DNA of 64,000 bases from Raineya orbicola (GTDB taxonomy: Bacteria; Bacteroidota; Bacteroidia; Cytophagales; Thermonemataceae). The notes under the pieces were generated by a model that searched no databases, was not told the origin of the DNA, and worked only from the letters and a program-made list of their open reading frames with translations. This document shows, piece after piece, positions 1 to 64,000 of this stretch. The stretch is from assembly GCF_002843425.1 (NCBI RefSeq), contig NZ_NKXO01000010.1:1-64000 (forward strand), in the 5' to 3' direction. The translations under genes and the position numbers were made by a program. How positions within the stretch are numbered: position 1 is the stretch's first letter; each line of letters starts with the position of its first letter.

Positions 1-456
1 GGACATAGCCCCGTGCTTCGGGAAGGCTGTCGTTATCAACACCTTTCTGCCATCAGTGCCATTAGTCCTGCGGGTGATTTGGTGTATCAAATACAAGAAA
101 GTAGTTTCAAGGGCAAAGATGTGGTAGGTTTTCTCAAAAAATTACTTGACACTTTAAAGCAAAAATTACTCATCATTTGGGCTGGGGCACGTATTCATTC
201 CAGCAAAGAGGTGAAGGATTTTTTACGAAAAGACAAGAATGAAACTATTTATCTGGCTAAAATTCCCCCCTATTCCCCTGAATTGAACGCAGATGAACAG
301 GTCTGGAAAACCCTCAAATGTGATATGCTTAAAAATGTTGTCTGTAAAAACTTAACTCAACTCAAAACTAAACTTCAAAATGCTTTTCAAGTACTTCAAC
401 AAGCTACAAAAAAAATTGCTAACTTCTTTAATCACCCGAAAGTAGGTTTCGTATAA
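1..456 (+). CDS. IS630-family transposase, C-terminal part (cut by window edge, probably inactive)
   Basis: The frame is open from base 1, so the gene begins left of the window; GTG at 13 is only the first start-like codon inside it. The visible part reads GHSPVLREG and then SAISPAG, typical of the middle of IS630/Tc1-like DDE transposases, and PPYSPELNADEQVW, which carries the third catalytic acidic residue. The second catalytic block, normally W/l-D-n/g-x-x-I-H, reads WAGARIH: the Asp is Ala (codon GCT at 181-183). Such enzymes need the acidic triad to cut DNA, so this copy is inferred to be inactive. The reading frame is otherwise unbroken. No convincing terminal repeat is visible downstream of 456. 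Confidence 0.85.
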   Translation, partial: GHSPVLREGCRYQHLSAISAISPAGDLVYQIQESSFKGKDVVGFLKKLLDTLKQKLLIIWAGARIHSSKEVKDFLRKDKNETIYLAKIPPYSPELNADEQVWKTLKCDMLKNVVCKNLTQLKTKLQNAFQVLQQATKKIANFFNHPKVGFV

Positions 457-657
457 ATCTTAAATTTATTTAACTATAAACAAGACCTCTAATGATGAGT
501 TTAGGAATATAATGTATGAAAATATTTATTTCTGGTGGCAAAGAGGGCATAGAAAATATGGTTCTTCGGCTTTTCCAGACTTTGAACCAAAAGCTATGTT
601 ATATCTTTTTAGCACATTTCATCAATATAAATATCGTACAATTTAAATTAAAAACTT

Positions 658-1215
658 ATGAGAATATTCAGATTTATAATCATTTCATCATTTTGCTTTA
701 TTTCAAGCAAAATTTTTGCTCAAAACTGGTATAATAACCCAACATTTACTATTAATGGAGAAACTTACAAGGTAAAAGCATTAGTAGATAATCAAGGCGA
801 GGGCATAATTTTCGTGGAAAACCTGAATAATAAATGTGGAAAATTTCCTTATCAAAGAACATCCAACTATGAGGAAATGGCTACTAGGTGTACAGCCTTA
901 GATGTTGTAGATGTAAAATATCTAATGCTCAAAATCAGAGAAATTGTCAATAATATTTTTAGTTTGGAGGAGAGGATAGCAATTATTCAGAATGAAAGCT
1001 ATTTTAGAGTAATCCCCAGAGTTACATATGAAAATAAAGTGGAAGTTAGATTTGAGTTCCGTCCTAATTCAATTATCACTCCTATGCAAATCTACACTAT
1101 GGATATGGCATTAAGGCAAATTCCCATTTCTTTTAATCCAAGAGGTTATTGTGCAATGATTGACCTCAAATGTATTGAGGCAACAGGTGTCTTCTGCCCA
1201 AAAATAGATGAATAA
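658..1215 (+). CDS. Secreted hypothetical protein with signal peptide
   Basis: A 185-residue protein I do not recognise. It begins with a clear signal peptide (MRIFRFIIISSFCFISSKIFA, cleavage expected after FA before QNWYNN), so it is exported to the periplasm or beyond. The mature part contains five cysteines and mixed alpha/beta composition, with no motif I can assign. ATG 658 is chosen because it places the signal peptide directly at the N terminus. It lies between the IS630 remnant and a bidirectional terminator at 1291-1329, and is probably transcribed alone. Its position beside a mobile-element remnant suggests accessory DNA, but that is inference. Confidence 0.7.
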   Translation: MRIFRFIIISSFCFISSKIFAQNWYNNPTFTINGETYKVKALVDNQGEGIIFVENLNNKCGKFPYQRTSNYEEMATRCTALDVVDVKYLMLKIREIVNNIFSLEERIAIIQNESYFRVIPRVTYENKVEVRFEFRPNSIITPMQIYTMDMALRQIPISFNPRGYCAMIDLKCIEATGVFCPKIDE

Positions 1216-1290
1216 AGAATTAATTTTCACATTAGAGTGGTATTCACCTCTTATCTTGAAGTATAAAAGAATTTTTTCAGTAAAACATAA

Positions 1291-1329
1291 AAAACGACCA
1301 TATTCACACAAGCTGAATGTGGTCGTTTT
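1291..1329. terminator. Bidirectional terminator hairpin, copy 1 of a dispersed repeat
   Basis: Sixteen-base arms at 1291-1306 and 1314-1329 with a 7-base loop; one internal pair is a G-U wobble. A run of T follows on the plus strand (1331-1338), and the A-run before the left arm gives a T-run on the minus strand. It lies between the convergent secreted-protein gene (ending at 1215) and mreC (ending at 1435). A 45-bp segment including this hairpin (1284-1328) recurs at 14703-14747 with only three differences. Confidence 0.8.
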
Positions 1330-1434
1330 GGTTTTTTTAGGGGCAAAACTTGATGACCTATCTTTCCCCCGCATCGTTTGCCTTCTGAGAATAGACATAA
1401 AAACTTTTTCTTAATTTTACAAGTACCAAAATAG

Positions 1435-2289
1435 TTACTTACGAGGAATATTAGTGGTATCTTTCTCTATTTCGGTTTGCTCTTGCTGTAATCTGTTTTT
1501 TACCACATACACATAGCTTAGTGTATTAAAGTCGGTCGAAAGGCGTACATCAATATCGTGAAAAGTAGAAGTTTTTTGTGGGTTGATGCGTTCTACTACG
1601 CCTACCATAATTTTTTCAGGGAAAAACACATTATAGCCCGAAGTAACTACGGTATCACCTATTGCAACAGGAATGGAAAGTGGAATATCTTTGAGTTTGG
1701 TATAACGGAAATTGCGGCTATCCCACTGAATATAGCTCAAATAAGCCTCGCCTTGTAAATTTTTGAGTTTTACTTTTACAGAAAAGGTACTTTGATTATG
1801 CAGAATAGTAGAAACTACTGCATAATGCTCCGAAACTTCTATCACCCTACCTACAATACCTTCCGAAGTAATAACTCCCATATCTTTCTGAATGCCATTG
1901 GCAGAACCTTTTTCAATGGTTATGAAATTACGAAGTTTGTGAATGGTTTTATTGACCACTTTGGCAGGTTCAAACTGATATTTGGAAATAATTGCTTCAT
2001 TACGAATAGGAATAAGATTTTCAAAATGGCTTTGTTTCAGACGCATCAGCTCATTATTGAGGCGGGCATTTTCTTCGCTTAAAGCCTGATTGACTTCCCG
2101 CAAATGAAAATAATTATTTACTTCATTTGCCCAAGCATTGAGCTTTCCCGAAAAAGCAGAAGCCGTATTCAAAAAATATGCTTTTTGATAATTGTTGAAC
2201 CTGACAATCATCAAAAAGCAAATGATTTGTAAAATCAGAAATAAAAAAGTTGCCCGAAAACGATAGACGAAATCAAAAATGGCTTGCAT
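1435..2289 (-). CDS. mreC: Rod shape-determining protein MreC
   Basis: MreC links the cytoplasmic MreB filament to the peptidoglycan-elongation enzymes in the periplasm. The 284-residue protein has the family layout: short cytoplasmic N terminus, one membrane helix at about residues 13-30 (FLFLILQIICFLMIVRF), a coiled coil around 55-90 with regular Leu/Asn/Glu spacing, then the paired beta-barrel region with FITIEKGSANGI and GVITSEGIVGRVIEV. It is 31 bases downstream of mreB and probably co-transcribed with it. Unusually, mreD and the PBP2/rodA genes do not follow: the next element is a bidirectional terminator and then unrelated DNA. Confidence 0.95.
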   Translation of the reverse strand: MQAIFDFVYRFRATFLFLILQIICFLMIVRFNNYQKAYFLNTASAFSGKLNAWANEVNNYFHLREVNQALSEENARLNNELMRLKQSHFENLIPIRNEAIISKYQFEPAKVVNKTIHKLRNFITIEKGSANGIQKDMGVITSEGIVGRVIEVSEHYAVVSTILHNQSTFSVKVKLKNLQGEAYLSYIQWDSRNFRYTKLKDIPLSIPVAIGDTVVTSGYNVFFPEKIMVGVVERINPQKTSTFHDIDVRLSTDFNTLSYVYVVKNRLQQEQTEIEKDTTNIPRK

Positions 2290-2320
2290 TGCTCAAATTT
2301 GAACTGACTTTGAAAACCTT

Positions 2321-3346
2321 TTAGGTCATCAATACCTTTTTATAGGCTTGCAGATTTTTTAGGGCAATGCCTGTACCTCTTACCACAGCCCTTAAAGGGT
2401 CTTCGGCAACGTGTACGGCTAATTTGGTCTTTTGAGCAAGACGTTTATCTAAACCTTTGAGCAAAGCCCCTCCGCCTGTCAAATGAATACCGTTTTGATA
2501 AATATCCGAAGAAAGCTCAGGAGGAGACATTTCCAAAGCATTTAGCACAGCATCTTCAATTTTAGAAATTGATTTATCCAAGCAGAAAGCTATTTCCTGA
2601 TAGCTAACCTTGATTACTTTGGGAATGCCTGTCATCAAGTCTCTGCCTCTTACTTCATATTCAGGTGGAGGATTATCTAACTCGGCAAGTGCAGAACCTA
2701 CTTCCATTTTGATTTTTTCGGCGGTTCTTTCGCCTACAAGCAAGTTATGCTGTCTTCGCATATAGTCGGCAATATCGCGTGTGAATACATCACCCGCTAC
2801 GCGAATAGATTGGTCGCAAACAATTCCTGAAAGAGCAATAACAGCAATTTCGGTAGTGCCTCCCCCAATATCTACAATCATTGAACCTATGGGCTGTTCA
2901 ATATCAATACCTATGCCAATTGCGGCGGCAATAGGCTCATAAATCATATAAACTTCCTTTGCTCCTGCGTGTTCGGCAGAGTCTTTTACAGCCCTTTTTT
3001 CTACCTCTGTAATGCCCGAAGGGATACAAATTACCATTCGGTAAGAAGGTTGAAAGAGCTTTCGGCGAGAATCTACCATTTTTATCATACAGCGAATCAT
3101 CTGTTCGGCGGCGGTAAAATCTGCAATTACACCATCTTTTAGAGGGCGAATGGTTTTTATTTCGCTATGTGTTTTTTCGTGCATTTGCATAGCCATTCTG
3201 CCAATGGCAAGCACTTTACCAGTTTTGCGGTCTATGGCGATAATAGAAGGCTCATCTACCACAATTTTATCTTTGTAAATGATAAGAGTATTGGCAGTAC
3301 CCAAATCTATGGCGATATCTCCTGAAAAAAAATCAAAAATTCCCAT
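2321..3346 (-). CDS. mreB: Rod shape-determining protein MreB (bacterial actin)
   Basis: MreB is the ATP-binding actin homologue that organises lateral cell-wall synthesis in rod-shaped cells. The 341-residue length is standard. The nucleotide-binding segments are visible: phosphate-1 loop IDLGTANTLIIY near residue 13, phosphate-2 loop IVDIGGGTTEIAVI near 160, and the adenosine motif GIHLTGGGALLKGLD near 290. It is first in an mreB-mreC unit. A promoter of Bacteroidota type lies at 3450-3479, leaving a leader of about 100 bases that contains a 7-bp inverted repeat at 3425-3440. Confidence 0.97.
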   Translation of the reverse strand: MGIFDFFSGDIAIDLGTANTLIIYKDKIVVDEPSIIAIDRKTGKVLAIGRMAMQMHEKTHSEIKTIRPLKDGVIADFTAAEQMIRCMIKMVDSRRKLFQPSYRMVICIPSGITEVEKRAVKDSAEHAGAKEVYMIYEPIAAAIGIGIDIEQPIGSMIVDIGGGTTEIAVIALSGIVCDQSIRVAGDVFTRDIADYMRRQHNLLVGERTAEKIKMEVGSALAELDNPPPEYEVRGRDLMTGIPKVIKVSYQEIAFCLDKSISKIEDAVLNALEMSPPELSSDIYQNGIHLTGGGALLKGLDKRLAQKTKLAVHVAEDPLRAVVRGTGIALKNLQAYKKVLMT

Positions 3347-3424
3347 TGTTACAAAAAAGGCTTTTATTAGAATTACGAACTTTCGTGGAAAAAGTTTCTT
3401 ATTTTACCCAAAATCAGGATAAGA

Positions 3425-3440
3425 AAGCCTTAAAAGGCTT
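3425..3440. repeat. Perfect inverted repeat in the mreB leader
   Basis: AAGCCTT-AA-AAGGCTT, a perfect 7-bp inverted repeat separated by two bases. It lies between the proposed mreB promoter and the mreB start codon. It could be an operator or a small mRNA hairpin; no T-run follows on the minus strand within the stem context, so a terminator is unlikely. Confidence 0.4.
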
Positions 3441-3449
3441 AAATTCGTG

Positions 3450-3479
3450 CAAAAATACAGACTTTTTTTTGCAAAACAA
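3450..3479 (-). promoter_or_regulatory. Candidate mreB promoter
   Basis: On the minus strand the sequence reads TTG, 19 bases, TATTTTTG, matching the Bacteroidota housekeeping consensus (TTTG / TAnnTTTG). It lies about 100 bases before the mreB ATG. The region is very AT-rich, so chance matches are possible. Confidence 0.45.
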
Positions 3480-3608
3480 CATTTGTAAAAAAAATTGTTT
3501 CACTTTTTTACTTTTTTGAGTTCAAGATGTAAGATTTTTGCTCAAAAGTTTGCTTACTTCAAAAATTATGCTTAATTTTCTGCTCATTCAAACAAACCCC
3601 TTACGATT

Positions 3609-3878
3609 ATGTCTTATTACAGAATTATTGATGGCAAAAAGTATGATGACGAGCTTCTCAAAGCCGCCGAAGAAGCCGTAAAAGGTCAAGGCGATGGACG
3701 CATTTCCTTGAAAGATGCCCAAGTGCTTTTGGAAAAGGTGAAAGATGGCAATTCGTACACCGATATTGAAAAAGACACAATGGCATACATTCGTGAGAAT
3801 TTCAAATGGACAGAAGAGGCTGATGAGTGGTTTCGTACCGAAATTCGCAAATGGGCGGCAAGCAAAGGCAAAGATTAA
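3609..3878 (+). CDS. Small acidic conserved hypothetical protein
   Basis: An 89-residue soluble protein beginning MSYYRIIDGKKYD. It is rich in Glu, Asp and Lys, and contains GQGDGRISLKDAQVLLEKV, which resembles one half of an EF-hand-like loop (D-G-R-I-S followed by a helix), but a full pair of calcium loops is not present. Similar small proteins are annotated only as hypothetical, as far as I recall. It has no signal peptide or membrane segment, is transcribed divergently from mreB, and is followed directly by a strong terminator at 3885-3919, so it is probably a single-gene unit. The function is unknown. Confidence 0.75.
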   Translation: MSYYRIIDGKKYDDELLKAAEEAVKGQGDGRISLKDAQVLLEKVKDGNSYTDIEKDTMAYIRENFKWTEEADEWFRTEIRKWAASKGKD

Positions 3879-3884
3879 GCAAAG

Positions 3885-3919
3885 AAAAACCTATAAGAGA
3901 CCTTCTCTTATAGGTTTTT
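3885..3919. terminator. Strong bidirectional terminator
   Basis: Sixteen-base perfect arms (3885-3900 and 3904-3919, core CCTATAAGAGA) around a 3-base loop, with flanking A and T runs on both sides. It serves both the convergent small protein gene ending at 3878 and the minus-strand operon ending at 3926. Confidence 0.85.
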
Positions 3920-3925
3920 TCAAAA

Positions 3926-4669
3926 TTAAGGTCGTTCTTCTACTCTTCCCCCCACGCTTGCTGTTACTTTTTTTCCTTGTTTGTGCAAGTTTTCAATTTC
4001 TTGAATTATCATATCTCTGTACTTTACATTGGTAAAGTGCATATTTTTGGCTTCTTTCAGAAAATCCATACTATCACCGCCGTTTGCCAAATAATCAGAA
4101 GTTGCTACGCGGTAAATTGCATTATCTTCAATGGGTTCGTTATTGATAAGCACATCTTTGAGCTTTCCACCTTGAATAAGCACTTTTGAGTTGGAAATAG
4201 CAATATTGCGAACTGCAACCAAGTATTCAAAAAGTTTTCGCATCGTCTTTCCGTCTATCTCCAAAACAACAAGTTCATTTTCAAAAGGCATTAGCTCAAA
4301 AATATCACTGACTTTAATAGCTCCTGCGGGTATGCTGGTTCGCAAACCTCCAAAAGTTACAAAACCTACATCTATTTTTTTGCCTGTTTCTCGGCTAGCC
4401 CGTTGTTGGCACATATCTGCCACCAAATTGCCCAGAGGCGTTTCATTCACTTTTCTGCCATTGGCTATTTCTGTTTCGGCATAACCAATAACTCTTTGCA
4501 TTTGAGCATCTAATTGCTTCTTGTAAGGCTCAATGGTTTGCACAATTTGAGCATCTTCTTTGATTGAGGCATTTACTTCGGTAAAATGTACGTTGCGTTG
4601 CGAAATCTGATAGAAAGCTGGTTGGCAAGCTGATACGAGCAACCCTAAAAGGAAAATAACTTTTTTCAT
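3926..4669 (-). CDS. 5'-nucleotidase C-terminal-domain lipoprotein lacking the catalytic domain
   Basis: A 247-residue lipoprotein: signal peptide MKKVIFLLGLLVSAC with lipobox VSAC at residues 12-15. The rest matches only the C-terminal, substrate-binding domain of the 5'-nucleotidase/UDP-sugar hydrolase family: NETPLGNLVADMCQ, a segment ending FVTFGGLRTSIPAGAIKVSD, then FELMPFENELVVLEIDG and YRVATSDYLANGGDSM. The metallophosphatase domain that carries the active site is absent and there is no matching open frame next door; in related bacteria the two domains are sometimes encoded by adjacent genes. It follows the M48 peptidase gene by three bases, so the two are co-transcribed. By itself it is inferred to be a binding or partner subunit, not an enzyme. 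Confidence 0.85.
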   Translation of the reverse strand: MKKVIFLLGLLVSACQPAFYQISQRNVHFTEVNASIKEDAQIVQTIEPYKKQLDAQMQRVIGYAETEIANGRKVNETPLGNLVADMCQQRASRETGKKIDVGFVTFGGLRTSIPAGAIKVSDIFELMPFENELVVLEIDGKTMRKLFEYLVAVRNIAISNSKVLIQGGKLKDVLINNEPIEDNAIYRVATSDYLANGGDSMDFLKEAKNMHFTNVKYRDMIIQEIENLHKQGKKVTASVGGRVEERP

Positions 4670-4672
4670 AGC

Positions 4673-5464
4673 TTATGGCAAACTGGCTTTTAATTTTTGA
4701 TATTCGGTTTTACTATCAGGTTTATTGGTAGGGCAATTGATAGCTTGTGCTTTCTGATTGATAGCCTCTACTCGGTTGCCGGGATTGGGGTGCGTGCTTA
4801 AAAATTCGGGGGGCGTCTGGGCTCCACTTTGAGTTAGCTTGACAAAGAAATCGGCAGCACCATTGCAACGATATTGCGTTCCTGATAGGTATTCTACTGA
4901 AAACGCATCTGCTTCATATTCGTGGTCGCGGCTGAAACGCAAACCTGCAAGAGCGTTAGCAAGATTTTTTAGGTCTTGTCCGCCTTTTTGTCCCAAAGCA
5001 ATTTCTACAAGTAAAGCCACTCCAAATTGTTTTTCAAGTTGTCTTGCCGAATGTTGTCGGTCGGCGTGGGCAATTTCGTGTCCCATTACGCCTGCCAGTT
5101 GGTCTTCGGTTTCAAGATATTTGATAAGCCCCGTATAAACAAAAATATAGCCACCGGGCGTGCAAAAAGCATTCAGCGTTTTATCATCTTGAATAATTCT
5201 CACTTCCCAAGTGAATCGGTCTTTTAGTTCCACTTTTCCTGAATTGAGAATATTTTGTGTAATGCGATTGATATGCCGATACGCTTCGGGATAACGCTTT
5301 TCATCAAGAATAGGGTAATTCTGTGGGTCTGATAAAATTTGGTCTCTTACTTGCAAACCCAGATTTTTTTGGTATTCTATGCCAAAAATAAGAGGCTTCT
5401 TGCAAGACTGAATAATGAGCAAGGTAAAGCTCAAAAAAATGAATAAAAAAATAGCACGTTTCAT
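4673..5464 (-). CDS. M48-family zinc metallopeptidase lipoprotein
   Basis: A 263-residue periplasmic metallopeptidase of the M48 (BepA/LoiP/Oma1-like) group, which cleaves misfolded envelope proteins. It has a lipoprotein signal peptide with Cys21 (IIQSC), the zinc motif HEIAH at residues 129-133, and the downstream third-ligand region HEYEADAFSVEYL. The region after it, STHPNPGNRVEAINQ, is also typical. No TPR domain follows, so it is the short form. It is the first gene of a two-gene unit with the 5'-nucleotidase-like lipoprotein; a promoter candidate lies at 5523-5551. Confidence 0.93.
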   Translation of the reverse strand: MKRAIFLFIFLSFTLLIIQSCKKPLIFGIEYQKNLGLQVRDQILSDPQNYPILDEKRYPEAYRHINRITQNILNSGKVELKDRFTWEVRIIQDDKTLNAFCTPGGYIFVYTGLIKYLETEDQLAGVMGHEIAHADRQHSARQLEKQFGVALLVEIALGQKGGQDLKNLANALAGLRFSRDHEYEADAFSVEYLSGTQYRCNGAADFFVKLTQSGAQTPPEFLSTHPNPGNRVEAINQKAQAINCPTNKPDSKTEYQKLKASLP

Positions 5465-5522
5465 TTTCGGTTGAATTTTAAGGTTGATGTTGTTAGGTTT
5501 TATATGTTTTAGTGCTATGTGG

Positions 5523-5551
5523 CAAAGTTAAAAAAAGTTTCCGTAAATCAA
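5523..5551 (-). promoter_or_regulatory. Candidate promoter of the M48 peptidase operon
   Basis: On the minus strand it reads TTG, 18 bases, TAACTTTG, close to the Bacteroidota consensus. It overlaps the stop codon of the upstream gene (5548) and lies about 60 bases before the M48 start codon, consistent with an independent transcription unit. Confidence 0.5.
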
Positions 5552-6516
5552 TCAAAAAGTAAATAAGGTTTAAGTTTTTGTAAAGTAGTTTCATCTATGG
5601 CTTTGATTTTTGCCAAATCAGCCTCATCTTTGAATTTGCCGTGTTGCAGACGATAATTTACAATAGTATTTGCCAAGCGAAAACCGATGTAGGGGTGTCC
5701 TTTCAAATCATCAACGCTGGCTGTATTGATAGCAATTTTTTTCCACGAATTAGGCAAGATATAAGCATATTTTTTCAGACTATTGATAGAAACGCTATCT
5801 AAACCCCATATTTCACTGATTTGCTCCATACTTGCAAAACCACCTAATTTTTCTCTATATTTGATGATAGTCATTGCTCTTTTTTCGCCAATGCCTCGTA
5901 GTTTTTTCAGGCGGGCGGTATCGGCTTGGTTCAAATCAAACTTGGTTACTTTTTGTTGAAAGTTGTTTCTATTTTGGGTGGAATCTTTGTAGTAGGCAAA
6001 TTTTCTTTCAAAATACTCTTGTTTGTTTTGCTTTGTGGAATATTGCCTGAAAGGTTGTTTTGAAGGCTTTTTCTGCCAATTTGAACCTTCTATGGCTATG
6101 AAAGGTTCAAGAGTTTGATAAAGTTCTTCGGGGAAATCATACACACGAAGCAAATCTTCTTTTTTGCGGAACTTGCCACCTTTTTTTCGGTAGTTTTCAA
6201 TGCGTTGAGCTGTATTTTCATTCAAACCTAATTTAATCCAGTCCTCTTTTGAAAGTTTATTAGGGTCAAAAGGTGATAATTCAATTTCAGGAAAAATAGG
6301 CTCATTTTCATTTTGTAAATTTTCCAGATAAGCCACTATGCTATCCTGAAAAACTTGATTAGCCGAACTTTCAAATGTTTGCTTGAAGAGCAAATTTTGC
6401 AGATAGGGCAAAAAAAGTAAAAGCACAATAATTGCAAAAAGTAATATTGTGCCATTGGTTTCCCTTTGCGAAAAACCAAAAGCATTTCGGATAACTTTTT
6501 GCAGGTACGAAAGCAT
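5548..6516 (-). CDS. ComEA-like helix-hairpin-helix membrane protein
   Basis: A 322-residue protein with one N-terminal membrane helix at about residues 25-46 (ILLFAIIVLLLFLPYLQNLLF), followed by several helix-hairpin-helix units: IENYRKKGGKFRKKEDLLRV, LKKLRGIGEKRAMTIIKYR with GGFASMEQI, and a third at LKGHPYIGFRLANTIVNYR with GKFKDEADL. This repeat layout is the ComEA-type DNA-binding fold, found in proteins that bind DNA outside the inner membrane during uptake, though in Bacteroidota the role of such proteins is not established. It lies 29 bases downstream of the 7TMR sensor kinase and could be read through from it. A DNA-binding role is family inference. Confidence 0.85.
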   Translation of the reverse strand: MLSYLQKVIRNAFGFSQRETNGTILLFAIIVLLLFLPYLQNLLFKQTFESSANQVFQDSIVAYLENLQNENEPIFPEIELSPFDPNKLSKEDWIKLGLNENTAQRIENYRKKGGKFRKKEDLLRVYDFPEELYQTLEPFIAIEGSNWQKKPSKQPFRQYSTKQNKQEYFERKFAYYKDSTQNRNNFQQKVTKFDLNQADTARLKKLRGIGEKRAMTIIKYREKLGGFASMEQISEIWGLDSVSINSLKKYAYILPNSWKKIAINTASVDDLKGHPYIGFRLANTIVNYRLQHGKFKDEADLAKIKAIDETTLQKLKPYLLFD

Positions 6517-6544
6517 ATAATCCGCAGTTTAATAGAATTTCATA

Positions 6545-8575
6545 TCAGGCAGAGTGTCCGTTAGTCTGGTAATGTATGTTTTTTTCTGGTTCTTCAAGCA
6601 AGTTCGGAATTTCAATCTTAAAAATTGTGCCTACATTTATTTCAGAGTGCATATCTATTGTACCTTGCAGTTTGGTAATTGTTTCTTTCACTATAAAAAG
6701 CCCTAAACCTGCCCCTTGGCTTTTTTCAGTGGCTCTATAAAACATATTAAATACTTTTCCTAAATGCTCTTTGCCGATACCTTGTCCATTATCAGAGATG
6801 GTGATACTTGCTTTTTCTTTGCTTACTTCTACCTGAATTTTTACGTGAGACTGCACGTTATCGCGATGATATTGTATGCTATTGCTAATGATATTATTGA
6901 GTATAATGGCAATTCTATTTCTATCAGAAACAAAAGGTAAATCCTGACGGATACTGATAATTTTCTTGACTTTATCGTAGCCGACATCTGTTTTTCGTTG
7001 GTTTAGTACCTCATTAAGCAATTCTCGGAAAGAAATATGTACTTTTGAAACATCTACACGGGCATTTCTTAGCAAATCAGTTAGTTCTTTGGTGTAAAGG
7101 TCTAACTTTCTAATACTTCGCTCTTGCATTTCCAAATACATCATCAGATTCTCTTGATTTTTATCTTGCTTCATTAGTTGTATTAGCCCAATCAGCGATT
7201 TAAGCGGTGAACTTAATTCGTGAGAAATACTATACACAAATCTATCTAACTCTTCGTTTAGCTTTTTCAATTCTTCGTTTTGTCTCATTAGGTCGGCTGT
7301 TTTTTCTTCCATAATACGTTGCAGAGCGGCATTTTTTTCAGCCTCCATTCGTTTTTTATCTTTTTCTTTCAAAATTTGAGTTTCTTTACGTACTACTTCC
7401 AAACTTGTTTTGTGGAATCTCACTAAAAGCCCCAAAGAAATAGTAAGCACATATAAAATATAGCCAATATGTAAGCCATAAACTGCCCACCACGCAGGAA
7501 TAATGTGTGAAAAAGAAGGTAAAAGACTAATAATTACACCAATAGTGAGAAATATATTGGCTGTAAGCAAATACGAAGACATTGGTACTTGGTTTTTGTA
7601 AGCCCACACAAAACTCCATAAAATAGGTATAAGGCACAAAGGCACCATTGTTACAAGTAAATAAATGGCAGAAACATTATCTACAAAGGAAAGAGCAAAA
7701 TTGCCAAGAAAGCCGATAATACATACATTTAATAATTTTGTCAGAAAATATTGGGCAGGAAGTTTGAGAAAGCCTATGTTGAAAAGTAACAAAAACACCA
7801 TTCCCGAGCTTAGAAATGAGGCTTCTAATGAAATATGGGGCTGTAAAACTCTCACCAAAGGCGTATAAAAGCCTAAAATGCCGTCATACGTAGATAGAGC
7901 AAATGTAAAAAGTAAGGAACTTGCAAAAGAATAAAATAAAATTTTCTCCAAGGTTATTAGGAAAGCGGCAAAGTTGTAAAATATCAGTAGAAGCATCACA
8001 GAATAAAACCCACCCAAAAGTAAGTAAATAATCAGACTATCCTTCTGAAAGGTTTCATCAAGTTCCAATTGTATAGGAATATTCAAAAAAGCTCTTGAAC
8101 GAACTTTCAAGACCAACCAATATCTCCCTTCTTTCAAATTGTTTAGATTAAAAGCAATTTGGTTGTTGCTCACAGAGCGTTCTATGGGTTTGATAGCAGA
8201 GCCGCTTTTCTGCTGAGATATTATTTTGCCATTTCTATCAATGATAAAAAAATCTACAAAATTTACTGAGGGGTCTGTAATGGTCAGAATATAATTAGTG
8301 CTATTTTGATGTGCTTGAGGTACATACAAATTACTTTTCAGCCAGAAAGTTGAATTTGAAACCCCCAAGTGCAAATGATTTCGTGTTTGTATAGGCTCAA
8401 ATTTTATGTTCTCCTCAAAAATTTCTTGCAAAGAAAGTTTATTGCTTTTATCCTCAAAAATCTGAAAATAAGAGGTAATAAATTTTTTATTATTCTTTTT
8501 ATCTAACACAAGGACATCATTATTTGCCCAAGCGAAATTGCAAGTCCAAACAAAGCACAGAATAAAAAATCTCAT
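6545..8575 (-). CDS. 7TMR-DISM sensor histidine kinase
   Basis: A 676-residue membrane kinase. The order is signal peptide (to about residue 17), an extracytoplasmic 7TMR-DISM sensing domain (about 25-170), seven membrane helices (about 180-390), a coiled-coil linker (395-445), a HisKA dimerisation domain with the phosphoacceptor His452 in YSISHELSSP, and an HATPase domain with the N box IILNNIISNSIQYH, DNGQGIG and GAGLGLFIV. The 7TMR-DISM group is thought to sense small ligands, often carbohydrates. Its ATG overlaps the stop codon of the upstream propeller kinase (ATGA at 8572-8575), so the two are translationally coupled. No response regulator is nearby. Confidence 0.95.
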   Translation of the reverse strand: MRFFILCFVWTCNFAWANNDVLVLDKKNNKKFITSYFQIFEDKSNKLSLQEIFEENIKFEPIQTRNHLHLGVSNSTFWLKSNLYVPQAHQNSTNYILTITDPSVNFVDFFIIDRNGKIISQQKSGSAIKPIERSVSNNQIAFNLNNLKEGRYWLVLKVRSRAFLNIPIQLELDETFQKDSLIIYLLLGGFYSVMLLLIFYNFAAFLITLEKILFYSFASSLLFTFALSTYDGILGFYTPLVRVLQPHISLEASFLSSGMVFLLLFNIGFLKLPAQYFLTKLLNVCIIGFLGNFALSFVDNVSAIYLLVTMVPLCLIPILWSFVWAYKNQVPMSSYLLTANIFLTIGVIISLLPSFSHIIPAWWAVYGLHIGYILYVLTISLGLLVRFHKTSLEVVRKETQILKEKDKKRMEAEKNAALQRIMEEKTADLMRQNEELKKLNEELDRFVYSISHELSSPLKSLIGLIQLMKQDKNQENLMMYLEMQERSIRKLDLYTKELTDLLRNARVDVSKVHISFRELLNEVLNQRKTDVGYDKVKKIISIRQDLPFVSDRNRIAIILNNIISNSIQYHRDNVQSHVKIQVEVSKEKASITISDNGQGIGKEHLGKVFNMFYRATEKSQGAGLGLFIVKETITKLQGTIDMHSEINVGTIFKIEIPNLLEEPEKNIHYQTNGHSA

Positions 8576-11500
8576 TGCTCTAAATCCATTTGAATAGTTT
8601 GCTGAGGAGTATAATTTCCTGTTTCTTCAAATTTGGGTAGGGTAAAAGAAAAACAAGTTCCCACACCTTCCTCACTTTTAACAAATACTTTTCCTTTGTT
8701 TTTTTCAACAAATTCTTTCACAAGTACAAGCCCCAAACCAGTACCTACTTCATTGGCTGTACCTTTGGTAGAATAACGTGCCGATATATCAAAAATTTTA
8801 CTCATAGCAAATTCATTCATTCCTACACCTGTATCTTCTACGCTCACTACAATTTCATTTTTATCTATTTTTGTAGAAATGATGACTTTCCCATCAGTGG
8901 AAGTAAATTTGATAGCATTGGAAATAAGATTACGCAATACAGCCTTGATAGAATTGGCATCAGCATAAGCAAACACTTCTTTTTCTACTAAATTGATAAG
9001 ATCTATGCCTTTATTTTGGGCTGAAATAGCGAGCAGTTGTAAATTTTCTTCTGTTAGGGTGTGCAGACATAATTTTTCGGGCTTATACTCTAAAACTCCC
9101 ATTTGCGAACGCGACCAAGAAAGGACGTTTTCCAGCAATCCATAAAGATTTTTTACTGATTTGTTCAAACTTCCACTCATAAACAAAATATCCTCACGGC
9201 TCATAGCGTCCAAATGTTCTGTCATTATGTTTAGAAAAGCTGTAAGCGAGTTAAGAGGACCTTTGATGTCGTGAGCTAAAATGGAAAAGAACTTATCTTT
9301 GGTAACATTGAGCTGTTGTAGCTCTGCCTTTTGTTTTTCAATTTCTTCATTTTTTTTCAGAAGGGCTTCATTTTGCAAAAGTAGAGCCTTACGAGCTTCT
9401 TGCACTTTTTCTTCTAAAAGTCTTTTCTGTGCCTCAATAGCCTTGATACGTTGCACTACTACAAAAGCAATAAAAGCAATGATAAAAGTAGCAATTAGCA
9501 CCGAAAACCACCAAGTTTGCCAAAAAGCAGGCATTATGGTAAAACTATAAACAGCAACTTTTTCGCTACATTTGCCATTGGGCAGGCAAGCTCTTACAAG
9601 AAATCTGTAATTTCGGGGGGGTAAATTGGTGTAAATGGCTTCATTTTTACGGGAAGGTTTGCTCCATTCGTTTTCTATACCTTCAAGTTTCCATTGAAAG
9701 AAAAGATTTTCGTCAGAGTAATCAAGTGTTTCAAAATGAAAAGTCAGATAATTGTAATTGTGAGGTAATTTTAGATTTCTTGGTACAAACTCCCAATCTT
9801 GCAAGCCCTGATGATATTTTTGTAAATCTTTGGAAAGCCAATCCGTTTTTTGCAAATTAAGGTCTAAGTCTATAAGGTGGGCGGCAGGAATTTGGATATC
9901 AAAATTCACAAAATCAGGTTGGCATTTGATGAGTCCCTTCACGGTGCCTATCCACACGTTGCCGTCTTTATCTTCAAAAATTGCTCTTTCGTTGGCTTCA
10001 ATACTGGCAAAGTTATTGTCTTGGTTGTAAGTTTTAGTTTTTTGGATTTCCCCTTTTTCATTAAGTTGTAAAATGTTGATACCATTTTGAGTACCCAACC
10101 AAAGCCAATTTCGCCTATCCACTAAAACAGAATAAATGGTAGCCGAGCTAATTCCAGCCCTTTCATCATAAATTTCAAACTTTTCGGTGCTTTTATTGAA
10201 TTTTACTAAGCCGCTAAAAGTGGCAAACCATAAGTTTTTTTGCTTGTCTTCAGTGGCAGAAATGATATAATCCACGTGTAATTTATGTTTTTTATCATAA
10301 TTAAGCATTTGCTTTCCATCATAGACCGATATACCGTGATTGGTGCAAATCCAGATTTTACCTTCGGAATCTTCAAAAACATCATTGATCAAATTACTTA
10401 CCAAGTTGCTATTTTGCGAGTTGAACCATATAGTTTTATGAGTTTGATAATCGTAAAAATACAAACCCTCTTGGTAAGTAGCTATCCAAAGTCCTTTGGT
10501 GGTATGCCGAATAGCGTTGGTATAAATATCATCAGGTAAGCCAAATTTTTTAGAAACATTTACGAGTTTGCCTGCCTGCACTTGCCACAAACCTCTGGTA
10601 CTACTCATAAATATCTCATTTTTATCATTAATAGCTATACCACAACCTCGCTTCACATACTTTTCTGTGGTTACAGGTATTGTCTTGAAACTTTTATTTT
10701 CAAAAAAACCAAGAGGTTTATCGCCATTTTCAGCAATCCATAACTTGCCTTCTTTATCTTGTTGTATTGCCCAAATAATACCCGTCTCAAATCCTACTTC
10801 GGTGTGAAACTGAATAAAATCTTCCCCCATATACCGAATAAGTCCTTTCCCATAAGAACTTAACCAAATATTATTTCGGTTATCTTTGAAAATCACATAT
10901 ACATTAGCCGAAGGCAATCCATTAGAAGTATTGAAGTTGGTTATTTTTCCATTTTTTTCAATAATAGAAAAGCCCCTTTTTTGAGTTGAAAAGAAAATAT
11001 TGCCCTGTACGTCTTCAGTCAGGTAGAGGAAGTCGTTAAGGGGTACGCTGGCGATTTTATGCAAAATTTCAAAATTTTCATTTTTGAAAGCAAATAGAAA
11101 AAGTTGATTATTTTGCTCTATCAAAAAACGCGGCTCTTTGTGCAGGTTGCTGTTTAATAATAGTATCTGAGAATGAGGTGGTAAAGACTTATTGATTTCT
11201 GATACTTTCAACCTTTCGTGAACGTACTCAAAAAAACCCTGCTCTGTTTGAATAAAAAGAGTGTTTTGTTTATCAACTGCTATTGCCCATACCTCATTGT
11301 TTTGTAAAAGTTTGAGGTTTTGAGCCGTGAAATCTATAAATCGCTCTCCATTCCAATGTAAAATTTTTTTCTTGCCCTGAAAAGTTTTTACAAGTACCCA
11401 TAGTTGGGTTTCATTTGTTTCTACCACTTCGTACCCTTCGCCGCTCACAAAACCTTCTGCATCAGCTATTTTCTGAAAGGTTTTTCCATTGTAAATGGTA

Positions 11501-11811
11501 ATTCCTTTTTCGGTAAAAAACCACAGGTTTTTCCTTTTATCTTCGTAAATCTTTTTTACTCTATCATTTAGTAAACCATTACTTTTGTTAATGACTTTGA
11601 AAGATTTGCCATTGAAGCGAGCTACTCCCCCGCCATTAGTAGATATCCAAATCATTCCACGGCTATCCTGTAAAATATCTGTAACTTCAGACTGCGGTAA
11701 GCCATTTTCTATGCCATAGGTTACAAAACGATATTGTTGGGCAAAAGTCATAGATATTGCCAGAAAAACCAACATACAACTCACCGCACAATATTGCACT
11801 AATGCAATCAT
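8572..11811 (-). CDS. Two-component-regulator-propeller sensor histidine kinase
   Basis: A 1079-residue membrane kinase with signal peptide (ending TFAQ), two successive Reg_prop beta-propellers built of about 14 repeats such as WISTNGGGVARFNG and WICTNHGISVYDG (about 25-640), a Y_Y_Y domain (about 680-765), one membrane helix (FSVLIATFIIAFIAFVVV), a coiled coil, HisKA with His847 in SILAHDIKGP, and HATPase with ISNAIKF, VEDTGVGM and GTGLGLVLV. In Bacteroidota this architecture usually senses periplasmic polysaccharide breakdown products. Unlike classical hybrid two-component systems, it lacks the receiver and AraC domains. It is first in a coupled pair with the 7TMR kinase. A minus-strand TATCTTTG at 11832-11839 could be its -7 element. 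Confidence 0.95.
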   Translation of the reverse strand: MIALVQYCAVSCMLVFLAISMTFAQQYRFVTYGIENGLPQSEVTDILQDSRGMIWISTNGGGVARFNGKSFKVINKSNGLLNDRVKKIYEDKRKNLWFFTEKGITIYNGKTFQKIADAEGFVSGEGYEVVETNETQLWVLVKTFQGKKKILHWNGERFIDFTAQNLKLLQNNEVWAIAVDKQNTLFIQTEQGFFEYVHERLKVSEINKSLPPHSQILLLNSNLHKEPRFLIEQNNQLFLFAFKNENFEILHKIASVPLNDFLYLTEDVQGNIFFSTQKRGFSIIEKNGKITNFNTSNGLPSANVYVIFKDNRNNIWLSSYGKGLIRYMGEDFIQFHTEVGFETGIIWAIQQDKEGKLWIAENGDKPLGFFENKSFKTIPVTTEKYVKRGCGIAINDKNEIFMSSTRGLWQVQAGKLVNVSKKFGLPDDIYTNAIRHTTKGLWIATYQEGLYFYDYQTHKTIWFNSQNSNLVSNLINDVFEDSEGKIWICTNHGISVYDGKQMLNYDKKHKLHVDYIISATEDKQKNLWFATFSGLVKFNKSTEKFEIYDERAGISSATIYSVLVDRRNWLWLGTQNGINILQLNEKGEIQKTKTYNQDNNFASIEANERAIFEDKDGNVWIGTVKGLIKCQPDFVNFDIQIPAAHLIDLDLNLQKTDWLSKDLQKYHQGLQDWEFVPRNLKLPHNYNYLTFHFETLDYSDENLFFQWKLEGIENEWSKPSRKNEAIYTNLPPRNYRFLVRACLPNGKCSEKVAVYSFTIMPAFWQTWWFSVLIATFIIAFIAFVVVQRIKAIEAQKRLLEEKVQEARKALLLQNEALLKKNEEIEKQKAELQQLNVTKDKFFSILAHDIKGPLNSLTAFLNIMTEHLDAMSREDILFMSGSLNKSVKNLYGLLENVLSWSRSQMGVLEYKPEKLCLHTLTEENLQLLAISAQNKGIDLINLVEKEVFAYADANSIKAVLRNLISNAIKFTSTDGKVIISTKIDKNEIVVSVEDTGVGMNEFAMSKIFDISARYSTKGTANEVGTGLGLVLVKEFVEKNKGKVFVKSEEGVGTCFSFTLPKFEETGNYTPQQTIQMDLEQ

Positions 11812-11904
11812 TTTACAGAATAGCTTTTATGCAAAGATAAAAAAAAAATCCTATCTCTCTTGGAAATAGGCATTTTTTTTCATAAATTGTTAAAAATCAA
11901 ATGT

Positions 11905-12621
11905 ATGTACAAGATTGTTGGTTTAAGTGTTTTGTGGTGTTTCTTTTCTTTTTCTTTTCTTTTAGCCCAAAAAAAGAAGCACTATTACACTGATTTTAAG
12001 CCAACTTACAAGCAATGGGAACGCAATTATATTATTGACAAAATAGAGTATCGCAAAGATAGTTTAGTTGTTTTTTTTAGATACTATGCAATCAGCCAAT
12101 ATACGTCTGTTGAATTGCACGCCCCTGCTCCCATTGGTGCATACCCCTATTGCTTGGAAAATACTGAAAATGCAAACGAGTTTTACGAAATGGTTGATAT
12201 GAAAAATATTCGTATTGGCGACTCTTTGCTTCTTTATTCCTTAAAAGATATAGGGAAACCTAGTATCTATTTCAGAATGCCTTTGAACAAAATGCTTACC
12301 TATGAAATTCATTTTGTAAAGCCCCCGAAATCTCTTAAAAAAGCCAACTTGTATGAGGGTAGGATTGCTAAAAACAGGACTAATCATTTCCACGCCTTGG
12401 ATATTCCTATCAAACATTCTCCTGATGATGATTTGGGTAATGAAGAGGATATGAAAAAAAACATTACCGAATTTGCCCAAAAAATGTATGTACCACCAGC
12501 CCCGCCTAAAAAAAAGCCTGAAAAGGTTAAAACTACCAAAAATGATATGCCATTCATTCAACAAAAGCCACCAATTGCCGAAAAAAACAAATTCAATCAA
12601 GAAGCAAGAATTAGAATGTAG
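11905..12621 (+). CDS. Secreted hypothetical protein with Pro/Lys-rich tail
   Basis: A 238-residue protein I cannot assign. The ATG at 11905 is preferred to one at 11860 because it puts the signal peptide (MYKIVGLSVLWCFFSFSFLLA) at the N terminus. The mature part is basic, with a central beta-rich region (RYYAISQYTSVELHAPAP, RIGDSLLLYSLKDIGKPSIYF) and a disordered C-terminal tail rich in Pro and Lys (PPAPPKKKPEKVK). It is divergent from the propeller kinase gene, 93 bases apart, and could be linked to it in regulation. The next gene runs towards it and ends two bases away. Confidence 0.7.
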   Translation: MYKIVGLSVLWCFFSFSFLLAQKKKHYYTDFKPTYKQWERNYIIDKIEYRKDSLVVFFRYYAISQYTSVELHAPAPIGAYPYCLENTENANEFYEMVDMKNIRIGDSLLLYSLKDIGKPSIYFRMPLNKMLTYEIHFVKPPKSLKKANLYEGRIAKNRTNHFHALDIPIKHSPDDDLGNEEDMKKNITEFAQKMYVPPAPPKKKPEKVKTTKNDMPFIQQKPPIAEKNKFNQEARIRM

Positions 12622-12622
12622 C

Positions 12623-13663
12623 TTAGGCAGAGGAATAGCTTTGGGGTTTCAAACGTAGCCAAATTTCCCATTCCAAGCCCATCATTGCCACTGCCAAAAG
12701 CAAATGAATGGGTTGTAGGAAAGCAGGTATAGCAAAATATGCCATTATCGCTCCTGTAATTGTAGCGGCAATAAGCACGCCCAAAAGCAAAAAGTAAGGC
12801 TTTTGGATAAAAGAAAATGCTCTTTCCTTTTTAAGCCTATACAACAGAAAAATATTCATAGCCAACAAAAAAAGTGAATACGAGCGATGAATGTAAAAAC
12901 GAATGTCTAATCTTTCAATCCAGTACGCCCGATTAGTAATCTCTCGGGCAAAGGCATCTATTTGCTCACGTACCTGCGTACCTAAAAGCACTTGCCCCAA
13001 AGAAAATAACAAATTCAGAATAAGCAGAAATTTTGTCAAATTACTCACAGAAAAATTATTAACACTATCTATCTGCAAAGTGCTTTGAGCCAAATGCACG
13101 GTATAAGCCATCAGAAGCACCTGTACCACTGCCAAAAACATATGCAGCGTTATCATTCCTTCCAAAAGATTGGTAGAAACCACAATAGAGCCTATCCAGC
13201 CCTGAAAACCCACTAATAGCAAGGCTATAAATGATAAAATACTCACAATGGGCTTGGTTTTAAGATAGCTTAAAGAGGTAATGAACGTTACAAAAATAAG
13301 TAAGCCAATCAGAACACCTAAAAGCCTATTGAGGTATTCAATCCAAGTTTTTTGAACATTAAAATCCTCTTCAATGTAAATAGTTTCGTCATTTTGCACT
13401 CTTTGAGCCGCTTCCTTCATTCCAATAGATTTCAGAAAGCCAACCAAACGCAGATTTTTTTCTTTGCGTTTTTGGGCGTAAATTTCTTTATAATTCTCAG
13501 GAAGTTCACTTATGTCAGTTGGAGGAACAATTTTACCAAAACATTTAGGCCAATCGGGGCAACCCATACCCGAACCTGTACTTCGTACAATGCCCCCAAC
13601 CAAAATGAGTAGATATACTGCTAAAATGGTTACCCAGCTAAACTGAACAAAATTTTTTCGCAT
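12623..13663 (-). CDS. ctaA: Heme A synthase (COX15/CtaA family)
   Basis: This integral membrane enzyme oxidises the C8 methyl group of heme O to make heme A for aa3/caa3 cytochrome oxidases. The 346-residue protein has eight predicted helices and the conserved N terminus GGIVRSTGSGMGCPDWPKC (residues 23-41), with a long first loop as in Bacteroidota homologues. Histidines expected to bind heme are seen in ITLHMFLAV, FYIHRSYSL and IHLLLAVAM. The first conserved E-x-x-H motif reads EYLN (Glu109, Asn112), so the first heme-ligand position is Asn. It stands alone, with no cyoE or cox genes in the window. Confidence 0.93.
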   Translation of the reverse strand: MRKNFVQFSWVTILAVYLLILVGGIVRSTGSGMGCPDWPKCFGKIVPPTDISELPENYKEIYAQKRKEKNLRLVGFLKSIGMKEAAQRVQNDETIYIEEDFNVQKTWIEYLNRLLGVLIGLLIFVTFITSLSYLKTKPIVSILSFIALLLVGFQGWIGSIVVSTNLLEGMITLHMFLAVVQVLLMAYTVHLAQSTLQIDSVNNFSVSNLTKFLLILNLLFSLGQVLLGTQVREQIDAFAREITNRAYWIERLDIRFYIHRSYSLFLLAMNIFLLYRLKKERAFSFIQKPYFLLLGVLIAATITGAIMAYFAIPAFLQPIHLLLAVAMMGLEWEIWLRLKPQSYSSA

Positions 13664-13697
13664 TTGCCTAAATTTTGGCTTGCAAATTACAAAAAAT

Positions 13698-14546
13698 TCA
13701 ATTTTTCTTGACTACAATCCACTGCTCATCTTTTTGGATAGTTGTAAAAATACCGATACCTCCCTGTACTCCCGAAATAATTGGCGAAGGTTGTGCGAAA
13801 GGATTTCCTGCCGCATCGCGAGCATCTTCTACACTTCGCAAGTATGCATAGAATTGCCTTTCAATGTGAAATAGTAAAACTTGCAAAGTATCTTTATCTT
13901 TGAAACGATAAGAAGTACCAATGCTTATTTCTCCATTAGTTGCAGTGATACCTCTGTAAATAAAATCTAACTGATTGTTGAGCTCATTTTTTCGCTTTTT
14001 GTTGATGATAAAACGATAAAAGTTTCCGCTGGGCGAAACATTGTGCCGAATAAGCACGTATGCTTTGGCTGTATCAATTTTAGGCTCTTTATCAGCATCT
14101 TCAAACTGCCAAATCAATTCTTTGATAGGCAATTCTTCTAAAAATTGCGTTTTACCAGTTACTTTTCTGCCTTTGCTATCTATTATTTCCAAACTAAATT
14201 CTCCGGTAGGATTTGTAGGCAAGGGTAAATCTGAAACATAGTTATAGACTTTGCGAAACAGGGTATCAAATTGTACTTCATAATGCAATGGATACACTAC
14301 ATCACCATTTCGTACAACAACTTGGGCATCTTTTATTTCAGGAATTTGCAAGTTATTATCCAAAAAATCTTGACTTTCAGTAAGAAGCAAACGAATAGGT
14401 TTCCCACGCTCTAAATAACATTCAACAACCAGTTTTTTTTCATATTCAGGAAGTTTGAGGTCAATATCTCGTTCCAAGCCACAAGCTGAAAGAAATATTG
14501 TAGCATAAAGCAAAAATTGGCATAAACGAAAAGTAGCAGGTTTCAT
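13698..14546 (-). CDS. DUF4249-family lipoprotein
   Basis: A 282-residue lipoprotein (signal peptide with lipobox LSAC, Cys21) of the DUF4249 family. The typical opening ERDIDLKLPEYEKKLVVECYLERGKPIRLLLT and the Ig-like core YPLHYEV... are present. DUF4249 proteins are usually encoded directly after a TonB-dependent outer-membrane receptor and probably work with it at the cell surface; here no such receptor is adjacent, so it is an orphan copy. It ends 34 bases upstream of ctaA and may be transcribed with it. The precise function is unknown. Confidence 0.85.
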   Translation of the reverse strand: MKPATFRLCQFLLYATIFLSACGLERDIDLKLPEYEKKLVVECYLERGKPIRLLLTESQDFLDNNLQIPEIKDAQVVVRNGDVVYPLHYEVQFDTLFRKVYNYVSDLPLPTNPTGEFSLEIIDSKGRKVTGKTQFLEELPIKELIWQFEDADKEPKIDTAKAYVLIRHNVSPSGNFYRFIINKKRKNELNNQLDFIYRGITATNGEISIGTSYRFKDKDTLQVLLFHIERQFYAYLRSVEDARDAAGNPFAQPSPIISGVQGGIGIFTTIQKDEQWIVVKKN

Positions 14547-14710
14547 AGATTTTTTTTACAAAATAACGCTTTTTCAAGGGAAAAAGTTTTTTGTATAAGC
14601 TCTGTATGAAGTATTTTCAAGCCTCACTTGTCATTGCAAAAAAGATTATTTTGTGATTCTGAACCACAAAAATGGAAATCTTTTTTAATCCTAAACAACT
14701 TCAACATAAA

Positions 14711-14747
14711 AAACGACCCCATTCACACAATCTGAATGTGGTCGTTT
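14711..14747. terminator. Terminator hairpin, copy 2 of a dispersed repeat
   Basis: Fifteen-base arms at 14711-14725 and 14733-14747 with one A-C-type mismatch and a 7-base loop. On the minus strand the hairpin is followed by a T-run (the A-run at 14708-14713), so it terminates the carboxylase gene ending at 14766. The 45 bases 14703-14747 match 1284-1328 at 42 positions, including loop and flanks. Confidence 0.75.
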
Positions 14748-14765
14748 CTGTATTTTGGCTAATCA

Positions 14766-16400
14766 TTACACCTGAATTACCCCTACGTTATAGCGTTTGG
14801 TGATGGGGGCGTGATTAGCGGCTTCAATACCCATAGAAATCACTTTGCGAGTATCCAGCGGGTCAATGATGCCATCTATCCACAAACGAGCCGCCGCATA
14901 ATAAGGCGAAAGTTGATTGTTGTAGATTTCGGTAATCTCTTCTAAAAGTTTAGCCTCTTCTTCGGGAGTGATTTTCTGTCCTTTGGCTTCCAGTGCCGCC
15001 ACACGAATTTGCAAAAGGGTTTTGGCTGCCGAAGCCCCGCTCATTACCGCAATTTGGGCAGAGGGCCAAGCAAAAATTAAGCGAGGGTCATAAGCCTTGC
15101 CACACATAGCATAATTGCCCGCCCCATACGAATTGCCTACAACAATCGTAAATTTGGGTACTACGCTATTTGCCATAGCATTCACCATTTTTGCCCCGTC
15201 TTTGATAATTCCGTTATGTTCAGATTTGCTACCAACCATAAAGCCTGTTACATCTTGCAAAAATACCAAAGGAATCTTCCGTTGGTTGCAGTTCATAATA
15301 AAACGAGCGGCTTTATCGGCAGAATCAGAGTAAATAACCCCCCCCATTTGCATTTCTCCTTTTTTGGTTTTGACCATTTTACGCTGATTGGCAACGATGC
15401 CCACCGCCCAACCATCTATACGAGCATATCCACAAAGCAAGGTTTTTCCATACAAAGCCTTGTACTCATCAAATTCGGAGTTATCTACCAAACGTTCAAT
15501 AATTTCTCGCATATCGTAAGGTTTAACTCTATCGGCAGGCAAAATGCCGTAAATTTCTTTCATATCTTTTCGGGGCAGAGCAGGCGTAGCTCTATCAAAA
15601 CCTGCTTTTTCAAAATGTCCGATTTTTTCAAAAATTCTACGAATAGCATCTAAACAAGCCTCATCATTAGGATATTTGTTATCCGTAACGCCTGAAATTT
15701 CGGAATGCGTAGTAGCTCCTCCGAGTGTTTCGTTATCTACCTCTTCACCAATAGCCGATTTTACAAGATACGAACCCGCCAAAAACACCGAACCTGTACC
15801 TTCTACAATAAGAGCCTCATCACTCATAATAGGCAGATATGCTCCACCTGCTACACAACTTCCCATAATAGCCGCTATCTGGATTATTCCTTCGGAACTC
15901 ATCACGGCATTATTACGGAAAATTCTGCCAAAATGCTCTTTATCAGGGAAAACCTCTGCTTGCATAGGCAAATATACGCCTGCACTATCTACCAAATACA
16001 CGATAGGCAAACGATTTTCTATGGCAATTTCTTGGGCTCGCAAGTTTTTCTTGGCAGTAATAGGAAACCAAGCTCCTGCTTTCACGGTTGCATCATTGGC
16101 AACTACAATACATTGCCTTCCTGCAATATAACCCATAATTACTACTACTCCTCCCGAAGGACAACCCCCTTCTTCCTCATACATTCCATCTGCCACCAAG
16201 GCTCCAATTTCCATTTGTGGTTTATCTTTATCCAAAAGGTAATCAATACGCTCGCGGGCAGTCATTTTGCCTTTGGCTTTGTGGGCGGCGATACGTTTTT
16301 CACCTCCTCCGAGCTTTACTTTTTCCCATTTGGCATTGAGTTGAGTAACCCATTGTTTCATCAAATCTTCATTCTTGTTAAATTCTATATCAATTTTCAT
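14766..16400 (-). CDS. Acyl-CoA carboxylase, carboxyltransferase (beta) subunit
   Basis: Carboxyltransferase of the propionyl-/methylcrotonyl-CoA carboxylase type; it transfers CO2 from carboxybiotin to an acyl-CoA. The protein has 544 residues from the ATG at 16400 (MKIDIEFNKNEDL); an upstream ATG at 16463 would add 21 residues with no family match. Recognisable segments are the N-terminal GGGEKRIAAHKAKGKMTARERI, PSGGVVVIMGYIAGR, the oxyanion-type GSCVAGGAYLPIM, and VVGNSYGAGNYAMCGKAYDPRL in the C-terminal crotonase half. The biotin carboxylase/carrier subunit is not in the window. The length and KAYDPRLIFAWP segment fit the methylcrotonyl/geranyl group best, but the substrate cannot be fixed from sequence alone. 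Confidence 0.92.
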   Translation of the reverse strand: MKIDIEFNKNEDLMKQWVTQLNAKWEKVKLGGGEKRIAAHKAKGKMTARERIDYLLDKDKPQMEIGALVADGMYEEEGGCPSGGVVVIMGYIAGRQCIVVANDATVKAGAWFPITAKKNLRAQEIAIENRLPIVYLVDSAGVYLPMQAEVFPDKEHFGRIFRNNAVMSSEGIIQIAAIMGSCVAGGAYLPIMSDEALIVEGTGSVFLAGSYLVKSAIGEEVDNETLGGATTHSEISGVTDNKYPNDEACLDAIRRIFEKIGHFEKAGFDRATPALPRKDMKEIYGILPADRVKPYDMREIIERLVDNSEFDEYKALYGKTLLCGYARIDGWAVGIVANQRKMVKTKKGEMQMGGVIYSDSADKAARFIMNCNQRKIPLVFLQDVTGFMVGSKSEHNGIIKDGAKMVNAMANSVVPKFTIVVGNSYGAGNYAMCGKAYDPRLIFAWPSAQIAVMSGASAAKTLLQIRVAALEAKGQKITPEEEAKLLEEITEIYNNQLSPYYAAARLWIDGIIDPLDTRKVISMGIEAANHAPITKRYNVGVIQV

Positions 16401-16610
16401 TGGCGTTGTTGTTTTGAAAATCTTATTACCTGAAAACAGCCTCAATTTAGAAATTAAAATCAAACTACCAAAAACTTTGATAAGCGAAAATGCTTTTTCG
16501 TAAAGCTACAAATTACGTAAATGGTTTTTATGGGTAAATCTTAAAAAACTCTAAAATTAGCAACCCGAATACAGCACAAGATTTCTCACCCTTGCACCTT
16601 GCCTCTTTTT

Positions 16611-19600
16611 TTAGAACAAAACCCCCGCTTGCACTTGCCCGAAGTGAATAATACGCTCTGTGTTAGGCATTTTTCTGCCATTATACAAAAAATTGATTTG
16701 CAAGCCGCTTGCAAGCCGTTGTTGGTAAGAGGCTGTCCATACCCAATTTTTGCCTACTTGTAAAGCCTCTAACATTTCGTATGCCACAGGCGACTGCGTT
16801 TCGCCAAAAAAATTCATATCTACCCAACGAATTTGAGCCGAAAATACAAAAGAGGCGGGTTTGCTCCAACGAATTTCTCCGCTCCACTCTTGTTGGTGAT
16901 TTTTTTCATTGCCTAAAAGATTCCTTTTGAAACTTTGCAGGTTAGCTACTGAAATTCGTAAATTTTGTGTGGGTTGAAAAGCTACTTGTGGCTGAAAACC
17001 CCACGTTTCTACCCAAAAATTACGATTTACAAGGAAATCTGAAGCATTGCGAAGGTTGATATGCTTACTTTGCCATTGCAAATTCCACTGCTTGCCTAAA
17101 TTTTTCCGAAAATTCAAGCCTTTTTCTTCTTGCAAGCGAGTTTCAAACCCGTTTGTAAGGAGTTGCTTTTGCCTATTGGAGCTAAAACTCAAATCTGCCC
17201 CTAAATCAGGATTGCCACGCTTAAAAAACAATACCCCCCGAATATTCTCCTGTGCCGAAAGCAGGTTTTCATTCTGAATTTTTGAAAAAGGAAAAACTCT
17301 TCTTAAAAAGTCATTCTCAATAGTTTTCCTACGAATTAAAGCACTGCCAATAACCGAAAATTGAGCAAGTATTTTCTTAAAATTTGGTACATTCAGCCAA
17401 GCAGTAGGCATTTGCAAATTAAGACGATAGTTCAAATCAGTAGCAAAGGCTTTCAGATAGCTATCTGTGGGGGTGAAAATTTTAGCGTATTGTCTTTCGT
17501 CAGGATTGAGAGCCAAATAAAATTCGGTGAGTTCGGCAATACCATTGCTGTTATCATCACGCCACGTATGCGTACCTTGCCCCGTAGGCACTTGTATAAA
17601 ACTAAATTCACGTCTCAATTCGCGTGAAGAGACATTTTGCCAAATCAGTTCGGAGCGAATATTTTTTTGCCAAAAACTACGTTGCCATTCCAAACGCCCC
17701 ATTAGATTTTCCTCGTTTTGATTTGACAAAATAAAATTTTGTACATTCCGATATGTTGCTTGTAATTTAAGATTTTCTTTGGCAGAAGTTTTGGTTTGCA
17801 AAACACCTTGAAAGGTTTGGGCTATGGTACGGAGCCTCATTTTTCCTGCAATAGGCTGATTATCAGTGCGGTAACTATATTCGGTGCGGAAGCGTGTAGC
17901 AAGGCTATCAGCAGTTTGCAAGAAAACTTTGTGTTCATCAAAGTGCATAGCCGTAAAAAAAATGGAGTCGTTCTCGCGTTTGCGAAGGGTATTTTTGTCC
18001 AAGTTGAAAGCGTAACCTTTTTGCCATTTTCTGCCTTGATGAGCAAGCTCCACATTAACTCTTTGCCACCGAGCAGAATTATTAGGTTGAGGCTGTAAGG
18101 CATTGAGAGCAAAAAAATCGCCTTTGAGTAGAAAATTTCCTAACTTTTGCGAAAGATTAAAATAATGTTGAAACCCGTCGTTTGTCTGCCCACGTTTTCG
18201 GTAGAAATGTTTGGTGGAAATATAATTTTGCACATCTTTTCGCAAGGAAAACTCTAAATGAGCAATATGTTCGGTTTGGCGGTCGGGTATGCTCAAAGTA
18301 TCCAAATTCAAATTCCAATCTCGGTTAAACTCTATGGGACGAAACCTATCAATGGGCAAGAAAGTAGGACTATTGTATTCGTAGGAAATACTTTTTTGCA
18401 AGGCATATTTTTTCCAGTGAAAGCGATTTTTTTGTTCTGCTGTGATTTTGAAGGCTGTGCCGTTATTGTCTTGGTCATCAATTTTAGAAAATCGGTTCAA
18501 ATCTCTTTGAGAAAAAGCCATTTCAGCAGAAATTTTTTCGTACTCGGTGGGTTTGAAATTTATTCCTGTACTTATCATTTGTCTTTTTTGGGGCAGTGGC
18601 ACAAGGGCTATGGGTTCAAAATTGCCTTGTGGAACGCCACCAATAGGCTCTACCCACTGAAAAATTCTGCCATTTTGCAAAGTGCTTTTGAGAATGTAAT
18701 TCCCTTTGTTAGCACCAACTTCTGTGAAATTTACCTGCCAATAGGCTTTTGGTGGGTTTTGTGAATAAACGAAAATATCTTGGTAAAATCCTGAACTTGT
18801 GAGAGTATCTTTTTTTTCATAGAGAATTAGGTTTTGCGAAAATGTTACTGAATCAGCAGTACTAACAAAGGCTTGTTGAATGTTATCACCAATTTGCGAA
18901 AGTTGTAATTTTTGTTCATCAGTAAGGCTGAGCGTCAAGGGGTTACGAGGATTGTCTGTTTCGGCATAATATTGCCCAAAAATTTCCCATTTTTTCCATT
19001 TCTGAATATGCAAAGCCTTTGTATTGGTACGGGCATAATTACGTTCTGTATATTCGTAATCTACTCGTATGCGAGTATATTGCGTAATAAGAATGTTGGG
19101 GTTGAAAGTAATTTCTGCTAAATTGTAATCTATCACGTAGTCGGCATCAAAGCCCCGCCGAAGCAGTTTGCCATCTACAAAAACTTGCTCTGTATTAGCG
19201 ATAATCACGATAAAACGCTCATTATTAGCACCACGTAAGCGGTAAGGACCTTGTACGCCTTCAAGCGGTACAATAGCCGTAGAAGCGAAACGTCCTTTGG
19301 CAAGAGCTATACCCAAAGTAGTTTTTGACTGCGAGCTATCAGCGTATTTTTGGTTGCTTTCCAATTGCACGCCTTGCACATTCTTGTAAAAACGCAGAAA
19401 CTCCGAAGGCTGATTTTGCATAACAATATCTCCTGCTTGCAGGGTAGTCGTTTTACTTTGTAATTCTACCAAAACCCTATCCAACTGCTGAATTTGTTGG
19501 GTATTGCCTTCGGGCTGAAAAGGTACTTGCTGGTCGGTAATAAGGGCTTTGAGGGAAATTTCGGGACTAAGTTTGCCTTCAAGTTGCAAGTTCAGGGTAG

Positions 19601-20051
19601 AATTAGTTACGGCACTTTGCTGATTGCCCAAAGCAATGCCTCTGTAAATAGCTCCTGTTTTTTGCAAGCTATCGCTTGAAAAAATACCCTCCCGCTCTTT
19701 GATGATTCCTTGTTGCTCAATAGGCACAAGCGGCACAATAAAAAACGAAAGTGTATCTACGGAAGGGCGTTTTTGTAATTTTTTTTTCAAAGAAAAAGGT
19801 AAAACTTCATAACACAGCCAAATGCTATCTTGCGGGGTGTAGTTGTGCTTACTTTGCAAAAAAGCCTCATTTCTTGAAAAATCAAAAATAACTTTTAGTG
19901 AAGTATCATTACTTTGAAAACGAAAGCTATTAGGCAAAATAGAAAGTGTATCAGTAATTTTATCGGTAAAAGCAATTTTTTTACAACGTTCTTGGGCTAC
20001 AATGCTAAAAGGCAAACCAAAAATAAAAAAAACAATCCACTTAAACCCCAT
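16611..20051 (-). CDS. Very large outer-membrane beta-barrel-like protein
   Basis: A 1146-residue exported protein; the ATG at 20051 is preferred to 20105 because it begins the signal peptide (MGFKWIVFFIFGLPFSIVAQ). The first 350 residues look like a periplasmic domain found in large Bacteroidota surface proteins (IYRGIALGNQQSAVTNSTLNL, LQAGDIVMQNQPSEF, VFVDGKLLRRGFDADYVIDY). The rest is a long series of alternating aromatic/polar strands, and the protein ends in Phe (VQAGVLF), which is typical of outer-membrane barrels. No TonB box or plug is recognisable. It appears to be transcribed alone. The function is unknown; similar proteins are annotated as hypothetical outer-membrane proteins. Confidence 0.8.
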   Translation of the reverse strand: MGFKWIVFFIFGLPFSIVAQERCKKIAFTDKITDTLSILPNSFRFQSNDTSLKVIFDFSRNEAFLQSKHNYTPQDSIWLCYEVLPFSLKKKLQKRPSVDTLSFFIVPLVPIEQQGIIKEREGIFSSDSLQKTGAIYRGIALGNQQSAVTNSTLNLQLEGKLSPEISLKALITDQQVPFQPEGNTQQIQQLDRVLVELQSKTTTLQAGDIVMQNQPSEFLRFYKNVQGVQLESNQKYADSSQSKTTLGIALAKGRFASTAIVPLEGVQGPYRLRGANNERFIVIIANTEQVFVDGKLLRRGFDADYVIDYNLAEITFNPNILITQYTRIRVDYEYTERNYARTNTKALHIQKWKKWEIFGQYYAETDNPRNPLTLSLTDEQKLQLSQIGDNIQQAFVSTADSVTFSQNLILYEKKDTLTSSGFYQDIFVYSQNPPKAYWQVNFTEVGANKGNYILKSTLQNGRIFQWVEPIGGVPQGNFEPIALVPLPQKRQMISTGINFKPTEYEKISAEMAFSQRDLNRFSKIDDQDNNGTAFKITAEQKNRFHWKKYALQKSISYEYNSPTFLPIDRFRPIEFNRDWNLNLDTLSIPDRQTEHIAHLEFSLRKDVQNYISTKHFYRKRGQTNDGFQHYFNLSQKLGNFLLKGDFFALNALQPQPNNSARWQRVNVELAHQGRKWQKGYAFNLDKNTLRKRENDSIFFTAMHFDEHKVFLQTADSLATRFRTEYSYRTDNQPIAGKMRLRTIAQTFQGVLQTKTSAKENLKLQATYRNVQNFILSNQNEENLMGRLEWQRSFWQKNIRSELIWQNVSSRELRREFSFIQVPTGQGTHTWRDDNSNGIAELTEFYLALNPDERQYAKIFTPTDSYLKAFATDLNYRLNLQMPTAWLNVPNFKKILAQFSVIGSALIRRKTIENDFLRRVFPFSKIQNENLLSAQENIRGVLFFKRGNPDLGADLSFSSNRQKQLLTNGFETRLQEEKGLNFRKNLGKQWNLQWQSKHINLRNASDFLVNRNFWVETWGFQPQVAFQPTQNLRISVANLQSFKRNLLGNEKNHQQEWSGEIRWSKPASFVFSAQIRWVDMNFFGETQSPVAYEMLEALQVGKNWVWTASYQQRLASGLQINFLYNGRKMPNTERIIHFGQVQAGVLF

Positions 20052-20193
20052 ATCAGAAAGGGAATTTTTCGGGGAGAGACAATATTTGCCCAAAAACAAA
20101 AACATTGTTGCTTGAAACCTACAAGATTTCAGAAAGTTGGTGTAGTAAAATTTTTGACAAAAAACAGCAAAAATTATGCTTGAATTGGCAAGG

Positions 20194-21039
20194 CTACACT
20201 ATTCGGCGGAAACTATGATTAAAATGCGAATAAGTTTGGGTTTCTACGTCCAAGATGCCTGTTTCGTCTAACCTATCCACACGCACTCGTCCTCTTGCGT
20301 GTATAATGTGGATAACTCGGTTTTTTACCCAAACAATACCCGTGTGGATAACTCGGTTTTCTCTTTGGAAAAATGCAATATCCGCAGTTTTTAAGTCAGA
20401 AAATTTGACTTCTGTACCCAAATTAGCCTGTTGATAAGCATCGCGGGGTAAATAAATTCCAAAAGTTTTCCACACTTCTTGCACAAAGCCCGAACAATCC
20501 AGCCCCCAAAAACTTTTTCCTCCCCACAAATAAGGAACATTTTGGTACGCCATTGCCCGATTTACCAAATCTTTATCAGAAAATTCATTACGAGAATACA
20601 CATTTCCACGAAAGCGAAAAGAAATACTATCTATTTCAAAAAAGTAGGTATCACGCGGTTTGATGATGGCTTTATCTTTACGAATTTGGTAAAATGGCAA
20701 AATTGCCCCCTTACTTATCCAAGTGGTATTCACAAAATTTCTTTTTTCATCAAGTTCAATGGCTTGGGCGTGAATACTACTTACAATAGCGTGAGCAGTG
20801 AGATTTTGCGTGTAACGCTCAAAAAAACTCTCGCTAATAGGCTTTATCTGCAATGCATCTACCCAACCCACATACTTATCCAAAAAGTTTTGAACTTTCA
20901 GCCATTTCTGATTTTCACTTATTTCCAAAACTTCCAACACTTCGCCAAAACGCAACTGCGTAACTTGTTCTGCTTTGTCGCTTGGGTCGGCACGCAGGGG
21001 TACAATATCTAAAAGGCAAATCCCAAAAGGAAACATCAT
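20194..21039 (-). CDS. Cytosolic SH3-NlpC/P60 peptidase (YkfC-like murein peptide hydrolase)
   Basis: A 281-residue cysteine peptidase. Residues 1-70 form a bacterial SH3 domain (PLRADPSDKAEQVTQLRFGE, WLKVQNFLDKYVGWVDA), a second SH3-like region spans about 75-150, and the NlpC/P60 domain carries Cys182 (LDCSGFVQEVW), His232 (VIHTGIVW) and His244. This is the order in YkfC-type gamma-D-glutamyl-diamino-acid endopeptidases, which degrade recovered murein peptides in the cytosol. No signal peptide is present, which agrees with a cytosolic role. Its start overlaps the kinase stop codon (ATGA, 21036-21039), so it is translationally coupled to the kinase. The YkfC assignment is by architecture. 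Confidence 0.88.
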   Translation of the reverse strand: MMFPFGICLLDIVPLRADPSDKAEQVTQLRFGEVLEVLEISENQKWLKVQNFLDKYVGWVDALQIKPISESFFERYTQNLTAHAIVSSIHAQAIELDEKRNFVNTTWISKGAILPFYQIRKDKAIIKPRDTYFFEIDSISFRFRGNVYSRNEFSDKDLVNRAMAYQNVPYLWGGKSFWGLDCSGFVQEVWKTFGIYLPRDAYQQANLGTEVKFSDLKTADIAFFQRENRVIHTGIVWVKNRVIHIIHARGRVRVDRLDETGILDVETQTYSHFNHSFRRIV

Positions 21040-22556
21040 TTTACTCGTTCTAAATCATACTTATACAACCAACCACTGGTAACCTTTCCACCATAGTGGA
21101 AATTCGTATAAATAAAGCCATTACGTTCTTCTTCTGCAAGTACAAACTGCCCTGCAATTACATAAGCATTTGTCGGATAGTCCAAAGTAGGCTCCTGATA
21201 GAAATAGGCTTGCGAAGCAATCACTTTATACACAGGGCGAGGGTGGTCAGCGATGTAATGCTTAAAAACATAGCCTCTATAATTCTTATATCGTATTTCT
21301 ACCCAATTAGAATCCGTCGTAATTTCGTTGATTACATACACTTCGCTTGCATAAGGAATTACGGTAAGTACATTGCCTGTTTGAGGATAATCTCGTAAGT
21401 TTAAGCTGGTAGCAGTTACATACATTTTGTAACCTCCTGCTTCTTCTGATGTATTGTCTGTATTTTGCGAATAACTTTCTTTTTTACCCAATAAATGCCA
21501 TAATTCGTAAGTAACAAAATAACGAACCTCAGGAATGAAAAAATAAGCTAAAAACGAAGCTAATAATATACCCAAAATCCATTTCCAAGCACGACTTTTT
21601 TTGGGAGGTGGAGCAGAGACCACGCTGGGGTGCTGAAAAGTTTTTGGCTGTTCCTGAATTTTTACATCAGGCTTTTCTTGTGGAATAGGTTTAGGTTCTA
21701 TTTTAGGTTGAACTTCAATAGGTTTGTTAATGGGGGTTTCTTTTTCTTTCAGAAACTTTACTATTTCAAGAGCTGTGGCAAAACGTTCTTGCGGATTGCG
21801 TTGTAAGCACTTACGTATCAGTTCGATAGATTTATCAGAGATTTTGCCTTTCAACTTATTAAAGTCAATAAAATCTTTATTGACAATTTCATCATAAATC
21901 GCATATTCGGAAGTATGATGAGCCAAAGGGTACTCTCCAATGAGCATTACGTAATAAGTAAGCCCCAGCGAGTAAATATCCGTGCGATGAGTAATATCTT
22001 TATCCCCTCGTACCTGCTCGGGACTCATAAAATAAATAGACCCCATTCGCATACCTGTTTTAGTCAGATGGCGAGAGGTTTCATCTAACATTTTGGCAAT
22101 GCCAAAATCTAATACTTTAACCCTATTTTCAGGACTTATGATAAAATTAGAGGGCTTAATATCTCTATGAATAACCCCCTGACTATGAGCATACGCCAAA
22201 GCCTCTGCCATTTGAATAAGCAATTCTTGGGCAAGTGGTTCGGGGAGTTTTCCGTTTTTTTCTATAATTGTATCCAGAGGCAAACCTTCGGCAAATTCCA
22301 TTATCAAAAAAGCCTCGTCTCCTTCCTCTACATAATCGTATAGTGTTACAATACCCGAATGATTGAGCCGAGCCATTGTAGCGGCTTCATTCTTAAAACG
22401 CTCTTTGAGGTGAGGATTTTTTGAAAATTGTGGGGAAAGAACCTTTACAGCGGCTTTTCTATCTATGCTCTGATGATGAGCCTTATAGACAGCCCCCATT
22501 CCACCCTCTCCAATCAATTCATCTATCACATATTTACCAACTACACGCCCTTTCAT
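21036..22556 (-). CDS. Membrane Ser/Thr protein kinase with extracytoplasmic SH3 domains
   Basis: A 506-residue Hanks-type kinase. The cytosolic catalytic domain (about 10-270) has the glycine loop GEGGMGAVYKAH, Lys38 in AVKVL, HRDIKPSNFI, DFGIAKM and SPEQ. A Pro/Lys-rich linker (275-322) leads to one membrane helix (about 325-347, WILGILLASFLAYFFIP). The outside part (about 375-506) begins with an SH3 domain (TSLNLRDYPQTGNVLTVIPY, WVEIRYKNYRGYVFKHYI) followed by a second, diverged SH3-like repeat (ASQAYFYQEPTLD...). SH3 domains of this kind often bind peptidoglycan, so a cell-wall sensing role is inferred; PASTA domains, used by kinases such as PknB, are absent. It is coupled by 4-base overlaps to the phosphatase before it and the peptidase after it. 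Confidence 0.93.
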   Translation of the reverse strand: MKGRVVGKYVIDELIGEGGMGAVYKAHHQSIDRKAAVKVLSPQFSKNPHLKERFKNEAATMARLNHSGIVTLYDYVEEGDEAFLIMEFAEGLPLDTIIEKNGKLPEPLAQELLIQMAEALAYAHSQGVIHRDIKPSNFIISPENRVKVLDFGIAKMLDETSRHLTKTGMRMGSIYFMSPEQVRGDKDITHRTDIYSLGLTYYVMLIGEYPLAHHTSEYAIYDEIVNKDFIDFNKLKGKISDKSIELIRKCLQRNPQERFATALEIVKFLKEKETPINKPIEVQPKIEPKPIPQEKPDVKIQEQPKTFQHPSVVSAPPPKKSRAWKWILGILLASFLAYFFIPEVRYFVTYELWHLLGKKESYSQNTDNTSEEAGGYKMYVTATSLNLRDYPQTGNVLTVIPYASEVYVINEITTDSNWVEIRYKNYRGYVFKHYIADHPRPVYKVIASQAYFYQEPTLDYPTNAYVIAGQFVLAEEERNGFIYTNFHYGGKVTSGWLYKYDLERVK

Positions 22557-23788
22557 TTTTGTTCAGTTTTAGACTTGTTTTGTTGAGTGTTTTTAGGGTT
22601 ATTTTTTTGAGTATTAGACTTTGCATCAGTTGTTTTAGTATCTTTTTTAGGATTTTCAGTAGTCTTTTTATCTGTTTTTTCTTGTTTTTTCTCGTCTTTT
22701 TCGGTTGGCTTAGGTTTTAGTTTGGTATCTTTTTTCTTTTCGGTAGAGTCTTTGGGTTGGGTATATTCTTCATTTTCCTGCTTATTTTCCACAGGGTATT
22801 TGCGTTGTGAGTAATCGGGGGTAGGTTTGGCTTGCAAAGTGTCTGTGGATTTTTTTTCAGCCGTACCACTATGCTGAAAAGCCCACACCCCTACAAGCAA
22901 GGCTACCACAGCAATCACTCCCCCCAAAATATAGTGTTTAGATGAGATTTTTTTTCCCGAAGGCAATTGGGTAAGAACTACTGACTTATAGATACCAGCA
23001 GGTAAGGTAGCCTGAGAGCGTTGTTGGGCATAAAAACGAACGAGTTGGACGGTAATATTATCCGTTCCGCCTGCTTCGTTGGCTTTTTCTATGAGTTTTT
23101 GGGTACGTTGCAGAATATTGAGCGTTTTATCTGTAATAATTTCAGCGATTTGAAAATCGCTTATCATACCATTCAAGCCATCGGAACAGAGCAAGAGCAA
23201 GTCATTATCAGCAGGTAAGATAGGCAAAGTCCCTACTTCGGGTACAACTTCTTGATGAATACCCAATGCACGTAAAATTTCATTTTTACGAGGGTGCTTT
23301 TCAGCGTCTTCATCTTTGATAAGCCCCCTATCTACTAGTTCCTGCACAAAGGAATGGTCTTTGGTAATACGATGCAAAGTTTGTGTAGCTTGTTCAAAAT
23401 AATACAAACGGCTATCGCCTACGTGTGCATAAAAAACTTGATTGTCCCGAATAAGCACTGCTACAAGGGTTGTTCCCATTCCTGCATATTCGCTGAATTT
23501 TTGGGAAGTTGAAAAAATTATCCAATTGGCTTCAACAATAGCTTTCCGAAGAGCCTCTTGGGGGCTGGTATAAAATTCTTTGTTAAAAAAATCTTTTAGA
23601 CTTTCTACAGCAAGTTGAGAGGCTTTTTCACCTGCCTGATGCCCACCCATACCATCACAAAGCACAAATAAATGCCCATTGGGTGTTTGAAAATAGCCCA
23701 AATAGTCTTCGTTATTAGAGCGGACTTTCCCTACATCAGTAGCGTTGCCAAATTCAAAGTTTTTGAGTTCTTGGGTAGAGGATTTCAT
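22553..23788 (-). CDS. PP2C-family Ser/Thr phosphatase with membrane anchor and Lys-rich tail
   Basis: A 411-residue protein. The PP2C domain (about 10-250) has all the metal-binding motifs: GKVRSNNEDY, LCDGMGGHQAGE, HVGDSRLYY, LCSDGLNGMI and GGTDNITVQLV. Next are a basic linker, one membrane helix (about 286-306, YILGGVIAVVALLVGVWAF), and about 100 residues of low-complexity Lys/Thr/Glu/Asp/Gln sequence on the far side of the membrane. It is the first gene of a three-gene unit (phosphatase, kinase, NlpC/P60 peptidase) joined by 4-base stop/start overlaps and is expected to dephosphorylate the kinase or its targets. The charged tail is unusual. Confidence 0.95.
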   Translation of the reverse strand: MKSSTQELKNFEFGNATDVGKVRSNNEDYLGYFQTPNGHLFVLCDGMGGHQAGEKASQLAVESLKDFFNKEFYTSPQEALRKAIVEANWIIFSTSQKFSEYAGMGTTLVAVLIRDNQVFYAHVGDSRLYYFEQATQTLHRITKDHSFVQELVDRGLIKDEDAEKHPRKNEILRALGIHQEVVPEVGTLPILPADNDLLLLCSDGLNGMISDFQIAEIITDKTLNILQRTQKLIEKANEAGGTDNITVQLVRFYAQQRSQATLPAGIYKSVVLTQLPSGKKISSKHYILGGVIAVVALLVGVWAFQHSGTAEKKSTDTLQAKPTPDYSQRKYPVENKQENEEYTQPKDSTEKKKDTKLKPKPTEKDEKKQEKTDKKTTENPKKDTKTTDAKSNTQKNNPKNTQQNKSKTEQK

Positions 23789-23857
23789 TGATGAAAAGAT
23801 CTTACAATGCCTTTCAAAAGTGAAAAAAAATCATCAAAAAAACAATATCGCCAAATA

Positions 23858-23884
23858 AAAAATCCCCAAAAAGTGGGGATTTTT
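23858..23884. terminator. Bidirectional terminator after the FG-GAP gene
   Basis: Perfect 10-bp arms (AAAAATCCCC / GGGGATTTTT) with a 7-base loop. On the minus strand it lies 21 bases past the stop of the FG-GAP gene and ends in a T-run, so it separates that gene from the phosphatase/kinase operon downstream. Confidence 0.85.
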
Positions 23885-23904
23885 AAGGTAATAAAGTATA
23901 AATT

Positions 23905-26589
23905 TTACTCTTTTACGAGCTTGAAAACGCCGCTCTTACCCTCATTGCTGATTTGCAAGATGTACAAGCCATTTGGCAATTTAGAAACATCTATGCTACG
24001 CACATCAGCAGGGTTTTGGTAAGTAGCTGTATGAACCACTCCGCCTAATGTGTTGTAGAGTTTTATTTCTACCTTACCCGCTAAATTTCTATCCAAATTG
24101 ATATGGAATTTATCTTTGGCAGGGTTAGGGAATACTACTACCGAACCTACGAGGTCATCGTTGATGGCTGTTACATCAGTACCAACCCCAAAACGAACAT
24201 TACCACCATTAGAATAACACTCGCCTACAGGGTCAAAAGCCGCCCATACGAAGTTATCTATGCCTGTGAAGCCATTTTTAGGTTCATAGACCATTTTATC
24301 CAGACCTGCGTATGGAATCTCAAGCCCGAAAGTAGCTACTTCACCACCTACCATTAGCTTACCGTGGGCAGGAGGAATAAGAATTTTTATTTTAGGGAAA
24401 TCTTTGTTTTTGGTATCGGGCTCATCGCTATACACTTCTCTAAATTCTTCTTTCCTAAACTCATAGGTCTGGTTGGCATTGACTTCGCGAAGCATTTCTT
24501 GCACTTTCGGACAAGAATTGTTGCCTACACGCTCAAAGTAGCGGACACGAGCGGCCGTCCTAAACTCTCCTATTACTGCATCTAAATCGTTATCTGCATC
24601 AATATCACCAACTTCTAATAGAGCCAAGCGGTTGCAAGCGAATGTATTGAAAGGATTATCGGCAACACTTGCTACATAGTTGCCATTATCATTTTTGTAA
24701 TAATACAGCAAAGTTCTATCAAAATCAGGACTGGCGGTAGTAGAAGGATCATTCAAATTGTTAAAAGTACCAAATAACAAGTCTAAATCGCCATCATTAT
24801 CTACATCAACTAACGTAGGGGAAATACCCTTAAAAGGTGCAGTAGTCGCCGCTAAAGTTGTATTTACGGCATTGAATGGGTTATTTGTACCAGTGAGTTC
24901 CGTAAAGCTAGCTCCATTATTTCTAAACACTCTGATAGAAGTAGCATCTCCTGCAATCAAATCAAAATCGCCATCTTTATCATAATCTATTACTTGTATT
25001 TTTGCAAAATTGAGAATATTCACAGAAGCAAAGGGATTGCTTCCCCCAGTTAGTTCAGTGAAAGAAGCATTGTTATTGTTTCTAAAATAGCGAGGTACAG
25101 ATGCATAATAATCCTTTACAACCAGGTCAGCATCGCCGTCATTATCAAAATCAACTAATTCTATTGTAGGAATGAAGGTGAGCCCATTAAGCGGTGTAAA
25201 AGCATTAGGGGCAGTTACCAGCTCAAAATTAGGTTTTTCATTACTTCCTAAATTTCTGAATAAGTAGGTATCCCCATAATAGCTAAATGTTACTGCATCT
25301 AAATCTCCGTCTGCATCTAAATCCGCAGTAGCTGTGCTTGACATATTGTATACGGCAGGAACTAACTCTTGCTCAATATCAAAATCTACATTTGTAGGAG
25401 CATTTACATCATAATCTACCAAGGTGAATACTCCACTGCCGTTGTTTTTCTTGTAGGGCAAAGTTTGAAAATATTTGTCCCCATAAATAACATCTAAATC
25501 ACCATCATTGTCAAAATCTTCAAAGGCTGGAGTGATAGCAAAGTAGTAAGGAGGTGCAAAAGTAAGAGTAGGATGAACAGTTTGTGGTCCGAATACATTA
25601 CTACCATTATTTTTATACTCATACACTCTACCGTACTTTTCGCTCACATAAGCGTCTATATCACCATCATTATCACCATCAGCAAATACTAATGATGAAT
25701 ATACAGCATAGAAGTAGGGAGGAGTAGGAGCAATAGAAACATGATTCAAAGGATTGGCAGAACCAGTTCTGGGGGTAAATACACCTGTATTGTCTTCCTC
25801 ATTTTCATAATACCTTACTATTATCTCATATTTATCGGTGTTACAACCAGAAACAAACAGGTCTAAATCACCATCTTGGTCGTTATCTAGCATTTCGCCA
25901 CGTGCTCCACCGACAAAAAGCCCCCCATAAGTATAAGCCTGCAAGAAAGGGTTAGCGGCACCACCAAAGGCAACAAAATCACCATCTACATTTTTGAAAA
26001 GAGTTACGTAGCCATAATAAAAGTCACTTGTTCCCACAAGCAAATCCATATCCCCGTCTCCATCAACATCAGCAAAAGAGGGACTGAGATAAGCATACCC
26101 TGCCAAATCTGAAGCAGAACTCTTGAAAGGACTGCGGTCATCGTCGTTACCAATAAGTGTATAAACAAGCCCCGTAGTGTCGTTTCTTTGGTAGAATAAG
26201 ATTCCACCGTTGTAAAGTCCGATAACGAGGTCCTTATCTCCGTCATTATCTAAATCTGCAAAAGTAGGATAAGTAGGAGCAGATTGAGCTACATAACCTG
26301 TTTTGGGTTCAAGGTTGATTTTCCTCTCGAAATATTTGAACTTGCCTTGTGCTAATGCATCAGGACTGGGTAAAGCTGTAAGTGCCAAAGACAAGGCTCC
26401 CGCCGAAACCGCCCATTTGAGCTGTGTTTCTAAACGTACAATCTGATTGTGTAGCTTTTTCAAACGCTGATACAGGCTTTGCTTTTTGTGAGCAGAAAGA
26501 CCTTCCTGCAAACTTTTTTCAAAACGTGCCCTGAATTTTTTGTACTTGCAAACAGCGTTTTTGTATTTTTGTGATAAAAAATGCTTCAT
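23905..26589 (-). CDS. FG-GAP/VCBS-repeat surface protein with T9SS sorting domain and very long leader
   Basis: An 894-residue secreted protein. At least ten calcium-loop motifs of the form D-x-D-x-D-G-D-x-D occur at about 50-70 residue spacing (LDNDGDKDL, VDGDGDMDL, NDQDGDLDL, DNDGDIDA, DNDGDLDV and others), the mark of an FG-GAP/VCBS beta-propeller. The C terminus (VFPNPAKDKFHINLD...LPNGLYILQI...GVFKLVKE) is a type A T9SS sorting domain, so it crosses the outer membrane by T9SS. The start at 26589 gives an unusual N terminus: about 60 strongly basic residues predicted as a helical hairpin (KKQSLYQRLKKLHNQIVRLE) before the hydrophobic signal core VSAGALSLALTALPSPDALAQ. Role outside the cell: probably adhesion or calcium-dependent binding (inference). 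Confidence 0.92.
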   Translation of the reverse strand: MKHFLSQKYKNAVCKYKKFRARFEKSLQEGLSAHKKQSLYQRLKKLHNQIVRLETQLKWAVSAGALSLALTALPSPDALAQGKFKYFERKINLEPKTGYVAQSAPTYPTFADLDNDGDKDLVIGLYNGGILFYQRNDTTGLVYTLIGNDDDRSPFKSSASDLAGYAYLSPSFADVDGDGDMDLLVGTSDFYYGYVTLFKNVDGDFVAFGGAANPFLQAYTYGGLFVGGARGEMLDNDQDGDLDLFVSGCNTDKYEIIVRYYENEEDNTGVFTPRTGSANPLNHVSIAPTPPYFYAVYSSLVFADGDNDGDIDAYVSEKYGRVYEYKNNGSNVFGPQTVHPTLTFAPPYYFAITPAFEDFDNDGDLDVIYGDKYFQTLPYKKNNGSGVFTLVDYDVNAPTNVDFDIEQELVPAVYNMSSTATADLDADGDLDAVTFSYYGDTYLFRNLGSNEKPNFELVTAPNAFTPLNGLTFIPTIELVDFDNDGDADLVVKDYYASVPRYFRNNNNASFTELTGGSNPFASVNILNFAKIQVIDYDKDGDFDLIAGDATSIRVFRNNGASFTELTGTNNPFNAVNTTLAATTAPFKGISPTLVDVDNDGDLDLLFGTFNNLNDPSTTASPDFDRTLLYYYKNDNGNYVASVADNPFNTFACNRLALLEVGDIDADNDLDAVIGEFRTAARVRYFERVGNNSCPKVQEMLREVNANQTYEFRKEEFREVYSDEPDTKNKDFPKIKILIPPAHGKLMVGGEVATFGLEIPYAGLDKMVYEPKNGFTGIDNFVWAAFDPVGECYSNGGNVRFGVGTDVTAINDDLVGSVVVFPNPAKDKFHINLDRNLAGKVEIKLYNTLGGVVHTATYQNPADVRSIDVSKLPNGLYILQISNEGKSGVFKLVKE

Positions 26590-26714
26590 AATTTTTCGCC
26601 GTTTTATGGTTAAATTGTGGTTTCTTAAAATTGAGGTGTAAATTATTACATTTTTTTTGATTTGCCAAATTTTTTTTTGTTTTTTTGAAAAAAACTTTCT
26701 CAAAACCTTTCATT

Positions 26715-27632
26715 ATGAGCTACAATTACAATGTATATCGGAACTTGAGTACCCAAGAAGTTATTCAGAAATTTGAGCCTTATACTTTTCCAAGTTTCAG
26801 ACAAAAAAGCAAAGTAAGAAACCTGAAAGAACCTTTTTTCGTAGTAGAAGCCACCTATAATGGTGAAAAAGTTGGATTGGCAGTATTAGAACTTTTACAC
26901 AACCAACCACACAGCCTAATGAAAATATTAAGTCTTTGGGTAAAAGAAGAGCATCGCAGGCGTGGTATCGCTTCGCAGATTTTAAGAGTTGCAGAAAAAA
27001 TTGCTCTCAATAATCAAATAAATTATTTGAATATCATTTTCCAAAACAATTGGGAGAGCTTTAAGTGGATGCCCACACTTTTGCAGAAACTCGCTTGGAA
27101 CAAACCTGAAAAAAGAACCATACTCGTAAAATTAGCTTACAAGCAGGTTTGTGATTTGCCTTGGTTCCAAATCAAAGATTTTCCTGCAAACTTTTATGTA
27201 ACTAAATGGGTAGAACTTACTGAAACAGAATTAAATTACATCAAACGAAAAAAAGTATCCGAAAACTGGTACCCTGATGAGCTTTCACCTTTTCAATTAC
27301 CTGATTTATTAGTAGCAGAAGGTAGTTTTGTTTTGAGATACAACGAAAAAATAGTCGGCTGGATTATAATACATAAAATTGGTGAGCAACAAGTGCAAGT
27401 TACGTCTTATTTTGTTGATAAAGATTATAGAGGGACAAAAGCTAGTATTGCTTTAATTGTTCAAGCTGTTGAAAAAATTGTTAAGCAAAATTTATCAAAG
27501 GAGTTTATTTTTATGGTTTCTGCTGATAACAAGGAAATGTTGAGCTTATCTAAAAAAATCGCAGGCGAGCACAACACAGGAGCTTTCACAGAGGTATGGG
27601 TAGGGCAGAAATGGTTGCAAGGTCAGATATGA
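26715..27632 (+). CDS. GNAT-family acetyltransferase with two GNAT-like halves
   Basis: A 305-residue soluble protein. The N-terminal half carries the acetyl-CoA-binding segment LWVKEEHRRRGIASQILRVAEK, the Q/R-x-x-G-x-A signature of GNAT enzymes. The C-terminal half has a second, degenerate GNAT fold (WIIIHKIGEQQVQVTSYFVDKDYRGTKAS). Only the first site looks competent. The ATG at 26715 is preferred over 26685, which overlaps the T-rich leader. It runs convergently into mgtE and the two coding regions overlap by ten bases (27623-27632). The substrate is unknown. Confidence 0.82.
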   Translation: MSYNYNVYRNLSTQEVIQKFEPYTFPSFRQKSKVRNLKEPFFVVEATYNGEKVGLAVLELLHNQPHSLMKILSLWVKEEHRRRGIASQILRVAEKIALNNQINYLNIIFQNNWESFKWMPTLLQKLAWNKPEKRTILVKLAYKQVCDLPWFQIKDFPANFYVTKWVELTETELNYIKRKKVSENWYPDELSPFQLPDLLVAEGSFVLRYNEKIVGWIIIHKIGEQQVQVTSYFVDKDYRGTKASIALIVQAVEKIVKQNLSKEFIFMVSADNKEMLSLSKKIAGEHNTGAFTEVWVGQKWLQGQI

Positions 27633-28996
27633 TAAATGAGCCGAGCTACCGAAAAATACACCGCCAAGCCAATGAGGTCATTAGCCGTAGTGATGAAAGG
27701 TCCTGCGGCTAATGCAGGATTAAAGCCTAAACGATTTAGCACCAGAGGCGTAAGCGTACCTGTGAAAGAAGCGAGCAAAATCACCGAAAACAAAGCCGCC
27801 GATACTACGATGGCTACTTTTATTTCATAACCAAAAATTAGGCAAAACAAAAGCACCAAAATTCCTAAAATCGTACCATTCAAAAGAGCGATTAAAAGCA
27901 CCTTAAAAAGCCTCTGAAAAGTGCTTAATTCAAAAACAGATTTGTGAGCCAAACTTTGTAAAATCACCGAAGAAGACTGAATACCTACATTTCCCCCTGT
28001 ACCTGCAATCAGTGTAGTGAAATTGGCGAGTACAGATACTAATAAAATCACAGGTTGCCCAAGCATATCCGTAACCGAGGCGGCAAGCATTCCTCCTGCC
28101 ATTCCGATAATAAGCCAAGGCAAACGAGCCTTTACGGATTGCCATACACTATCATCTTCTTCGGTATCCCCCGAAAGCCCCGACATAGCTTGTCTTTCGG
28201 CATCGGCTCTCTCCTGAATTACATCAACAATATCATCAATTGTAATACGTCCCAAGAGTTTTCCTTGCACATTCACCACAGGAATAGCTTCTAAATCATA
28301 TTTTTGCATTATCTCAACAACCTCGTCTTGCGTACGATAACTTTCTACTGCTACAATATCTTCATCTTCGTAAATATCAGCAATGAGCGTATCATCGCTA
28401 CTCAAAATAATTTTTTTCAGAGAAACTCTACCCTTCAAAATGTTTTTATCATCTACTACATAAATGGAATACACTTTTTCCACTTTTTCGGCCTGTCGGC
28501 GGATTTCTTCAATGCACTGCTTGATGTTCCAATTGATATTCGCCTTGATAAGCTCTTTTGCCATTAGTGCTCCCGCCGTGCCTTCCTCATAAGGTAAAAG
28601 ATGAATGATGTTACGAGCTTTTTGGCGGTCTCGTAATGTGGCAATTACTTCCTCACGCACCTGAATATCCAACTCTTTGAGAATATCCACGGCATCATCA
28701 GAATCCATCAGATTGATGTACTCAGCCAGTTTTTCATAAGAAAGTTTTTTGAAAAAATCTTTGCGAATATCCTCGTCAAGTTCGCTTAAAACCTCCGAGG
28801 CTACTTCTACACTTAAATTTTCAAGCAAGAAATGAGCCTCTTCCTCTTGCAGTTCATACACCAAAGCGGCAATATCGGCAGGGTGCAATTCGTCCTCTAT
28901 TTTGCTTTTGATAAAAGCAACATCAAGATTTTCAATGGCATTTTGTAGCTCCTCTAAAAGTTCTTTGCTGAGCGTAGAAGGGAGATTTTCTTGCAT
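27623..28996 (-). CDS. mgtE: Magnesium transporter MgtE
   Basis: MgtE is a dimeric, gated Mg2+ channel of the inner membrane. The 457-residue protein from ATG 28996 (MQENLPSTLSKELL) has the family order: MgtE N superhelical domain with the Asp/Glu-rich LHPADIAALVYELQEEEA, two CBS domains (about 140-265; AIPVVNVQGKLLGRITIDDIVDVI), a connecting helix, then five membrane helices with FTTLIAGTGGNVGIQSSSVILQSLA. Start 29137 would add a long unsupported segment. In the family, Mg2+ binding to the N and CBS domains closes the pore. It overlaps the convergent acetyltransferase gene by ten bases. Confidence 0.95.
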   Translation of the reverse strand: MQENLPSTLSKELLEELQNAIENLDVAFIKSKIEDELHPADIAALVYELQEEEAHFLLENLSVEVASEVLSELDEDIRKDFFKKLSYEKLAEYINLMDSDDAVDILKELDIQVREEVIATLRDRQKARNIIHLLPYEEGTAGALMAKELIKANINWNIKQCIEEIRRQAEKVEKVYSIYVVDDKNILKGRVSLKKIILSSDDTLIADIYEDEDIVAVESYRTQDEVVEIMQKYDLEAIPVVNVQGKLLGRITIDDIVDVIQERADAERQAMSGLSGDTEEDDSVWQSVKARLPWLIIGMAGGMLAASVTDMLGQPVILLVSVLANFTTLIAGTGGNVGIQSSSVILQSLAHKSVFELSTFQRLFKVLLIALLNGTILGILVLLFCLIFGYEIKVAIVVSAALFSVILLASFTGTLTPLVLNRLGFNPALAAGPFITTANDLIGLAVYFSVARLIYHI

Positions 28997-29172
28997 AGTG
29001 GTATATTTCAAAAGCAAGGCAATTTCTGAAAAAAAGTTTTCAGTAGCAAGAAAAAATAAATTGAGAATAAAATAATGAGGTAAAATCCTGCTGTTGGCTT
29101 GTGAGTAAATTTTGTATTGTTTTCGTAAGAATTTCAAATAAAACTCTTAAATTTGCTCAAAACACTTTATCT

Positions 29173-30528
29173 ATGAAACATTTGCGTTTTTTATTCTGGA
29201 TATTTGTAGGATTTGGGTTATTTTCTTGTCGCCCACGAACCGAGATTTATCAAGTAGGAACTGATATTCGGGATAGCGTGTATATTTATTCCAAAGAGTT
29301 GTACCTTTGGACAGATAATTTGCCCGATATTTTCACTTTTAAGCCCAAAAATTACGCCTCGCCCGAAGAGGTAATTCTATCAGTCAGAACGTTTAGTCCT
29401 GTAATTGGTGGCAAGCGTGCCGATAGATTTTCCTTCGTTTCTCGGAAAATAGACTGGGACAATGCCTCCGCAGGCAACCGAGTAGATTATGGTTGTGGGT
29501 ATCGCTTCCTTACGCCCAATGATTTACGCATTTCTTTTGTATATGCCAATTCGGCGGCGGGTAAAAAAGGTATTCAGCGAGGTTGGCGTTTGCTAAAAGT
29601 GAATAATATCGTGCCTGATACTTCAGCAAGTACCATTAACCAACTCAATGAGGCTCTTTTTGCAAGCAATAGCGTAACCATTCAGTTTCAAAAACCCAAC
29701 AATACCACAGAAACAATTACGCTTACGCCTGAAAATTATTCGGCTAACTTTGTTTTGCACAAGCAAGTCGTAAATACAAGCGGAAAAAAAATTGCCTATT
29801 TGGTACTAAATGGCTTTTTAGGAGCAAACAACGGCAAAGCTACCGAAACAGAACTCAACCAAACTTTTGATTTCTTTGCCAGTGCTGGTGCTGATGAATT
29901 AGTAGTAGATTTGCGTTACAATACAGGCGGTTATGTTTATTTGGCACATCATCTTTGCAATCTTATTGCTCCTGCCTCTGCCAATGGACAAATAATGCTT
30001 CAAGAACGTTGGAATGAACGCTACAAAAATTTTAATGCTACTACCAAATTCAACAATCCTACCCCTAAACTGAATTTGAGTAGAGTAGTGTTTATCACGA
30101 CAGGTTCAACGGCTTCGGCAAGCGAGCTGGTTATCAATGCCTTAAAACCTTATATGGAAGTGAAAATTATCGGTAGAGCCACTTCGGGCAAACCTGTAGG
30201 CTTTCCTGTGGTACCTATCATTATGGATAAAAGCAATGCAGCGGCAAATTATGTAGTAGCTCCCGTAGCGTTTCAGTCCTTTAACGCTAATGGTTTTGGC
30301 GATTATTTTGATGGATTACAGCCCGATAAAATTCAAATTGATGATGTAAGCCGAAATTTTGGCGATACCCAAGAAGCCTGTTTGCAAGACGCTATCACGT
30401 ATCTTACTACGGGCATTCTGCAAAGAACTATGAGTTCTGAAAAGATTTTACAACAACCCACTAATGCCAACCATAAACTTCAAAAAGAAGATTGGGGGGC
30501 ATTCAAGTATATGCAATCCTTCAAATAA
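29173..30528 (+). CDS. S41-family C-terminal processing peptidase, lipoprotein
   Basis: A 451-residue tail-specific-protease homologue. From ATG 29173 there is a lipoprotein signal peptide (LRFLFWIFVGFGLFSC; Cys20). A PDZ-like region lies at about 110-180 (YANSAAGKKGIQRGWRLLKVNN), followed by the S41 core: VDLRYNTGGYVYLAHHL, FITTGSTASASELVINALKPY with the catalytic Ser, and IIGRATSGKPVGFP with the Lys expected to complete the dyad. Such enzymes cleave envelope proteins from the C terminus. A TAAATTTG at 29148-29155 could be the -7 element. The HEPN/MNT pair begins four bases after its stop. Confidence 0.9.
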   Translation: MKHLRFLFWIFVGFGLFSCRPRTEIYQVGTDIRDSVYIYSKELYLWTDNLPDIFTFKPKNYASPEEVILSVRTFSPVIGGKRADRFSFVSRKIDWDNASAGNRVDYGCGYRFLTPNDLRISFVYANSAAGKKGIQRGWRLLKVNNIVPDTSASTINQLNEALFASNSVTIQFQKPNNTTETITLTPENYSANFVLHKQVVNTSGKKIAYLVLNGFLGANNGKATETELNQTFDFFASAGADELVVDLRYNTGGYVYLAHHLCNLIAPASANGQIMLQERWNERYKNFNATTKFNNPTPKLNLSRVVFITTGSTASASELVINALKPYMEVKIIGRATSGKPVGFPVVPIIMDKSNAAANYVVAPVAFQSFNANGFGDYFDGLQPDKIQIDDVSRNFGDTQEACLQDAITYLTTGILQRTMSSEKILQQPTNANHKLQKEDWGAFKYMQSFK

Positions 30529-30531
30529 TGT

Positions 30532-30936
30532 ATGGGTTACGAAGATAAATGGAAATATAAATTACAAAATTTCAGCAAAGCAGTCGCTCTTTTGCAAGAA
30601 ATAAAGTTTTTAGATGTTTCTAAACTATCCTTGTTAGAAAAGGAAGGCATTATTCAACGTTTTGAATTTACCATAGAACTTGCTTGGAAAACACTCAAAG
30701 AAAGAATGGAGTTTGAAGGAGTGATATTAGATAAAATTTCTCCTAAAATGGTTCTGAAAACGGCTTTCCATTACAAATATATTGATGCGATTGATGAGTG
30801 GCTCGCAATGATTGATTTTCGTAATGCTATTAGTCATACTTACAATTTTGCTCTTTCTGAACAAGTTATTGCAAATATTCAGAATAAATTTGTAGATTTA
30901 CTTGCAGATTTGTTTGAAAAGCTAAAACAAGAATGA
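30532..30936 (+). CDS. HEPN-domain protein, HI0074/HepT-like (type VII toxin candidate)
   Basis: A 134-residue all-helical protein of the nucleotidyltransferase substrate-binding (HI0074) family. The segment DFRNAISHTYNF carries Arg97, His102 and Tyr104 in the spacing R-x4-H-x-Y that defines HEPN RNases of HepT type. In the studied HepT/MntA pairs, HepT is an RNase toxin and the Tyr is AMPylated by the partner nucleotidyltransferase to switch it off. That activity is known for the family, not shown here. Its stop overlaps the start of the nucleotidyltransferase gene by four bases (30933-30936). Confidence 0.9.
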   Translation: MGYEDKWKYKLQNFSKAVALLQEIKFLDVSKLSLLEKEGIIQRFEFTIELAWKTLKERMEFEGVILDKISPKMVLKTAFHYKYIDAIDEWLAMIDFRNAISHTYNFALSEQVIANIQNKFVDLLADLFEKLKQE

Positions 30937-31241
30937 TAGCGGGTATTAGTCAGAAACACTGGGATATTCTGCTGAAAATCTTTGAAAAATACCCCAATAT
31001 CAAAGAAGTAATTCTTTATGGTTCAAGAGCCAAAGGCACACAAAATGAACGAAGCGATGTAGATTTAGTGCTTAAAAATAGTTGTGTTTCTTACAGAGAA
31101 CTTGCAAAACTGATTGCGGAAATTAACGAGAGCAACTTTCCTTATTTGGTAGATATGCAGATTTTTGAACAAATTCAAAATCAAAGACTTTTGGAAGAAA
31201 TTGAAATGTACGGAAAACCCATTTACCCAAAAAAGAATTAA
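30933..31241 (+). CDS. Minimal nucleotidyltransferase, MntA/HI0073-like (type VII antitoxin candidate)
   Basis: A 102-residue minimal nucleotidyltransferase. The active-site pattern GSRAKGTQNERSDVD fits G-S-x10-D-x-D exactly (Gly30, Ser31, Asp42, Asp44). A further acidic residue is expected in YLVDMQIFE. MntA enzymes transfer AMP to the partner HEPN protein and so neutralise it. It is translationally coupled to the HEPN gene upstream, the usual pair order. The next gene begins 11 bases later. Confidence 0.92.
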   Translation: MIAGISQKHWDILLKIFEKYPNIKEVILYGSRAKGTQNERSDVDLVLKNSCVSYRELAKLIAEINESNFPYLVDMQIFEQIQNQRLLEEIEMYGKPIYPKKN

Positions 31242-31252
31242 ATTTAACTTTT

Positions 31253-31855
31253 ATGGAAGTCAATAAAGCAGATGTAGATTTTTTGCAAGATAAAATTACG
31301 GCAATTCGGTTTGAGCTTACGCCGTATATGCAATCACGAAACTTGGTATTCAATGCCGAGCAAATGTTGGAACTTTTGGTGGCTTTGCCCGTAGTGATAG
31401 GAGTAAATTTAGACCACCAGATAGATTTTTTTGAAGAAAGAGTACTTGACCACGCCGCCAAAGTGGCTTCGCAATTTTACAACGAACAACTCAACGAAGA
31501 TACCCACGCTCTTTTCAAACGTATTGCCGAACCAGATAATACAATGAACGATAGTGTTTTCGTGCAAGATTTCAAACACGAAATGCGTTTTATGATTACC
31601 AGTTTTGCTACTTATCAGGAGCATTGGCTCAAAGCCTTGCAATATCTGTGGGAACTTGAACCTTTGCTCAAAAAGTACAATCCTTTTTTCAAACCGCTAC
31701 GCAAAAGTTTTGTAGAAACAATGTATATGATTTTGCTTTCCAATAGCGGAGATGATAAAATTGAAACCGAACAGATGAATAAAGTTCTTGCCCAATTAGG
31801 TATTCAGGTTGATGATGCCGAATTTGAGCAAATCAAACAATCAGTAGCCAAATAA
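31253..31855 (+). CDS. Hypothetical helical protein
   Basis: A 200-residue soluble, acidic, mostly helical protein that I do not recognise. There is no signal peptide or membrane segment. It has no obvious catalytic motif; notable stretches are LVALPVVIGVNLDHQIDFFEERV and a C-terminal EF-hand-like pair of helices (SNSGDDKIETEQMNKVLAQLGIQVDDAEFEQI). It begins 11 bases after the nucleotidyltransferase gene and may be co-transcribed with the HEPN/MNT pair, but nothing in its sequence links it to toxin-antitoxin function. Confidence 0.75.
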   Translation: MEVNKADVDFLQDKITAIRFELTPYMQSRNLVFNAEQMLELLVALPVVIGVNLDHQIDFFEERVLDHAAKVASQFYNEQLNEDTHALFKRIAEPDNTMNDSVFVQDFKHEMRFMITSFATYQEHWLKALQYLWELEPLLKKYNPFFKPLRKSFVETMYMILLSNSGDDKIETEQMNKVLAQLGIQVDDAEFEQIKQSVAK

Positions 31856-31938
31856 GACACAACCCCCTTTCACAATTTGAATTCTTTGCTTGCAAAAACT
31901 TCAAAATTTGACTTTTTTTGCAAGCAATTTTTTTACCT

Positions 31939-32682
31939 ATGTATAAAAATCAGAAAGTAGTTGTTGTATTACCCGCTTACAATGCTTCCAAAACCTTGAA
32001 ACAAACCTACGAGGAAATCCCCTTTGATTTGGTTGATGAAGTGGTTTTGGTTGATGATGCTAGTAAAGATAACACCGTGCAAGTAGCTCAAAATTTAGGT
32101 ATTAAACATATTATCGTTCACGAAAAAAATAAAGGCTACGGCGGTAATCAGAAATCTTGCTATAAAAAGGCATTAGAACTCGGTGCTGATATTGTCATTA
32201 TGCTCCACCCCGACTACCAATACACGCCCAAGCTACTGACAGCAATGATTTCTATTATCGGAAATGGCTTGTACCCTGTGGTATTTGGTTCTCGCATACT
32301 TGGCAAAGGTGCTTTGAAAGGCGGAATGCCTCTGTATAAATACATCGCCAACCGAATCCTTACTTTTACACAAAACTTGCTAATGAACCAAAAACTATCT
32401 GAATACCATACAGGATACAGAGCTTTTTCAGCAGAGGTACTCAAAAAATTAGATTTTTCGCACAACTCTGATGATTTTGTGTTTGACAACGAAATGATTG
32501 CCCAAATCTTTTGGCACAACTTTGAAATTGCCGAAGTTACTTGCCCCACAAAGTACTTCAAAGAGGCATCTTCAATCAATTTCCGCCGAAGTGTAAAATA
32601 TGGCTTTGGCGTTTTGGGAGTTTCGCTCAAATATCGCCTATGCAAATGGGGACTGATGAAATGGAAAGTACTTCAAAACTAA
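31939..32682 (+). CDS. Family 2 glycosyltransferase (dolichol-phosphate-sugar synthase-like)
   Basis: A 247-residue cytosolic or membrane-associated GT-A glycosyltransferase. It opens with VVVVLPAYNASKTLKQTYEEI, has the acidic nucleotide-sugar motif VDDASKDNT (residues 36-44) and IMLHPDYQY in place of the usual D-x-D, and the acceptor-side GYRAFS segment. There are no C-terminal membrane helices, so it resembles the short DPM1-like branch that transfers a sugar to polyprenyl phosphate. ATG 31939 matches the family start. The S51 peptidase gene follows six bases after its stop. Confidence 0.9.
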   Translation: MYKNQKVVVVLPAYNASKTLKQTYEEIPFDLVDEVVLVDDASKDNTVQVAQNLGIKHIIVHEKNKGYGGNQKSCYKKALELGADIVIMLHPDYQYTPKLLTAMISIIGNGLYPVVFGSRILGKGALKGGMPLYKYIANRILTFTQNLLMNQKLSEYHTGYRAFSAEVLKKLDFSHNSDDFVFDNEMIAQIFWHNFEIAEVTCPTKYFKEASSINFRRSVKYGFGVLGVSLKYRLCKWGLMKWKVLQN

Positions 32683-32687
32683 TTTTT

Positions 32688-33500
32688 ATGAAAAACTTTT
32701 TGCTATTGAGTTGCCTGATTGCCGTCTTTCCATCTTTTGCCCAAAAAGGCAAACTTTTTATTATTGGCGGAGGCAAAAGACCGCCCGAACTTGTGCAAAG
32801 AATGTTGCAAGAAGCTACTCTTGATAAAGGAGGTTATGCGGTGATTATTCCTTTTGCCAGCAGTGAGCCTGACTCCGCTGTTTTTTATGCCAAACAGCAA
32901 TTTTCAGAACGAAATATCAAAGTTTTTGCTATTCTACATAGCACTTTATCACAAAACGCTTTGGATAGTGTAAAAAACGCAAAACTTATCTATTTCACGG
33001 GAGGCGACCAAAATAAACTGATGAAAACTATTCGTACAACAGCTCTTTATCAAGCCATTTGGCAATGTTATGAGCAAGGGGGAATGATAGCAGGCACTTC
33101 GGCGGGGGCGGCTGTGATGAGTAAAAAAATGATTACAGGCAACGAAAAGCGTTATCCTGCTTATAGTCAGACTTTTCAGACTATTGAAGCAGAAAATATT
33201 GAGTTTGGCGAGGGAATGGGCTTTCTGGAAAAAACTATTATAGACCAACATTTCCTTGTGCGTAGCAGACACAATCGGCTTTTAAGTGCTGTTATTGAAT
33301 TTCCTGAATACCTTTGTGTAGGTATAGACGAAGCTACTGCTATTTTGGTACAAAACAAAAATGCCGAAGTAGTAGGAGATTCACAAGTGATTGTTTTTGA
33401 AAATCCCAAAAAAAGCAAAATTAAGCAAGGTATAAAGCTCGGTGGAAAAAATTTGCGAGTTTCTGTGTATGTAGCAGGTGAAAAGTTCAAAATTCGCTGA
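32688..33500 (+). CDS. Secreted cyanophycinase-like S51 serine peptidase
   Basis: A 270-residue protein with a signal peptide (MKNFLLLSCLIAVFPSFAQ) from ATG 32688; the frame extends upstream but only inside the glycosyltransferase gene. It matches cyanophycinase of family S51: FIIGGGKRPPELV, YFTGGDQNKLM, the nucleophile motif GTSAGAAVMS, and DQHFLVRSRHNRL. Cyanophycinases release Asp-Arg dipeptides from cyanophycin. No cyanophycin synthetase is in the window, so an extracellular scavenging role, or a different Asp-peptide substrate, is inferred. It is probably co-transcribed with the glycosyltransferase and ends at a terminator (33519-33563). Confidence 0.9.
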   Translation: MKNFLLLSCLIAVFPSFAQKGKLFIIGGGKRPPELVQRMLQEATLDKGGYAVIIPFASSEPDSAVFYAKQQFSERNIKVFAILHSTLSQNALDSVKNAKLIYFTGGDQNKLMKTIRTTALYQAIWQCYEQGGMIAGTSAGAAVMSKKMITGNEKRYPAYSQTFQTIEAENIEFGEGMGFLEKTIIDQHFLVRSRHNRLLSAVIEFPEYLCVGIDEATAILVQNKNAEVVGDSQVIVFENPKKSKIKQGIKLGGKNLRVSVYVAGEKFKIR

Positions 33501-33518
33501 AAGTACGTTTCCCAAGAG

Positions 33519-33563
33519 AAAAGCCACAATACCTTAAAAAAATTTCGGGTGTTTGTGGCTTTT
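33519..33563 (+). terminator. Terminator after the S51 peptidase gene
   Basis: Eleven-base arms (AAAAGCCACAA at 33519-33529 with TTGTGGCTTTT at 33553-33563), a partly paired inner region and a T-run after it, starting 18 bases past the stop codon. Confidence 0.75.
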
Positions 33564-33629
33564 TTCATTTTTTTTGCATAACTTGGTAGAAATAATTTTT
33601 ACTCTCACCACATAAACACTCAATAAGAT

Positions 33630-34751
33630 ATGTTTGGCTGGTTAAAAAAAACTAAAAAAGAAGCAGAGGACGAAATCCCTGAGAAGGTTATAGAAGCAAC
33701 CATCGCGGAAATGGAAGAAGCAATTCGTAAAGAAATTGCCTCACTGAACCTGCTTGCCAAGAATTACAAAGCTATTCAAGAAAAGGGCAACGAATTACAA
33801 TATAAAGCCTATGAATTAGGCAAGGAAGCTCTCCGAGTGGTAAAACAGGGTAATAGCTTAGAAGCCAAAAATCTACTTACCCACAAAGCAGATTGCGAAC
33901 TGCAGGTAAAAGAGTACCAAGAAATTGCCAAAGATATGGAAATCTCTATCCGTAAGTTGGAAAAGCAGGTTTCCAAAATGAAAGTGCAATTAGACCGTAC
34001 TAAATCCAAAAAAGCCATTCTTGTGGCTGAATACGCCAACGCCCAAACCCAAAAAGAACTATCTCAAAAATTGCAAGAGCTTGATATTCACACTGATGTC
34101 TTTGAAACCTCTATTATTCAAACGCAAGTAGAAGCAGGTTTGCAAGAAGACCCTATCTTGAAAGAATTTGAAAGCTTAAACATCTCCGAGAAATCCATTG
34201 AAAACCTGCAAAAAGAAGCCGAAATAGAAGAACAAAAGATAAAAGAACAACAAGAAAAAAATAAACAAAAGTATTTAGAAACTCTCGTAGGTAAAGACTT
34301 TTTCAAATCTACCTCGCCAGAAGATAAGCAAAAGCCTCTTGCTGAAAATTTTGTCAAAGAAAATTTAACTCAAAAAAAGTCGCAACTTATACAAGAATTC
34401 TGGGAAAAACAGGCTGATAACAAAAATGAAACTCTTTTTGAGGGCTTTTTCGGCAAAGACGTAAGTAAAAAAAATCTATCCGAAGCTAATATTGATGATT
34501 TTTTTGACGAAAACAGCAATTTTTGCATAAATATTGATAGCTTTCTACAAAAAAGCAATCAAGCAAAAATTATTCAGGATTTTTTCAGCGAAAGTGAAGC
34601 CCAAGAACTGGCAGAGATTGAAAAAACATTACAAAATAACTATGAAACACCTAAACCCGATTTGCAAAAAAAATTTGATGATTTTTTCAAAGATAAAACA
34701 AGCAAAAGCGATAAGCAAAAGCAAATTGACGACTTTTTCAAAAATACTTAA
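33630..34751 (+). CDS. PspA/IM30-like membrane-remodelling protein with repeated acidic-Phe-Phe motifs
   Basis: A 373-residue protein. Residues 1-215 are a coiled coil of PspA/IM30 (bacterial ESCRT-III-like) type: MFGWLKK start, AKNLLTHKADCELQVKEY and VQLDRTKSKKAILVAEYANAQTQ (about 118-140). Such proteins coat and repair the inner membrane. The 150-residue C-terminal extension is different: it holds eight short motifs of the pattern (I/F)-(D/E/Q)-x-F-(F/W/L), at about 221, 253, 270, 287, 301, 314, 348 and 365 (for example IDDFF, IIQDFF, FDDFF, QIDDFF), in otherwise charged, low-complexity sequence. They look like docking motifs for a partner. The gene heads a five-gene cluster, and its 3' end overlaps the following lipoprotein gene in another frame. 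Confidence 0.85.
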   Translation: MFGWLKKTKKEAEDEIPEKVIEATIAEMEEAIRKEIASLNLLAKNYKAIQEKGNELQYKAYELGKEALRVVKQGNSLEAKNLLTHKADCELQVKEYQEIAKDMEISIRKLEKQVSKMKVQLDRTKSKKAILVAEYANAQTQKELSQKLQELDIHTDVFETSIIQTQVEAGLQEDPILKEFESLNISEKSIENLQKEAEIEEQKIKEQQEKNKQKYLETLVGKDFFKSTSPEDKQKPLAENFVKENLTQKKSQLIQEFWEKQADNKNETLFEGFFGKDVSKKNLSEANIDDFFDENSNFCINIDSFLQKSNQAKIIQDFFSESEAQELAEIEKTLQNNYETPKPDLQKKFDDFFKDKTSKSDKQKQIDDFFKNT

Positions 34752-35439
34752 AGTTTTTATTTTTTGTGTGGCAAGCATAATAAGTATGGTTGCCTGCCAA
34801 AAAACGCTTGAACCTGACGATAAACGATTGGGATATGTGTATTTCCCTCTGGAAATCGGCAGATACGTAATTTACAATGTAGAAGAACTCACTTACCGAG
34901 TACCCAATAACGGCATACCCCAAAGAAGAGTTTATCAACTCAAAGAAATAGTTGCAGATACCTTTACAAACCTTTCGGGAGAAAAGCAGTTTGTTTTGGA
35001 GCGTTACACACGTACAAGTTTTGAAACTCCTTGGCAAATAGACTCAGTATGGAGTGCTTTGCGTACAGGTTCGCAGGCTATCAAATTTGAAAACAATGTT
35101 CCCTACGTCAAACTCGTATTTCCTACTGAAAATAATAAAACTTGGAACGGAAATGCTTACAACGATAAAGGAGAGCAAACTTACCGCATTACCGATTTTC
35201 GCAAACCTCAAACCTTTGGAGAGCTTTCTTTTCCCAACACACTCAAAGTAAATATGGGAAAAGACTCAAGTTTGGTTTCTCATATCCAGCGAGAAGAAAT
35301 TTTTGCTGAGAATGTCGGCTTGATATACTTGTTTCGCAAAAATATTCGTTATTTTTCAGACCCTCCTAATTTAGGGTTGGGAAAAATAGAATCAGGAAAA
35401 ATAGAAAAATTTACCATTGTTGATTATGGCAAAGAATAA
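34678..35439 (+). CDS. Hypothetical lipoprotein
   Basis: A lipoprotein of unknown function. The hydrophobic segment ILKVFIFCVASIISMVAC gives the lipobox MVAC; the mature protein is about 215 residues, beta-rich, with YVYFPLEIGRYVIYNVEEL, and resembles secreted Bacteroidota proteins annotated only as hypothetical. The start is uncertain: ATG 34678 gives a 40-residue leader, TTG 34726 gives an ideal 24-residue lipoprotein signal peptide. Either start lies inside the end of the PspA-like gene (overlap 26 or 74 bases), which suggests coupled translation. Its end overlaps the subtilase gene by 14 bases. Confidence 0.8.
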   Translation: MIFSKIKQAKAISKSKLTTFSKILKVFIFCVASIISMVACQKTLEPDDKRLGYVYFPLEIGRYVIYNVEELTYRVPNNGIPQRRVYQLKEIVADTFTNLSGEKQFVLERYTRTSFETPWQIDSVWSALRTGSQAIKFENNVPYVKLVFPTENNKTWNGNAYNDKGEQTYRITDFRKPQTFGELSFPNTLKVNMGKDSSLVSHIQREEIFAENVGLIYLFRKNIRYFSDPPNLGLGKIESGKIEKFTIVDYGKE

Positions 35440-37135
35440 AATTTTCGGATTTTGGGTGGTTTTTGTGTTGGTTTCGCACGCTTTCGCACAAGAAAAAAAG
35501 TTTTATTTCATTCCTTTCAAAGATAAAAACGGCACACCTTACCAAATTGATAATCCTTCCGCTTTTTTAAGTTCTAAAGCTGTTGAAAAAAAGAAAAAAT
35601 GGAATATCGCCATTAACGATGAAGATTTGCCCGTTTCACCTTCTTATGTTAGCCAAGTAAAAAACACAGGAGCAACTTTACAATACGCAAGCAAGTGGCT
35701 CAATGGAGTAGTTGCTCTTTGTAATGAAACACAAATCAATCAGATAAAAACTATGCCTTTCGTAAAAACAGAAGGCATCAAAGTTATTAAACCCAAGCCT
35801 ACTACCGAAAGCGAAAAACAAAAAAATAACAAACGCAGTTACAAATTTGCCGAAAATAAAGAAAGCACTTTTACCAAAAATTTTGGAGCCGAAAGCAAAG
35901 ATTATGGCTATTCTTTTACACAAATTCAGCAAATTGGAGCAGATGTGATGCATCGCAAAGGATTTTTTGGCGAAGGTATCGTGATAGCAGTTTTTGATTC
36001 AGGCTTTGCAGACGCCGACAAACAGACATATTTCCGACATCTCTTTGAAAACGGACAAATTCTTGGCACTTACGACTTTGTAATGAATGAGCCTTCCGTT
36101 TTTGAAGATGATAGCCACGGTAGAATGGTTCTTTCCTGCATTGCCGCTTGGCAAAAGGGAGAAATCATCGGCACAGCCCCCAAAGCAAAATTTTATTTGT
36201 TTCGTACCGAAGATGCTTCCAGTGAGTACCAAATAGAAGAATACAATTGGCTCGCCGCCGCTGAAAAAGCCGATAGTTTAGGCGTTGATATTATCAGTTC
36301 TTCGTTGGGCTATAATAAATTTGATGATACCTCTACCAGTTACAATTTGCAAAATATGGATGGTAAAACAGCCATTTCTACTATTGCCGCCGAAAAAGCC
36401 GCTCAAAAGGGTATAATAGTGGTTAGCAGTGCGGGAAACGAAGGCGGAAGCAGTTGGAACAAAATCACCGCTCCTGCTGATGCCTCCTCTATATTAAGCA
36501 TTGGGGCAGTAACTAACCGAGGAACTATTGCTTTTTTTAGCTCACAAGGCTATACCGAAGATGGCAGAGTAAAACCCGATGTCCTTGCTATGGGTAGTAG
36601 TACGGTGGTAGGTGCAAGTGATAGCCAAACGACTACTTCCAGTGGAACTTCCTTTGCTTGCCCGCTTGCGGCGGGTTTGGTGGCAGGTTTTTGGCAGGCT
36701 AACCCGCAACTTTCACCCAAACAAGTGGTAGAATATATTAGGCGTTCAGGAAATCAATACGAAAAGCCTGACCCCGTGTATGGATACGGCATTATGAGCT
36801 TTGTGCGTGCCGATTACCTTGCCAAAAAAGAAACTACCTCCAATGGTATTATGACAGGACAAAATCCTGACGAAATTACTTTTTACCCCAATCCTGTCCG
36901 TAAAAATGCCACAGATACTATCCCTCGCATAGCCTGGGGAGCAAGTTATCAGGGAAAAAACATTGAAATTCAAATTTTTAGCTCAAAAGGCAAAAAGATT
37001 TTCAAAGCTACTGCTAAAAATGTAGATAAGGAAACATCTCTGCCCGATATAAGCAAACTGCCCGCAGGCGAATATATTCTGACTATTTCGCCCAATTACA
37101 GCAGTAAACCTTCTTGGAAAATTGTTTTGGAATAG
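35426..37135 (+). CDS. S8 subtilisin-like protease with T9SS sorting domain
   Basis: A 569-residue secreted serine protease. It has a signal peptide (to about residue 22, SHAFAQ), a propeptide (25-120), and the S8 catalytic domain with Asp191 (VIAVFDSGF), His231 (DDSHGRMV), Asn338 (SSAGNEGG) and Ser409 (SSGTSFACP). The last 80 residues (ITFYPNPVRKNATD...LPAGEYILTISPNYSSKPSWKIVLE) form a type A T9SS sorting domain, so the enzyme is exported to the surface or medium. ATG 35426 is preferred over 35417 because the signal peptide begins there. It overlaps the lipoprotein gene by 14 bases and is followed after two bases by the amidase gene. Confidence 0.95.
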   Translation: MAKNKIFGFWVVFVLVSHAFAQEKKFYFIPFKDKNGTPYQIDNPSAFLSSKAVEKKKKWNIAINDEDLPVSPSYVSQVKNTGATLQYASKWLNGVVALCNETQINQIKTMPFVKTEGIKVIKPKPTTESEKQKNNKRSYKFAENKESTFTKNFGAESKDYGYSFTQIQQIGADVMHRKGFFGEGIVIAVFDSGFADADKQTYFRHLFENGQILGTYDFVMNEPSVFEDDSHGRMVLSCIAAWQKGEIIGTAPKAKFYLFRTEDASSEYQIEEYNWLAAAEKADSLGVDIISSSLGYNKFDDTSTSYNLQNMDGKTAISTIAAEKAAQKGIIVVSSAGNEGGSSWNKITAPADASSILSIGAVTNRGTIAFFSSQGYTEDGRVKPDVLAMGSSTVVGASDSQTTTSSGTSFACPLAAGLVAGFWQANPQLSPKQVVEYIRRSGNQYEKPDPVYGYGIMSFVRADYLAKKETTSNGIMTGQNPDEITFYPNPVRKNATDTIPRIAWGASYQGKNIEIQIFSSKGKKIFKATAKNVDKETSLPDISKLPAGEYILTISPNYSSKPSWKIVLE

Positions 37136-37137
37136 CT

Positions 37138-37944
37138 ATGCAAGAAAATTTGCACGTTACGTTTATTCAAAGTCATTTGCATTGGGAAAATATTACGGCA
37201 AATTTGGCAATGTTTGAAGAAAAAATTGCTTTTCTGCCACAAAGAACAGATATTATCATTTTGCCTGAAATGTTTAGCACGGGCTTTACGATGAACGCTT
37301 CACAACTTGCTGAATTTATGAACCAAAACACTTGCAAGTGGTTACAAAAACAAGCCGAGAAAATGCAAGCTGTGATGGTGGCAAGTGCTATCATCAAGGA
37401 AAATAGTCGTTTCTATAATCGTTTGCTTTGGGTAGAACCTTCGGGAAGTATAGATTTTTACGATAAAAGACACTTATTCAGCTTTGCAGGCGAAGATAAA
37501 GTTTTTACAGCAGGCACGAAAAGAATTATTAAAACTTGGAAGGGCTGGCATATATGCCCGCTGATTTGTTATGACTTACGTTTTCCTATTTGGAGCAGAA
37601 ATGTAAATTTAGCATACGACTTGCTGATTTATGTAGCTAATTGGCCCAATCCTCGCTTGCGAGCTTGGGATATACTCTTGCAGGCAAGAGCCATTGAAAA
37701 TCAAACCTACTGCATAGGCGTAAATAGAGCAGGGGTAGATGGAAACGGCTTACCCTATAACGGCAACTCTGCCGCCTATGACTTCAAAGGCGAAACGCTT
37801 GCAAAAGCAGAAAATGGCGAAGAAAAAGCCGTGCAAATTGTTTTAGAAAAAAATACTTTGCAAGAATATCGCCAAAAATTTACTGCTTATCTTGATGCAG
37901 ATGCCTTTGAGATAGTAGAAACAAGGGACAGGAGTTTAGGATAA
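37138..37944 (+). CDS. Omega-amidase / nitrilase-superfamily hydrolase (YafV/Nit2-like)
   Basis: A 268-residue cytosolic C-N hydrolase. The catalytic triad is Glu44 (ILPEMFSTGF), Lys110 (YDKRHLFSF) and Cys144 (PLICYDLRFPIW). The EMFSTGFTM and DKRHLF context is characteristic of the YafV/Nit2 omega-amidases, which hydrolyse alpha-ketoglutaramate and related amides in glutamine/methionine salvage. Start ATG 37138 lies two bases after the subtilase stop. The substrate assignment is by family resemblance. Confidence 0.92.
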   Translation: MQENLHVTFIQSHLHWENITANLAMFEEKIAFLPQRTDIIILPEMFSTGFTMNASQLAEFMNQNTCKWLQKQAEKMQAVMVASAIIKENSRFYNRLLWVEPSGSIDFYDKRHLFSFAGEDKVFTAGTKRIIKTWKGWHICPLICYDLRFPIWSRNVNLAYDLLIYVANWPNPRLRAWDILLQARAIENQTYCIGVNRAGVDGNGLPYNGNSAAYDFKGETLAKAENGEEKAVQIVLEKNTLQEYRQKFTAYLDADAFEIVETRDRSLG

Positions 37945-37951
37945 ATGCAAA

Positions 37952-39196
37952 ATGTTTTCCTTATTTTTACATATTCATACTGCTTGGCAAGCCTTACAGG
38001 GCAGAAAGTTAAGAGCTTTTTTGGCGGCTTTGGGTGTAACTTTTGCTGTGGCTTCAATGGTAGCTATTTTGGCAATTAGCAAAGGTTCACAGAAAGAATT
38101 GGAACAAGAAATGCAACTCATTGGGGCTAATACTATCATCATAACCCCCACAACAGAAAAGAAAAACTTTACTAAAAATTCTCGCGGTCTATGCCTACAA
38201 GATGCCGAAAACATTGCTCAAACTTATCCTAATTTAAGTTTCATTAGTCCTGAAATTCATCTAAAAACCTTTGCTTCTTCACAAAGCAAGTGGGTAAATA
38301 CAGATTTGTACGGCGTAAAAAATGATTACTTTCAGATGCTCAAACTTTCTTGCCTGAAAGGAGGCTTCTTCAATACCTATCAAATTCAAAACTTATTGCC
38401 TGTGTGTGTAATCGGGGCATCTTTGGAAAAAAAACTTTTCGGAGGAACTTCGGCTTTGGGCAAATATATTCGCCTTGATGACCAGTGGTTCAAGGTAATT
38501 GGAGTGATTCAGACGCAATATAGCACCCAAAATCTTGCAGAAAATTTGGGTATTCATTCCACCAATCTTTCTGTGTATATTCCCATAGAAAGTCTTGTAC
38601 ATCGTTTCCCATATAAAAAATTCATTCAAGTTTCAGGTAATCTTACTCATCAGCTACACAGAATTGTAGTGCAAGTAAGTGAAAATAGCCAATTGCTTAA
38701 AACCGCTGAAAGTCTGCAAAGAACTTTCCTCCGCTTACACGCAGGGCAAAATGATGTAGAAATTATTGTACCTGAGCAAATTTTGAAAGAAAAGCAAAAA
38801 ACTCAGCGTATGCTCACACAGCTATTAGGAGCAGTTACAGGTATAGCCTTGCTTATCGGAGGTATCGGAATAATGAATGTAATGCTTACTTCTGTATTAG
38901 AACGGCTGAAAGAAATCGGTATCCGAAAAGCCGTAGGAGCTAAACAAAGTGATATTCATTTACAATTTCTTTTTGAAAGTGTATTTATTTGTTTTTTGGG
39001 AGGGTTAGTGGGCTTGATTTTGGGTTATGTGCTTTCTTTTGTACTTCATCAGCAGATGCAAATCAGCATAGCATTTGATTTGCAAGGCACATTAATAGTA
39101 ATGTTTGTTCCTATTGCCATAGGCATTATTTTTGGGTGGTATCCTGCTCGCAAAGCCGCTCTGCAAGTTCCCGCTGAATTGTTACATAACGAATAA
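37952..39196 (+). CDS. ABC transporter permease of the MacB/FtsX type
   Basis: A 414-residue membrane protein: N-terminal helix (about 23-45), a large periplasmic MacB-PCD domain (50-280), then three helices at about 290-312, 335-360 and 375-398 with the conserved IGIMNVMLTSVLERLKEIGIRKAVGAKQSDI and PARKAALQVPAELL. These permeases transmit mechanical force across the membrane rather than move small solutes through a pore. No ATPase or membrane-fusion gene is adjacent. It lies seven bases after the amidase gene and closes the five-gene cluster. Confidence 0.93.
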   Translation: MFSLFLHIHTAWQALQGRKLRAFLAALGVTFAVASMVAILAISKGSQKELEQEMQLIGANTIIITPTTEKKNFTKNSRGLCLQDAENIAQTYPNLSFISPEIHLKTFASSQSKWVNTDLYGVKNDYFQMLKLSCLKGGFFNTYQIQNLLPVCVIGASLEKKLFGGTSALGKYIRLDDQWFKVIGVIQTQYSTQNLAENLGIHSTNLSVYIPIESLVHRFPYKKFIQVSGNLTHQLHRIVVQVSENSQLLKTAESLQRTFLRLHAGQNDVEIIVPEQILKEKQKTQRMLTQLLGAVTGIALLIGGIGIMNVMLTSVLERLKEIGIRKAVGAKQSDIHLQFLFESVFICFLGGLVGLILGYVLSFVLHQQMQISIAFDLQGTLIVMFVPIAIGIIFGWYPARKAALQVPAELLHNE

Positions 39197-39198
39197 CC

Positions 39199-40089
39199 TT
39201 ATTTGTATTTTGCATAGCGTCCTTTGTACCTTCTGCCATTATCGCGGTTATCACCAAATTTGCGGGCAATGCCAATATTATACACAAAACCGCTATACGT
39301 AAATAAGTCGGCTCGGCTACGTGTGCCATTCATTGTAAAGCCTAAACGCTCCTCATCAGGCGAAAGCGTGTAGGTACTTTCGTGTATGTTTTCTTGCTTA
39401 ATACGAAAACGGCTGTATTTGTTTAGAATAAACAAATAGCCTACATCGGCACGAAGCATCCAGCCCGGTGAAATAGGGAGCGAAATGCTTAAACGTGGCT
39501 TTACTCCCGATGCCTGATTGCGTAAGTAAAAATTAAGATTTGCTCTTCTTTCGTAAATTGCATCAACCATAGCAATTTGGCGGGTATTTTCTGGAAAATT
39601 ATATGAACCTATTTTGAATTGATTAAACAGCCATACGAAATCTACCACAGGACGAATGGTCAGCAATCTTTCGTTTTCGTAGTAAGTAAGCTCAAAATTC
39701 CAACCACCACCTACTTCTACACTTGTCAGAAATGGATTTGTAAAAATCCCATCAAAGCGAATTTCGCCAAAAAAACCTTTGGTAAAGCCTGCTTCTATGG
39801 CAAAATTAGCATTAAAAGCTATACTGCTTCCACCTTTGGTAGTTGCGGCAATGATGTTTTCTTGATTCAGAAACAAGGTGTCGGTATCGGGGTGGTCGTA
39901 ATTGAGTGCAAAAAGCGTAGGCGTCATTACGAGTTGTTTTGCCCCCAAAGAAAGTTGCATTGCCCAATAAGGTCTTGGCTCTTGATAAGAGCGTTGGGGT
40001 AACCACTTGCGTTTGGGAAGTTGTGCTTCTACTTCAAGTCCGCAGTATATTCCGAGAAGTGTAATCAGAAGTTTGAAAATAGTTTTCAT
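39199..40089 (-). CDS. Outer-membrane beta-barrel protein, hypothetical
   Basis: A 296-residue protein with signal peptide (MKTIFKLLITLLGIYCGLEVEA) and alternating aromatic/polar strands such as WAMQLSLGAKQLVMTP, GWMLRADVGYLFIL and NIGIARKFGD, typical of a medium-sized outer-membrane barrel. It starts directly after the permease stop codon (start 40089, stop 40090), so it is probably co-transcribed with the permease. No family is recognised. Confidence 0.75.
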   Translation of the reverse strand: MKTIFKLLITLLGIYCGLEVEAQLPKRKWLPQRSYQEPRPYWAMQLSLGAKQLVMTPTLFALNYDHPDTDTLFLNQENIIAATTKGGSSIAFNANFAIEAGFTKGFFGEIRFDGIFTNPFLTSVEVGGGWNFELTYYENERLLTIRPVVDFVWLFNQFKIGSYNFPENTRQIAMVDAIYERRANLNFYLRNQASGVKPRLSISLPISPGWMLRADVGYLFILNKYSRFRIKQENIHESTYTLSPDEERLGFTMNGTRSRADLFTYSGFVYNIGIARKFGDNRDNGRRYKGRYAKYK

Positions 40090-41955
40090 TTAGTTTCTAT
40101 TTTGGCTCAAATGGCTTTTTTTATAGCCATAATTGAAGTAAAAAATCAATCCCAAAGCTAACCACACCACAAACCCAATCCAGTTGGCAATACCAATTTC
40201 AGACATTAAGTAAAAATTCACAAGCAAGCCTAAAACAGGTATCAGCGAAAGATTTTTTTGCCACGAAAGCCAACTCATCACCAAACTCACAACTAAAAAT
40301 ATCCATAAAGGCAAACGTTCAAAAAAAAGTTTCAAAGCTGTTTTTTCTTGCTCTGCTTTCAATGTTTCTTGCAATGTAGTAATTGCCATTTTTATTTCAT
40401 TGGTTTCATTTTGAGCGAGTTCAGTTTGTTTTGCCGTAAGTTCTTTTTGCAAGGTTTCAATTCGGAAAGTGTTGCTAAAAGTGAAAAAATCTTTCATTGG
40501 CTCGGTATTCCAAAGCCAAGCCAGTGCAAAACCTACTACAAAAAGCACAGGCACAATAAATTTAGCATTGAAATAAGGTACTTTGAAGCGTGCTTTTTCA
40601 ATTTGCTCTCTACCTTTGGCTGTATTTTGCAAAATCAGAACACCGCCACATACAAGTACGAAAGCAAAAAGTGTTCCGATACTTGTCAAATCTACCACAA
40701 AATCAATATTGATGAAAGGTGTAGGCAAAGCTACCAAAAGCCCTGCTATGATAGTGGCAAACGAAGGTGTATGAAAACGAGGGTGTATTTTGGCAAAAAC
40801 AGGTGGCATAAGCCCATCACGACTCATAGTCATCCAGATTCGCGGTTGTCCGAGTTGAAAGACAAGTAAAACGCTTGTCATAGCAAAAACAGCACTTACC
40901 GCCACTATGCCTGAAAGAAAATCCATTTTGAGGAAATGAAACATATCGGCAAGAGGGTCTTCGGAATTGAGTTGTGTGTAGTTCATCACGCCTGTAAGCA
41001 CCAAAGTAAGACTTACATACAAAATAGTGGAAATCACAACGGAAAGTATCATTGCTTTGGGCAAATCTCTTTGCGGATTTTTGCACTCTTCGGCAGTAGT
41101 AGAAATAGCATCAAAACCTATGTAAGAAAAGAAAATCGCCGCTATTCCCTGCAAAACCCCCTCTACCCCATTAGGAGCAAAAGGCGACCAATTTTTGGGA
41201 CTTACATAAAACATTCCAACCAAAACCACTAATATCACCACTATAACTTTCACTGCTACCATTATATTGCTTGCAGTTTTAGACTCCTTGATGCCTATGT
41301 AAGCAAGTACAGAAACCAACACCACACTCAAAAAAGCGGGCAAGTCTAAAATAATTTTCAAGCCACCCATTTCAGGGGCATTTTTCCAAGCCAGATACCC
41401 TTCTCGCAAACTTGATGAAATCTTATCCAAAGGCACGCCTTGTGCAAGATCTTTGGAAACCTGCTCAAAAGCCTCCTTTGCTCCGCCATAATTAGTAGAT
41501 AGGTAAGCAGGAAAATCAATCCCAAAACCCTGCAAAAATCCCGTAAAATACCCCGACCACGAAATAGCCACTACAATATTTCCGACGGAATACTCTAAAA
41601 TCAAAGCCCAACCGATAATCCAAGCTACAAGTTCGCCAAAGGTTGCATACGAGTACGTATAAGCACTTCCACTCACAGGAATAAGTGAAGCAAATTGAGC
41701 ATAGCACAAAGCCGAAAAAATACAGGCTACCGCTACAAATATGAAAAGCAATGAAACCGCCGGACCCCCATTGTAAGAGGCTTTACCAATGGTTGCGAAA
41801 ATCCCCGCCCCAATAATAGCCGCAATTCCCAAAGAAGTAAGGTCTAAAAGTCCAAGTTCTTTGCTCAGACCGCCACCGTGTTCGCCTTCACCAAAACCTT
41901 GCTGAACATCTGAAAGTATCTGTTCAATGCTTTTTTTACGAAAAAGTTGTTTCAT
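40090..41955 (-). CDS. APC-family amino-acid permease with coiled-coil insert
   Basis: A 621-residue transporter of the cationic amino-acid transporter (CAT/YfnA) branch; ATG 41955 (MKQLFRKKSIEQIL) fits the family start. Helix 1 has GIAAIIGAGIFATIG, and TAEECKNPQRDLPKAM plus FSYIGFDAISTTAEE are typical. After about helix 12 there is a hydrophilic stretch of about 50 residues (roughly 497-547; KELTAKQTELAQNE, TLQETLKAEQEKTALK) of coiled-coil character before two or three more helices. That insert is not usual in the family. A promoter candidate lies at 42040-42068. Confidence 0.92.
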   Translation of the reverse strand: MKQLFRKKSIEQILSDVQQGFGEGEHGGGLSKELGLLDLTSLGIAAIIGAGIFATIGKASYNGGPAVSLLFIFVAVACIFSALCYAQFASLIPVSGSAYTYSYATFGELVAWIIGWALILEYSVGNIVVAISWSGYFTGFLQGFGIDFPAYLSTNYGGAKEAFEQVSKDLAQGVPLDKISSSLREGYLAWKNAPEMGGLKIILDLPAFLSVVLVSVLAYIGIKESKTASNIMVAVKVIVVILVVLVGMFYVSPKNWSPFAPNGVEGVLQGIAAIFFSYIGFDAISTTAEECKNPQRDLPKAMILSVVISTILYVSLTLVLTGVMNYTQLNSEDPLADMFHFLKMDFLSGIVAVSAVFAMTSVLLVFQLGQPRIWMTMSRDGLMPPVFAKIHPRFHTPSFATIIAGLLVALPTPFINIDFVVDLTSIGTLFAFVLVCGGVLILQNTAKGREQIEKARFKVPYFNAKFIVPVLFVVGFALAWLWNTEPMKDFFTFSNTFRIETLQKELTAKQTELAQNETNEIKMAITTLQETLKAEQEKTALKLFFERLPLWIFLVVSLVMSWLSWQKNLSLIPVLGLLVNFYLMSEIGIANWIGFVVWLALGLIFYFNYGYKKSHLSQNRN

Positions 41956-42039
41956 TAGACTTCCATTTTGGTGTAAAAATTTGAAAACCGAAAAATAAAA
42001 AATTCTACAATAGCCTGCTAAAAAAATGACAGAAAAACG

Positions 42040-42068
42040 CAAATTTACAAAACCCAAAATAAAACAAA
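42040..42068 (-). promoter_or_regulatory. Candidate permease promoter
   Basis: On the minus strand it reads TTTG, 17 bases, TAAATTTG, a full match to the Bacteroidota consensus. It lies 85 bases upstream of the permease ATG. Several neighbouring CAAA repeats in this AT-rich region make the -33 box ambiguous. Confidence 0.5.
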
Positions 42069-42160
42069 AACCAAAAACAAGAGGCAAGAAGCAAGATTTT
42101 TAGGTGAAAGCAAAAAATATTAAACTTTGAAAAATAAATCTTAGCTGTGAATAATAGAGG

Positions 42161-43564
42161 CTATTCCTCAAAGAAATTTTCTCTGAAATTGATAAGAAAA
42201 ACCTCTTTTTCTGCCCTCGTAATAGCTGTATAAAGCCATCGTAAAAATTCAACATTTATCATTTCGTCTGTCATAAAGCCTTGTTCTATAAATACAATTT
42301 TCCATTGCCCCCCTTGGGATTTGTGGCAAGTAATTGCATAGGCAAACTTTATTTGCAAGGCATTCAGATAAGGATTATCTTTCAGAAGTTCCAACTGATA
42401 GCGTTTGTTGCCTACATCTTTGTACTCTTCGGCTACTGCTTGGTGCAGTTTATCGTATTCTTCGGCGGAAAGCGAAGGACTTTCTGAATAAAGCGTATTC
42501 AAAATTACTTTTGCCTCAAAAGGTTCTCCTTCGTAATCTAAAAGTTCTAAAAGCATTGTAGCAAAACGAAAACCATATTTCTCTTCGGTATCTTCTATGC
42601 TACGAACTTTTACCATATCGCCATTTGCCAAAAAGCCATTGATGCCATTTTCGGCAAGTACAAAATAATTGTTCTTAACAATCATCAGATAATCGCCCGT
42701 TTCTATTTCACTTTCCATAAAGCGAATATTTCGACGAATGTAACGATTAAAATTATTGGCATTTTTATTGGAACGGCAAAGCACAATGCTTTCCTCTAAT
42801 CCGTATTTTTTGTAAGCATATCGCAAGCCATCTTCCAATTTCTCGTAAGTCATTCGGTAAAAATCAGGATAGCCTTTGGTTTTTAGAGCCAATTGAAGGC
42901 TATTTTCGCGTAAAAGGTTGCGAATGTTGGTTGCATTATACAAAATGCCCGAATTTTCGGCTTGTCGCATTACTTGGGTAAATTCGCAGAAAAATACTTT
43001 CAACTTGTATTTTTTTTCCAAGAATTCTTTGTCTAATGCAACACTAGTATTTTCACCTACGGGGGGAAGTTGGGCTACATCACCTACCAAAATCAGTTTA
43101 TTTCCTGCTTCGGGGCGAGAAAAAATAAAGGTTATCAAATCGTCCAAAAGGCTTTTTTTGCCTGTAACAGGCTTATCAGAAATCATTGAGGCTTCATCAA
43201 CAATATAAATTGTATCTTCGGCAGTATTTTTGACGAGCTTAAATACAAACCTTCCCTGACGTGTATCTACCTGTTGGTAAATTTTTCGGTGAATGGTAGA
43301 AGCTCTTTTGCTTGCATAACGCCCCAATACTTTGGCGGCTCTACCCGTAGGAGCTAAAAGAGCTGTTTTGTAACCAAGTTGTGGAGCTATTTTAACAAAA
43401 GTGCTGACCATCAGAGTTTTACCTGTACCCGCATAACCACGCAAAAGAATAGTAGGCTTGATGTGGTCATTTTTCAAAAATTTTTCTAAAATGCTAACAA
43501 ATTCTTGTTGCTGGGGTGTAAGTTCTATGGAAAGTGTTTGGGTGAATAACTTTTGAACTGACAT
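42161..43564 (-). CDS. RecD-like superfamily 1 DNA helicase / ATPase
   Basis: A 467-residue ATP-dependent helicase of the RecD2/Dda type. Walker A is LLRGYAGTGKTLMVSTF (about residues 40-56), Walker B IYIVDEASMIS, motif III LVGDVAQLPPVG, and the C-terminal UvrD-like motif YAITCHKSQGGQW with YTAITRAEKEVFLIN. It lacks the N-terminal helical domain of full-length RecD2, so it is the short stand-alone form common in Bacteroidota. It is likely to act in DNA repair. It is divergent from the propeller receptor gene. Confidence 0.92.
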   Translation of the reverse strand: MSVQKLFTQTLSIELTPQQQEFVSILEKFLKNDHIKPTILLRGYAGTGKTLMVSTFVKIAPQLGYKTALLAPTGRAAKVLGRYASKRASTIHRKIYQQVDTRQGRFVFKLVKNTAEDTIYIVDEASMISDKPVTGKKSLLDDLITFIFSRPEAGNKLILVGDVAQLPPVGENTSVALDKEFLEKKYKLKVFFCEFTQVMRQAENSGILYNATNIRNLLRENSLQLALKTKGYPDFYRMTYEKLEDGLRYAYKKYGLEESIVLCRSNKNANNFNRYIRRNIRFMESEIETGDYLMIVKNNYFVLAENGINGFLANGDMVKVRSIEDTEEKYGFRFATMLLELLDYEGEPFEAKVILNTLYSESPSLSAEEYDKLHQAVAEEYKDVGNKRYQLELLKDNPYLNALQIKFAYAITCHKSQGGQWKIVFIEQGFMTDEMINVEFLRWLYTAITRAEKEVFLINFRENFFEE

Positions 43565-43652
43565 AACAAAACTTCACAAAAGGTTAAAACGTTTTTCGCT
43601 GAAAGCTATTTATTTTTTGTTAATTTTGCCCCAATTTACACACCAAAATTGA

Positions 43653-46412
43653 ATGAATATGAAGGCATTTTTAGGGTTTGGATTGTTATTCCTTTCATTT
43701 TTTTCTTTCGCACAAAGAGGCAATTTATGGGTAAAAAACTATCGCCTCAACTTCACCCCCCAAGTTACAGAAGTTGCTCAAGATAAACAAGGTATTCTGT
43801 ATTTTGCCCATTCTGAAGGCATTCTGATGTATGATGGCTTTGTTTGGGAAAACTTACCGCTTTCATTTAGCCCGCATAGTATTGCCTTTGGTTCGGAAGG
43901 CGAGCTTTGGGTTGCAGGCAAAGGTTCTATCAGTAGGGGGATTTTAGATAAAGCCCGAAAATGGCAATTTGAGCCTATTGCTAATCAGGATTTTGAAAAA
44001 GAACTCGGCACTTTCAAAAGTATTTTTGTCCAAGAAAAGCAAGTGTATTTTTACGGCGATAAAGCACTCTGCAAGTGGAACGGTACAAGTTTAGAAACAC
44101 TTTACTTGCAAGAAAATGGCGAAATGCAAGGCTGGTGCTTACTGAATGGTGAAGTTTTTTTGAATATTACTGAAAAAGGGCTTTGTAAATTGAATGGCAA
44201 AAACCTTATCCCTATACGCAACGATTTTAGCGAAAAATACATTCAGAACTTTGTTCCCCTTGATAAAAACCGACTCTTACTGGCTTGTGATGACAACCTT
44301 CTCTGGATTTTTGATGGCAAAACCTTTGATACGTATTCCAATTTTGCAAGCAACTACCTAAACGAAAACCTTTTAGAAAAAATTACCCAACTTTCCGAAA
44401 ATGAATGGGTTATTTCTACGCTTGCAGGAGGTACGCTCATTTTAAGCAAGCAAGATAGAAGCATTCGCTACATCATTAACCAAGAAACGGGACTTGCAGA
44501 TAACGAAATCTCTGCTGTTTTTGTAGATAACCAAAAAGATATTTGGCTTTGCCATACCGAAGGCATTTCCAAAGTTTCCACGCATTTGCCTGTGTATAGT
44601 TTTTCACATTACCCGACCCTTGAAGGCAAACCTACCACTATTTTTAAGCATAAAGATTTACTCTATGTAGGTACAAATGCGGGACTATTCTATTTGAGCC
44701 GAAGCAACAAAGATGATGTTTCGGGACAAGTAGCTCAAGAAAAACAACGCCAAATGCAAATTTTAGCTTGGGAACAAGCCCGCCAAAGAGCCCTAAAAAA
44801 GAAAAAAAGCTTGAAAAACCTTTTATCCCAAATTTCTATTCAGAAAAAAGATGAAAAGCCCAAGACAGAGACAAAAGTCGTTACTGTTGTGGTAGAAGCA
44901 AACGTCTATGACTATAATTACAGCAATTTTCTTTTAGAGCAAATTCCTTTCAATTTTCGTAAAATTTCAGGCATTGATAGCAAATGTAAGCAACTTATTG
45001 ATTTTCAGGGGCATTTGCTCGCTCTCACAGGCACAGGACTATACGAAGTTACCTTCGGAATAGCCAAAAGCATTTTAGAAGATAAAACGATTCAATACAT
45101 AGAAGTTTCTGAAACTAATCCAAATATCTTGTATGTGTGTAGTAGTAAAGGTTTTTTCTATCTGCTTAAAAATGGAGAGGGTTGGTCGCAACCGCAATGG
45201 ATAAACGGCTTGCAGGGTTTTGTATTCAACTGCTCACAATACGAAAAGCATCTCTGGCTTGCAGGACAAGGCAAAATCTGGAAACTTGAACTATCACAGA
45301 TGGGGATACCTACAAGAGTTAAGGCTAATTACACGCTTGAAAAAAACAGCAATATGCGTATGTATTCGCGTATTGTGCAAAAAAATCTTGTTTTCTTTTC
45401 CAATAAAATCGTTTTGGAAAAATCAGATTTCGCATTTGACCTGTTCTTTCCTTCTGAAAGATATAGCTCACTCCAATTAGGAGAAGCTAATTTATTCTTG
45501 AATCATAACAAGCAAATTTGGGCTTTTCAAGAACAAAACTGGCAAGAGTTAAATACTTCCCAAGCCAACCCTGCAACTCGCTTTCTTTCGGTACTTAACG
45601 AAGTACAAGATGTTTTTCAAGATGAAAATGGACATCTGTGGGTGGCTACTGCATCAGGCATTTTTTGGATAAATGCTTTGGAAGCTAAAAAAGAAGTGAA
45701 AGAGTCTAATCTTTTTGTCAGACAAATTGAAGGCAATGACAACCTTTTGAGTTTAGAAGATGCTATCATTCAAAGCGATAACGAAGGACAAAAAGTAAGC
45801 ATCAGAGTTGCCTCACCTTTTTTTATTGGTGAAGAAAATACACAAATTCAGTATCGTTTGAGCGGTCTTGATGATAACGACGAGTGGTCGGAATGGCGAA
45901 ACCAATCTCTAATTGAGTTTCCTTTCCTTCCAAATGGAAAATATGAACTGCAAGTACGCTCTCGGAACGCTATGGGCGTAGTAAGTAATGTGTATAGTTT
46001 TCCGTTTCTTGTGAAAGCTCCTTTTTGGCAAACTTGGTGGTTTTACCTTATACAAATTGGGGTAATGATAGGATTGCTTTTAGCGGCAGTTATTTACAAT
46101 CAACGAGGAGCCGAATCACGAGTAGCATCAGTGATTACATTAGTAGCTATTATTACGGTGTTTGAGTTTATCATTTTACTTTTAGAGCCAGTGATTGATA
46201 ATTTTGTAGGTGGCGTGTTTATTTTCAAACTCATAATGAATATTCTTTTGGCAGTTTCGCTAGTACCTTTGGAAAAGAAAGTCCGCACCTATTTGCAAAA
46301 TAGCGAATATCTTGAAAAACTCGCTCGCAAATTGGGCTTCCGCAGACCTATCAGAGAGTATTTTAATGTAAATCAGTTGAAAGAACTTGCCAAAAATCGC
46401 AGGCAAGGATAA
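43653..46412 (+). CDS. Reg_prop/Y_Y_Y membrane receptor without kinase domain
   Basis: A 919-residue protein with signal peptide (ending FSFAQ), Reg_prop-type repeats (for example LYFAHSEGILMYDGFVWENL, IWLCHTEGISKVSTH, LWVATASGIFWIN) over about 20-700, a Y_Y_Y domain (about 715-795; DEWSEWRNQSLIEFPFLPNGKYELQVRSRN), and three membrane helices (about 797-815, 828-848, 853-873). The tail of 45 residues is short and basic; there is no HisKA/HATPase, HTH or GGDEF domain. It would need a partner to signal. A TAATTTTG at 43621-43628 could be its -7 box. ATG 43659 is an equally good start. Confidence 0.85.
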   Translation: MNMKAFLGFGLLFLSFFSFAQRGNLWVKNYRLNFTPQVTEVAQDKQGILYFAHSEGILMYDGFVWENLPLSFSPHSIAFGSEGELWVAGKGSISRGILDKARKWQFEPIANQDFEKELGTFKSIFVQEKQVYFYGDKALCKWNGTSLETLYLQENGEMQGWCLLNGEVFLNITEKGLCKLNGKNLIPIRNDFSEKYIQNFVPLDKNRLLLACDDNLLWIFDGKTFDTYSNFASNYLNENLLEKITQLSENEWVISTLAGGTLILSKQDRSIRYIINQETGLADNEISAVFVDNQKDIWLCHTEGISKVSTHLPVYSFSHYPTLEGKPTTIFKHKDLLYVGTNAGLFYLSRSNKDDVSGQVAQEKQRQMQILAWEQARQRALKKKKSLKNLLSQISIQKKDEKPKTETKVVTVVVEANVYDYNYSNFLLEQIPFNFRKISGIDSKCKQLIDFQGHLLALTGTGLYEVTFGIAKSILEDKTIQYIEVSETNPNILYVCSSKGFFYLLKNGEGWSQPQWINGLQGFVFNCSQYEKHLWLAGQGKIWKLELSQMGIPTRVKANYTLEKNSNMRMYSRIVQKNLVFFSNKIVLEKSDFAFDLFFPSERYSSLQLGEANLFLNHNKQIWAFQEQNWQELNTSQANPATRFLSVLNEVQDVFQDENGHLWVATASGIFWINALEAKKEVKESNLFVRQIEGNDNLLSLEDAIIQSDNEGQKVSIRVASPFFIGEENTQIQYRLSGLDDNDEWSEWRNQSLIEFPFLPNGKYELQVRSRNAMGVVSNVYSFPFLVKAPFWQTWWFYLIQIGVMIGLLLAAVIYNQRGAESRVASVITLVAIITVFEFIILLLEPVIDNFVGGVFIFKLIMNILLAVSLVPLEKKVRTYLQNSEYLEKLARKLGFRRPIREYFNVNQLKELAKNRRQG

Positions 46413-46418
46413 AATTTT

Positions 46419-48623
46419 TTACAAGTTGAGCCAGTAAGTGGCTTTTATTACTACAAAACGGCTTTTTACAGAAAAATCTTGTGGCAAGTAGTTATCGGTA
46501 TAAACCAAAAACACATCTGAAACAGGCGCAAAACGCCATTGCAAACGCCCATTCAGATTTACATTTTCGGTTTGGGTATTGTATTGCAGAAAAATAGTAA
46601 GGAAAAGATTTGTAGTAAAAGAAACATCTGTACGCAAGTTCAGGAGTAGCAAATCAGCTGAATTGTAGCCTTCGGGCAAGCGTATGTGGCGGTAGTCGGC
46701 TTCCAAACTAATTTGCCCAAAAGGTTGATAGCGATAGCTAATAGAAGCATAAGGAGCAAGTTGTCTGCCATTGTAATACTCGCCCCCTTCAAAAGCAAAG
46801 CTATACACCAAGAGTTTGCGTCTATCGGAGCGATAGAATACATCAAAATAGTTGTTGGTAAATTCTGAACCCGTGGGTAAGCGATTGCCGCCTGTATTGG
46901 TGGGGTCAAAAGGAAAAAATAAACGAGTATAAGTGTTACGAAAAGACGTAGAGAAAAAAGCAGTATTTTGGAAAAGAATATTACCCGAAATGGAATTGCT
47001 CCTATCATTGAGTTGCCACTGCGTATCCCAATAGAAATTATTGTATTGCATAAATTGGATACGGACAATTTTTTTGCTCCACTTGCCCTTTGGGAAAAAA
47101 TTGCGTGTAGCAAGAGGTTCAAAGCGGTACAAATCGTTACGAGGCACAAAGCCTATATCATTGATTTGATAGTTTTTGCCTACATACTCGTGATTCCAAG
47201 CTATGCTCCAATTAGGCGTAGTATAGTTGATAAAAGCGGCGTGAGCAAATTGGTCTTTCTGCGGATTGGGGCTGATTTGTTGATGGTAAAAAACTTTGCC
47301 ATTCCAGCGATTATCAACCGAAAGAATGTTGTAATCTATCCCTACCAAACGATTGAAGTTCTGATTATTAAAGGAAAAATCGGAAAGTGTATCAGCAGTA
47401 CGTTGGCGATTTACAAAAATACCTGCGATATTTGACCGCTTGAATACGGTTCTTTGTACCGCTGCCACGGTGAAATTATCCCCATAAATGCCTCTATCTT
47501 TTTGATTTGCGGTTTGCATATTCAAAAGACCGATACGCCAATACTCGTTGGTCTTACCGCTCAATCTTGCCCCATACAGAATTGGATTTTGTACTATGGT
47601 TTTGGAAGTGGTATCAAAACCAATACCAATACGGCGAGAAAAAAACGGACGAATACGACTAAATCCGAAGCGAGCAAATAAATCGGCGTTTTCAAGAAAA
47701 AACTGCCTGCGTTCAGGGAAAAAAATCTCAAATCTATCTAAATTCGTTACCTGCCTATCTACTTCTACCTGTGAAAAATCAGGGTTAATGGTAAGGTCTA
47801 AATTGAGCGAAGGGGTAACAGCAATTTTGGCATCTGCCCCCGCATTTGCCCCTATTTTTTTGTTTTGGGTAACATAATTTTCGCTAATATTGCCCGTAAC
47901 GTAAGGAATAAAAACCACATTGGCTCCCGGGGAAGGCAGAGGCTCTTCAAATTTGAGCTTTCCTGCAAAACCTAAATTCGTTATTCGGAAATTCCTACCC
48001 ACAGGCACCCAAGTAGAAATTTCATTTTCAGCACGACTGCTACGAGCAAAATTGATATTCCATTCACTTGTATTTTTTTTGTAACGCAAGGTTTTCAGAG
48101 GTATAGCCATTTCTACAATCCATTTATCCTCGTATTGCTTTACTTGCGAATACCATTTATTATCCCAATCGGAACTGGCACTGAATACCCCTCCATCAGA
48201 AATAAGCCCTTCATATTGTACGTTATAGGGGCTTACCAAGAATGCAAAGCCGTTGGTTTTATCTTGAAAAGTATCTATGAAAACAGCAAAATAATCGTTA
48301 TCATCTTTACCAAAATCTCTACGCAAAGAAGTAACTACATACGTGCCTTGGGGCTGATAGCAGACCGCCGCAATGTAAAAGAAATTCTTATCAAAAGCAG
48401 TAAAAACTTCGGTTTGTAATTTGGCAAAGGAAGTATCGTAAGGGAAATTTTGAAAAAAGTTAGTAATTTTAGGACTTTGAAGCCAAGTATCTTCATTCAA
48501 CTTGCCATCTAATTCAATACTTCCTTTTGCCCTGACCGCCTGCAACTGATAGGTAAATTGTTTTTGGGCAAATAATGAAAAACAACAAAAAATGACTAAA
48601 AAGATAGATAATACTATTTTCAC
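46419..48623 (-). CDS. DUF5916 outer-membrane protein with CBM9-like domain
   Basis: A 734-residue exported protein. After the signal peptide (FCCFSLFAQ), residues about 28-215 form a CBM9-like domain (ELDGKLNEDTWLQSP, YNVQYEGLISDGG, MAIPLKTLRY), followed by the DUF5916 region (LDLTINPDFSQVEVDRQVTNLDRFEIFFPERRQFFLENADLF) and a C-terminal barrel. In some organisms related proteins are annotated as carbohydrate-binding outer-membrane proteins; the function is not established. It ends convergently seven bases from the kinase-less receptor gene. Confidence 0.9.
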   Translation of the reverse strand: MKIVLSIFLVIFCCFSLFAQKQFTYQLQAVRAKGSIELDGKLNEDTWLQSPKITNFFQNFPYDTSFAKLQTEVFTAFDKNFFYIAAVCYQPQGTYVVTSLRRDFGKDDNDYFAVFIDTFQDKTNGFAFLVSPYNVQYEGLISDGGVFSASSDWDNKWYSQVKQYEDKWIVEMAIPLKTLRYKKNTSEWNINFARSSRAENEISTWVPVGRNFRITNLGFAGKLKFEEPLPSPGANVVFIPYVTGNISENYVTQNKKIGANAGADAKIAVTPSLNLDLTINPDFSQVEVDRQVTNLDRFEIFFPERRQFFLENADLFARFGFSRIRPFFSRRIGIGFDTTSKTIVQNPILYGARLSGKTNEYWRIGLLNMQTANQKDRGIYGDNFTVAAVQRTVFKRSNIAGIFVNRQRTADTLSDFSFNNQNFNRLVGIDYNILSVDNRWNGKVFYHQQISPNPQKDQFAHAAFINYTTPNWSIAWNHEYVGKNYQINDIGFVPRNDLYRFEPLATRNFFPKGKWSKKIVRIQFMQYNNFYWDTQWQLNDRSNSISGNILFQNTAFFSTSFRNTYTRLFFPFDPTNTGGNRLPTGSEFTNNYFDVFYRSDRRKLLVYSFAFEGGEYYNGRQLAPYASISYRYQPFGQISLEADYRHIRLPEGYNSADLLLLNLRTDVSFTTNLFLTIFLQYNTQTENVNLNGRLQWRFAPVSDVFLVYTDNYLPQDFSVKSRFVVIKATYWLNL

Positions 48624-48721
48624 AGAGAAAGTTTTTTTAGGAGCAAACGATGATAAATTGCATTATTTTCAAATCATTCCAAACCTCAATCATTCAAAGG
48701 AACGAAATTAGCGAAAAAAAG

Positions 48722-48752
48722 TTGCTTATAAAGGCAATTTTTTTTAATTTTG
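48722..48752 (+). promoter_or_regulatory. Promoter of the DUF1573 gene
   Basis: TTG at 48722, 20 bases, TAATTTTG at 48745-48752; the -7 box matches TAnnTTTG exactly. The ATG follows 31 bases later at 48784. Confidence 0.55.
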
Positions 48753-48783
48753 CACGTCTTTTTACAAAAATCAAAAAATTTTT

Positions 48784-49296
48784 ATGAAAAAAGTTGTATT
48801 AAGTGTAATGTTAGCTACTTGTTTTAGCTTTTTTTCTTGCGAAAAGAATTCTAAAAATCAAGAAAATGGGAATAGCCAACCCAATACGACTGCTACAAAT
48901 ACACAAAATACCAACAATAGCCAAGAGCAACCCAAAGCCTCTATCAAATTTGAAGTTACAGAATACAATTTTGGGGAAATAAACGAAGGTGAAAAAGTAA
49001 AATATGCTTTCAAATTCACCAATGACGGCAAAAACCCTCTCATTATCCAAGATGCTAAACCCTCTTGTGGTTGTACGGTGCCTACTTATTCCAAAGAGCC
49101 TGTGGCTCCCGGCGGTTCTGGTGAAATTATTGCAGAGTTTGATAGCAACGGCAGACCCGGCGAAGTAAACAAAACCATTACCATTACAGCCAATACCGAA
49201 CCTACAACTACTGTACTTTACTTGAAAGGTAAGGTAAAAGGTAAAAATCCTCAAATGCAAGATTTAAGTCAAATGAAAGGACCCGTTAAACAATAA
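48784..49296 (+). CDS. DUF1573-family lipoprotein
   Basis: A 170-residue lipoprotein: signal peptide MKKVVLSVMLATCFSFFSC (Cys19), a Ser/Asn/Gln-rich linker (about 22-52), and an Ig-like DUF1573 domain (about 55-155) with the signature YNFGEINEGEKVKYAFKFTNDGKNPLII and PSCGCTVPTYSKEPVAPG. The family is abundant in Bacteroidota; its role is unknown. It has its own promoter and is followed by yajC after 99 bases. Confidence 0.92.
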   Translation: MKKVVLSVMLATCFSFFSCEKNSKNQENGNSQPNTTATNTQNTNNSQEQPKASIKFEVTEYNFGEINEGEKVKYAFKFTNDGKNPLIIQDAKPSCGCTVPTYSKEPVAPGGSGEIIAEFDSNGRPGEVNKTITITANTEPTTTVLYLKGKVKGKNPQMQDLSQMKGPVKQ

Positions 49297-49395
49297 AACC
49301 ACTTTTGTTCGGCAAATTTTAGAACATCAGACATATAGTTTCCAAATATTCTTTTACCTAATACTTCATTACTCTAAACTCATTTATCAAACGCT

Positions 49396-49761
49396 ATGTT
49401 AGAAACCTTATTTTTACAATCGCAAACAGGCTCACAGGGCGGTAGTTCAGCAATGAGCCTTATTTTTATGGTAGGTATTTTTGCGGTATTCTATTTCTTT
49501 ATGATACGCCCCCAACAAAAACGTCAAAAAGAACAGATGAAATTTCGTGATGCGGTAAAACGTGGTGATAAAATCGTTACAATTGGAGGGCTTCACGGCA
49601 AAATTGCAGAAGTAAATAAAGATACTATTGTGCTGGAAATTGATAGAGGTGTGAAAGTAACTTTGGAAAAGAATGCTATTTCAATGGAAGGAACAAAACG
49701 CTACGAAAGCGATAACGCCAAAAATGTAAGCAAAAGCGAAGAAGTTGCTGAAAGCAACTAA
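49396..49761 (+). CDS. yajC: Preprotein translocase subunit YajC
   Basis: YajC is a small single-span accessory subunit of the SecDF-YajC complex. The 121-residue protein has the membrane helix at about 19-37 (MSLIFMVGIFAVFYFFMI) directly followed by RPQQKRQKEQMKFRDAVKRGDKIVTIGGLHGKIAEV, the family signature. secD and secF are not next to it; the neighbour upstream is the DUF1573 gene, a pairing common in this phylum. Confidence 0.95.
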   Translation: MLETLFLQSQTGSQGGSSAMSLIFMVGIFAVFYFFMIRPQQKRQKEQMKFRDAVKRGDKIVTIGGLHGKIAEVNKDTIVLEIDRGVKVTLEKNAISMEGTKRYESDNAKNVSKSEEVAESN

Positions 49762-49779
49762 TGTTCAAGTTCTCTTTTC

Positions 49780-50394
49780 TTACTCAAATCCAATCATCAA
49801 ACCTAAACTCAATGCTTGCAAGGAATCTCCGTAGCGGTATTTCCAAGCTATGCTGGGGGCAATGACAAGGTGCTTTTTGGTGCTAAAACGAAATTGAACA
49901 CCCGCCTCTAAAATTGCTTTGAGTTCATTTTGGTTCAATATATCAGGGCGATATTCAAAAGAAGCGGGGTAAATATAGGGGCTAATTTTGTTATATTCTC
50001 CCCCAAAATGAAATTGTATGCCTTCGGGAATAATAACAGGCAAAATGATAAGCCCCAAAATATCTTGCGCCAAATTTCCTGAAATAAGTATAAATCCGCC
50101 TCCTCCCTGCACAATGGCGTGCGTCATTAAGCCACCTAATCCATAATGCAACATTAGTTTCTGGTCAGGATTGATACCAAACATCAAACGATTGTTCAAA
50201 CTTACTTTTCTGCCAACAAAATACTGAAAAGCCAAACCATACATTGCACGTCTTGCAAATTGAGAATAATAGAAGTCTTGCGAAGCAACACCCCCCACAA
50301 CAACCTTTCTTGGGCGGGAATAATCCTCCCCCTCTTCTTGGGCAAATGCTTGAAAAATTGATACAAAAGTAATGAAAAACAAAACTTTACGCAT
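49780..50394 (-). CDS. Hypothetical outer-membrane protein
   Basis: A 204-residue exported protein: ATG 50394 starts the signal peptide (MRKVLFFITFVSIFQAFAQ). The mature part shows alternating aromatic strands and Gly-rich turns (YGLAFQYFVGRKVSLNNRLMFGINP, GVQFRFSTKKHLVIAPSIAWKYRYG), consistent with a small outer-membrane barrel. It overlaps the upstream glycosyltransferase gene by eight bases and is therefore co-transcribed. No family is recognised. Confidence 0.75.
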   Translation of the reverse strand: MRKVLFFITFVSIFQAFAQEEGEDYSRPRKVVVGGVASQDFYYSQFARRAMYGLAFQYFVGRKVSLNNRLMFGINPDQKLMLHYGLGGLMTHAIVQGGGGFILISGNLAQDILGLIILPVIIPEGIQFHFGGEYNKISPYIYPASFEYRPDILNQNELKAILEAGVQFRFSTKKHLVIAPSIAWKYRYGDSLQALSLGLMIGFE

Positions 50395-51364
50395 AGCGAA
50401 AACGATAATACATTTGATACAGCCAAGAAAGGTTGATTTTCTTTTCTGCAAGATACAGAATAGTTATTGTAAAGCAATTTTTATACCCAACTAAATTTTT
50501 GTTTTTCAAAAAGTTAGCATATTGCTCTACAAGTTCAAAATTTTCGCTAAAATAACACTGACGTAAATGGTAATGTGCATTACGAGCTAATGCCTGAAAA
50601 TCAGCCTCGGTTTTACAATAAACATATGCCTTTTCCAAGACTTTTAGCGTAGATTGCAGTAAAATATTTTGCTTTTTCTGATAAAATCTTTGCGAAAGTG
50701 AATTTTGATGTTTGCGATAAAGTGTAGTAACTTCATCAAGATAGGCAAAATCATAATTTTGCGAAGCCCTTATCCACATATCAAAATCTTCGTAAGCCAA
50801 ACTTTCGTCATAACCGCCCAATTCTTCCAACATACTTTTACGAAACATCATTGTAGGCGGACAGATAAAATATTTTTCCAAAACCGCCCTAAAAAAATTC
50901 TCTTGCGGAACTTTCACTTTGGCTCTACCCTGTCTATCAATTGGATAGTGATATTTCAAAAATTCTCCTTTTTCGTTAATAATTTGGGCATTGCTAAAAA
51001 TCAAACCTACTTTTGTAGATAGCTTTTCAAAGAAATCTACTTGTCGCTCCAGACGATTGGCAAGCATTACATCGTCAAGGGCAAAATCTACAATATACTT
51101 GCCATCTGCAAGTGAGAGTGCTTGGTTGAAAGATGCACAATTTCCTTGATTTTTTTCGTGTAAAATACAGGCTTTTACTTTTTGGCAAGGATTTTGTTTA
51201 AGAAAATGGCGGATAATTTTAGGGCTATTGTCCGAACTGGCATCATCAACAATGATGAGTTCCCAATCCTGAAAACTTTGTTTCCATAAAGATTGTAAAG
51301 CAATTTCTATGAAAGGAGCGTGGTTGTAGCTTAAAGCAATTACCGAAACCAAAGGAGTATTCAT
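50387..51364 (-). CDS. Family 2 glycosyltransferase
   Basis: A 325-residue GT-A glycosyltransferase; ATG 51364 (MNTPLVSVIALSYNHAPFIEIAL) is the family-consistent start. It has WELIIVDDASSDNSPKII (nucleotide-binding acidic motif), VDFALDDVMLANRL in the D-x-D position, and LAYEDFDMWIRASQNYDFAYLDEVTTLYR (catalytic ED-x-D-type segment). There are no membrane helices. It probably adds sugars to a surface polysaccharide or glycan. It is divergent from nuoK. Confidence 0.92.
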   Translation of the reverse strand: MNTPLVSVIALSYNHAPFIEIALQSLWKQSFQDWELIIVDDASSDNSPKIIRHFLKQNPCQKVKACILHEKNQGNCASFNQALSLADGKYIVDFALDDVMLANRLERQVDFFEKLSTKVGLIFSNAQIINEKGEFLKYHYPIDRQGRAKVKVPQENFFRAVLEKYFICPPTMMFRKSMLEELGGYDESLAYEDFDMWIRASQNYDFAYLDEVTTLYRKHQNSLSQRFYQKKQNILLQSTLKVLEKAYVYCKTEADFQALARNAHYHLRQCYFSENFELVEQYANFLKNKNLVGYKNCFTITILYLAEKKINLSWLYQMYYRFRYA

Positions 51365-51416
51365 AGAGAGAAAATAGCTTTTGGTCAAATGAAAAACCGC
51401 TTTCTTCAAAAACTAA

Positions 51417-51446
51417 TTGCAATATTATTGGAATAAACTATATTTG
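51417..51446 (+). promoter_or_regulatory. Promoter of the solitary nuoK gene
   Basis: TTG at 51417-51419, 19 bases, TATATTTG at 51439-51446, a textbook Bacteroidota promoter. It lies 21 bases upstream of the ATG at 51468. It also argues that upstream in-frame start-like codons at 51417 are not used, because they fall inside the promoter. Confidence 0.65.
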
Positions 51447-51467
51447 GAACGTAATGTAAGTAAAGCT

Positions 51468-51767
51468 ATGGAAACACAAATGTACTTAATGATTGGAATT
51501 GTAATGTTTGTAGCAGGGCTTTTTGTAGCACTGAGCCGAAAAAATGCTATTATGGTACTAGTAGGTATAGAGCTTATGCTCAATGCTTCTAATTTGAACC
51601 TACTTGCTTTCAGCTATTTGTATGAAAACCTACAAGGACAGCTATTTTCGCTGTTTGTGATTGTGATTGCCGCCGCCGAAATTAGCGTTGCACTGGCTAT
51701 CATTATAAAATTGTATCAATACTTCAAAAATACTGATATAGATATGTTTCGGTCTCTGCACAGTTAA
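51468..51767 (+). CDS. nuoK: NADH-quinone oxidoreductase subunit K
   Basis: NuoK is a three-helix membrane subunit of respiratory complex I, related to MrpC. From ATG 51468 (METQMYLMIGIVMFVAGLF) the protein has 99 residues, the normal length. Conserved acidic residues of the proton path are present in VLVGIELMLNASNLNL and VIAAAEISVALAIIIKLYQ. It stands alone: other nuo genes are not in the window, and it has its own promoter and terminator. It is therefore an isolated copy, possibly separated from the nuo operon or a second copy. Confidence 0.95.
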   Translation: METQMYLMIGIVMFVAGLFVALSRKNAIMVLVGIELMLNASNLNLLAFSYLYENLQGQLFSLFVIVIAAAEISVALAIIIKLYQYFKNTDIDMFRSLHS

Positions 51768-51789
51768 ACACACCTGAACCTATGTTATT

Positions 51790-51810
51790 AACCTGCTCAC
51801 AAGGCAGGTT
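51790..51810 (+). terminator. Terminator after nuoK
   Basis: Perfect 7-bp arms (AACCTGC / GCAGGTT) with a 7-base loop followed by a T-run, 23 bases past the nuoK stop. Confidence 0.65.
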
Positions 51811-51893
51811 TTTATGTTTTTAGAAACTCTATGTTTTCAACAATATTTGTTTTTTTGAAATATTTTTTCCAAACTCTTGAAAGTTATAAAAAA

Positions 51894-52538
51894 CTATTTT
51901 AATCCCGATGTGCTTTCAGCGGAAGTTTCTGTCTGCAAAAATTCTTGTGAGCTGTCAGTTTTTGGGAAAAATTTTTTCTGGAATAAAATAATACTTACCA
52001 CCCCCACAAAAATAGAACTATCTGCTATATTAAAAATCGGAAAAGCAAAGTATGTACCCCCCAGTAGAGGTATCCATTCGGGCAGAATACCCTGCCAAAA
52101 ATCTGTAAAAATCATATCTATTACTTGCCCGTGCAGAAAGGCAAACGGAGCATCAGCGGGCAAGTTATTTTTAAGAAAAATCCCATAAAACATACTATCC
52201 AATACATTGCCTAATGCTCCTGCAATAATGAGTGTCATAGAAACCAATAGTCCCCAATGAGCCTGCCTATCAATTTGACGTTTGAGGTAAATGGAAATCG
52301 CTATTACCGCTACAATTCTGAACACTGAAAGCATAATTTTTCCATAAGGAGGAGGCAAAAGTATGCCAAATGCCATTCCAGGGTTTAGGGTATAATGAAT
52401 TTTAAGCCATTTTAAGCCTATAACATTAAAAAGAACAAACTCCTCGCCAAGGTGCATATTGGCATATACCCAAAGTTTGGAACTTTGGTCTATAATTAAC
52501 ACAAATAAAGCTATCAAAATAAACTTAACATATCGCAT
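51894..52538 (-). CDS. lspA: Lipoprotein signal peptidase (signal peptidase II)
   Basis: LspA is the four-helix inner-membrane aspartyl protease that removes lipoprotein signal peptides. The protein has 214 residues from ATG 52538 (MRYVKFILIALFVLIIDQSSKLW). The two catalytic Asp residues lie in GALGNVLDSMFYG and FPIFNIADSSIFVG, and the N-terminal D-x-x-S-K motif is present. It is somewhat longer than E. coli LspA because of a long loop before the second Asp and a C-terminal Ser/Glu-rich tail. It serves the many lipoproteins in this genome. Confidence 0.96.
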   Translation of the reverse strand: MRYVKFILIALFVLIIDQSSKLWVYANMHLGEEFVLFNVIGLKWLKIHYTLNPGMAFGILLPPPYGKIMLSVFRIVAVIAISIYLKRQIDRQAHWGLLVSMTLIIAGALGNVLDSMFYGIFLKNNLPADAPFAFLHGQVIDMIFTDFWQGILPEWIPLLGGTYFAFPIFNIADSSIFVGVVSIILFQKKFFPKTDSSQEFLQTETSAESTSGLK

Positions 52539-52813
52539 AAGTCTGCTATTAAGACCGCAAAGGTAAATTTTTTTAGAACTTGGGGCAAAGAAGTTCACAA
52601 ATTATTTATGCAAACAGACTTTTGAGTAGTTGTGAAATTTGAGCGATTTCAGATTAAAAAACGGGCTTGGTAAAAAATGCTCAAAAAACGACTTACTCCT
52701 GAAAAATATACTGCCAGACTAGGCGTAGAAGTAGAAGCAGAATAAATCGCTAAAAAATAACGGATATAGCAAAAAGGCTCCGCATATTTACGAAAATTAA
52801 AAACTTCCGTTAC
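52539..52813. other. Intergenic region, lspA to ECF sigma gene
   Basis: Between the lspA start and the end of the sigma-factor gene. AT-rich. A 22-codon frame at 52679 (MLKKRLTPEKYTARLGVEVEAE) has no support beyond its length. No RNA gene, clear terminator or repeat is seen. Confidence 0.5.
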
Positions 52814-53419
52814 CTAACAATACGCATTCAAATAGTCGGAAAAATTCAAATTGTATTTTTCAGCTTGCTTACGTAGATTGATAAGTGCATAACGCATACG
52901 CCCTAGAGCTGTATTGATACTTACACAGGTCTTTTCGGCTATTTCTTGGAAACTCATTTCACCGTAATGCCTCATCATCAATACTTCTTTTTGGTTTTCA
53001 GGCAAGGTTTCAATAAGTTTGGCTAATTTTTCATTTACTTCCTGCCTGATTTTCTGCTTTTCAGCAGAATCTTCTGCAAAATTAAGATGATTGCAAATTT
53101 CTTTTCTATCTTCCACTTCTACCATTGTAGCTTTTTTGGACCTGCGAAAATAATCTATGGCAAGATTATGAGCAATACGGCAAGCCCAAGGCAAAAATTT
53201 TCCTTCTTCGCTATAATTACCATCTTGTACATTGCGAATAATTTTCATAAATGTATCTTGCAATAAATCTTCAGCCAAATTTTTTTCTTTCACAATATTG
53301 TAGATAGTGGCGTAAATTTTACTTTTATGTTTAGACCATAGCTTGTTGAAGGCTCTTTCATCATTATTTTTTGCATAAGAAGCGAGCAAAACACCATCGG
53401 TTAATACTGGATTTTTCAT
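52814..53419 (-). CDS. ECF-type RNA polymerase sigma factor
   Basis: A 201-residue sigma-70 family factor with only regions 2 and 4, from ATG 53419 (MKNPVLTDGVLLASYAKN). Region 2 has AEDLLQDTFMKIIRNV and FLPWACRIAHNLAIDYFRRSKK; region 4 has LPENQKEVLMMRHYGEMSFQEIAEKTCVSINTALGRMRYALINLRK. No anti-sigma factor gene is next to it, so it differs from the FecI/FecR-type units common in Bacteroidota. The upstream region holds an inverted repeat at 53589-53612 that could be an operator. Confidence 0.95.
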   Translation of the reverse strand: MKNPVLTDGVLLASYAKNNDERAFNKLWSKHKSKIYATIYNIVKEKNLAEDLLQDTFMKIIRNVQDGNYSEEGKFLPWACRIAHNLAIDYFRRSKKATMVEVEDRKEICNHLNFAEDSAEKQKIRQEVNEKLAKLIETLPENQKEVLMMRHYGEMSFQEIAEKTCVSINTALGRMRYALINLRKQAEKYNLNFSDYLNAYC

Positions 53420-53720
53420 ATTTTTACCAAATTTGATTTTGAACCAAGCACTTTTTGGCATATCTAATGGAAAAAATCATTCCAAAAATTAAAATTTTAT
53501 GTATGCCCACCATAAAAGCCTCAAAATTTGCATAAAAAAGGCTTTTTTTTAGAAAAAAATTATTTGAACATTTGAAATAACAAGTAGGAATTTGTCCGAA
53601 ATCGGACAAATTTTGTACGTGGGCGAACAAAATGCCAAATTTCAATTTCAGTATTTAGAAAATTCATAACTTTGCAGAAATTTCTTTAAGCAATCTTTTT
53701 TTAGTGTCCGATAGCTTTTT
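53420..53720. other. Intergenic region, ECF sigma gene to panD
   Basis: A 301-base divergent intergenic region. It holds the inverted repeat at 53589-53612 and a TAACTTTG at 53667-53674 that could be the panD -7 element, without a clear -33 box. Otherwise AT-rich; no gene is supported here. Confidence 0.6.
53589..53612. repeat. Perfect 10-bp inverted repeat, possible operator
   Basis: AATTTGTCCG-AAAT-CGGACAAATT: two perfect 10-bp arms around a 4-base centre. A further TGTCCGA half site lies at 53704-53711. It sits between divergent ECF sigma and panD genes and has no T-run on either side, so a protein-binding site is more likely than a terminator. Confidence 0.6.
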
Positions 53721-54068
53721 ATGTGGATAGAAGTTTTCAAATCAAAAATTCATCGCGTACGCGTAACTCAAGCCGAATTGCATTATGTAGGAAGCATCAC
53801 AATTGATGAAGCCCTAATGGAAGCGGCGAATATTATTGAAGGAGAAAAAGTACAAATTGTGAATATCAACAATGGCGAAAGACTGGAAACCTATGTTATC
53901 AGGGGAGAACGCAATTCGGGGGTAATTTGCCTGAATGGTCCTGCAGCTCGTAAAGTACAAGTAGGTGATATTATTATCATTATTGCCTATGCCCTAATGC
54001 CTTTTGAAGAAGCCAAGAAGTTCAAACCTACTATGATTTTTCCTGATGAAAATAACCGAATAGTGTAA
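53721..54068 (+). CDS. panD: Aspartate 1-decarboxylase
   Basis: PanD makes beta-alanine for pantothenate and CoA. It is made as a pro-enzyme that cleaves itself between Gly24 and Ser25 to form the pyruvoyl cofactor; the site HYVGSITID is present at residues 21-29. The 115-residue length and [22 protein letters not shown]-like end ([24 protein letters not shown]) are typical. Its stop codon overlaps the next ATG by one base (54068), so the phosphatase gene is coupled to it. Confidence 0.96.
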
Positions 54069-54562
54069 TGAAAAAAGTTTTGTTTGTTTGTTTAGGCAAT
54101 ATTTGCCGCTCCCCACTTGCCGAAGGAATTTTCAAGAAGCTAATAGAAGAGGCAGGTCTGCAAAATCAAATTTCAGTAGATTCAGCGGGTACTTCCTCTT
54201 ACCATATTGGCGAGTTGCCCGATTACCGAACTTGCCAAGTAGCCGAAAAAAACGGCATTATCCTCACGCATAGAGCCAGACAAGTGCGAAAAGAAGATTT
54301 TTTGGAGTTTGACTACATTTTAGCTGCCGATAAATCTAACCTGCAACATTTACAGAACTTGCAAAAGCAAGTTTTGAATGGGAAAGCTAAAGTTTGCCTT
54401 ATCAGAGATTGGGAAGGTAAAAATCTGGAAGTTCCCGACCCTTACTACGGTACAATGCGAGATTTTGAAGATGGATATGCTTTGCTTGAAAAGTCTTTGA
54501 AAAGTTTTTTAGACCACTTATTGAAAACTATACATCAAGAACAAGAATCTTTAAGAGCTTAA
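54068..54562 (+). CDS. Low-molecular-weight protein-tyrosine phosphatase
   Basis: A 164-residue cytosolic phosphatase with the active-site loop CLGNICR (Cys8-Arg14, C-x5-R followed by S) in VLFVCLGNICRSPLAEG, and the general-acid Asp in VPDPYYGT. It matches the LMW-PTP family, which removes phosphate from Tyr residues and, in bacteria, often tunes polysaccharide synthesis. It begins with the last base of the panD stop codon, so both are translated from one mRNA. Confidence 0.95.
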   Translation: MKKVLFVCLGNICRSPLAEGIFKKLIEEAGLQNQISVDSAGTSSYHIGELPDYRTCQVAEKNGIILTHRARQVRKEDFLEFDYILAADKSNLQHLQNLQKQVLNGKAKVCLIRDWEGKNLEVPDPYYGTMRDFEDGYALLEKSLKSFLDHLLKTIHQEQESLRA

Positions 54563-54598
54563 AACAAGTACATCTACCTATATTCACCTAAAATTAAA

Positions 54599-54970
54599 AT
54601 GCTTATGTCGCCTGTATCTCGCTTTTTTGTTGGCTTGCTAATGTTTGCGGCAGGAATTTACATTTTGCTGAAATCTATTCACGTAAGCAACTCTTTTTCA
54701 ATGTCTTATCGTTTTGGTTACGGCAATGTAGGCGTACCCGCAGGAGTATTGTTCTTAGGCTTTATTTTAGGAGTTGGTATGTTATTTTTCAATGCCAAAA
54801 GCCCCTTGGGCTGGATTGTAACATTGCTATCGGTAGGATTTCTAATAGTCGGGGTTATTATGAACTTACACGTATCGCTGGCGAGTATGGACGCATTCAA
54901 TTTTTTGAGTATTTTGGTTTTGGTAGCAGGGGGAGGTGGATTGCTGTTTAGTTCTATGCGAAAGTCGTAA
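54599..54970 (+). CDS. Small four-helix membrane protein, hypothetical
   Basis: A 123-residue integral membrane protein with four predicted helices (about 8-25, 48-65, 70-92, 97-117). I do not recognise a family; the Gly-rich segment YRFGYGNVGVPAGVLFLGFILG is the most distinctive part. It follows the phosphatase gene by 36 bases and precedes ribBA by 69, and may belong to the same transcript. Confidence 0.75.
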   Translation: MLMSPVSRFFVGLLMFAAGIYILLKSIHVSNSFSMSYRFGYGNVGVPAGVLFLGFILGVGMLFFNAKSPLGWIVTLLSVGFLIVGVIMNLHVSLASMDAFNFLSILVLVAGGGGLLFSSMRKS

Positions 54971-55039
54971 ACATTCTCATAAGCCTATAAGTTTTTGAAC
55001 ACTTTTGCCTACTAAAATTGTTTTCTTAAAAAATTGGTT

Positions 55040-56263
55040 ATGGATATACAGCTAGATAGCATAGAAGAGGCTCTGGAAGATTTGCGTCAGGGTAAGGTTG
55101 TAATTGTGGTTGATGATGAAAATCGTGAAAATGAGGGGGACTTTATTTGTGCCGCTGAAGCCATTACTCCTGAAATTGTCAATTTTATGGTCAAAGAGGC
55201 TCGCGGCTATTTGTGCGTAGCCCTCACCGAAAAAAGATGCGAAGAACTGAAATTAGACCTGATGGTAGGGCAAAACACAGACCCCCATAAAACAGCGTTC
55301 ACCGTAACCGTAGACTTGCTCGGACACGGCAACACCACAGGCATCTCGGCACAAGATAGAGCCAGAACTATCAAGGCTTTGGTTGATGAAAACACTAAAC
55401 CCGAAGATTTAGGCAGACCCGGACATATCAACCCCCTGAAAGCTCGTGAAGGTGGTGTTTTACGCCGTGCAGGGCATACCGAAGCCTCTGTGGATTTGGC
55501 TCGCTTGGCAGGTTTCAAGCCCGCAGGTGTTCTCATTGAAGTAATGAACGAAGACGGCTCAATGGCTCGCTTGCCACAACTTCGCCAAATTGCCGATAAA
55601 TTCGGCTTAAAGCTCATTTCTATTGCAGATTTAATTGCCTACCGCCTCAAATATGATAGCCTCATTCATTGCGAAATTGGCGTACAACTCCCTTCGGTTT
55701 GGGGAGATTTTGACCTAGTGGCTTATCGCCAAATAGATACAGATGAAATTCATTTTGCTCTTGTAAAAGGTTCTTGGCAAAAAGATGAACCTGTGTTAGT
55801 GCGTGTGCATTCGTCTTGTGTTACAGGAGATATCTTTGGCTCTTGCCGTTGCGATTGCGGACCTCAACTACACAAAGCTATGCAAATGATTGAAGCAGAA
55901 GGGAAAGGAGTTGTTTTGTATATGAACCAAGAAGGGCGAGGCATAGGTATTATCAACAAACTCAAAGCCTATAAACTGCAAGAGCAAGGTTTAGATACTG
56001 TGCAAGCGAATCTGGCATTAGGTTTTCAGATGGATGCTCGCGATTATGGGGTTGGAGCTCAAATACTTCGTGATTTGGGCATTACGAAAATTCGTCTCAT
56101 TTCCAATAATCCTAAAAAAAGAGCAGGACTCTTGGGCTACGGCTTGGAAATTATTGAAACCGTACCTATTGAAATTCAGCCTAACCCCCACAATCAAAAA
56201 TATTTAGAAACCAAACGAGATAAAATGGGGCACGATATCTTAAAAAACAATCATTCAGATTGA
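55040..56263 (+). CDS. ribBA: Bifunctional DHBP synthase / GTP cyclohydrolase II
   Basis: RibBA supplies the two starting compounds of riboflavin synthesis. The 407-residue protein has the DHBP-synthase half (about 1-200; [21 protein letters not shown] and [14 protein letters not shown]) and the GTP cyclohydrolase II half (about 205-400) with the zinc cysteines in [20 protein letters not shown] and [23 protein letters not shown] 55040 is chosen; a TTG two codons earlier is also possible. No FMN riboswitch is visible: only 69 bases separate it from the gene before. Confidence 0.96.
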
Positions 56264-56271
56264 ATTTCCAG

Positions 56272-57177
56272 TTAGCCCAGCAAATCTTGCAAAGTATCTT
56301 TCAAGGTTGTAAATTGATACTGAAAGCCTGCTTTGAGGATTTTTTCATTAGAAACTCGATTGCCCCCAAGCACCATTTGAGCCATTTCGCCCACCATCAA
56401 TTTGAGAGTAAAACTCGGAATATTTGGCAAAAAAAGTGGTTTTTTGAGTATTTGAGCAATTTTTTGAATAAGCTCTGTATTTGTGCAAGGGTCGTTGCCT
56501 ACGGCATTGAAAACGCCTTGCAGGTTCTCATTTTCCAAAGCAAAAACAAACATTTGAGCAAGGTCTTTGATGTGTATCCAAGACATATATTGCTTTCCGC
56601 TTCCCAAAGCCGCTCCCAAGCCCCAACGAATAGGTTGTAAAAGTTTAGGCAAAGCTCCGCCCTCCTTGGCAAGCACAATGCCTATGCGTAAAATCGCTGT
56701 TCTGATACCTAAATCAGCAATTTTTTGTACTTCGGTTTCCCACTTTGCTGTAACATCTGCCAAAAAACCCGTGCCGTGAGGGCTGTTCTCGTCAAGCCAC
56801 TGCTCACCTGTATCAAAGCCATAAATGCCAATCGCCGAAGCCGAAATAAATGATTTTACCGAATGTTGAGTTTGCTGTAAAGTTTCATAAAGTAACCTTG
56901 TAGAAAGCACCCTGCTTTCAAGGATTTCTTTCTTATAGCTTTCCGTCCAAGATTTATCGGCTACGCCTGCTCCTGCTAAATGAATAATTGCTTCTGCCTC
57001 TGTAATAGCCTCTTTTTCAATGCTTTTTTGATAAATATTCCATTCATATACCTTCACCGAAGGAATTTGCTGTTTCTTTCGGCTCAAATAAGCCACTGCA
57101 TAGCCTTTGGCTAAAAGTAGTTCAGTAATTTTTTTGCCTACCAGTCCTGTGCCTCCTGTAATAAGAATATGCTTCAT
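56272..57177 (-). CDS. TIGR01777-family NAD(P)-dependent epimerase
   Basis: A 301-residue short-chain-type protein with the N-terminal Rossmann motif ITGGTGLVGKKITELLLAKGY, IHLAGAGVADKSWTESYKKEI and SASAIGIYGFDTGEQWLDE, plus the C-terminal DUF1731 region (PSFTLKLMVGEMAQMVLGGNRVSNEKILKAGF). This is the TIGR01777 (SDR39U1/YfcH-like) group; its substrate is not known. It ends nine bases from ribBA, convergently. Confidence 0.93.
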   Translation of the reverse strand: MKHILITGGTGLVGKKITELLLAKGYAVAYLSRKKQQIPSVKVYEWNIYQKSIEKEAITEAEAIIHLAGAGVADKSWTESYKKEILESRVLSTRLLYETLQQTQHSVKSFISASAIGIYGFDTGEQWLDENSPHGTGFLADVTAKWETEVQKIADLGIRTAILRIGIVLAKEGGALPKLLQPIRWGLGAALGSGKQYMSWIHIKDLAQMFVFALENENLQGVFNAVGNDPCTNTELIQKIAQILKKPLFLPNIPSFTLKLMVGEMAQMVLGGNRVSNEKILKAGFQYQFTTLKDTLQDLLG

Positions 57178-57220
57178 TGATTTGAAATTGAATTATTCCT
57201 CTATTCTAACCTCTAAAAAC

Positions 57221-58111
57221 TTAAAATGTTTTCGCATAATTCTTTTTTAGCTTGTGCTTTCTTTTTTTGAAAAGTTCTAAAAGTTTGGGTACAAAGTCTT
57301 CTTGGGTACTAATAGCGAGATAATTTGCATTATTTTTGAGAGCAATTTCTTGTAGTTTCTGCTGAATACTCTCAAAACGAGGTTTTTGCAAAGCCTTGAA
57401 ATCTCGTGAGTGTGTATTTACCCAGATAGTACGTTTGCTTTCTTTATCCCATACAGGAATAATGCCCATAGCAGGCAGGCGAATTTCTTGTTTATCAAAG
57501 AGCTGAAGCATCACAAGGTCGTGTTTTTGAGCAAGAGCTTTGAGGTGATGCTCATAATTTTCACCAATAAAATCAGAAATCAGAATTACTACGCTTTTCC
57601 GTTTGAGCATTTGAAGCGTGTAAATAATCATTTGGGCAAGGTCGGTTTGGGTAGATTGTGGTTTGAGCTTGAAAAGGTTGAAAATCATTTCGTAGGCGTA
57701 TTTCTCACCTTTCTGAGGCTTCATATAACGCTCTTTCTGGCTGGAAAAGCAAATCAGCCCTATATCGTTTTTTTCTTTTGCCGCCGAAAGAGCCAGCACT
57801 CCTGCAATTTCATACGCCAAGTTTAATTTATTTTTCTGAAAACCAATTTCTTGTGATGCACTTACATCAAGCACAAAAAAAACCGTTTGTTCTTTTTCTT
57901 CTTGAAATTCTTTTACGAAAATTCCTTGTCCTTTGGCACTCACGTTCCAATCTATTCGGCGGACATCATCTCCATACAAGTAATCGCGTACATCAGAAAA
58001 CTCCAAACCCGAACCTTTGAATATGGAATGAAAATCGCCTTGCATATAGGTATTCACCGCTTTTCGGATTTGAATTTCATATTTGCGAAGTTTGCTTAAA
58101 ATTTCCTGCAT
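57221..58111 (-). CDS. DUF58-domain protein
   Basis: A 296-residue protein with the DUF58 signature: KAVNTYMQGDFHSIFKGSGLEFSDVRDYLYGDDVRRIDWNVSAK near the N terminus, then a von Willebrand A-like fold with VFFVLDVSASQEIGF (metal-site D-x-S-x-S). Such proteins usually travel with a MoxR AAA ATPase and BatA/B-type proteins; none of these is next to it. ATG 58111 is preferred to TTG 58120. The function is unknown; roles in stress and envelope assembly are reported for relatives. Confidence 0.93.
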   Translation of the reverse strand: MQEILSKLRKYEIQIRKAVNTYMQGDFHSIFKGSGLEFSDVRDYLYGDDVRRIDWNVSAKGQGIFVKEFQEEKEQTVFFVLDVSASQEIGFQKNKLNLAYEIAGVLALSAAKEKNDIGLICFSSQKERYMKPQKGEKYAYEMIFNLFKLKPQSTQTDLAQMIIYTLQMLKRKSVVILISDFIGENYEHHLKALAQKHDLVMLQLFDKQEIRLPAMGIIPVWDKESKRTIWVNTHSRDFKALQKPRFESIQQKLQEIALKNNANYLAISTQEDFVPKLLELFKKRKHKLKKNYAKTF

Positions 58112-58172
58112 TGTTGGCAAAGTTTTAGCAATGTGCTAATTTAGCGACAATATTTTGAATATAACCAATCCT

Positions 58173-58688
58173 ATGAAAAATTGTGCGAAGAATGATTGTA
58201 AAGTGAGCAAATTTTCATTGCTCATTTTACTAATTGGGTGTGCTTTGGGAGTAATTGCCTGCCAAAGTGAAAAAAAACAATCGCCTCCGCCTCTCTCACC
58301 CGAGAAAATGATACAAGTGCTTATTGATATTCACATTGCCGAGTCACAAGTTCCAAATTTGGTAAGCACCCCTGATTCGTCATATTTTCTCAATAAGGCT
58401 TTTGAAAGAAAAGTATTTCAAAAACACAAAATTGATTCAGCCGCTTATTATCAGAGCTATGCCTACTACCTTGAAAATATAGCTGAATTTGAGAAAATGT
58501 ACGCCATAGTAGTAGATAGCTTGGTTTATCGGGAAAGCACTCACAACTTAGGCAAACCTTTGGATACAGCTCAAAAGAAAAACACCTCACAACCAACCCC
58601 TACTAAACCTCGCATAGATAGTTCAGGATTAGAACTGAAAAAGAAACTCCGAAAAAAGCTTCTGCAAAACAGAATAAACGAACTATAA
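58173..58688 (+). CDS. DUF4296-family lipoprotein
   Basis: A 171-residue lipoprotein: signal peptide with FSLLILLIGCALGVIAC (lipobox VIAC, Cys29 from ATG 58173). The mature part has the DUF4296 pattern LSPEKMIQVLIDIHIAESQ and HKIDSAAYYQSYAYYLENIAEFEKMY. The tail is basic and low in complexity. The family is widespread in Bacteroidota with no known function. It is divergent from the DUF58 gene. Confidence 0.87.
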   Translation: MKNCAKNDCKVSKFSLLILLIGCALGVIACQSEKKQSPPPLSPEKMIQVLIDIHIAESQVPNLVSTPDSSYFLNKAFERKVFQKHKIDSAAYYQSYAYYLENIAEFEKMYAIVVDSLVYRESTHNLGKPLDTAQKKNTSQPTPTKPRIDSSGLELKKKLRKKLLQNRINEL

Positions 58689-58785
58689 TTTTGATTTTCA
58701 GAGTATTGAAAAGTTTTATTTAGATTTTTTCAAAATAATTGTATTATTGTTGCAACATTTTTTATTTTTTTGCGTTAATAATGTA

Positions 58786-58816
58786 AAAGGCTACGACAAA
58801 AATTGCCGTAGCTTTT
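58786..58816. terminator. Terminator-like hairpin after the DUF4296 gene
   Basis: Arms 58786-58795 and 58807-58816 (core GCTACG / CGTAGC, one G-U wobble) with an 11-base loop and a T-run at the end of the right arm, about 100 bases past the stop codon. Confidence 0.55.
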
Positions 58817-58853
58817 GCAGAAGTTGTTTTTTCATAATTTTGGTTAGGGAAAG

Positions 58854-58874
58854 ACCTTACAATTTTTGTAAGGT
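58854..58874. terminator. Hairpin overlapping the PAP2 stop codon
   Basis: Perfect 9-bp arms (ACCTTACAA / TTGTAAGGT) with a 3-base loop, followed on the plus strand by a T-run. It includes the last codons and stop (58857-58859) of the PAP2 gene, so the same bases are both coding on the minus strand and hairpin-forming. Confidence 0.5.
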
Positions 58875-59510
58875 TTTTCTATTTTGTAAGTTAAACCAAC
58901 TGAAAGCAATAAAAGCAGAAATCGTGCCAATCCAAGAACCAACCAAAACATCTATCAAAAAATGTTGTTGCAGATACATTCTTGAAAAGCCAACGGCTAT
59001 AGCGGCAAGTATTGCCATAATTTGCCAAGCAGGGTGTTTGTGAAAAAAGGCTATCAAGGCAAAAGCCGAGAAAGCCGCAGCCGTATGCCCCGAAGGGAAA
59101 CTCATATACGAATGCGTTTCCACCCCATTTACAAAATTGAGTGAGGCGATGTCTTGAAAAAAAATTTTAGGGCGGGGTTCATTTTCAAAAATTAAATTTT
59201 TAAGTGCTTGCACGATGGTTATATGCAAACTTATGGCTATGAGCATAGTCCAAAATTTCAGGATTTGTCTTTTGTAAAGAAATATAAGCCCCATAAGCAC
59301 ATACACACCTGCCTCGCCCAAATAAGTGATCTTAGGGAATAGCCAATCCCCAAAAGCCGTATGCCATTCATTGATAGCCAAGTGAATTTTACTTTTAGGA
59401 AATAATAAAAGACAAATTCCTGCTACCACCCAAAATACCAAAGCACCACCCCAAAAATAAGGTTTATCTGTAGTGATTTGCCACCTGAAAGGCTTTTTTG
59501 AATTTTCCAT
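58857..59510 (-). CDS. PAP2-family membrane phosphatase
   Basis: A 217-residue membrane protein with six predicted helices and the PAP2 motifs [12 protein letters not shown] (site 1), [14 protein letters not shown] (site 2, His) and [16 protein letters not shown] (site 3, His and Asp). Family members remove phosphate from lipid phosphates such as undecaprenyl pyrophosphate, or from phosphatidic acid; which one cannot be told here. ATG 59510 lies 12 bases from a good promoter at 59522-59550. Confidence 0.93.
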
Positions 59511-59521
59511 TTGTTTTTTTG

Positions 59522-59550
59522 CAAAAGTATTAGCAATTTGCTTGCCCAAA
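59522..59550 (-). promoter_or_regulatory. Candidate PAP2 gene promoter
   Basis: On the minus strand: TTTG, 17 bases, TACTTTTG. The expected transcript would begin only a few bases before the ATG at 59510, giving a very short leader. It also supports 59510 over an upstream ATG at 59549 that falls in the -33 box. Confidence 0.5.
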
Positions 59551-59591
59551 GTAAAGTAAAATTTAGCTTTCTACCTAAAAAACTTATTGCA

Positions 59592-60572
59592 ATGATACGC
59601 AACGATTGGACAAAAGAGGAAATTTCAGAAATTTATCATAAACCTGTATTAGACCTCATCTACCAAGCCGCAACCATTCATAGGCAATATCACGAACCTA
59701 ACGAGGTGCAAGTTTGTACCTTACTTTCTATCAAAACGGGGGGTTGCCCCGAAGATTGTGCCTATTGCCCGCAGGCGGCACGTTATCACACAGATATAAA
59801 AGTAGAAAAACTTTTAGATGTACAAACCGTGTTGCAAAAAGCCCAAGAAGCCAAAGAGGCAGGCAGTACGCGTTTTTGTATGGGAGCGGCTTGGCGTGAA
59901 GTCCGCAACAACCGCGATTTTGATAAAGTACTGGAAATGGTGAAAGGAGTGGCTCAAATGGGTTTGGAGGTTTGCTGTACATTAGGTATGCTTACCGAAG
60001 AACAAGCCATTAAACTCAAAGAAGCAGGCTTATACGCCTATAACCACAATTTGGATACCAGTGAAGAGTTCTATGATGAAATTATTTCTACACGTACCTA
60101 CCAAGACCGCCTCAATACCATTGCAAATGCTAACAAAGCAAAAATCTCCGTTTGTTCGGGCGGAATTATTGGAATGGGAGAAACCATAGAAGATAGAATT
60201 GGTATGCTTCACACGCTTGCCACCTTGCCCGAACACCCCGAGTCAGTGCCTGTCAATGCCCTTGTACCCGTGGCAGGTACGCCTTTGGAAAATCAGCCCA
60301 AAGTTTCGGTATGGGAAATGGTACGAATGATTGCCACCGCCCGAATCTTAATGCCCAAAGCAATGGTACGTCTTTCAGCGGGTAGAGTGCGTATGAGCGT
60401 AGAAGAACAGGCTTTATGCTTTTTGGCAGGGGCAAATTCTATTTTTGCAGGCGATAAACTGCTCACTACCCCCAACCCCGATTACATTTCTGACCAAGAA
60501 ATGTTTCAGGTACTTAACCTCAAACCTCGTCAAGCCTACAAAAACGAACTTACAGAAAGTTTGAATGTCTGA
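59592..60572 (+). CDS. bioB: Biotin synthase
   Basis: BioB is the radical-SAM enzyme that inserts sulphur into dethiobiotin. The protein has 326 residues from ATG 59592 ([22 protein letters not shown]). The C-x3-C-x2-C cluster is Cys52, Cys56 and Cys59 in [12 protein letters not shown]; further signatures are [39 protein letters not shown] and [26 protein letters not shown]. No other bio genes are adjacent. The biotin it makes is needed by the acyl-CoA carboxylase at 14.8-16.4 kb. Confidence 0.97.
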
Positions 60573-60585
60573 TTTTTAAGGTTTT

Positions 60586-60891
60586 ATGCTTATTCGTATA
60601 GTCAGAATGTACTTTCAGGCAGATAAGGTGCGAGAATTTTTAGATGTTTTTGAAAATTCCAAGCACCTTATCCGCCGTTTTGAAGGTTGCAAACACTTGG
60701 AACTCTGGCAAGACGCAAACTCCCCCAATGTTTTTTGCACTTACAGCCATTGGGAAAGCGAAGCACATTTGGAAAATTATCGCAATTCGGAGCTTTTTCG
60801 TACTACTTGGGCAAAAACCAAACCTCTTTTTGAAAAAAAACCTTATGCCTTTTCTGTAAAACTCAATCAAGTCGTTTCAAATCTTCAATGA
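60586..60891 (+). CDS. Antibiotic-biosynthesis-monooxygenase-like (ABM) small protein
   Basis: A 101-residue protein of the dimeric alpha/beta-barrel ABM fold: MLIRIVRMYFQADKVREFLDVFENSKHLIRRFEGCKHLEL and the final YRNSELFRTTWAKTKPLFEKKPYAFSVKL. Relatives include small oxygenases and proteins of unknown function; no catalytic residues can be assigned. It lies 13 bases downstream of bioB and may be co-transcribed with it. Its 3' end overlaps the end of rpe on the other strand by 29 bases (60863-60891). Confidence 0.85.
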   Translation: MLIRIVRMYFQADKVREFLDVFENSKHLIRRFEGCKHLELWQDANSPNVFCTYSHWESEAHLENYRNSELFRTTWAKTKPLFEKKPYAFSVKLNQVVSNLQ

Positions 60892-61519
60892 TTTGATGAG
60901 GATTGATAGCATTGAATACAAAACTTCCTGCAACCAGTACATCTGCCCCAATCTGAACAAGCTCTCGGGCATTGGCACTATTTACACCTCCATCAATTTC
61001 AATAAGTGCGTGAGCATTTTTGCTATCAATGAGATTTCGTAAGGCTTTTACCTTTTCAAAAGTACTTTCAATGAACATTTGCCCACCAAAACCCGGATTT
61101 ACCGACATCAGACAAACCAAATCAATTTCCTGAATAATAGGTTCTAACAAACTTACGGCTGTATGTGGATTGATAGCGACCCCTGCCTTACACCCTAAAC
61201 TCTTGATTTGCTGAATATTACGATGCAAATGCGGACAAGCCTCTAAATGCACCGAAATCACCGAAGCCCCTAAATCTTTGAACTCTTTTGCATAACGTTC
61301 AGGTTTTTCTATCATCAGATGGAAATCCAATGGTTTTTTAGCATATTTCCGAATAGCTTTGCAAACAGGCATACCGAAAGAAATATTCGGTACAAATAAG
61401 CCGTCCATAATATCCAAGTGTATCCAATCGGCTTGGCTGGCATTGAGCATTTCAATTTCTCTTTGCAAATTAGCAAAGTCTGCCGCCAAAATAGAAGGTG
61501 CTACAATCGGCGTTTTCAT
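60863..61519 (-). CDS. rpe: Ribulose-phosphate 3-epimerase
   Basis: Rpe interconverts ribulose 5-phosphate and xylulose 5-phosphate in the pentose phosphate pathway. The 218-residue TIM barrel has APSILAADFANLQREI, WIHLDIMDGLFVPNISFG, DFHLMIEKPERY, LVCLMSVNPGFGGQMFIESTFEKV and EIDGGVN, carrying the metal-binding His and Asp residues. Its start overlaps the end of the TetR gene (ATGA, 61516-61519), so it is coupled to it. Its end overlaps the convergent ABM gene. Confidence 0.96.
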   Translation of the reverse strand: MKTPIVAPSILAADFANLQREIEMLNASQADWIHLDIMDGLFVPNISFGMPVCKAIRKYAKKPLDFHLMIEKPERYAKEFKDLGASVISVHLEACPHLHRNIQQIKSLGCKAGVAINPHTAVSLLEPIIQEIDLVCLMSVNPGFGGQMFIESTFEKVKALRNLIDSKNAHALIEIDGGVNSANARELVQIGADVLVAGSFVFNAINPHQIIEDLKRLD

Positions 61520-62130
61520 TCTGCTTTGAGTAATTTGGTTACAAAATCAAAAGAATTACTAATGAGGTATTTCAAAGTTTGCTTATCATTGGTATTCAAT
61601 CTCTTACGAATAAGTAAAGCACATTGTCCGTGTATGTAAGACCAAAAAACAAACGCTACTACTTTATAGTCTTCTCCTTTGATTTGCTTGGCAATCAAAC
61701 AGGCTTCTACAATTTCTTCTATGGTTTTATAAAGTTGATGCCCCCTTTTCCAAGCGGTACTTTCATCTTTGAAGGCTTGTAAATGAGCATTGTCAATAAA
61801 CATTAGGTCATAATATTGCGGATTATCAAAAGCAAAATTCAAATACACTTTACCTACGGCAAGCAGACGCTCAAAAGGCTGAACAATCGTTTTGGTAGCC
61901 TCCAATTTTTCATAGAGCAAGTCAAAAGCTTTGTTTTGTAATTGTATGAAAATATCGTTTTTGTCTTTGAAATATAGATAAATGGTAGCGGGGCTATATT
62001 CAATGGCATCGGAAATCGTACGAATACTTGTGCCATCGTAGCCTTTCTCCAAGAAAATCTGATAGGCAGTTTCCAAGATTTTATTCCTGATAGCCTCTTT
62101 TTCTCTTTGCTTACGCTCTGAAATTCCCAT
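61516..62130 (-). CDS. TetR/AcrR-family transcriptional regulator
   Basis: A 204-residue regulator. The N-terminal helix-turn-helix (about 10-58) reads REKEAIRNKILETAYQIFLEKGYDGTSIRTISDAIEYSPATIYLYFKDKNDIF, a clear TetR pattern; the C-terminal helical ligand domain resembles the TetR_C_33/WHG group. It is translationally coupled to rpe downstream. The target is unknown; TetR proteins of this type often repress neighbouring genes. Confidence 0.94.
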   Translation of the reverse strand: MGISERKQREKEAIRNKILETAYQIFLEKGYDGTSIRTISDAIEYSPATIYLYFKDKNDIFIQLQNKAFDLLYEKLEATKTIVQPFERLLAVGKVYLNFAFDNPQYYDLMFIDNAHLQAFKDESTAWKRGHQLYKTIEEIVEACLIAKQIKGEDYKVVAFVFWSYIHGQCALLIRKRLNTNDKQTLKYLISNSFDFVTKLLKAE

Positions 62131-62289
62131 ATAAGCATATATTTTAGTTTGCCAAATTACAAATTCGCCTTGAAATAAAAAATGAAATTTGATAGCTTAC
62201 AAAAAAAATTTCAAATCATAATAAAAACTTGAATTTGCTATGTATATTTGCAAGATTTTGTAAAAAATCTATTCAAAATTTTGAGTTCA

Positions 62290-63663
62290 ATGCAAAGCAA
62301 AAAAATACACTTCATAGCGATTGGCGGTAGTGTAATGCACAATTTGGCTCTTACATTACAAAAGCAAGGCTATCAAATAACTGGTTCTGACGATGAAATC
62401 TATGAGCCTTCACGCTCTCGTTTAGAAAAAGCAGGCTTATTGCCTGCTGAAATGGGCTGGTTTCCTGAAAAAATTGATAAATCCTTAGAGGCTATTATTG
62501 TGGGTATGCACGCCCGCAAAGATAACCCCGAACTCATCAAAGCTCGTGAGTTAGAAATTCCTATCTATTCTTATGCCGAATACGTGTATTTGCATAGCAT
62601 AGACAAGCACCGCGTAGTAATTGCTGGCAGTCACGGAAAAACCACTATTACCGCAATGGTAATGCACGTACTCAAATATCACGGGAGAAATTTTGATTAT
62701 CTTGTAGGAGCAATGGTTGATGGTTTTGAATACACCGTCAAACTTACCGAAGATGCTCCTCTCATCATTATTGAAGGAGATGAATATCCCGCAGGACCCA
62801 CCGCTCCCAAACCTAAATTTTCTTACTACAAGCATCATATTGGCTTGGTAAGCGGCGTAGCCTGGGATCATATCAATATTTACGAAACCGAAAACGACTA
62901 CGTGAGACAATTTGAAAAATTTGCTGATGCTACTCCCAAAGGCGGAGCAATTATTTATGATAGTGATGATTATTTGGGCAATTTCTTGTGCGAAAAAGAA
63001 CGCCCTGATGTTGCCAATATTCCTTACCAAACACACCCATACAAAGTAAAAAATGGACAAACTTTCTTGATTTCCAAAGAAGGTAAAGAAATCCCCGTGC
63101 TTGTTTTTGGCGAGCATAATATGAAAAACATCAGCGGTGCGAAAGCCGTCTGCGAAAGGCTTTTCATTAGCGAAAGTAAATTTTATGAGGCTATCCAAAG
63201 TTTCAAGGGAGCATCTAACCGATTAGAAACCCTCGCAAAAAACGATAACACACACATCTTCAAAGATTTTGCCCACGCTCCCTCCAAAGTGAAAGCCACT
63301 ACCAAAGCCGTTAAAAGTCTTTACCCCGAACGCAAACTAATCGCTTGCCTAGAATTGCATACTTTTAGTAGTTTGAACAAGAATTTTTTGCCTCAATACA
63401 AAGGCTCACTCAAATATGCCGATTTGCCTGTGGTGTATTTCAATCCAAAAGTCGTAGAACATAAGAAACTACCTGCTATCAGTGCAGATGATATTAAATC
63501 TGCTTTTGATATGCCTAATTTGGAAGTTTTTGAAGATAGTAGAAAGTTTGCCGATTTTCTCAAATCTCAAAATTATGCAAATACCTCACTGCTTTTAATG
63601 AGTTCGGGCAATTTTGATAACTTGCCGCTCAAACAAATTGCAGAGGAATTGATTTTTCAATAA
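62290..63663 (+). CDS. mpl: UDP-N-acetylmuramate:L-Ala-gamma-D-Glu-meso-DAP ligase (murein tripeptide recycling)
   Basis: Mpl re-attaches recovered tripeptide to UDP-MurNAc. The 457-residue length and start (MQSKKIHFIAIGGSVMHNLALTLQKQGYQITGSD) match Mpl rather than MurC. The ATP loop is VVIAGSHGKTTITAMVMH, and IIEGDEYPAGPTAPKPKF, SGVAWDHINIY and KDFAHAPSKVKATTKAV are further Mur-ligase motifs. A TATATTTG at 62243-62250 may be the -7 element. Together with the YkfC-like peptidase at 20.2-21.0 kb it points to murein peptide recycling in this organism. Confidence 0.93.
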   Translation: MQSKKIHFIAIGGSVMHNLALTLQKQGYQITGSDDEIYEPSRSRLEKAGLLPAEMGWFPEKIDKSLEAIIVGMHARKDNPELIKARELEIPIYSYAEYVYLHSIDKHRVVIAGSHGKTTITAMVMHVLKYHGRNFDYLVGAMVDGFEYTVKLTEDAPLIIIEGDEYPAGPTAPKPKFSYYKHHIGLVSGVAWDHINIYETENDYVRQFEKFADATPKGGAIIYDSDDYLGNFLCEKERPDVANIPYQTHPYKVKNGQTFLISKEGKEIPVLVFGEHNMKNISGAKAVCERLFISESKFYEAIQSFKGASNRLETLAKNDNTHIFKDFAHAPSKVKATTKAVKSLYPERKLIACLELHTFSSLNKNFLPQYKGSLKYADLPVVYFNPKVVEHKKLPAISADDIKSAFDMPNLEVFEDSRKFADFLKSQNYANTSLLLMSSGNFDNLPLKQIAEELIFQ

Positions 63664-63734
63664 AAACCTCTATTCAAAAGCTGTAATTCATTGAAACTGG
63701 TTTCGCTTCCAAACAATAAAAGATACTCCCAAAT

Positions 63735-64000
63735 ATGAATTTAGCCCTCAAAAAACCTTTGGTTTTTTTTGACTTAGAAACCACAGGAACGAATTTTGCC
63801 AAAGATAGAATTGTAGAATATGCCTTTTTGAAAGTTTTTCCGAATGGCACTTCTGAGTGGCGAGTACAAAAAATAAACCCTGAAATGCCTATACCACCTG
63901 AAAGTAGTGTTTTTCACGGCATCTATGACGAAGATATTAAAGACGCTCCCACTTTCAAACAAGTAGCCAAAGAGCTTGCTAATTTTTTAGATGGCTCGGA
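63735..64000 (+). CDS. DnaQ-like 3'-5' exonuclease, N-terminal part (cut by window edge)
   Basis: The start of a DEDD exonuclease: ATG 63735, then MNLALKKPLVFFDLETTGT with the Asp-x-Glu metal pair, and SSVFHGIYDEDIKDAPTFKQVAKELANFLDG, the DnaQ epsilon pattern (N/x-x-x-HGI...AP-F). The frame stays open to the window end, so at least the last motif is outside. It could be a DNA polymerase III epsilon-type proofreader or a stand-alone RNase T-like enzyme; this cannot be told from the part seen. Confidence 0.88.
   Translation, partial: MNLALKKPLVFFDLETTGTNFAKDRIVEYAFLKVFPNGTSEWRVQKINPEMPIPPESSVFHGIYDEDIKDAPTFKQVAKELANFLDGS

Follow-up and report, generated by a model that had tools for sequence, protein, structure and literature searches.

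Canonical PspA proteins, as far as we have examined them, are mostly 218-255 aa long and without any phenylalanine motif; what, then, is the purpose of a PspA/IM30-type protein that adds to this plan about 150 aa with eight Phe pairs, and which partner would read such a tail? The question is raised by a gene on the forward strand of the window (the whole stretch of 64,000 nucleotides of Raineya orbicola DNA analysed here), whose open reading frame was confirmed at 33630-34751 and encodes a protein of 373 aa, hereafter tail-PspA. Comparison of this gene with those of other genomes points away from its immediate neighbours and toward TerD, a protein of the Ter stress system encoded elsewhere in the same genome.

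Results

A PspA-type core followed by a tail

The coiled-coil core of the PspA/IM30 type occupies residues 1-210 (33630..34259, forward strand) as supported by Pfam PF04012, the AlphaFold helices and Foldseek, and the tail comprises residues 211-373 (34260..34748, forward strand). The window protein scores 29.9 bits (E 5e-7) against PF04012 (PspA_IM30), whose curated cut-off is 33.9, and 19.3 bits against the 242.95 required by NCBIfam phageshock_pspA; the PspA_IM30 cut-off was passed by all five tail-PspA orthologues of one test set (39-134 bits), and among further tail proteins L131 reached 31.6 bits and L035 and L132 gave no PspA match. A profile built from 16 relatives, with the window protein among them, matches Vipp1/PspA chains of solved structure, the top E being 5e-27. 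In the AlphaFold model two long helices (17-72 and 76-137; block pLDDT 83-98 across residues 21-130) make up the helical hairpin alpha1-alpha2/3 by which PspA/IM30 proteins are recognized, and the best Foldseek matches of this model are PspA (7abk) and Vipp1, at E of about 1e-3. The family profile, the modelled helices and Foldseek thus support the N-terminal PspA-type coiled coil that an earlier note had proposed from the bare sequence.

At 373 aa with a tail, the protein departs from a canonical PspA of about 220-230 aa that lacks a C-terminal extension. The host genome (3.07 Mb, 104 contigs, completeness 99.76%) also encodes, as a separate gene at C20:9885, a canonical PspA of 221 aa without motifs, and the best explanation of the window gene is that it is a second, specialised PspA of the host cell. 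The tail marks a PspA subfamily without a name, distinct from the tail-less PspA of the host genome. Pfam and NCBIfam PspA matches of tail proteins stay essentially within the core, and none of the matches to the tails tested is credible. The closest named record to the window protein is CALLAC010000017.1, from an uncultured Cytophagales MAG, a congener, at 80% identity.

Eight Phe-pair motifs in charged linkers

Eight Phe pairs lie in charged linkers along the tail, whose block pLDDT is 41-74, and they mostly follow the form [I/F]-x-[D/E]-F-F. From the N-terminal side, and all on the forward strand, they are GKDFF at residue 221 (34290..34304), a weak form; IQEFW at residue 254 (34389..34403), which reads LEQFC, VDNFF and IDDFF in the congeners G001, G002 and G003, respectively; FEGFF at residue 270 (34437..34451); IDDFF at residue 288 (34491..34505), found by the alignment of congeners and by codon search; IDSFL at residue 302 (34533..34547), another weak form that is IDSFF in G002; IQDFF at residue 315 (34572..34586) and FDDFF at residue 349 (34674..34688), both placed by the alignment of congeners; and IDDFF at residue 366 (34725..34739), 3 residues before the C-terminus and identical in the four genus members compared. 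The C-terminus itself reads KQIDDFFKNT, and KQKQIDDFFKNT is a terminal peptide of the tail.

These eight motifs, as the earlier note had counted them, were confirmed in residues 211-373, none of 20,000 shuffles of the tail reaching the observed count: the broad motif occurs 7 times (GKDFF left out) against a shuffle mean of 0.35 and a maximum of 4, and the strict motif 5 times against a mean of 0.09. The bare FF count, 6, is less striking, being reached by 106 of the 20,000 shuffles. A search for the motif elsewhere found tails in other PspA homologues. Strict IDDFF is absent from the other open reading frames of more than 60 aa in the host genome: ATH-GAY-GAY-TTY-TTY codons occur in 9 copies against 7 for the reversed-pattern control, and of the 9 only the two within the window gene encode IDDFF in a frame that stays open for more than 60 aa.

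Across 49 tail proteins, 151 motifs yield the consensus K-K-[I/L]-D-D-F-F-[K/N]-K. Among 48 terminal motifs, position -3 is held by I in 37, L in 5, M in 5 and F in 1, and in 38 of 48 tail proteins the C-terminus lies at most 3 residues past the second Phe; since the proteins were chosen by a pattern that demanded I/L/V/M/F at -3 and a motif at most 10 residues from the end, both features arise in part by construction, which does not hold for the Asp pair or the flanking lysines. Positions -4, -5 and -6 are most often Lys (49, 43 and 43 of 151 motifs), with Glu and Asp also present. A tail may hold a single motif at its C-terminus (e.g. G042, G027, G046) or as many as ten (G005). Within the loci scanned, a C-terminal FF or FW is found in 49 of 64 open reading frames matching the PspA profile, in none of 132 TerD and in 11 of 624 other frames that are 100 aa or longer, L092 and L098 among these eleven being diverged or broken members of the tail-PspA family.

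The canonical PspA proteins examined in the host and in related genomes lack the motif, with the exception of L030, the second PspA of G005: this protein, at a canonical length of 218 aa, has MNDFF internally at residue 196, and the motif is therefore also found outside the long tails. The stretch belongs to the region of the last helix and is usually LDDEFKALEK in canonical PspA; one might speculate that the tail motif derives from it.

The tail is conserved beyond the genus and can outlast its core

Tail-bearing relatives were found in all three congeners and in other families. Of the 40 motif residues, G001, G002 and G003 share 34, 30 and 25 with the window protein (85, 75 and 62%); for the 123 linker residues the figures are 82, 39 and 43 (67, 32 and 35%), and for the 210 core residues 183, 134 and 52. 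Core and motifs are conserved to a similar degree in G001 (87 versus 85%) and G002 (64 versus 75%), whereas in G003 (L035, core residues 1-205) a core identity of 25% stands against a motif identity of 62% and Pfam sees no PspA. The motifs, kept better than the linkers in the three congeners, behave as conserved docking motifs, which lends support to the reading of the tail as a docking device in the earlier note; the loss of Phe pairs between species, by which the earlier note would have been refuted, is not observed apart from single motifs (motif 1 in G002 and G003, motif 2 in G001, motif 3 in G003). To judge from these identities, the tail appears to be under selection. The coiled coil of L035 looks as if it were evolving freely while the tail motifs persist.

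FF motifs, e.g. the C-terminal KKIDDFFNKK, are still present in the protein encoded next to terD in family f19, where Pfam recognizes PspA in none of six proteins tested. This persistence of tail and terD without a recognisable core argues that in f19 the core may be dispensable, with tail and TerD retained together, and hence that the tail would serve TerD rather than the PspA core. A patatin-like phospholipase gene immediately precedes that of the FF-tail protein in each of the four f19 loci L091-L094, a call made by Pfam for L092 and by the start of the sequence for L091, L093 and L094.

Tail-PspA occurs together with TerD

The order sample consists of 291 genomes, 69 of them with TerD, and a profile of PspA plus tail matches 66. 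The best match was examined in 65 of these 66, the match in G078 being a 44-aa piece at a contig end, and secondary matches in genomes with tail-PspA were examined in part only. When tail-PspA is defined by at least one FF motif within the last 45 residues, 46 recounted loci and the window give 47 genomes; among these, G092 and G209 are of the f19 type, with a core unseen by Pfam, and the frame of G085 is broken by stops. Because 47 of 291 genomes of the order carry such a tail, to call it unusual, as the earlier note did, was too strong. TerD is present in every one of the 47, and 222 of the 244 other genomes are without TerD (Fisher p 1e-37, uncorrected for phylogeny and shared ancestry).

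FF-tail proteins with diverged or broken cores stand beside terD in eight more genomes (G039, G040, G067, G080, G118, G130, G142, G162), which were left out of the Fisher test since they had been found through terD; once they are included, 55 of 69 TerD-positive genomes have an FF-tail protein. It was not found in the remaining 14 of 69, in 11 of which one terD neighbourhood was examined, so TerD does not need the tail. One of these 11, G037, has a short PspA-like frame (model positions 1-92) directly upstream of terD, with the tail absent. Most tail-PspA genomes carry 2 to 5 terD genes, and the number of motifs correlates with that of terD genes (hand-copied counts for 46 genomes, without correction: Spearman 0.46, p 0.001; 0.45, p 0.002, when G209 is removed). 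A comparison of 70 against 5 TerD sequences revealed no clear residue signature separating tail from no-tail genomes.

The sample of the phylum, 345 genomes of which 18 have TerD, the host included, contains tail-PspA beyond the host in G554 and G562, both TerD-positive (p 0.002, host left out); of the 36 other genomes with an A1 match, G422, G452, G554, G562 and G619 were examined by sequence and the rest by matched range. G554 and G562 belong to family f66 of another class, whose sequences are absent from the search profile. Seven of its ten genomes have a tail-PspA ending in FF, these same seven have TerD, the other three have neither, and the two genes adjoin in 5 of the 7; a canonical PspA match is found in 9 of the 10, always without the motif. 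As far as sequence comparison goes, f66 is an independent replication of the pairing of tail and TerD.

The same holds within single genera, in four of which (g4, g25, g53, g245) tail and TerD are present or absent together: both occur in G007 and neither in G006 (g4); both in G043, G057, G083 and G145 and neither in G028 and G108 (g25); both in G085 and G098 and neither in G073 (g53); both in seven genomes of g245 and neither in G619. In a further member of g25, G121, the tail is absent and the sole terD match is partial, with an internal stop. TerD without a visible tail was seen inside comparable genera in G059 (g44), G191 (g64) and G203 (g82), the congeners of the first two having both and that of G203 neither. 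No genome compared showed a tail without TerD. Two g25 genomes hold a further PspA paralogue of about 306-309 aa without FF tail (L169 of G121 and L170 of G083), whose common C-terminus, PPKRPRLRIRKEGFDD, differs from it.

terD is the recurrent neighbour

In 34 of the 47 genomes, terD lies within 2.5 kb downstream of tail-PspA on the same strand, and in 31 of these 34 the open frames touch or are less than 225 bases apart. An adjacency script was run on 56 loci and flagged 41; ten loci of this set, eight of them flagged, are outside the 47. L073, where terD is adjacent and the motif, at 15 residues from the end, had escaped the filter, was added by coordinates. terD is not near in 13 of the 47, namely the four members of the window genus, G015, G027, G065, G070, G082, G084, G123, G128 and G185, for which draft contigs limit the distance that can be given. 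Within the window genus, the two genes are separated by hundreds of kb or lie on different contigs; of the three terD genes of the host, two stand as a pair on contig C71 and the third is on C35, the contig of the window having none. Pfam TerD scores are 226 and 116 bits for two of these copies, and 218 and 113 bits for two examples of the neighbouring terD. An all-against-all comparison of the window and 16 other loci gave TerD as the only neighbour common to more than four, among the matches listed.

The earlier note had placed the gene at the head of a cluster with a lipoprotein, a T9SS protease and an ABC permease and had looked there for partners. That a lipoprotein and an S8 protease follow the gene stands, for they do so in all three congeners, and the ABC permease does not, since it is unmatched in the 16 other loci. 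As partners these genes are unsupported, and genome comparison points to TerD instead: among the matches listed, the lipoprotein and the S8 protease recur only in the 3 congeners of the 16 other loci, a CN hydrolase in 2 congeners (with a homologue also in the G023 locus) and the ABC permease in none. The local cluster was rejected as a source of partners because its genes hardly recur beyond the host genus.

Some features of these loci may be recorded here. A TTG at 34726, within the codons of the terminal IDDFF (window 34725-34751), can serve as the start of the lipoprotein frame that follows (lipobox MVAC), so that the lipoprotein gene may overlap tail-PspA in another frame; the longest frames overlap likewise in L046, L035 and L032. 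Window positions 30532-31241 hold an overlapping tandem of an NTase_sub_bind/HepT-like protein and a Polbeta nucleotidyltransferase, which we take to be a pair of the MNT/HEPN type. In L038 of G007 (596-3454), vWA, PP2C and protein-kinase genes follow one another some 6 kb upstream from tail-PspA and terD, an arrangement that resembles the TerY-type triad.

Phages, plasmids and defence systems

The tail-PspA of G052 has no match among 50,697 phage records. The G042 protein matches 477 plasmid records, none of them over 80% of the query, and the 15 matches listed end at residue 216-218, that is, in the core. Nine TerD-bearing phage or viral stretches were scanned, the TerD frame being recovered in seven and dropped by the open-reading-frame filter in two, and the tail-PspA profile has no match in the TerD loci of these seven. 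PADLOC recognises neither the window protein nor the one TerD checked with it, and gives only weak JetC and LmuB matches for the relative from G042.

A modelled read-through of tail and TerD

In G103, tail and downstream terD are in frame, and the read-through chain was modelled in one run on an alignment of 37 rows (15 read-through, 22 TerD only). TerD is modelled with confidence (most blocks at pLDDT of about 90), and matches TerD-type structures at Z 18-25; beyond TerD-type chains, the search returned the radial-spoke protein 7jtk at Z 16.6, all others listed being below 5. The terminal motif segment, 51-61, forms a helix with a block mean pLDDT of 82 between flanking blocks of 40 and 39, and an earlier motif has a pLDDT of 42. 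In the window protein, modelled without TerD as a control, the terminal helix block has a mean of 72, the other motif blocks 44-64, and residues 321-370 are raised to blocks of 58-74. The terminal motif at 82 with TerD versus 72 without it weakly favours docking in these models, the difference being small, between different proteins, and read from model output without coordinates or contacts.

Discussion

Our comparisons establish that the tail is real, conserved and wider in distribution than the sequence of one genome could show. With TerD in 47 of 47 tail-PspA genomes of the order sample and in 7 of 7 of family f66, a functional link of tail-PspA to TerD appears well supported by the comparison of genomes, and direct binding of the FF motifs to TerD is, we infer, its best explanation. 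The arrangement that we consider probable is a tail-PspA polymer whose disordered tail docks TerD multivalently. The specialised PspA would polymerise on the inner membrane, as may be supposed from the biology of PspA/Vipp1; the tails would project from the polymer as flexible multivalent arms; each FF motif would form a short helix bound to TerD; and the polymer, thus displaying many hooks, would gather TerD at the stressed membrane, a stress role being itself presumed. TerD has the fold of a C2-like beta-sandwich. Since the family binds calcium, according to the title of structure 2kxt, docking could, speculatively, depend on calcium.

Co-occurrence and adjacency fit direct and indirect partnership alike, and with 13 of the 47 tail-PspA genes not near terD in the stretches examined, one can imagine tail and TerD to be parts of one stress module in which the FF motif is read by some third protein that these genomes share and encode at an unlinked site. 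We regard this as unlikely, given that, among the matches listed, no other family recurs in more than four of the loci compared (the window and 16 others) and that the MIT domain (PF04212), the reader of the C-terminal MIM motifs of ESCRT-III, is absent from the host genome (99.76% complete), a control having been detected in Sulfolobus. It is likewise unlikely, in our judgement, that polymerisation is regulated by contacts of the FF motifs with the PspA core, in their own or another subunit, TerD being no more than a functional neighbour. The raised confidence over the last 50 residues of the window protein modelled alone would agree with such self-binding, which can be likened to the autoinhibitory C-termini of eukaryotic ESCRT-III; yet the G003 core is only 25% identical while its motifs are 62% so, f19 keeps the motif on a core that Pfam does not see, the canonical PspA examined lack the motif (L030 of G005 excepted), and it would be left unexplained that the tail never occurs without TerD.

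The same dependence on TerD is unexplained if the motifs are amphipathic helices for membrane insertion or condensation without a specific protein receptor, a reading that we find highly improbable. Short Phe-pair segments with flanking lysines could indeed touch membranes, and cyanobacterial IM30 forms condensates according to the abstract of PMC13351666; each motif, however, offers about three hydrophobic residues, mostly with Asp or Asn between, and the recurring Asp at -2 and -1, together with single terminal copies in some species, makes the motif look as if it were read by a receptor. 

The FFAT motif, with two Phe in an acidic tract, is read by the MSP domain of VAP; our motif departs from it, Lys being commonest at -4 to -6, where Glu and Asp also occur, in place of an acidic upstream flank. 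ESCRT-III of eukaryotes and archaea provides an analogy in the manner of working, in that a short C-terminal motif recruits a folded partner, from which tail-PspA differs by another motif, by up to ten copies per tail and by TerD rather than an AAA ATPase as the proposed partner; passages of PMC8281802 link the MIM motifs to Vps4. With PspA/Vipp1 (IM30) the window protein has the long helical hairpin core in common. Cyanobacterial and plastid Vipp1 also has a C-terminal extension after the PspA core (passages of PMC11237479), which the title of a reference in PMC8281802 describes as disordered; these passages mention neither an FF repeat nor a link to TerD, and the two extensions are set apart by description only. 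Passages of PMC9239133 report a subset of PspA with extra, mostly helical C-terminal sequence, and also that pspA has genes for band-7 proteins beside it in groups that include Bacteroidota.

The genes linked to tail-PspA are clear members of the TerD family (tellurite resistance/Ter stress system; 2kxt, 3ibz), which passages of PMC9111180 call poorly characterised, and it is this component of the Ter stress system that is paired with tail-PspA in the loci compared here. The literature searched, mostly titles and abstract openings, contains no report of the tail or of a partnership of PspA and TerD. As to adjacency of pspA and terD, one remark was found, in passages of PMC12363816, which state that terD adjoins a pspA-like gene in Jug phages of Bacteroides/Phocaeicola and that this region is transcribed as an operon. 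The passages of the PSP survey PMC11237479 contain no word that starts with 'tellur', and those of PMC9239133 and of the ESCRT survey PMC10936438 contain neither 'tellur' nor TerD.

The most far-reaching form of our proposal, which we hold to be about evenly balanced between right and wrong, is that a bacterial ESCRT-III protein loads TerD onto a membrane polymer by its FF-motif tail, as the counterpart of a MIM-type device with an unrelated motif and receptor. If this is true, multivalent recruiting tails exist on bacterial proteins of the ESCRT-III type, and TerD, a widespread calcium-binding family, would gain a defined place at the membrane-repair machinery. As the tail never occurs without TerD and the motif is short enough to be tested as a peptide, the function of TerD becomes a direct question of binding.
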